Below, piece by piece: positions 1 through 21,854 of a stretch of 21,854 bases of DNA. Under the pieces are notes generated by a model that ran no database searches, had not been told where the DNA came from, and saw only the letters and a program-made list of their open reading frames with translations. Source of the stretch: a virus; the IMG/VR virus record IMGVR_UViG_3300032820_000143, positions 1-21,854 of that record. One strand, 5' to 3'. The translations under genes were made by a program, and so were the position numbers. Every line of letters begins with the position of its first letter. Within the stretch, counting starts at the first letter, position 1.

Positions 1-3000
1 TTGACACAACGTCATTACATCATAAACAGTATTAAAAGCATCATTAAGAAATTTAAAATCTACTCTACCAGCTGCTTGATTACCTTCGTCTAACTGTATC
101 TGAAAATGTCTTTTATCAGCAGTTCCTCCACAATCATACATTCTCAAAATGGCTCCAGTTTCACCCTCAATCAAAACATTCGCAAAGGAAGTAGTATCTT
201 TAACATGCAATCCACTGCCACTGATATCAACATCTCCAGTTCCCCAATTAGCGAACGGTGCATCAGTTCCGATTCCTACGTTGCCATCATACTGAATTCT
301 CATTTTTTCTGATGGTGTAGAACCATGAGTTCTTGTAAAAAATAGAAGATTTCCAGAATAAACACCATCACTAGCAGATTCTTTTCTACCTTCAATTACT
401 GCCCATCGTGTATCAGTAGTACTACCACTATACTTACCACCAAAAGAAATAGAACCACCACGTTGAGTTGTAGATGCATCAGTTGTAAATAGGAAAATAT
501 TGCCATAACCACTTCCACCAGTGGGGTCATCCCATTCTTTACCAACAGTTATACCAGCACAATTCCCTGTTGTATGACAAGAACCAACTGTAAGTAATGA
601 AGTCGGCGTTGCAGTTCCGATGCCTACGTTGCCACTACCTCCAACATGAAGAACTACACCATTTGAATTATTGAAATTTGCAATAGGATATGTAGCCGTA
701 GTTGTTCCTCTACCAAAATAATGAAATGGTGTTGTGCCACCAGTAACATTATCAAACTGATATTTTGCTACTGAATCTATTCCAATATTAACTTTACCAT
801 CAGAAGCAATTCTCATTCTTTCTGTAGCTGCTGTTGCACCATCAGGTGTTGTAGAAAAAGTCAGTCGACCAGGCATATCATTAGAGCCTGGAGTTCCATC
901 TATATAACCTTCTATTTTAGCTGCAAGTTCGTGATTTACCGAATCGTGTCCAAGAAATGATATTCTTCCCAATAAATCACCATCTGCAATTACTGAAGAA
1001 GATGCAGCCGTTCCTCTTGATTTATTTAATCTAATTATACTAGCTGCTGTTGCAGATGTTGCATGAGTAGAAACTGTTAATACATTTGTAGCATCATTTA
1101 CTAGATGCAATTTTGTGTCTGGTGAAACAGTTCCGATTCCTACATTTCCACCACCAAAATAAGAATCCCCATATGAATCAAGTTTAACTCTAAGGTTGGC
1201 TCCATCATATATATTGAATTTTTTAGATCCCTGTATGCCATCATAAATAAGTACTTGATTACCAGCAGGACTGAGATGTATATTGCCATCAGATTTAATA
1301 TATCCAGTTGCTTCATTACCTATTCGAATATCACCCCGAACTTCTAATTTATCACTAGGCGTGTCAGTTCCGATACCCACGTTACCACTATACTCACTAA
1401 GTATTACATTACCACTAGCATATGCTTCTATAACAGGCAACCCAGAAGTGTCATTAGCAGAGAATAGTACATCACTCAAATCATCAGAAACACTTAATAA
1501 TTCACCAGCAGTACCATGTACTTCAAATTTGTCTGTAGGAGCAGTAGTTCCGATTCCTACGTTGCCACCAACAGGTTGCAATAACATATCGTATGCAGTT
1601 GCACCATCATTTCTCATCACTTGTGACCAAGCAGCTCCAGTAGTGGTGTTTATACCAAAATATTGACCATATAAATTGGTGTCACCTGAGATAAATAATG
1701 CACCTTGATTTGTGCCTAATGTGGGGTAGGAAGTATCTGCGGCCTGTGTAACATGCAACTTTGTTCTAGCCCATAAAGTTCCAATGCCAAGATTTCCAGA
1801 AAAATAAGATTGTCTAGCACTACCACTAAAAAGTGAATAACTTTGTGCTGGTACATTATAATCCCCAATAGCACCAATCATTAAATTCACATTAAAATTT
1901 CCAGACGTTTGTTCGGCTATAGTAATGCCACGTTTATTATAGATGAACCCACTACCCGATTCAGTAGCATCATTGACTTGAATTCCTGCCGATGTATGCA
2001 TCCCATGACCAGAAGTAGGTATATTAAAATCACCATCTATTAATAATTGATAATTATCCGTTGCATTAGCCCCAACTTGAGTAGTATCTATATGCAACCC
2101 TGCACTAGGACTAGTAATTCCGATTCCTACGTTGCCACCTCTTTCTATTACCATATCATCATTTGCACCATCTGGTCTGAAAGAAATGTAATCTAAATCT
2201 GTATAATTACCTTGTGCGCCAATAACAAATTTATTGTTGGTAGAATCTAACGCTACAAAAGTTTTATTAGTACCATTAATTGCAAAATTTTGTTGAATCC
2301 ACACTTCTCCAGCATTATCAAGAGTTAATTGATTTCCATTACCACCCTTTACATGCAATACATTAGATGGTGCAGTAGTTCCGATTCCTACGTTGCCAGA
2401 TTTAGTAACTGTGACTTTATTTTGACCATCACCAGTATCAACTTTGAATAAATCGGGATCGCTGTAAATTGATTTTGCAGTAATAGCATGAGTAATATTT
2501 GAATCAGTAACAAATGTATCCGTATCAGTAATTGAAGATACAGTAAAACATTCCATCACTGAATTATCAGATGCACCACTAGGTATTAACACCGCATCAC
2601 CCACATTTAATCCGTGAGCAGAAACAGTATTTACTATAGAACTACTACCACTGGCAGTAGCATTTCCTAAAGATACGCCAAATGTACCGCCTACATGTAA
2701 GCTAGAAGTTGGACTAGTAGTTCCAATACCTACAGTTTGAGCCCCTGTCCCAACCCAAGCCGCCCCCATATTGACGGCAACATTCCGACAAATTCTCATC
2801 CCCTCATTAAAAACGTCTGAAAATTGAGAACCGAATCTCAAGGCTGTATTATTACTGGCGATTGCACCATCAGATGTTGATTTATGCGTTCCCAATGAAA
2901 TAGAAGAAACACCTTTAGCTGTATCACTAACATTATCCCTACTAATACCGAAAGCCCAGCCATAAGAATCGCTTGCTTTTATTGAATGACGAATAAATAA

Positions 3001-6000
3001 AGGTGTTTGATTCTCACTTGCACAACTTTCACCACAAACAGTTAATGACTGCTGAGTATATACCGGCTCAGAAACCCCAATGCCAACATGACTGCCAAAA
3101 ACAATAGGATTAGTTTGTGTTGCAGTTGTTGTTTCACCATGTAGTTCATTGCCAGAAGTGTCTAGCCAGCGTGTAGCTCCAATAGAAGTGGGCAAATATT
3201 CTGCCACATTTCCTACTTGAGTGATTGACAGATTAGAAACCACAAAAGTTACTAGTCCAGCCGCATGAGTTTGACTTATTTTTAAAGCTAAATCCTCACC
3301 AAGCGTATAATTAGTTATGGGCCCATAAGGAAGTGTCGCTTCAACCGTATGAGTTCCAACAGTAGCTGGAAATGTGTCAAAAGTAGCAATGGTAGTGCCA
3401 ACATTCCTTTCATTCAGAGTCGGATTCATTGCCACACCAGACCCTGAAGATACACTATCAATAGTAATTGACACACTGTATCGCTTACCGTTGTTAAACA
3501 AAGAGCCTGATATGGAATCTAAAGCAATACCTGCACTTGTGCCACTACTATCTGGAAAACTGAATTGTAAGTTATTAGACACATTAGTCACAGCCCCAGA
3601 GTTATACCAAGTTATCCAATTACCAATTCCACCACCATCACCATTGGCCGAATCACCCGTTACTAAGGATGTCTGAGATGCACCCACATATTGATATGGA
3701 ACTGACTGACCATTATAAGATGCTTTGACTTCATCAGCAGACAAAGCTCTGTTGTGCATACGAACAGTAGAAATGTCACCATCCCAAAAGTAAGCACCAA
3801 AATTCCAAGCAGTTCCAACATACATGTGAGAAACAGGACTAATATCACCACTTTGTCCAGTAACATCACCAGAAGCAACAGCCACACCATCAATATAAAG
3901 TTTACTACTAGTAGAATCCGTTCTATCTAAAACCCCAACCATGTGATGCCATACACCAGTTGATAATACTTCTGATCCATTGATATTTACATTAGTACCA
4001 CTATCTGATAAAGAAAGATTTGGAGTTCCGTCAGCATAAAGGCCAAGATTCCAACCATCAGTAGTAGCTCCCTGATAAGTTGAAATTATATTTCTAATTG
4101 CACCAGTAGAATTTGTTTTAACCCAAGCCTCCCAAGAGAAATTACCAGTGCCAGGAATATTATCTGTGTTATAGGAAAGTTGTATATAATCATTTGTGCC
4201 ATCAAAATGGAAACTAGCTCCACTTTGTAAATCGTTTACCGTTTGACTATTGACTATACGATTGGCATAATGGTCTTGGGTGCCATCTTGACGAATAGTT
4301 AATTGTGAATCACTTATCTGGACATTACTTGAATCTTGTGCATTGTCAACGGCAAAATGTAATTCTCCTCTGCCATAATTACCTACATGAGAGAAGAAAA
4401 CACCACCTTTAATATAGGCAAAACTTGTTGTTGAAGCTGTTTGTAAATAAATTCCAGCATAAGTTCCATCAACATCTGAATCACTTTGAATTGTTATTGT
4501 TTGGTTGGAGCCAGCATCTTTACCAACATGCAATAAATTTTTGGGTGCTGGGGTTCCGATGCCTACGTTGCCATCATTTCTAACATAAAATGCTGAAACT
4601 CCAGAATTTGGTGCAACATTAAACGCATATTTATCGTTATCCGCATTATCTACTCTTACGTATAAACCATAACCAGTAGATGAGGAGTTTTCCAGATGCC
4701 CAATGGTATTACCATTTAAACTAGCCTTGGCACAAATCTTACCAATAACTGACAATGTTGCGCCTGGTGAAACAGTTCCGATTCCTACATTGCCAGAACC
4801 ATCTATATTAAGAATATGATTATTTCCCCAATGACCCAAACTCAATGTATTACGATTATCAGCATCCGCACAATATCTATAACCAATCCAAGCTGAATTC
4901 TTAGAACTGCCCTCTTTTCCCACTACAATAATATTTGATTGTGTATCCGTTATATTAGATGTGAATACTTCGATGCTATGAATAAATCCACTAGAAGATG
5001 AATTATCTATTGCAAGAGAAGGACAATGTGCAATTCCAGTACCAGATATGTTTAATTTTGCATCTGGTGAAACAGTTCCGATTCCTACGTTGCCAGAAGT
5101 ATCTATAACCATATCAGTCCCAGAACCAGTAGTTCTAAACGTCATTCGATCATTACTATGTTGATAAGTTATAGATCCTCTATTATCATCTTCTGCATCA
5201 CCAAAATTTAAGAGTGAAGTTCCTGCATTACCAGAAATTATACTGATTCCAGAATTATCAGATGTAGAAGTATTATTAGCAACCACTAATTTTTGTACTG
5301 GTGCATCAGTTCCGATTCCCACATTACCACTATACTCACTAAGTATTACATTGCCAGAAGCTTCTGCTTTTATAACTGGCAATCCAGTAATATCATTGGC
5401 AGAGAATAATACGTCACTCAAATCATCTGAGACGCTAAGTAGTTCACCAGAACTGCCATGAACTTCAAATACATCTGTTGGCGCAGAAGTTCCTATACCC
5501 ACAGTACATCCACCAAGAACTAAAGCACATGCAGATGAAGATACTGCATAGTAACCGATTGCAGTAGCCCCCGCAGCAGTTGCACAAGAACAAGCACCGA
5601 AGGAAGAACTAGCAACTCCAGTTGAACAACTGCCACGGCCAACAGCAGATGCATCAATTGCCGTTGCTTGAGGAAAGCTTCCTAATGCAGATGAATAATC
5701 AGCAGTTGCCTTTGAATAAGAACCATATGCCACTGCATAAGTGCCTGATGCACAAGCATTTCTACCTACTGATGTTGATTGTGAACCATATGCACAACTC
5801 TGATATCCAAATGCAGAAGCACCGGATTGATTTGCTATAACACCATATCCAACACCGATTGCACCTGTTCCAGTTACTGTATTATTCCCATATCCAACAT
5901 TTCTAGAAATAACTGTGTCAGAAGAAACATATGCTTCATTTGATGGGATTGCACCAGCAACAGTTAAGTCAATAGCGTTAGAGCTTGAGTCATGCCACGT

Positions 6001-7254
6001 TGTTGCTAATTGTGAAATTCCTTCTGACAAATATTCTGCGGAAGCACCTATTTGAGTTATAGAGACATCATCGATATAAAAAACACCACCACCAGTTGTA
6101 TATCTAAGTATAATAATGCCATTATCTGGATCAGACCCCGAACCGGCAGTAAATTCAAATGAATATTTGACCCATGAGGAAGTGATTGATGTTAGGGTTC
6201 CAATGCCACCTATCGGTGGTGTTCCTCCACCAACTACAGAACCGTCATCATCTCCAGGATTCACCCCACCAGTATCATGTGTCCTAAGATAAAATCCCTC
6301 ATTCGAGCCAGTAGCACCTTTAGCCCATAAAGAAATTCTATACTTTTTACCTGTAATAAATGATACAGATTGCTTAATACCCGCCCAATTATTACTGACA
6401 TTTATAGTGAACTTGGCACTATGGGAACCCCCATGTTCATTCGATGTATCATCTGTTACTTCACTTGTAGTTCCTGACTGAGCTATTTTAGTCCAATTAT
6501 CTGGTGTATCACCCGTCCAACTCTCAATACCAGCATCAGTAAGCTTCTCTGTCTGAACAGCACCTTGATGTGAATAATCTACAGATTTACCAGTATATAA
6601 TTTAGCAACATCTGAAGATGATAGTGCTAAATTGAAAACCCTAACTTTAGAAATTTCACCATCAAAATAATTACTGCCCCATAACGATTGACCAATAGAG
6701 AAATCAGTTGAAACAGTATCAGTTAGAGTATAAGATGAAGTAGTCCAATCCTGTGCACCATCAACATAAGCAGTTAGATTTGTGCCATCATAAGTCAAAA
6801 CCACATGATGCCATTTACCATCATTTAAATTCGTACCTGTTCCGGGACTATAATCATCCGCCTTGCCTACGAATCTCAGATAAGAATTGTCACTTGAATC
6901 AACAAGAAATAATCCGAAATTACTGCTATTAGTATTATCACCCCAAATAGCAATGGCACCGCCATCATTAGAACCTTGCCCATTCAGCTTAATTAAAGCC
7001 TCTATTGACCTTGGAAGTGTCCCAGAGGGCATAGAATCAGTAATGGCAGTAGTCGCAGAAGCATTATCATTAGTACCATCAAAATGCAGAGATTTATTGT
7101 CTTTACCCGCTACAACTAAAGTTGTACTTTTTACAACATCAGCACCACCAAAATGCAAATTCCCATTATCATTTTTAAGATGGTAATCAACATTACCATT
7201 ATTCTTAAATTCGATTGCACCATCAGCCGGAGTAATAAGTACATCTAGAGCCAT
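1..7254 (-). CDS. Giant modular tail fibre / adhesin, 3' end beyond left edge
   Basis: The reading frame opens at ATG 7254 and runs without a stop to base 1 (at least 2418 codons), so its C-terminus lies outside the window. The start is set by GAGGTGA seven bases upstream. Visible order: short N-terminal segment; LamG-like sandwich (~50-220, with FDGTNDN and WHHVVLTYDG); jelly-roll carbohydrate-binding-like domain (~230-400); eight 14-residue YadA-head-like repeats (465-576); GNVGIGT-type modules; second LamG (~1005-1185, FDGTNDY, WHHMVGVLDR); second jelly-roll-like domain (~1190-1350); then more GNVGIGT modules to the edge. Such modules are known from phage fibres and bacterial surface proteins that often end in a self-cleaving intramolecular chaperone (peptidase S74); that end is inferred and not visible. 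Probably a homotrimeric receptor-binding fibre. It starts 12 bases after the 148-residue gene ends, so it is co-transcribed with it. The fibre class is well supported; the receptor is unknown. Confidence 0.9.
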   Translation of the reverse strand, partial: MALDVLITPADGAIEFKNNGNVDYHLKNDNGNLHFGGADVVKSTTLVVAGKDNKSLHFDGTNDNASATTAITDSMPSGTLPRSIEALIKLNGQGSNDGGAIAIWGDNTNSSNFGLFLVDSSDNSYLRFVGKADDYSPGTGTNLNDGKWHHVVLTYDGTNLTAYVDGAQDWTTSSYTLTDTVSTDFSIGQSLWGSNYFDGEISKVRVFNLALSSSDVAKLYTGKSVDYSHQGAVQTEKLTDAGIESWTGDTPDNWTKIAQSGTTSEVTDDTSNEHGGSHSAKFTINVSNNWAGIKQSVSFITGKKYRISLWAKGATGSNEGFYLRTHDTGGVNPGDDDGSVVGGGTPPIGGIGTLTSITSSWVKYSFEFTAGSGSDPDNGIIILRYTTGGGVFYIDDVSITQIGASAEYLSEGISQLATTWHDSSSNAIDLTVAGAIPSNEAYVSSDTVISRNVGYGNNTVTGTGAIGVGYGVIANQSGASAFGYQSCAYGSQSTSVGRNACASGTYAVAYGSYSKATADYSSALGSFPQATAIDASAVGRGSCSTGVASSSFGACSCATAAGATAIGYYAVSSSACALVLGGCTVGIGTSAPTDVFEVHGSSGELLSVSDDLSDVLFSANDITGLPVIKAEASGNVILSEYSGNVGIGTDAPVQKLVVANNTSTSDNSGISIISGNAGTSLLNFGDAEDDNRGSITYQHSNDRMTFRTTGSGTDMVIDTSGNVGIGTVSPDAKLNISGTGIAHCPSLAIDNSSSSGFIHSIEVFTSNITDTQSNIIVVGKEGSSKNSAWIGYRYCADADNRNTLSLGHWGNNHILNIDGSGNVGIGTVSPGATLSVIGKICAKASLNGNTIGHLENSSSTGYGLYVRVDNADNDKYAFNVAPNSGVSAFYVRNDGNVGIGTPAPKNLLHVGKDAGSNQTITIQSDSDVDGTYAGIYLQTASTTSFAYIKGGVFFSHVGNYGRGELHFAVDNAQDSSNVQISDSQLTIRQDGTQDHYANRIVNSQTVNDLQSGASFHFDGTNDYIQLSYNTDNIPGTGNFSWEAWVKTNSTGAIRNIISTYQGATTDGWNLGLYADGTPNLSLSDSGTNVNINGSEVLSTGVWHHMVGVLDRTDSTSSKLYIDGVAVASGDVTGQSGDISPVSHMYVGTAWNFGAYFWDGDISTVRMHNRALSADEVKASYNGQSVPYQYVGASQTSLVTGDSANGDGGGIGNWITWYNSGAVTNVSNNLQFSFPDSSGTSAGIALDSISGSLFNNGKRYSVSITIDSVSSGSGVAMNPTLNERNVGTTIATFDTFPATVGTHTVEATLPYGPITNYTLGEDLALKISQTHAAGLVTFVVSNLSITQVGNVAEYLPTSIGATRWLDTSGNELHGETTTATQTNPIVFGSHVGIGVSEPVYTQQSLTVCGESCASENQTPLFIRHSIKASDSYGWAFGISRDNVSDTAKGVSSISLGTHKSTSDGAIASNNTALRFGSQFSDVFNEGMRICRNVAVNMGAAWVGTGAQTVGIGTTSPTSSLHVGGTFGVSLGNATASGSSSIVNTVSAHGLNVGDAVLIPSGASDNSVMECFTVSSITDTDTFVTDSNITHAITAKSIYSDPDLFKVDTGDGQNKVTVTKSGNVGIGTTAPSNVLHVKGGNGNQLTLDNAGEVWIQQNFAINGTNKTFVALDSTNNKFVIGAQGNYTDLDYISFRPDGANDDMVIERGGNVGIGITSPSAGLHIDTTQVGANATDNYQLLIDGDFNIPTSGHGMHTSAGIQVNDATESGSGFIYNKRGITIAEQTSGNFNVNLMIGAIGDYNVPAQSYSLFSGSARQSYFSGNLGIGTLWARTKLHVTQAADTSYPTLGTNQGALFISGDTNLYGQYFGINTTTGAAWSQVMRNDGATAYDMLLQPVGGNVGIGTTAPTDKFEVHGTAGELLSVSDDLSDVLFSANDTSGLPVIEAYASGNVILSEYSGNVGIGTDTPSDKLEVRGDIRIGNEATGYIKSDGNIHLSPAGNQVLIYDGIQGSKKFNIYDGANLRVKLDSYGDSYFGGGNVGIGTVSPDTKLHLVNDATNVLTVSTHATSATAASIIRLNKSRGTAASSSVIADGDLLGRISFLGHDSVNHELAAKIEGYIDGTPGSNDMPGRLTFSTTPDGATAATERMRIASDGKVNIGIDSVAKYQFDNVTGGTTPFHYFGRGTTTATYPIANFNNSNGVVLHVGGSGNVGIGTATPTSLLTVGSCHTTGNCAGITVGKEWDDPTGGSGYGNIFLFTTDASTTQRGGSISFGGKYSGSTTDTRWAVIEGRKESASDGVYSGNLLFFTRTHGSTPSEKMRIQYDGNVGIGTDAPFANWGTGDVDISGSGLHVKDTTSFANVLIEGETGAILRMYDCGGTADKRHFQIQLDEGNQAAGRVDFKFLNDAFNTVYDVMTLCQ
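1363..1569 (-). repeat. Three-copy SDDLSDVLFSAND module, copy A (giant fibre)
   Basis: It encodes the module as in copy C (TAGELLSV, NDTSGLPVIEAYASGN, SEYSGNVGIGTD). Ser in the LSDV stretch is AGT here and TCT in copy C, so the two are not a recent copy. Confidence 0.9.
5302..5509 (-). repeat. Three-copy SDDLSDVLFSAND module, copy B (giant fibre)
   Basis: It encodes the same module as copies A and C with several replacements (SSGELLSV, NDITGLPVIKAEASGN). It follows the YadA-head-like repeats directly. Confidence 0.9.
5527..5862 (-). repeat. Eight exact 42-base-period repeats, YadA-head-like
   Basis: Starting at base 5862 (residue 465) the frame can be cut into eight consecutive 14-residue units, each opening [A/S]xxxG (for example ASAFGYQS, AVAYGSYS, SSALGSFP, ATAIGYYA). 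A ninth unit (ALVLGGCTVGIGTS) merges into the next GNVGIGT module. The pattern matches the left-handed beta-roll repeat of YadA-type trimeric adhesin heads. Seven cysteines fall within about 105 residues here. Confidence 0.82.
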
Positions 7255-7261
7255 TATTCAT

Positions 7262-7268
7262 TCACCTC
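7262..7268 (-). promoter_or_regulatory. Shine-Dalgarno of the giant fibre gene
   Basis: GAGGTGA on the minus strand lies seven bases before ATG 7254 and overlaps the stop codon (TGA, 7269-7267) of the preceding gene. It fixes the giant fibre start and makes ribosome hand-over from the upstream gene plausible. Confidence 0.75.
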
Positions 7269-7713
7269 AAGAAATCCCGATATCAGAAGGAACCCACTCT
7301 TCACCACGTAGTTCATTAAGAATTTCAAAATGGGTATAACCCTGACTTTTTGTTGTTAATGAATCTACACTTGAAGGAATTTCATCACCACTTCTGCCCG
7401 GATATTTAACATCACCAACACGAATTGCTGTTTGCTTAACATCACCAAGACTCACATTACTGTCATACATCACATCATTTTCATCAAGTGCTGAGTCACC
7501 CTCTTCATAAAGCTCTTCTTCCCGAATTTCCGGGTCACCCTCTTCATACAGAATTTCTTCTTGTGCTGGTGCCGGCTCATACTTAATTAGGGCTTTAGTT
7601 CCATCATTTGACAATCTTAAAGTTTCTTTTGATGTTTGCAAAACCTGACCAAAATCTATTAAATCAACTTCACTCATCTCGAAAATTACATATCTTCTAT
7701 TTGCAGGTACCAT
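7267..7713 (-). CDS. 148-residue fibre-cluster protein with acidic repeat insert
   Basis: The product is a small soluble protein with no signal peptide or membrane segment. Residues ~7-46 (YVIFEMSEVDLIDFGQVLQT and the next twenty or so) and ~115-141 (SLTTKSQGYTHFEILNELRG, then EEWV) look like two halves of one small domain. From memory this resembles short uncharacterised proteins beside fibre genes in marine phages. Between the halves, residues ~47-112 are acidic and contain EEILYEEGD and EEELYEEGD 13 residues apart, plus two GDVK motifs, which suggests an inserted low-complexity linker. ATG 7713 overlaps the TAA of the upstream LamG gene by one base (TAATG), and the giant fibre follows 12 bases later. 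A fibre-assembly or adaptor role is plausible from position only; the function is unknown. Confidence 0.75.
   Translation of the reverse strand: MVPANRRYVIFEMSEVDLIDFGQVLQTSKETLRLSNDGTKALIKYEPAPAQEEILYEEGDPEIREEELYEEGDSALDENDVMYDSNVSLGDVKQTAIRVGDVKYPGRSGDEIPSSVDSLTTKSQGYTHFEILNELRGEEWVPSDIGIS
7495..7560 (-). repeat. Two 27-base direct repeats encoding EE(I/E)LYEEGD
   Basis: Copies at 7560-7534 and 7521-7495 have a 39-base period and stay in frame. They encode the two acidic nonapeptides inside the 148-residue protein and look like a small tandem duplication. Confidence 0.8.
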
Positions 7714-9368
7714 TATAATCCATATCTTCCTTTATGTGCGTTAAAATTTTGCAATACTTCTGTGGCTGTTAATGCCCTATTATGAAATAAAACACTAGAT
7801 ATTTCTCCCTGAATTTCATAATAACCGCCGTGTGATCCACCCACAACAGTATTAGCGGTAGTATCTGGAATAGGGGTTAACCCCCAAGGTTGTGAAGGGT
7901 TAAAAGTGCCAGCATCTTCAACACCATCAACATACATTTTGGCAATTCCTGTTGAAGCCGTGTATGTAGCTACAATGTTATACCACTGACTAGCAGACCA
8001 ATTTGTTTTAGTAGAGTATTGAATAAAATATGTCCCGTTAGAATTTTTTAACTCCCAATACAATTTACTGCTTGCCTTTTGCCAAGCCAAAAAATAAGAC
8101 CTTTGAGTATCCACATCCCTTTTGCTTAATATACAATTATAAGATTGGGGTTGTGAGGCTGGAACTACATCTAAATTCACCCAAGCAGATATTGTCATAG
8201 CAGAAGCAGAATAAACATCTCCTGATATTGCTCTATCATCAACACCATCGAAACTGAAATCATTATTATGTGTACCTGGTACATTTGTAGCAGTATACGT
8301 TAATGCAGTTAAATCAGCATGATTACCATTACCAGTTAAATCTCTCCAACCATCAGTGGCTGATCTTGCAGTAGAACCAGTGAATCTAGTGGCATGTGAA
8401 TTTGCTTCTATTTGATAATCGCAAATATCAACATATTTTTTAGTACTATTTTCGAGGTGGGGACCACCCGTACCAACACCAGAATTTACTATAGTAAAAT
8501 AAGAATACAAATTACCATAAGTCTGAGAACCATTTGTAGTCCATTGCTTTTCGTGAAATTGCCATTCATCTGTAGGTATAAGGCTTGAAGTGGGAGGAGT
8601 ACCCCCATACACCCCACCTCCGCCATACCAATGTGTTAAACTGAAGGCTTGTCCCGTATTACCTCTATACCAAAAAGAAAGGGAATATGTTGTAGCTAAT
8701 TGAATATTATTCCCATAAACACCATATGCCAGAGCATCACTCCAACCCATACCCTGAGCCCATAATCTTATAAAACGCTGATTTTCTGGACCGCCCTCAG
8801 AAATTAATTCTTTCACTATATGCTGATTGGGCTTATGTGCATATCCCCACCAACTAGTAGGAAAACTAGATGAACTGATTGATATTGGAGTTCCACCATT
8901 TAAATATAAACTGTCATGCACTTTATGATGCCCAGTTACAGGATTAATATAACCTTGAGAACCATCTTGAGATGCATTATATGCATGTAAGGTAAATGTT
9001 CCAGTATTACCAGAATCAAGTCTTTTTATAAAATAATAAGTGCCAGAAGTTACACCGCCACCACTAGTCTGTGGAAATATAGCATCATACGTTCTTAAAG
9101 TTGTAGAATTCCCACCATATGAATTAAAGGTGACTATATTACTAGAAACACTAGCAATGCCTAAAGTGAAATAACTATTACTATTATACTGAGAAGCATT
9201 ATATGTTCCCCATTGATTTCCTGGACCAAATCTGCCATTAATATCAGCACCAACACCACTAGATAATAAATTGGTAGCAGGTTCACCCAAATAACTACGT
9301 TTATTATACTTATCTAAGTATAAAACCAACCCATCTCTAACAATTTTTGGCCCATATACATTAGCCAT
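7713..9368 (-). CDS. LamG-shell adhesin with large inserted jelly-roll-like domain (551 aa)
   Basis: The N-terminus (YGPKIVRDGLVLYLD, SYLGE) and C-terminus (ALTATEVLQNFNAHKGRYGL) match the three upstream paralogues, so all four share one LamG-like shell. Here the shell is interrupted at about residue 32, just after the SYxG motif, by roughly 300 residues. The shell resumes with DGWRDLTGNGNHADL near residue 340 and continues with FSFDGVDDRA and the LamG strands WVNLD, YNIVATY and KMYVDGVED. The insert ends with features of carbohydrate-binding modules (YSLSFWYRGNTGQ, then YQIEANSHATRFTGS). It is probably a virion adhesin that binds surface glycans. It is coupled by TAATG at both ends. The fold is assigned by motif reading only, and the inserted domain could belong to another beta-sandwich family. 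Confidence 0.85.
   Translation of the reverse strand: MANVYGPKIVRDGLVLYLDKYNKRSYLGEPATNLLSSGVGADINGRFGPGNQWGTYNASQYNSNSYFTLGIASVSSNIVTFNSYGGNSTTLRTYDAIFPQTSGGGVTSGTYYFIKRLDSGNTGTFTLHAYNASQDGSQGYINPVTGHHKVHDSLYLNGGTPISISSSSFPTSWWGYAHKPNQHIVKELISEGGPENQRFIRLWAQGMGWSDALAYGVYGNNIQLATTYSLSFWYRGNTGQAFSLTHWYGGGGVYGGTPPTSSLIPTDEWQFHEKQWTTNGSQTYGNLYSYFTIVNSGVGTGGPHLENSTKKYVDICDYQIEANSHATRFTGSTARSATDGWRDLTGNGNHADLTALTYTATNVPGTHNNDFSFDGVDDRAISGDVYSASAMTISAWVNLDVVPASQPQSYNCILSKRDVDTQRSYFLAWQKASSKLYWELKNSNGTYFIQYSTKTNWSASQWYNIVATYTASTGIAKMYVDGVEDAGTFNPSQPWGLTPIPDTTANTVVGGSHGGYYEIQGEISSVLFHNRALTATEVLQNFNAHKGRYGL
7725..7733 (-). promoter_or_regulatory. SD-like tract in KGR codons before ATG 7713
   Basis: AAAGGAAGA encodes the KGR of the upstream protein's final KGRYGL and ends 11 bases before the TAATG overlap at 7715-7711. 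The same arrangement is found at three other junctions. Confidence 0.6.
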
Positions 9369-10099
9369 TAAAGTCCGAACCTTCCCTTGTGTGCATTATA
9401 GTTTTGTAACATTTCTGTAGCTGTTAGAGCCTTACTATAAATCCTAACCACTGAAATATATCCAGCCATTGGATACCATTGCATAGTGCCATTAGCTATT
9501 CTAATTTGAGATATATCCGTACTCCAAGCTCCAAGACTATCTGTAGAAGAATTTACTTGTAATCCATATTCATAAAGAACTTTTTTAGTTGAAGCATTTA
9601 GATCTACTGTATATCCAATATGATTCCAACTACTAACTGCTGCATTACCACTAACGGCACTAGTGAAATAGAGGGAACTAAATGTACCTGAATCATCCGT
9701 GTAATAAGCTGCCGTATTATTGCCACTCCAATTTGCCCGTATTGAAAAAAAATCCCTTTCGGCATATGGAGAACTAGCCCCATCTGGATGGTGAATATCT
9801 ATCAACATATCATTAGAGTCATTATTAGACAACTTATACCACATCTCTATAGTTCCAGCACCAAATAAATTTGTATGAGAAAAATTCGTAATCAAAGCCG
9901 AATCATTACTACCATCAAAAACTAAAGCCCCTTGCCAAGAGCCACTAAAAGTTGGGCCATTTATCAATGATGCATTGTGACCTTCACTACTCAAGTCACT
10001 CCAAGTAGTGCCACTACCCGAATAACTACGTGTATTAGCGGCATCTAAGTATAATACCAATCCATCTCTAACAATATTAGGGCCCCATTTTGTAGCCAT
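9368..10099 (-). CDS. Minimal LamG-shell adhesin (243 aa)
   Basis: This is one of two paralogues that show the LamG shell without an insert. The order is: N-terminal WGPNIVRDGLVLYLDAANTR, SGTTWSDLSSEG, strand ALVFDGSNDSA, IEMWYKLSNND, SWNHIGYTVDL, a region ending RIANGTMQWYPM, and the closing helix and tail ALTATEMLQNYNAHKGRFGL. The pattern (a short peptide ending in LDA, then an FDG-containing strand, then a W-H-hydrophobic strand) is typical of LamG/concanavalin-like domains in phage and bacterial adhesins, which usually bind sugars. No signal peptide is present, as expected for a virion protein made in the cytoplasm. TAATG overlaps link it to both neighbours. It probably works as a small receptor-binding or decorating adhesin; the ligand cannot be read from the sequence. 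Confidence 0.85.
   Translation of the reverse strand: MATKWGPNIVRDGLVLYLDAANTRSYSGSGTTWSDLSSEGHNASLINGPTFSGSWQGALVFDGSNDSALITNFSHTNLFGAGTIEMWYKLSNNDSNDMLIDIHHPDGASSPYAERDFFSIRANWSGNNTAAYYTDDSGTFSSLYFTSAVSGNAAVSSWNHIGYTVDLNASTKKVLYEYGLQVNSSTDSLGAWSTDISQIRIANGTMQWYPMAGYISVVRIYSKALTATEMLQNYNAHKGRFGL
9380..9388 (-). promoter_or_regulatory. SD-like tract in KGR codons before ATG 9368
   Basis: AAGGGAAGG overlaps the KGR codons of the upstream C-terminus and ends 11 bases before ATG 9368, which shares its first base with the upstream TAA (TAATG). Confidence 0.6.
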
Positions 10100-10785
10100 T
10101 ATAGTCCGTACCTGCCTTTATGGGCTTCAAAATTCTGTAATATTTCTGATGCTGTCAAAACTCTATTATAAGCTAAAACAAAGCCGATTTCTCCATTAGT
10201 TCTTTCAGTATCACCATTTAGATATCGACCAACTGTTAAGCCATTCGGCCCTTGTGTCCCGCCACCTGGCCCCCAACTAGCATCCTCACCGCCATAAACA
10301 CCATTCGTATAAATCAGACGATTATCAGCACTATAATCTTCTGTACAAGTATATATTCGCCAAGCAGACATAAAAGCAGTATCACCTGTCTCATCAGGAT
10401 TTGTTGCACCAGTATATCTAATCCACCCTTCAGCATAATACACATTAACTTTACTAGAATAATTACCAAGCAACCAATTGTTGTTTCTACCATTAAGCAT
10501 TCTGCCGCCAGACCCAGTAACATACCTTTGGGCTACAACAATAGATATATCTGAATAACGATAATCAGGCAATGCTATATTAATCAGACTACCACTGCTT
10601 CCAGATGTTACTAGAACTCCGGCATTATTAGTACTAAATGTACAATTTTGCACATCTCCATCATAACCATTACCGGTTAAATCAGTCCAAGTAGTTCCAC
10701 TTCCCGGATAGCTAAGAGTGTTAGCAGCATCCAAGCATAATACAAGTCCGTCAGTAACAAGATTTGGCCCATATATTGTACCCAT
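10099..10785 (-). CDS. Minimal LamG-shell adhesin (228 aa)
   Basis: This is the shortest member of the four-gene family. It opens with YGPNLVTDGLVLCLDAANTL, followed by GSGTTWTDLTGNGYDGDV, and closes with VLTASEILQNFEAHKGRYGL. The central part (RMLNGRNNNWLLGNYSSK, AWRIYTCTEDYSAD, GLTVGRYLNGDTERTNGE) follows the beta-sandwich order of a LamG-like fold, with a shorter strand region than in the 243-residue neighbour. The region around residues 50-75 lacks the usual FDG tripeptide, so this copy may have a changed binding face. It is probably a virion-associated adhesin. It is coupled by TAATG at both ends, and the RBS of the next gene is inside its own last codons. Confidence 0.82.
   Translation of the reverse strand: MGTIYGPNLVTDGLVLCLDAANTLSYPGSGTTWTDLTGNGYDGDVQNCTFSTNNAGVLVTSGSSGSLINIALPDYRYSDISIVVAQRYVTGSGGRMLNGRNNNWLLGNYSSKVNVYYAEGWIRYTGATNPDETGDTAFMSAWRIYTCTEDYSADNRLIYTNGVYGGEDASWGPGGGTQGPNGLTVGRYLNGDTERTNGEIGFVLAYNRVLTASEILQNFEAHKGRYGL
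10111..10119 (-). promoter_or_regulatory. SD-like tract in KGR codons before ATG 10099
   Basis: AAAGGCAGG encodes KGR of the upstream KGRYGL and ends 11 bases before the TAATG overlap at 10101-10097. Confidence 0.6.
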
Positions 10786-12440
10786 TAGAGTCCGAACCTT
10801 CCTTTGTTAGCTTCAAAGTTTTGTAATACTTCTGCTGCTGTAAGTGCTTTACTGCTATAAATTCGCACTATACTTATTTTACCATCCCATTCAAAGTCAG
10901 CAGAAGAAGTACCCCCACCCCTTCCCACTTGAAAATTAGAAAGAAATGTAAATGAGTTATATGAAGTGCCAGCCGTTGCATCTAAAACTCCATTAATATA
11001 TAAACGAACTTTATCATCAGTGCTATTCATTACAAAAGTCACATTAGTCCAATTAGTTGTCACATCTGCACTTGAAGTAACACTTGCATTACTATTCCCA
11101 ATACCTCCATACCATTTACCTATTGTTCCGAATCCTTTACCGAAATACGCCCTTGAAGTGCCACTGTGATGAGTTGGTGCTAAAAACATTAATGAACCAG
11201 AAGTTGAATCAGTTTTCACCCAACAGTCAAAACTGAATGAAGTAGTAGATGGATTTAAACCATTCCCCCAAGTTGTAGTAGCATATTGGTCAGTACCATC
11301 AAAATCAAAGTAAAACTTTCTGTCAGCATACTTTCTATGGTACCTTACTATAACTATCCCAGAACCGCCATTTCCGCCTTGATTGGTTGCGTTGTAGTGA
11401 CCACCGCCACCACCACCGCCCCCAGTATTAGCCCCAGCATTACCACCAGGTGTTTGAGCCCATTGCTCTGTATTCCCTCCGCCACCAGCACTTCCTGTAT
11501 TTATACCGGAACCGCCAGTGGTTGTCCCTACAGAACCACCTCCGCCACCACCTGCGCCACCATCACCGCCAATAAGAACATACCCGGATGCGCCACCGCC
11601 ACCTGCCCAATAATAGTTATTGCCATCTATATTAATTTGTAACCCAATACCACCATGAGGCCTATTAGTTGCAGAACCACCCACACCACCGGCTCCGCCA
11701 CCGCCACCGCTATAAAAACCCTGTTGACCGTTACCGCCAGCATTTCCGAAACCAATACCACCTGCTGAAGCTTGAGTGGCACTAGACCCAGTTAGGGTGT
11801 TACCACTATTTTCTCCATTGCCAGCATAACCATAACCGCCAACACCCCCACCAGAACCACCAGTACTACCATAACCGCCCCCCGTACTATATGACCATCT
11901 ACCCGTTCCACCATAACCACCACCATTAGCAGTATATCCAAAAGCAGTAGTATTATTACCCGCTACGCCTTGGACATTATGCTCATGATTTGTATTTTGT
12001 CCGCCGGTACCAGCCGCTGGTGCTCCCGCTCCCCCACTTCCTACCACAATAGCATGTGTTGCCGCAGAAATTGTTATTTTTTCTGCATGAATCAATCCGC
12101 CTGCACCGCCCCCACCACCCATGTCCATACCGCCACCGCCACCGCCAGCAACAATTAAGACATCAGCTTCTAAAGGTACATTAGTGACGAAATTTGTAGA
12201 CCCGGTATTAGTAAATGTATGAACTATATAATCACCAAAAACACCTACTGTCCCGCCAGTAACTTCTGCTGAACTCACAAAATCACTTTCAAGCGCAGGT
12301 TCATTCACTAACGTCCCGTCATTAGAACCTACAGGGTCTGTCCAAGTAGTATCTCCACCAGCATGGCTGATGCCATTATTCGCATCTAGACATAAAACCA
12401 ATCCATCTGTGACAAGATTTGGGCCAGCTATTCCACCCAT
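10785..12440 (-). CDS. LamG-shell adhesin with nested glycine-rich domain (551 aa)
   Basis: It has the shared shell start (AGPNLVTDGLVLCLDANNGI, then TTWTD) and end (ALTAAEVLQNFEANKGRFGL). At about residue 55 the shell is interrupted by a block that begins with the usual lead-in of glycine-rich phage domains (VHTFTNTGSTNFVT, DVLIVAGGGGGG). It continues through ~265 residues dominated by G, with S, A, N and T, and closes with GGSGIVIVRYH near residue 367. LamG then resumes with FYFDFDGTDQYA, FSFDCWVKTDS, NWTNVTFVMNS, VRLYINGVLDA and FQVGRGGG. Glycine-rich adhesin domains of this sort are known from phage tips such as gp38-type adhesins, where polyglycine helices pack into a sandwich; that this one folds so is inference. 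It follows the 1615-residue fibre through a TAATG overlap with a good SD (AGAGGTGG), so it may form or cap the tip of that fibre. Confidence 0.88.
   Translation of the reverse strand: MGGIAGPNLVTDGLVLCLDANNGISHAGGDTTWTDPVGSNDGTLVNEPALESDFVSSAEVTGGTVGVFGDYIVHTFTNTGSTNFVTNVPLEADVLIVAGGGGGGMDMGGGGGAGGLIHAEKITISAATHAIVVGSGGAGAPAAGTGGQNTNHEHNVQGVAGNNTTAFGYTANGGGYGGTGRWSYSTGGGYGSTGGSGGGVGGYGYAGNGENSGNTLTGSSATQASAGGIGFGNAGGNGQQGFYSGGGGGAGGVGGSATNRPHGGIGLQINIDGNNYYWAGGGGASGYVLIGGDGGAGGGGGGSVGTTTGGSGINTGSAGGGGNTEQWAQTPGGNAGANTGGGGGGGGHYNATNQGGNGGSGIVIVRYHRKYADRKFYFDFDGTDQYATTTWGNGLNPSTTSFSFDCWVKTDSTSGSLMFLAPTHHSGTSRAYFGKGFGTIGKWYGGIGNSNASVTSSADVTTNWTNVTFVMNSTDDKVRLYINGVLDATAGTSYNSFTFLSNFQVGRGGGTSSADFEWDGKISIVRIYSSKALTAAEVLQNFEANKGRFGL
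10797..10805 (-). promoter_or_regulatory. SD-like tract in KGR codons before ATG 10785
   Basis: AAAGGAAGG encodes KGR of the upstream KGRFGL and ends 11 bases before the TAATG overlap at 10787-10783. Confidence 0.6.
11340..12150 (-). repeat. Glycine-codon-rich low-complexity tract
   Basis: The coding strand is dominated by GGN codons encoding glycine runs, seen on the plus strand as ccaccgccaccacc-like strings. It is locally much richer in G+C than the rest of the window. It stays in frame and holds no separate gene. Spaced GG pairs and a G6 run at 11883-11878 could form local DNA or RNA structure. Confidence 0.85.
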
Positions 12441-15400
12441 TATGCATCCACCTCTATTTCTAGTTTGTCAACATCTTTACGTTCAGCATGAACAAGATAG
12501 AAGCAAGATACTGGGATTCTATTAGCTCCAATTTTAATTTTATTGTCCATTATTTCTTCTACCCACAAATCTTGATGACCACCCATTGCTGTTAATTGTA
12601 CAGTAATTGTGTTTTCGTCAACTAAACCAGTCCAATATTCAGGTAATTCTATTGTATCATCACCAGACAACTTCCCTCTAGTATAAACTGCATGTTCTGC
12701 ACCTTCAAGGGAACCATAAATTAATCTTTTACCTTCTTTAGTTGGGTGTTCTATGTCAAATGACTTAGTTGTAGCTGTTAATGCACCATCAACAGCCATT
12801 CCACTACACGTAACAACATCACCTAATGTAGTTATATTTGTCGTTCCAGCCCAAGTAGAAAGCGCAGTATTTTCAACACTATTTAAAGTTAAATCAGTCT
12901 TAACTTCTGCATAACTTCTACCTTCAAGGCCACTGGCAGTAAACTTGGCAAAATCATTATCAGCAACACTAGTACTATTTATGACAACTGTATTAGTATT
13001 AGCTATTCCGAAAGTAAGTGCATCTTGTTTTCCATTCCAAGTCGATGCTGATGAAATATATGTGTCGGCTATAGCAGCTCCATTCCACGTACCAGTCCCT
13101 ATTGTGCCAACAGTAGTTATGTTTGATGTGCCAGCCCAAGAGGATAACGCAGTATTCTCTACATTACCTAAACCTACGGCTGTAGCCGTGATATCAGTAG
13201 TTAAAGCTACTGTTCCTGTATTGTTAGGAAGCGTTATGGTTCTATCAGCCGTAGGATCTGTGACAACAATCTTTGTTTCAAAATCATTCGCAGTAGCACC
13301 TTCAAAGAATATAGCTTGATTCGTACCATATAGATACAATGACCCATCAAATCCAATTTGATTAACAGACGGGTTAAATTGAAGTGCATTATCATCACTA
13401 TGAACCGCCCTAAAATCATTAGCAGGGCCAGTAGGACTTAAATACGGGATATTGTACCAAGCGGCCGCATCGGGGCTCTCAATAGCATAAACTTTACCAA
13501 CAGATTCTTGATGTGCTGTAAAGAATTCATCATTAACAGTAGAATAAGGGCTTTGAGGAACAGCAAAATTCTCAGTCCATCTGGCTATACCTTTAGAAAC
13601 TCTGATTTCATCTAAATATCCAGTGTAGTAATATCCAACCCCACCTTGTCCACCTATATCTATCCCAGCAGAAAAATCAGTTCCAGCACTAAACGACGAA
13701 CTCCCTTTTTCAACACCATCAACATAAATCTTTGCAGTTGAACTATTTTTAACAACTGCTACGTGGTACCATGTATTTACGACCAAATCAACATCGGATG
13801 TCAGTACTCTACGACCACTATGGCTGTTGCCTGTTTTATCTTCCCAACAAACTTCATCATTTAGAAGATATAATGACATATTTTCAGTAATCGACTGATA
13901 TTGAGTAAGTATTACTTGAACACCAGATACGGTTGATGTACGCAACCAAAAATCGTAAGTAATATCTCCACTACCAAAATGCCAATCACCACTATCAGAA
14001 GTACTTAAATAATCATCAGTACCATCAAAATATATTGAGGTGTCACCAAACTTTTGTTCCGTATCTTGATGAGATGTATCATTAGTAACATTAATAGTAT
14101 GACCAGTAGAACCGGAATCTACAAAATCAGTACTGTTGTCAGTAGTATCAGAATGAATCAACAACTTAGTGTAAGAATCAGCTTCTCCCCTAATACCACC
14201 CCTTACTTCTAATTTATCTTGTGGGTTATTTGTCCCAACACCTAAATTTCCAGAAGTAATATGTACATATTCAGTATCAATACCATCAACTACTGTAGAA
14301 AATGACAATCTACCATGTTCTGAAGTATCAGCATTATCAACAATATAAGACTCTATAGTTCCATACCTACAGTTACCACTACCATCATCTGCACCATCAA
14401 AATATATACGAGAATGAGCCGCTCCTTCTATCCCTCCTTGGGTTTTTATCGTGAGGGATGCCCCATGACCTGTATTCTCTATATTAAGACCTGAAAACTG
14501 GGGGCTATCTTCTGTCCCTACACCCAAAGCTGAAGCTGCTAATGCTGCTGTAGTTTGACCCGTACCCCCATTTGCTATTCCTAACGTACCAGTAACAGTA
14601 GATAAGTTATTAACTTCAGCGGTTAAATATCCTGGGGAACTGTGATTACCCCAATCATAAGCGGTATTCCAATTTTTTCTGTCAATAGTAACAATATTGT
14701 CGTAGTCGGCAAAGAATTCATTATCAACAGTAGAATACGCCCTAGCTGGAGGCGTGAAATCCTCAGTCCATCTGGCTACACCCTTAGAGATTCTAATCTC
14801 ATCTAAATAACCATTTATACATGTAGGAGCAGAGACACCTCGTCTACCTATATATATATCTGATGCTGTTGTGTGAAGTGTTGTACTATCGTTGACTGTA
14901 GCTTCTTCTACACCATTAACAAAAAGTTTTATATCGTCTGAACTATCCCTTGTGACTGCTACATGATACCAGTTCGCCACTGAAAATGTACTAGTTCCAA
15001 TCAAGTCAACATGAAGCCCAACACCAACACCAGTAGAAACATAAAAGTGAGCTTTTAATGCAGTATCGGAACCATCTATTTGAAGAGTAAATTGCCCGTC
15101 ATAATTAGTTGATAAAAAAGCATGTGAAGAGAATATTGGATTAAAATTATTATTTGAAGAATTTAAATAAACCCAAGATTCAATTGTGAACTCTCCATCC
15201 ATTTGCCAATCTGAATGAGATGATAATGACAAATTATCATCAGTACCGTCAAAATATATAGAAGTGCCACCAAATTTCTGTTTTGTATCTTGATGAGAGG
15301 CATCACTGCCAACAGTAATAGTGTGACCAGTAGAACCCGAATCTATAAAAGTAGCACTGTTGTCAGTAGTATCAGAGTGAATCAACAACTTAGTGTAAGA

Positions 15401-17287
15401 ATCTACTTCCCCTCTAATAGAACCTTTAACTTCCAATAACCCTTGAGGTGCAGTGGTTCCTATACCTACATTACCGTCTGATAATATTTTTACTCTAGTA
15501 GTACCACCAGGCTGAAGATTAATAGGAATAGTGCCAGAAGTTTCTATTTGCATTCCGGAAGTAGTGCCAATCAATCGACCTCTCATTGCATCAGCCTGAG
15601 ATAAATCTAAAATCCCACCAGAAGTTGCATCATTTATCTCTAATACTGTATATCCAGAAATAGAAGTTGGTGAAATGGTTCCGATTCCTACGTTACCATT
15701 TGAATCTATTGCAAAATGTGGAGAATCTAAACCTGCACCAGCTTTTATCCCAAAATATGGTATTGTTTGATTTACACCTAAGCTGAAATTATTTGTTCCC
15801 GCAGATGTAACAAATTCAAGCCAATTCCAAGAACTTGAACCACTACCCTTTAATCTTACAGATGGATTTCCACCATATACTTCTAACCCCTGATATGTAT
15901 TTTCTGGATTATCTGTTCCAATGCCCACATTACCACTATATTCACTTAAAATAACGTTGCCAGAAGCATATGCTTCTATAACGGGTAACCCTGAAGTATC
16001 ATTGGCAGAAAACAACACGTCAGACAAGTCATCAGAGACACTGAGCAACTCTCCAGCAGTACCGTGAACTTCGAACTTGTCCGTTGGCGAATCAGTCCCG
16101 ATGCCCACGTTACCCGTGCTGTAATAAATATCGCTACTACTAGTTGTCCACTGTGATTGATTTGGTATTGAGGCCCAACTTCCATCTTTTCTTAAAAATT
16201 CATTAGCATGTGTGCCATGTCCTGCTAAAACGAGACCCGCAACATATGAGTTGCCAGCCCCCATAACACTATATGTAGTATTGTTCGGTGAGGCCCAACT
16301 TCCATCTTTTCTTAAAAAAGTGCTATTGTGTGTACCACTTCCAGCAGCAACTAAGCCAGTAGCATAAGAATTCCCAGAACCCATTGTGGTACCCACCCCA
16401 CCATCAGCTTTAAGAAACTGAGATGAAGTGCCACTGGTTTTTATAAACGAAGTGGCTTCAACAGCCTGACCAGTAATAAACTTATCACCACTACTGGAAT
16501 AAGTTATGGACTTTAATGCTGTTGTTCCCGGAATGACAATACCAGAATCAGTAGCTTTAGCATCTGTAGTATTACTGACAGAATGATGTATGGCTCTTGT
16601 TGTAGCAGATGTAGCTGTCGTTGGTATCGAAAAACTATTTGTGCCTATATAAGTAGTAACATAAACATCTGTAGGCACTCCAGAAGCTCCATTAGCATCA
16701 GCATCAATATAAACAGATTGACCATTGGTAATAGAATGACCATTAGAAGTTATAGTTGCTATCGTCCCATTAGTTACAACACCCGCTTCAATCATTCCCC
16801 CGGGTACACCTAGTGCTAAGGTCTCATCTTCAACTATTGTAGAAGTAGTATTTAATTGAGTCGTTACGCCCTGGACATCTAGATTGCCACTTACTGTCAA
16901 ATCACCAGATAAATCTAAGCTGGCAAAAGACACATCATCTGTAGCTGTAATACCTTGCCCCCAACTCAAATTCCCATTAGATCCGTCTGTGATTAGGGCT
17001 TGACCCGCAAGCCCCTGAGTTCCGGGCAAAGTTATAGTTATATTAGATGCTACTGATGCTGGGGCTTGAAGCGCCACATAATTAGTTCCATTTGTAGTTG
17101 CTTCTTCAAACCTAACATCATACTGATTTTTTATTAGCAGATTTCCGCCTGCTACAGTAAGAACACTGATATCACTATCAAATTCAACTCGTTCTGAAAC
17201 TGCATCAATGCCTACAAAACCTTTATTGGGAACTGTTAATGCAAAAGCAGCTTCGACAACCTCACGGCCATCAAAATAAACAGGCAT
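12440..17287 (-). CDS. Large modular tail fibre with two LamG domains (1615 aa)
   Basis: Start ATG 17287 has AGAGGA six bases upstream. Visible order: N-terminal FDGREVVEAAFALTVPNKGF; an FEEAT...ITLPGT repeat; DLTVSGNLDVQGVTTQLNTT, a segment typical of marine phage fibres; two copies of a 40-residue repeat ending FLRKDGSWAS (~325-375); GNVGIGT modules at ~393, 451, 530, 605 and 1013; LamG-like domains at ~630-850 and ~1035-1260, both preceded by IRGExDSYTKLLIHSDTTDN; a second FEGAT...TITLPNNTGTVAL repeat near 1330; two TALSxWAGTxNITT repeats; and a C-terminal domain (~1530-1615: YTRGKLSGDD, ELPEYWTGLVDEN, FYLVHAERKDVDKLEIEVDA). The C-terminal domain resembles fibre ends of marine phages. This is probably a trimeric long fibre, with the next gene supplying an accessory tip. 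Confidence 0.92.
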   Translation of the reverse strand: MPVYFDGREVVEAAFALTVPNKGFVGIDAVSERVEFDSDISVLTVAGGNLLIKNQYDVRFEEATTNGTNYVALQAPASVASNITITLPGTQGLAGQALITDGSNGNLSWGQGITATDDVSFASLDLSGDLTVSGNLDVQGVTTQLNTTSTIVEDETLALGVPGGMIEAGVVTNGTIATITSNGHSITNGQSVYIDADANGASGVPTDVYVTTYIGTNSFSIPTTATSATTRAIHHSVSNTTDAKATDSGIVIPGTTALKSITYSSSGDKFITGQAVEATSFIKTSGTSSQFLKADGGVGTTMGSGNSYATGLVAAGSGTHNSTFLRKDGSWASPNNTTYSVMGAGNSYVAGLVLAGHGTHANEFLRKDGSWASIPNQSQWTTSSSDIYYSTGNVGIGTDSPTDKFEVHGTAGELLSVSDDLSDVLFSANDTSGLPVIEAYASGNVILSEYSGNVGIGTDNPENTYQGLEVYGGNPSVRLKGSGSSSWNWLEFVTSAGTNNFSLGVNQTIPYFGIKAGAGLDSPHFAIDSNGNVGIGTISPTSISGYTVLEINDATSGGILDLSQADAMRGRLIGTTSGMQIETSGTIPINLQPGGTTRVKILSDGNVGIGTTAPQGLLEVKGSIRGEVDSYTKLLIHSDTTDNSATFIDSGSTGHTITVGSDASHQDTKQKFGGTSIYFDGTDDNLSLSSHSDWQMDGEFTIESWVYLNSSNNNFNPIFSSHAFLSTNYDGQFTLQIDGSDTALKAHFYVSTGVGVGLHVDLIGTSTFSVANWYHVAVTRDSSDDIKLFVNGVEEATVNDSTTLHTTASDIYIGRRGVSAPTCINGYLDEIRISKGVARWTEDFTPPARAYSTVDNEFFADYDNIVTIDRKNWNTAYDWGNHSSPGYLTAEVNNLSTVTGTLGIANGGTGQTTAALAASALGVGTEDSPQFSGLNIENTGHGASLTIKTQGGIEGAAHSRIYFDGADDGSGNCRYGTIESYIVDNADTSEHGRLSFSTVVDGIDTEYVHITSGNLGVGTNNPQDKLEVRGGIRGEADSYTKLLIHSDTTDNSTDFVDSGSTGHTINVTNDTSHQDTEQKFGDTSIYFDGTDDYLSTSDSGDWHFGSGDITYDFWLRTSTVSGVQVILTQYQSITENMSLYLLNDEVCWEDKTGNSHSGRRVLTSDVDLVVNTWYHVAVVKNSSTAKIYVDGVEKGSSSFSAGTDFSAGIDIGGQGGVGYYYTGYLDEIRVSKGIARWTENFAVPQSPYSTVNDEFFTAHQESVGKVYAIESPDAAAWYNIPYLSPTGPANDFRAVHSDDNALQFNPSVNQIGFDGSLYLYGTNQAIFFEGATANDFETKIVVTDPTADRTITLPNNTGTVALTTDITATAVGLGNVENTALSSWAGTSNITTVGTIGTGTWNGAAIADTYISSASTWNGKQDALTFGIANTNTVVINSTSVADNDFAKFTASGLEGRSYAEVKTDLTLNSVENTALSTWAGTTNITTLGDVVTCSGMAVDGALTATTKSFDIEHPTKEGKRLIYGSLEGAEHAVYTRGKLSGDDTIELPEYWTGLVDENTITVQLTAMGGHQDLWVEEIMDNKIKIGANRIPVSCFYLVHAERKDVDKLEIEVDA
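12448..12455 (-). promoter_or_regulatory. Shine-Dalgarno before ATG 12440
   Basis: AGAGGTGG lies inside the codons for the last residues of the 1615-residue fibre, seven bases before ATG 12440. The stop and start overlap as TAATG (12442-12438). Confidence 0.7.
13500..15445 (-). repeat. Duplicated leader-plus-LamG module inside the 1615-aa fibre
   Basis: Two copies of a leader plus LamG unit lie 1224 bases (408 codons) apart, near 15445-14700 and 14215-13500. The stretch coding for DSYTKLLIHSDTTDNS is nearly identical at DNA level (around 15360-15400 and 14136-14176). The LamG parts have diverged much more than the leaders. Confidence 0.85.
15911..16115 (-). repeat. Three-copy SDDLSDVLFSAND module, copy C (1615-aa fibre)
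   Basis: It encodes GELLSVSDDLSDVLFSAND, then TSGLPVIEAYASGNVILSEY and SGNVGIGT. Its peptide matches copy A in the giant fibre gene almost residue for residue, while many third positions differ. Confidence 0.9.
16170..16318 (-). repeat. Two FLRKDGSWAS repeats, 120-base period
   Basis: The stretches 16170-16198 and 16290-16318 are identical over about 28 bases and exactly 120 bases apart. They encode the end of a 40-residue repeat (GxGNSYxxGLV, then GTHxxxFLRKDGSWAS) of the kind found in tail-fibre stalks. Confidence 0.85.
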
Positions 17288-17301
17288 AATATTTCCTCTT
17301 A

Positions 17302-17328
17302 TGGCTTATTTCTTAAAAGCTTAAGCCA
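17302..17328. other. Weak inverted repeat between genes
   Basis: TGGCTTA (17302-17308) pairs with TAAGCCA (17322-17328) around a 13-base spacer in the 33-base gap before the 1615-residue fibre, and includes the upstream stop codon. No U-run follows on the minus strand, so I do not call it a terminator. It could mask or mark the fibre translation start. Confidence 0.35.
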
Positions 17329-17689
17329 ATCTGGATACTATTCTAACATATGCAGTTCTAGAAGTTGCATTATCATTAACGACTTTAATTTCGATCTGAT
17401 CGCCAGATTTGCAAAGAACAGGTGTGTTAGGCAAATACAAAAAACTGCTAGTTACTAAAGTTGTCAGATTATTCTCACTAATAACAGTATCATATTCATT
17501 AGACACAGATTCTTCTGCTAAAAGTTTAATTGTAACAACAATATTTCCCGCCCCAGAAGGGGGATTAGAATCAAGAGTAGCCGAAATATTTTCTATATAA
17601 AAGGGTTTGTCTGTGGAAGGGTATGTGAGGGTGACATTACTACCAGAGCTTATAGAACCAGTAGCAGTAGATGTCTCAACAGAAGCCAT
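17321..17689 (-). CDS. Small beta-rich putative virion protein (122 aa)
   Basis: The sequence alternates hydrophobic and polar residues throughout, as in a beta sandwich: SNVTLTYPSTDKPFYIENIS, NIVVTIKLLAEE, LTTLVTSSFLYLPNTPVLCK, DQIEIKVVNDNATSRTAYVR. It has one cysteine, no signal peptide and no membrane segment. The start overlaps the stop of the preceding gene by one base (TGATG, 17691-17687), so translation is probably coupled; I see no separate Shine-Dalgarno. Its place between the capsid-side genes and the first fibre suggests a head-decoration, neck or fibre-anchoring protein, but that is inferred from position and predicted fold. I do not recognise a named family. Confidence 0.75.
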   Translation of the reverse strand: MASVETSTATGSISSGSNVTLTYPSTDKPFYIENISATLDSNPPSGAGNIVVTIKLLAEESVSNEYDTVISENNLTTLVTSSFLYLPNTPVLCKSGDQIEIKVVNDNATSRTAYVRIVSRLA

Positions 17690-18084
17690 CAGGCTATAGG
17701 GGAGTATCTATTTTCGTAGTCTTTGAGAAGGAGTTTCTCTGTGACTAATAAATCAACATCAGATCTTATTGATTGCCAGGCGACATTCATTTCTGATCCA
17801 ATAGCTCCAATCTTTATCGGAGCACTATTTTTAACAATTGCCAAAATTTCTAGTTGTGTAGGGGATAAATTGGCCCCCGACTCATTAGAATCAGGGGCCA
17901 AAACTTCGGAATCTTCGTCATCTTCAGAATCATTTGATCCTGCATCTTCAAACCAATCAGAAAAAGTTTCAATAAGTCTTTGACCTTCTGCATCAGAGAC
18001 TTCTTTAACTTCTCCTATTCTAGAAAAAGACACAGTAGGACCAGTATAACTGGCCCTATCTGCGGAAATGAATCTAATGTTCAT
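17689..18084 (-). CDS. 131-aa head-region protein with winged-helix-like C-terminus
   Basis: Residues 1-46 (RFISADRASYTGPTVSFSRI, then GEVKEVSDAEGQRLIETF and DWFED) resemble short proteins often encoded just after the major capsid gene, where an N-terminal strand pair is followed by a D-x-x-A/G-x-R-L-I helix. Residues 47-72 form an acidic, Ser/Asp-rich linker. Residues 73-131 (LSPTQLEILAIVKNSAPIKI, GSEMNVAWQSIRSDVDLLVT, LLLKDYENRYSPI) have the helix-helix-helix-wing pattern of a winged helix-turn-helix. The start has GGAGAA eight bases upstream, and the gene lies 17 bases after the capsid gene. It may be a head-completion protein with an added DNA- or protein-contacting domain. The winged-helix assignment is a reading of pattern, not a verified match. 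Confidence 0.75.
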   Translation of the reverse strand: MNIRFISADRASYTGPTVSFSRIGEVKEVSDAEGQRLIETFSDWFEDAGSNDSEDDEDSEVLAPDSNESGANLSPTQLEILAIVKNSAPIKIGAIGSEMNVAWQSIRSDVDLLVTEKLLLKDYENRYSPIA

Positions 18085-18101
18085 AGAGATTGTTCTCCAG
18101 G

Positions 18102-19604
18102 CTAGCCAATATTATAAACCATACCTGCAACTTTTTTAGCTGCTACAAATCTACTGCCAAAAGCTGTTCGGAAAGTCAAAACAAATCTACGACGATCTGT
18201 TTCTATTTCTTCACGACTCTTAATAGTTACATCTCGTTTTTGTCCAACAACAAAGGCATTAGTATGATAAATAACGGCTGACCCCAAAGTATTTCCACTA
18301 CCAGCAAGAACTCCAGTTGCACTAGCTGCTCGAATTAATTCTGTTCTGATAATTGGAATACCCAAAACACTAGCTAATTGTCCTTTATCTATTGTCATTT
18401 GCGCTTCTCCGATTTTGTCACGGGTTAGCACTTCAGAAATAGTTAAAAGATCTAGATAAGTTTTCAGGGGGCAAAGTAAACGCATATTGGGCGGATCATA
18501 AAACACTTCATTCGTAGTTCCATCTTTGAAACCACCCAACATTGTTTTAATATCAGCAATAGTAATTGCATTACCGCCGCCATCAACAGAATTGTCAGCA
18601 AAATTGCCACCTATCGCTGTTTTTCTTAGACCCAAGAAGTTCTTTCGAGGATCATTAGCGTCAGTGACACCGCCAGCGGCATCCATGTGAGTTCCGCTTT
18701 CATTATCGCCATTAATAACACCATCATCGATACCTTTAGCTGCGGCTACTTGCATCTCAGGAATAGTGATATCTTGAACAACATTAACAATACTATCTTC
18801 AACAGCTTCTTCCTCGATTTCAACACGAACAGCCATTTTGACAGGCGTCAATGTGATGTTTCGAGAACCTGGAGTAGCAGCGCCAATCCAGTTCGCAGAA
18901 GTTAGATTGTCTGAAGTTTGAGTTCCATAAGCGGCCACAGAAATTCCACTGCCAGCACCCGGAATCTTCATTGAATCAGTGCCTTGCGGAATCGTAACAC
19001 TTGGGAAAGTGCTAGTAACTTCATAGTTCTGTTCCATTCTGTTAATGAAATCAGCACTAAACACTGTCGGTATCCATTCAAGACCAGATCCGGCAGTAGT
19101 ATTATCTAACGCTTTGGCCAATTCGGTGTTTTTACGAAAATATGTATCGTAATAATTCAATTCTTGCGGATGACGTTTCAGAAAATGAGATAATACAATA
19201 CAAGTATCATTATGTTTCTGCAATTCAGAAACAACTTCTTCACGACCTCTAAACTTATCAGCAGGTGTATCGACCATTTTCTTAATAAGTTCTAAGTTCG
19301 TACCATTCTCAGTTTCAGCACGAGCATCATCAGTGGATTGATATTCGTGTCCAGACTGATAATCATCACGAACAGACTTCCGCATATTTGCTTCTAACTT
19401 GCCAAAGTCTTCCATCTGTTCTTTATGCTTTGTATCATACTCTTCTTTAAACTTATCCATCCGTTCTGCTAGATCAGATGTCAAAGCTTCTTGAATATCA
19501 GCATCTCGTCTTTTCTTATTGATTGTCTCTAAATTATTGCGCCATTTAGTAGCAATCTCAGTAATCTCACGTTTTGCATTTATATGAGCAGTCTTCTCAG
19601 CCAT
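18102..19604 (-). CDS. Major capsid protein, HK97 fold (500 aa)
   Basis: Residues ~10-80 are charged and helical (TEIATKWRNNLETINKKRRD, DKFKEEYDTKHKEQMEDFGK), like the scaffolding delta domain of HK97-type capsid proteins. The capsid fold starts near 165 (AGSGLEWIPTVFSADFINRM). Recognisable segments are the E-loop region around SMKIPGAGSGISVAAYGTQT, the spine and P-domain part with EEEAVEDSI and AAAKGIDDGVINGD, FLGLRKTA, and a C-terminal part (AVIYHTNAFVVGQKRDVTIK, then RFVLTFRTAFGSRFVAAKKV) typical of the family. About 500 residues is long for the family and is accounted for by the delta domain, which the upstream protease would be expected to remove. GAGGTGG lies seven bases before the ATG; only two bases separate it from the scaffold gene stop. 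Confidence 0.93.
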   Translation of the reverse strand: MAEKTAHINAKREITEIATKWRNNLETINKKRRDADIQEALTSDLAERMDKFKEEYDTKHKEQMEDFGKLEANMRKSVRDDYQSGHEYQSTDDARAETENGTNLELIKKMVDTPADKFRGREEVVSELQKHNDTCIVLSHFLKRHPQELNYYDTYFRKNTELAKALDNTTAGSGLEWIPTVFSADFINRMEQNYEVTSTFPSVTIPQGTDSMKIPGAGSGISVAAYGTQTSDNLTSANWIGAATPGSRNITLTPVKMAVRVEIEEEAVEDSIVNVVQDITIPEMQVAAAKGIDDGVINGDNESGTHMDAAGGVTDANDPRKNFLGLRKTAIGGNFADNSVDGGGNAITIADIKTMLGGFKDGTTNEVFYDPPNMRLLCPLKTYLDLLTISEVLTRDKIGEAQMTIDKGQLASVLGIPIIRTELIRAASATGVLAGSGNTLGSAVIYHTNAFVVGQKRDVTIKSREEIETDRRRFVLTFRTAFGSRFVAAKKVAGMVYNIG

Positions 19605-19606
19605 TG

Positions 19607-20227
19607 TTAAGCCACCTCGCTTAATAGATTCTCAATTTCGGAATTAAAAGTGTCAAAGTCTTCACCAGAAATATCACCCGCTTCATATTTTTCATTCATT
19701 TCAGCAGATAATTCTGTCAAAGTTTCTAACATTTCAGGAGTAACTATCGATTCATCCTCTTGTTCAGATTCAACAACCGATATCTGCGGACCTTCATCCG
19801 TATCGCCTTCCGACTCAACGACGGATTCTTCTTCTTTCGAAGTCATTTGATCTTTAATTTCATTGACTGTTTCTAATAAAGTACCAAAACTTTCAGCATT
19901 ACTAGAAAGATTTTCAGTCATGTTTTCTACAAGAGATGTCAACTCAGACACTCTTGATTGCAACTCTTCCATTTCGATTGATGATTCACTATCAGATGCA
20001 ATTACAGCATCACTAGAATCAATATCGGAATCTTCTTTCACATCTGACATTTCCAAATCCATATGCCCCGATTCATTTTTTACTAATTTATAATAAGCTT
20101 TCGGAACAGCGCCATCATCAACAAGTGAAACTATTCTAACTTTTAAGTTTCTAATTCTCGCCTTACGTCGCCGAGGATTGCCCTCTTCATCTTCATCTTC
20201 TAATTCAACAACATTATCTTTAATCAT
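19607..20227 (-). CDS. Acidic scaffold-like protein (206 aa)
   Basis: The protein is very acidic, with an N-terminal basic patch (RRRKARIRNLKVR, residues ~19-31) followed by VSLVDDGAVPKAYYKLVKN, a short motif that recalls the N-terminus of XkdF-type prohead proteins. Residues ~84-130 (SIEMEELQSRVSELTSLVEN and onwards) form a likely coiled coil. The C-terminal ~40 residues are amphipathic helix (VTPEMLETLTELSAEMNEKY). Scaffolds of tailed phages are typically acidic, helical and encoded just before the capsid gene, as here. Its ATG overlaps the protease stop by four bases (ATGA), with AAAGGA ten bases upstream. It is probably assembled inside the procapsid and degraded. It has no catalytic motif of its own. 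Confidence 0.8.
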   Translation of the reverse strand: MIKDNVVELEDEDEEGNPRRRKARIRNLKVRIVSLVDDGAVPKAYYKLVKNESGHMDLEMSDVKEDSDIDSSDAVIASDSESSIEMEELQSRVSELTSLVENMTENLSSNAESFGTLLETVNEIKDQMTSKEEESVVESEGDTDEGPQISVVESEQEDESIVTPEMLETLTELSAEMNEKYEAGDISGEDFDTFNSEIENLLSEVA

Positions 20228-21108
20228 TGAACAGGAATCCTTTCACCCTCGCCTTCGATTGAATAAGCTCGAATTTTTCCATCTTTTATAAGTTGCCAGA
20301 CATCATCATTTCCGACAAAGACATCTAAAATCCAAGTTCCTTTTTTGATAATTTCACCGTCGCCATAAAAGTCAACATCATTCTTCAAGACAACAGACTC
20401 AATAGGAACAACACCATCCGTAAAATCATCATAATTTGACGAATGCAAAATATTGATTTGTTGAAAATCTTTCATAAACCCATGAGCGGCTTTTACAATT
20501 TCATCAGCTTCTATTAAGTCATTTTGCAAATCAACAGAATTGGGAATAAGAACAGGACCGCTAATAATTCTTTCATCTTCACTCACGCTCTTAATAACAG
20601 CGGTTAATTCTGTCGTATGTTTATTTGATTCATCGCTTTTTCTCATACGTCTTCTCTTCCGCCTTTCGTCTATTTTCCCTTTTGCCTCATTAACAACACG
20701 TTTCATTCCACTAACGCCCGATGCATTAATAGTTCCCCACTTAATATTTGCAATTGCACCGTTTAATCCTACGCTATTGTAATGTCGAGTCGCAAAACGT
20801 TCTCTTTTCTTTATCCACGTCAAAACACCTAATGTTCGCTTCCCATCCCGATATCGTCCCCATACACGAAACGAATCATCTCCCGTAAAGGATGTAGGTG
20901 GATTGCCCCCAGTACCAGCACGTTTCCACAATTCTGGATAATTCTTTTTTAAATCAATTGCATAAGCATAACTAAATTGCTTAAATTGACTATTTAAAAG
21001 AGACACCTTTTTATTACGACCTTTTTTGGGAAAATCTGTCATTGCCTTCTTACGGGATGAAGCCTTCTTTTTGGGTTTCTTTCTGGGCTTATTATAATGG
21101 TGAGGCAT
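20224..21108 (-). CDS. Prohead protease, XkdF type, with basic N-terminal domain (294 aa)
   Basis: Residues ~165-294 match the XkdF (peptidase S78_2) pattern: ERIISGPVLIPNSVDLQNDL, EIVKAAHGFM, NILHSS with a candidate catalytic His near 222, PIESVV with Glu near 237, GTWILDVFV, DDVWQLIKDGKIRAYSIEGE with a candidate Ser near 283. The N-terminal ~20 residues are very rich in Lys and Arg. Residues ~30-145 form a separate domain (AGTGGNPPTSFTGDDSF, GVLTWIKKRERFATRHY, ANIKWGT) that I recall from other phage head proteins but cannot name. The enzyme would trim the capsid delta domain and the scaffold during head maturation. No good SD precedes ATG 21108; Met23 is an alternative start, but its AGAAGG is only two bases away. 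Confidence 0.87.
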   Translation of the reverse strand: MPHHYNKPRKKPKKKASSRKKAMTDFPKKGRNKKVSLLNSQFKQFSYAYAIDLKKNYPELWKRAGTGGNPPTSFTGDDSFRVWGRYRDGKRTLGVLTWIKKRERFATRHYNSVGLNGAIANIKWGTINASGVSGMKRVVNEAKGKIDERRKRRRMRKSDESNKHTTELTAVIKSVSEDERIISGPVLIPNSVDLQNDLIEADEIVKAAHGFMKDFQQINILHSSNYDDFTDGVVPIESVVLKNDVDFYGDGEIIKKGTWILDVFVGNDDVWQLIKDGKIRAYSIEGEGERIPVQ

Positions 21109-21123
21109 AACTTATATAAAACT

Positions 21124-21153
21124 ATGATAAATTATAATGGTACCATTTGTCAA
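21124..21153 (-). promoter_or_regulatory. Candidate promoter upstream of the protease gene
   Basis: On the minus strand TTGACA (21153-21148) is a perfect -35 box overlapping the portal stop codon. TATCAT (21129-21124) is a five-of-six -10 box 18 bases later. A perfect TATAAT (21136-21131) is also present but lies only 11 bases from the -35. Transcription from TATCAT would start only about ten bases before ATG 21108, which would give a very short leader without an SD. Confidence 0.45.
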
Positions 21154-21157
21154 ATGG
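21136..21157. promoter_or_regulatory. Two overlapping palindromes in the portal-protease gap
   Basis: AATGGTACCATT (21136-21147) is a perfect 12-base palindrome, and CCATTTGTCAAATGG (21143-21157) is a perfect six-base inverted repeat with a three-base spacer. They share the CCATT half and cover the candidate -35 and spacer, as an operator would. They could instead form an RNA hairpin at the portal gene end. Confidence 0.45.
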
Positions 21158-21854
21158 AATGAATTTTTCTATTCAATGACTTTTCTTCTATGTTATTGAA
21201 AGATTCTTCAATTGAAGCCCGTTCTTCATTACTAGAAAATCTTGCAACAGAAGGCATGTGTCCCAATCCGGGAGTATCCCCACCTTCAACATCACCCTGC
21301 AATCCCATTTTGTTTCTAACTTCATTGGGTGTCATAATTCCAGATTGTATGAATCTGAAATATCCTAACGACTCTTCCATGAAATCTTCTCTTAGACCCG
21401 CAATACCACGAGTATCAAATTCAAAATTCAACTTCGAATCAGATTCATTAGTCAAAAGAACTTTTGTTAAAGTTTGTTCTACGTTTCTAAGACGAGGCAT
21501 CATTGTATCTTGCCAAAACATTTTATATGCTGATTCTGTATTAGTAGATCCCTTAGCTAAGGCAACTAAATGATAACATCCCATATTCATTAAAGCTTTA
21601 TCTCTAACAAGATCACTACTTTGAACAAAATCAGAATCAGTAGGAGAAGGGATTTTGATATCTAAAGGTTGCAATCCTCCGCCCAATAGAAGAAGCTGAT
21701 GGGCTTTGTCTGCACCTTTATATTGTCTTTCAATTAAAATCTTAAATCTTTCGAAAGCGGCATCAGATAACTCTAAGTCTGTACTAAACACCATCGATGG
21801 AACAACTGAATTCTTAAAAAAGCTTTTTCCAAACGTCGATAGATATAATTCCAT
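21150..21854 (-). CDS. Portal protein, C-terminal part (234 aa visible)
   Basis: The frame reaches the right edge. Its first visible codon is ATG by chance or is internal, because phage portals of this family usually run to about 400 residues and here only the C-terminal half is seen. Typical elements are FGKSFFKNSVVPSMVFSTDL, LLLLGGGLQPLDIKIPSPTD, a tyrosine/histidine-rich turn (MGCYHLVALAKGS), the helix MMPRLRNVEQTLTKVLL, FEFDTRGI, LREDFMEE and SGIMTPNEVRNKMGL followed by GGDTPG. The last element is the conserved end of HK97-type portals. It would form the dodecameric DNA entry channel at one capsid vertex and dock the terminase. The last ~30 residues are charged and variable. It precedes the protease by 41 bases. 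TGA at 21152-21150 is its stop. Confidence 0.88.
   Translation of the reverse strand: MELYLSTFGKSFFKNSVVPSMVFSTDLELSDAAFERFKILIERQYKGADKAHQLLLLGGGLQPLDIKIPSPTDSDFVQSSDLVRDKALMNMGCYHLVALAKGSTNTESAYKMFWQDTMMPRLRNVEQTLTKVLLTNESDSKLNFEFDTRGIAGLREDFMEESLGYFRFIQSGIMTPNEVRNKMGLQGDVEGGDTPGLGHMPSVARFSSNEERASIEESFNNIEEKSLNRKIHSI

Follow-up and report, generated by a model that had tools for sequence, protein, structure and literature searches.

Trimeric autotransporter heads, such as those of YadA (1p9h), BpaC (7o23), UspA1, EibD and CbpF, belong to the LPBR family PF05658 and repeat a 14-residue layer, GxNSVAIGAxSxAx. In the published layer numbering, glycine occupies position 8, residues 5 and 7 lie in the trimer core and surface charges are found at positions 2 and 10, with position 3 of one chain close to position 10 of the next (PMC9543794). 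For a head of the YadA class, folding of the monomer in the absence of the other chains is described as unlikely (PMC2942831). The YadA head is a classic module of bacterial adhesins that is also known from phage fibres, and it has hardly any cysteine. A pelagiphage tail fibre with a YadA domain was reported in 2014, with S74 in the same figure (PMC3909814). Regarding cysteine-rich virions, disulfides join the chains all along the tail of phage Milano, the trimeric tailspike and the short fibre included (PMC10811340), and those of phage 7-7-1 form a network in the capsid (PMC12796354). Here we describe a phage fibre whose YadA head bears seven cysteines. It resembles the proteins of Milano and 7-7-1 in being a cysteine-rich virion protein; however, the proteins and folds differ, and disulfides are proven in those two phages, whereas those of this fibre are putative. 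No description of an exposed cysteine ladder on YadA phage fibres was found in the open literature, which leaves most subscription journals outside; the YadA head in a phage fibre is already known, and the ladder is the new element as far as this literature shows.

The stretch analysed (the window) is the entire virus contig IMGVR_UViG_3300032820_000143, of 21,854 bases. It encodes a portal-like protein, an S78 head-maturation protease and a Phage_capsid-like protein, matches that identify it as a tailed-phage fragment. The giant fibre ORF (7254..1, minus strand) covers at least 2,418 aa, its C-terminus being past the contig end, and was assigned from its open frame, its domain matches and its similarity to cyanophage tail fibres. 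By profile search it carries two Laminin_G_3 domains, a CBM_4_9 and a YadA_head, together with a dozen xVGIG repeats, and a 1,418-aa part is about 30-40% identical to tail fibre or structural proteins, mainly of Synechococcus phages. Compared with the autotransporter heads, this one belongs to a phage fibre, has cysteines predicted to be exposed and comes with no C-terminal YadA membrane anchor in the encoded part, the C-terminus lying beyond the contig. Phage tail spikes and fibres with such a head also include the uncultured Caudovirales protein A0A6J5N9Q0 and the tail spike of Flavobacterium phage immuto (QQO92087), whose GDYSHAEG layers are YadA-type and have no cysteine.

Other repeated elements surround this fibre. 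A 235-nt fibre module (repeat D1; PTDxFEVHG...NVILSEYSGNVGIGT) is present at 1339-1573, 5281-5515 and 15887-16121. Its copies are 71-78% identical and divide between two different fibre genes, the one directly after the YadA head being that head's exit module (GIGTSAPTDVFEVHG..., 5281-5515, minus strand); the three copies are a sign of apparent module shuffling within the window. In addition, a 96-nt direct repeat at 16169-16384, with copies 120 bases apart and 73% identical, lies in a gene for a 1,615-aa fibre. At 7713-12440 (minus strand), four consecutive genes share alike N-termini (GPxxVxDGLVLxLD) and C-termini (LTAxExLQNFxAxKGRxGL), and Laminin_G_3 was found in two of the three tested, the third being weak and below the cut-off.

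The head itself consists of nine 14-residue layers with no insertion or deletion (aa 462-587; 5494-5871, minus strand), which become window 5473-5850 when glycine is taken as the first residue. It is entered through a segment (AYVSSDTVISRNVGYGNNTVT; 5872-5934, minus strand) that aligns with entry modules of a giant fibre from another contig, G001, described below. The original prediction of eight units at 5485-5862 was essentially right, and the exact 42-base period that it had proposed holds as a codon period but not at the DNA level, where the head copies are too diverged and Tandem Repeats Finder called no repeat. Identity at a lag of 14 residues is 0.29, compared to 0.11 in shuffled sequences (maximum of 5,000 shuffles, 0.25). 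As in the autotransporter heads, glycine occupies position 8 (9/9 layers), small residues occur at positions 4, 6, 11 and 13, and hydrophobic residues concentrate at positions 5 and 7, with 1.33 per layer against 0.56 at positions 12 and 14. Due to the motif and to the polar residues found at these sites in other phage heads, positions 4, 6, 11 and 13 are taken as the probable roll interior and positions 12 and 14 as solvent-facing.

The YadA-type fold that had been predicted for this region is supported by a PF05658 match of 28 bits on a 187-aa segment, over the curated cut-off of 25 (26 bits in the genome search). A phmmer search of PDB sequences with the window head returned BpaC (8e-11), CbpF, a Hep_Hag protein, EibD, a trimeric autotransporter adhesin and YadA, and a profile of this head and eight related phage heads matched ten PDB sequences, nearly all named as of the trimeric autotransporter type (BpaC 3e-65, YadA 4e-12). 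The UspA1 head is also among the PDB sequences matched. AlphaFold2 models the monomer as a beta-solenoid, most layers having pLDDT 81-95, and the best viral structure matches of this model in BFVD are phage proteins named YadA-like (probability 1.00), two of which have TM scores on the query of 0.70 and 0.58. When this monomer model alone was compared with the PDB by Foldseek and VIA, YadA heads were absent from the listed matches. Also named YadA-like head in BFVD is a Pithovirus protein (A0A481ZG68), and such heads may occur in giant viruses. The YadA repeats and their register are directly visible in the window head, and we infer a trimeric left-handed parallel beta-roll; the homotrimer of the original prediction is still a predicted one, suggested by membership of this family and by an S74 chaperone at the end of three relatives.

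Seven cysteines, each encoded by TGT, are present among the 126 residues of the head (5.6%), the number noticed earlier, against 11 among the 2,292 residues of the rest of the fibre (0.48%). The other main ORFs of the window together contain 16 cysteines in about 4,800 residues. Position 12 holds Cys487 in layer 2 (5794-5796), Cys501 in layer 3 (5752-5754), Cys543 in layer 6 (5626-5628) and Cys557 in layer 7 (5584-5586), while Cys555 in layer 7 (5590-5592) and Cys583 in layer 9 (5506-5508) are at position 10, and Cys576 in layer 9 (5527-5529) is at position 3, all codons being on the minus strand. The sharing of one layer position by four of the seven has a chance of about 0.006 for seven random positions. 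Following the published numbering, together with the facing assigned above to positions 12 and 14, 7/7 cysteines are at outward positions and 0/7 in the core or interior. The equivalent loops in which they had been placed are in part borne out, as there is a repeated site, but by the published numbering this site belongs to the outer strand, on its solvent-facing side, and not to a loop. The four cysteines at position 12 (Cys12) form two adjacent pairs, in layers 2/3 and 6/7, which could be chance.

To place these counts, a viral background was drawn from at least 120 viral stretches with a YadA-layer DNA pattern in which cysteine is not required, the final counts using a neutral register definition in which cysteine is allowed at any layer position. 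Among the matches listed, the unselected viral heads amount to 78 loci and 1,113 layers; just 12 of their 29 cysteines are at outward positions, and Cys12 is found in two layers, both in locus L031, which is itself cysteine-rich. A bacterial background, from 200 genomes of one phylum of which 26 had heads, gave 390 layers from 25 loci, with five cysteines and no Cys12. The cysteines are therefore unusual, as had been supposed, and non-random: Cys12 occurs in 4/9 layers of the window, and against the 2/1,113 viral layers among the matches listed Fisher's test gives p 3e-8, a value to be read bearing in mind that layers within one protein are not independent and that the window was chosen after the cysteines had been noticed. 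A coincidental cysteine cluster in low-complexity repeats would agree with so small a number, seen after the fact; nevertheless, this Fisher value and the independent recurrence described below, one unselected locus included, make coincidence highly improbable. Close relatives of the head itself were not found in a scan of viral contigs, nor did tblastn against 50,697 phage records give a match, low-complexity masking being probably on. Scanning bacterial genomes with a cysteine pattern yielded 80 matches, with short repeats flagged in 18 and none YadA-head-like.

Cysteine-rich relatives were found among other phages. A Cys12 DNA pattern retrieved G001, L008, L216 and L217, in addition to two loci without YadA layers; having been selected in this way, these four have Cys12 rates with an upward bias, whereas L031 was not selected for Cys12, and the restriction to outward sites at other positions is only partly affected by the selection. 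The contig G001 (IMGVR_UViG_3300032360_000016, 47,865 bases) encodes two giant fibres (L210/L211), one of 5,815 aa with 330 cysteines (4577-22021) and one of 4,346 aa with 133 (24128-37165), and PF05658 matches 55 places on it. Together, the two fibres take up about 30 kb of the 48-kb contig. In about 165 layers of the 5,815-aa fibre, cysteine is at position 12 in 49%, at position 3 in 16% and at position 10 in 14%, figures that rest on a layer definition barring cysteine at some positions. The window fibre aligns to this protein over aa 448-744, comprising the entry module, head and exit module, with 35% identity (E 3e-31), GYQSCAYG standing over GYFSCATG and SACALVLGGC over TACALVLGGYC; a second stretch, aa 1423-1637, is aligned as well. 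The 5,815-aa fibre is, as judged from this alignment, a sequence homologue of the window fibre, with the entry and exit modules common to both. A relative scan with the G001 fibre returned only G001 itself.

The heads of L216, L217 and L008 are made of the same kind of YadA layers with cysteines and, like the 5,815-aa fibre, L031 and the window, bear them at positions 12, 10, 3, 2 or 14. Counted as outward/buried, the cysteines are 7/0 in the window, 191/11 and 12/0 in the G001 fibres, 15/0 in L008, 12/1 in L216 and 18/0 in L217. At the C-terminus of the 5,815-aa fibre and of the L216 and L217 fibres, Peptidase_S74 (PF13884) is matched with 38-47 bits. A T4 neck protein is encoded on both G001 and L216, the latter having a T4-type sheath stabiliser as well, and these contigs are accordingly T4-like, while the capsid and protease matches of the window are of another type; the same module thus seems to occur in different phage lineages. 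Such a distribution, suggested by sequence comparison, is better supported than the exchange of parts between bacterial adhesins and phage fibres proposed in the original prediction, which 14-residue repeats cannot demonstrate. Cysteine-decorated YadA heads are, from these comparisons, a recurrent phage variant, proposed here as a distinct class and having Cys12 in many layers and often also cysteine at positions 3, 10, 2 or 14.

It could be argued that position 12 is simply a tolerant surface site, where cysteine replaces serine or threonine almost neutrally and is spread by duplication and exchange of layers. The layers are clearly duplicated, a single base change turns serine into cysteine, outward positions are tolerant of substitution and, the window and 5,815-aa fibres being homologous, their cysteines are not independent. 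However, cysteine at the same site recurs in fibres without close overall similarity (L217 and L008), and the window fibre keeps its cysteines in the head and not elsewhere. Moreover, it is mostly the fibre-type proteins that are cysteine-rich, the content being 0-0.8% in the neck, sheath and baseplate-type neighbours of the same contigs, and 0.23% and 0.18% in a 2,588-aa and a 549-aa protein next to the G001 fibres. Because the neighbouring proteins are so poor in cysteine, neutral drift is disfavoured and we regard this explanation as distinctly unlikely. The four cysteine-rich relative fibres that were measured contain 1.9-4.4% cysteine outside the head too, compared to the 0.48% of the window fibre. 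As separate observations, a 449-aa neighbour of the G001 giant fibres has 4.9% cysteine, several adjacent fibre-like ORFs at L031:588-9962, on a contig not selected for cysteine, have 3-5% each, and sulfotransferase-family genes (PF13469) adjoin the cysteine-rich fibre on two contigs (L211:5026-5856 and L008:1442-2296).

As for the role of the ladder, the original prediction had offered metal coordination, disulfides after release or stacking along the trimer. We propose, with slightly less than even confidence and by analogy, that the head thiols may oxidise after release into cross-links that lock the trimeric beta-roll fibre. On every face of the trimer, the outward thiols would be arranged in rows at the published layer spacing of about 4.8 A, being kept reduced during fibre folding in the host cytoplasm. 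After lysis, they would be oxidised to disulfides between layers, between chains or with neighbouring fibre or surface molecules, which could stiffen or covalently lock the adhesin, a giant receptor-binding fibre with a presumed role in host attachment. Candidates in the window would be the stacked Cys12 pairs of layers 2/3 and 6/7 and the Cys3/Cys10 pair across the chain interface in layer 9. Cross-linking after release seems the most economical reading because Milano and 7-7-1 have disulfide-bonded virions.

The pairs counted in the 5,815-aa fibre fall short of proving this proposal. Adjacent Cys12-Cys12 pairs are in slight excess (44 vs. 37.4 expected, p 0.03), while Cys3 and Cys10 within one layer are not enriched (1 vs. 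3.8), so that no simple disulfide rule emerges, and for this fibre we discard general inter-chain pairing of Cys3 with Cys10, keeping it as a possibility for the last layer of the window. Cys2 and Cys10 in one layer are found 8 times vs. 2.0 expected, an excess that comes largely from one duplicated layer type (SCxSLSVGICTQA), the pair counts not being independent. Residues stacked in register at about 4.8 A have a less than ideal geometry for disulfides, which counts against the disulfide step. In the main rival reading, thiols that stay reduced would bind metal ions up and down the ladder, or would glue the fibre to the host chemically by reacting with thiols or disulfides on its surface, in agreement with the regular outward rows, position 12 above all, with the lack of a clear pairing rule and with the many layers having a single cysteine (70/162). 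Nevertheless, free thiols on a virion in oxic water are not expected to last, and we consider this reading unlikely.

Cross-links could also be needed during folding and assembly only. The protrimer of the P22 tailspike forms transient inter-chain disulfides, and similar bonds might set the register of the three chains here, as giant homotrimeric repeat fibres face a register problem and three relatives carry an S74 chaperone. Tens to hundreds of cysteines per chain, though, exceed what chain register needs, and ordinary phage YadA heads manage with almost none, making such a transient role improbable.

Taking the fibres together, we put forward, as a possible though on balance doubtful generalisation, that some environmental phages, both T4-like ones and the apparently non-T4-like phage of the window, may build giant trimeric fibres with outward thiol ladders on YadA-type heads, of several to hundreds of thiols per chain, as a redox-controlled cross-link or a reactive surface for host attachment. 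Since the cysteines of different phage lineages keep to the predicted outer face, a surface thiol ladder seems to be under selection. The layer register gives exact predictions of which residues would pair or stay exposed. If real, the ladder would amount to a nanoscale scaffold of regularly spaced thiols, open to expression and testing, and would give virions a new means of stiffening a fibre or of adhering to the host.
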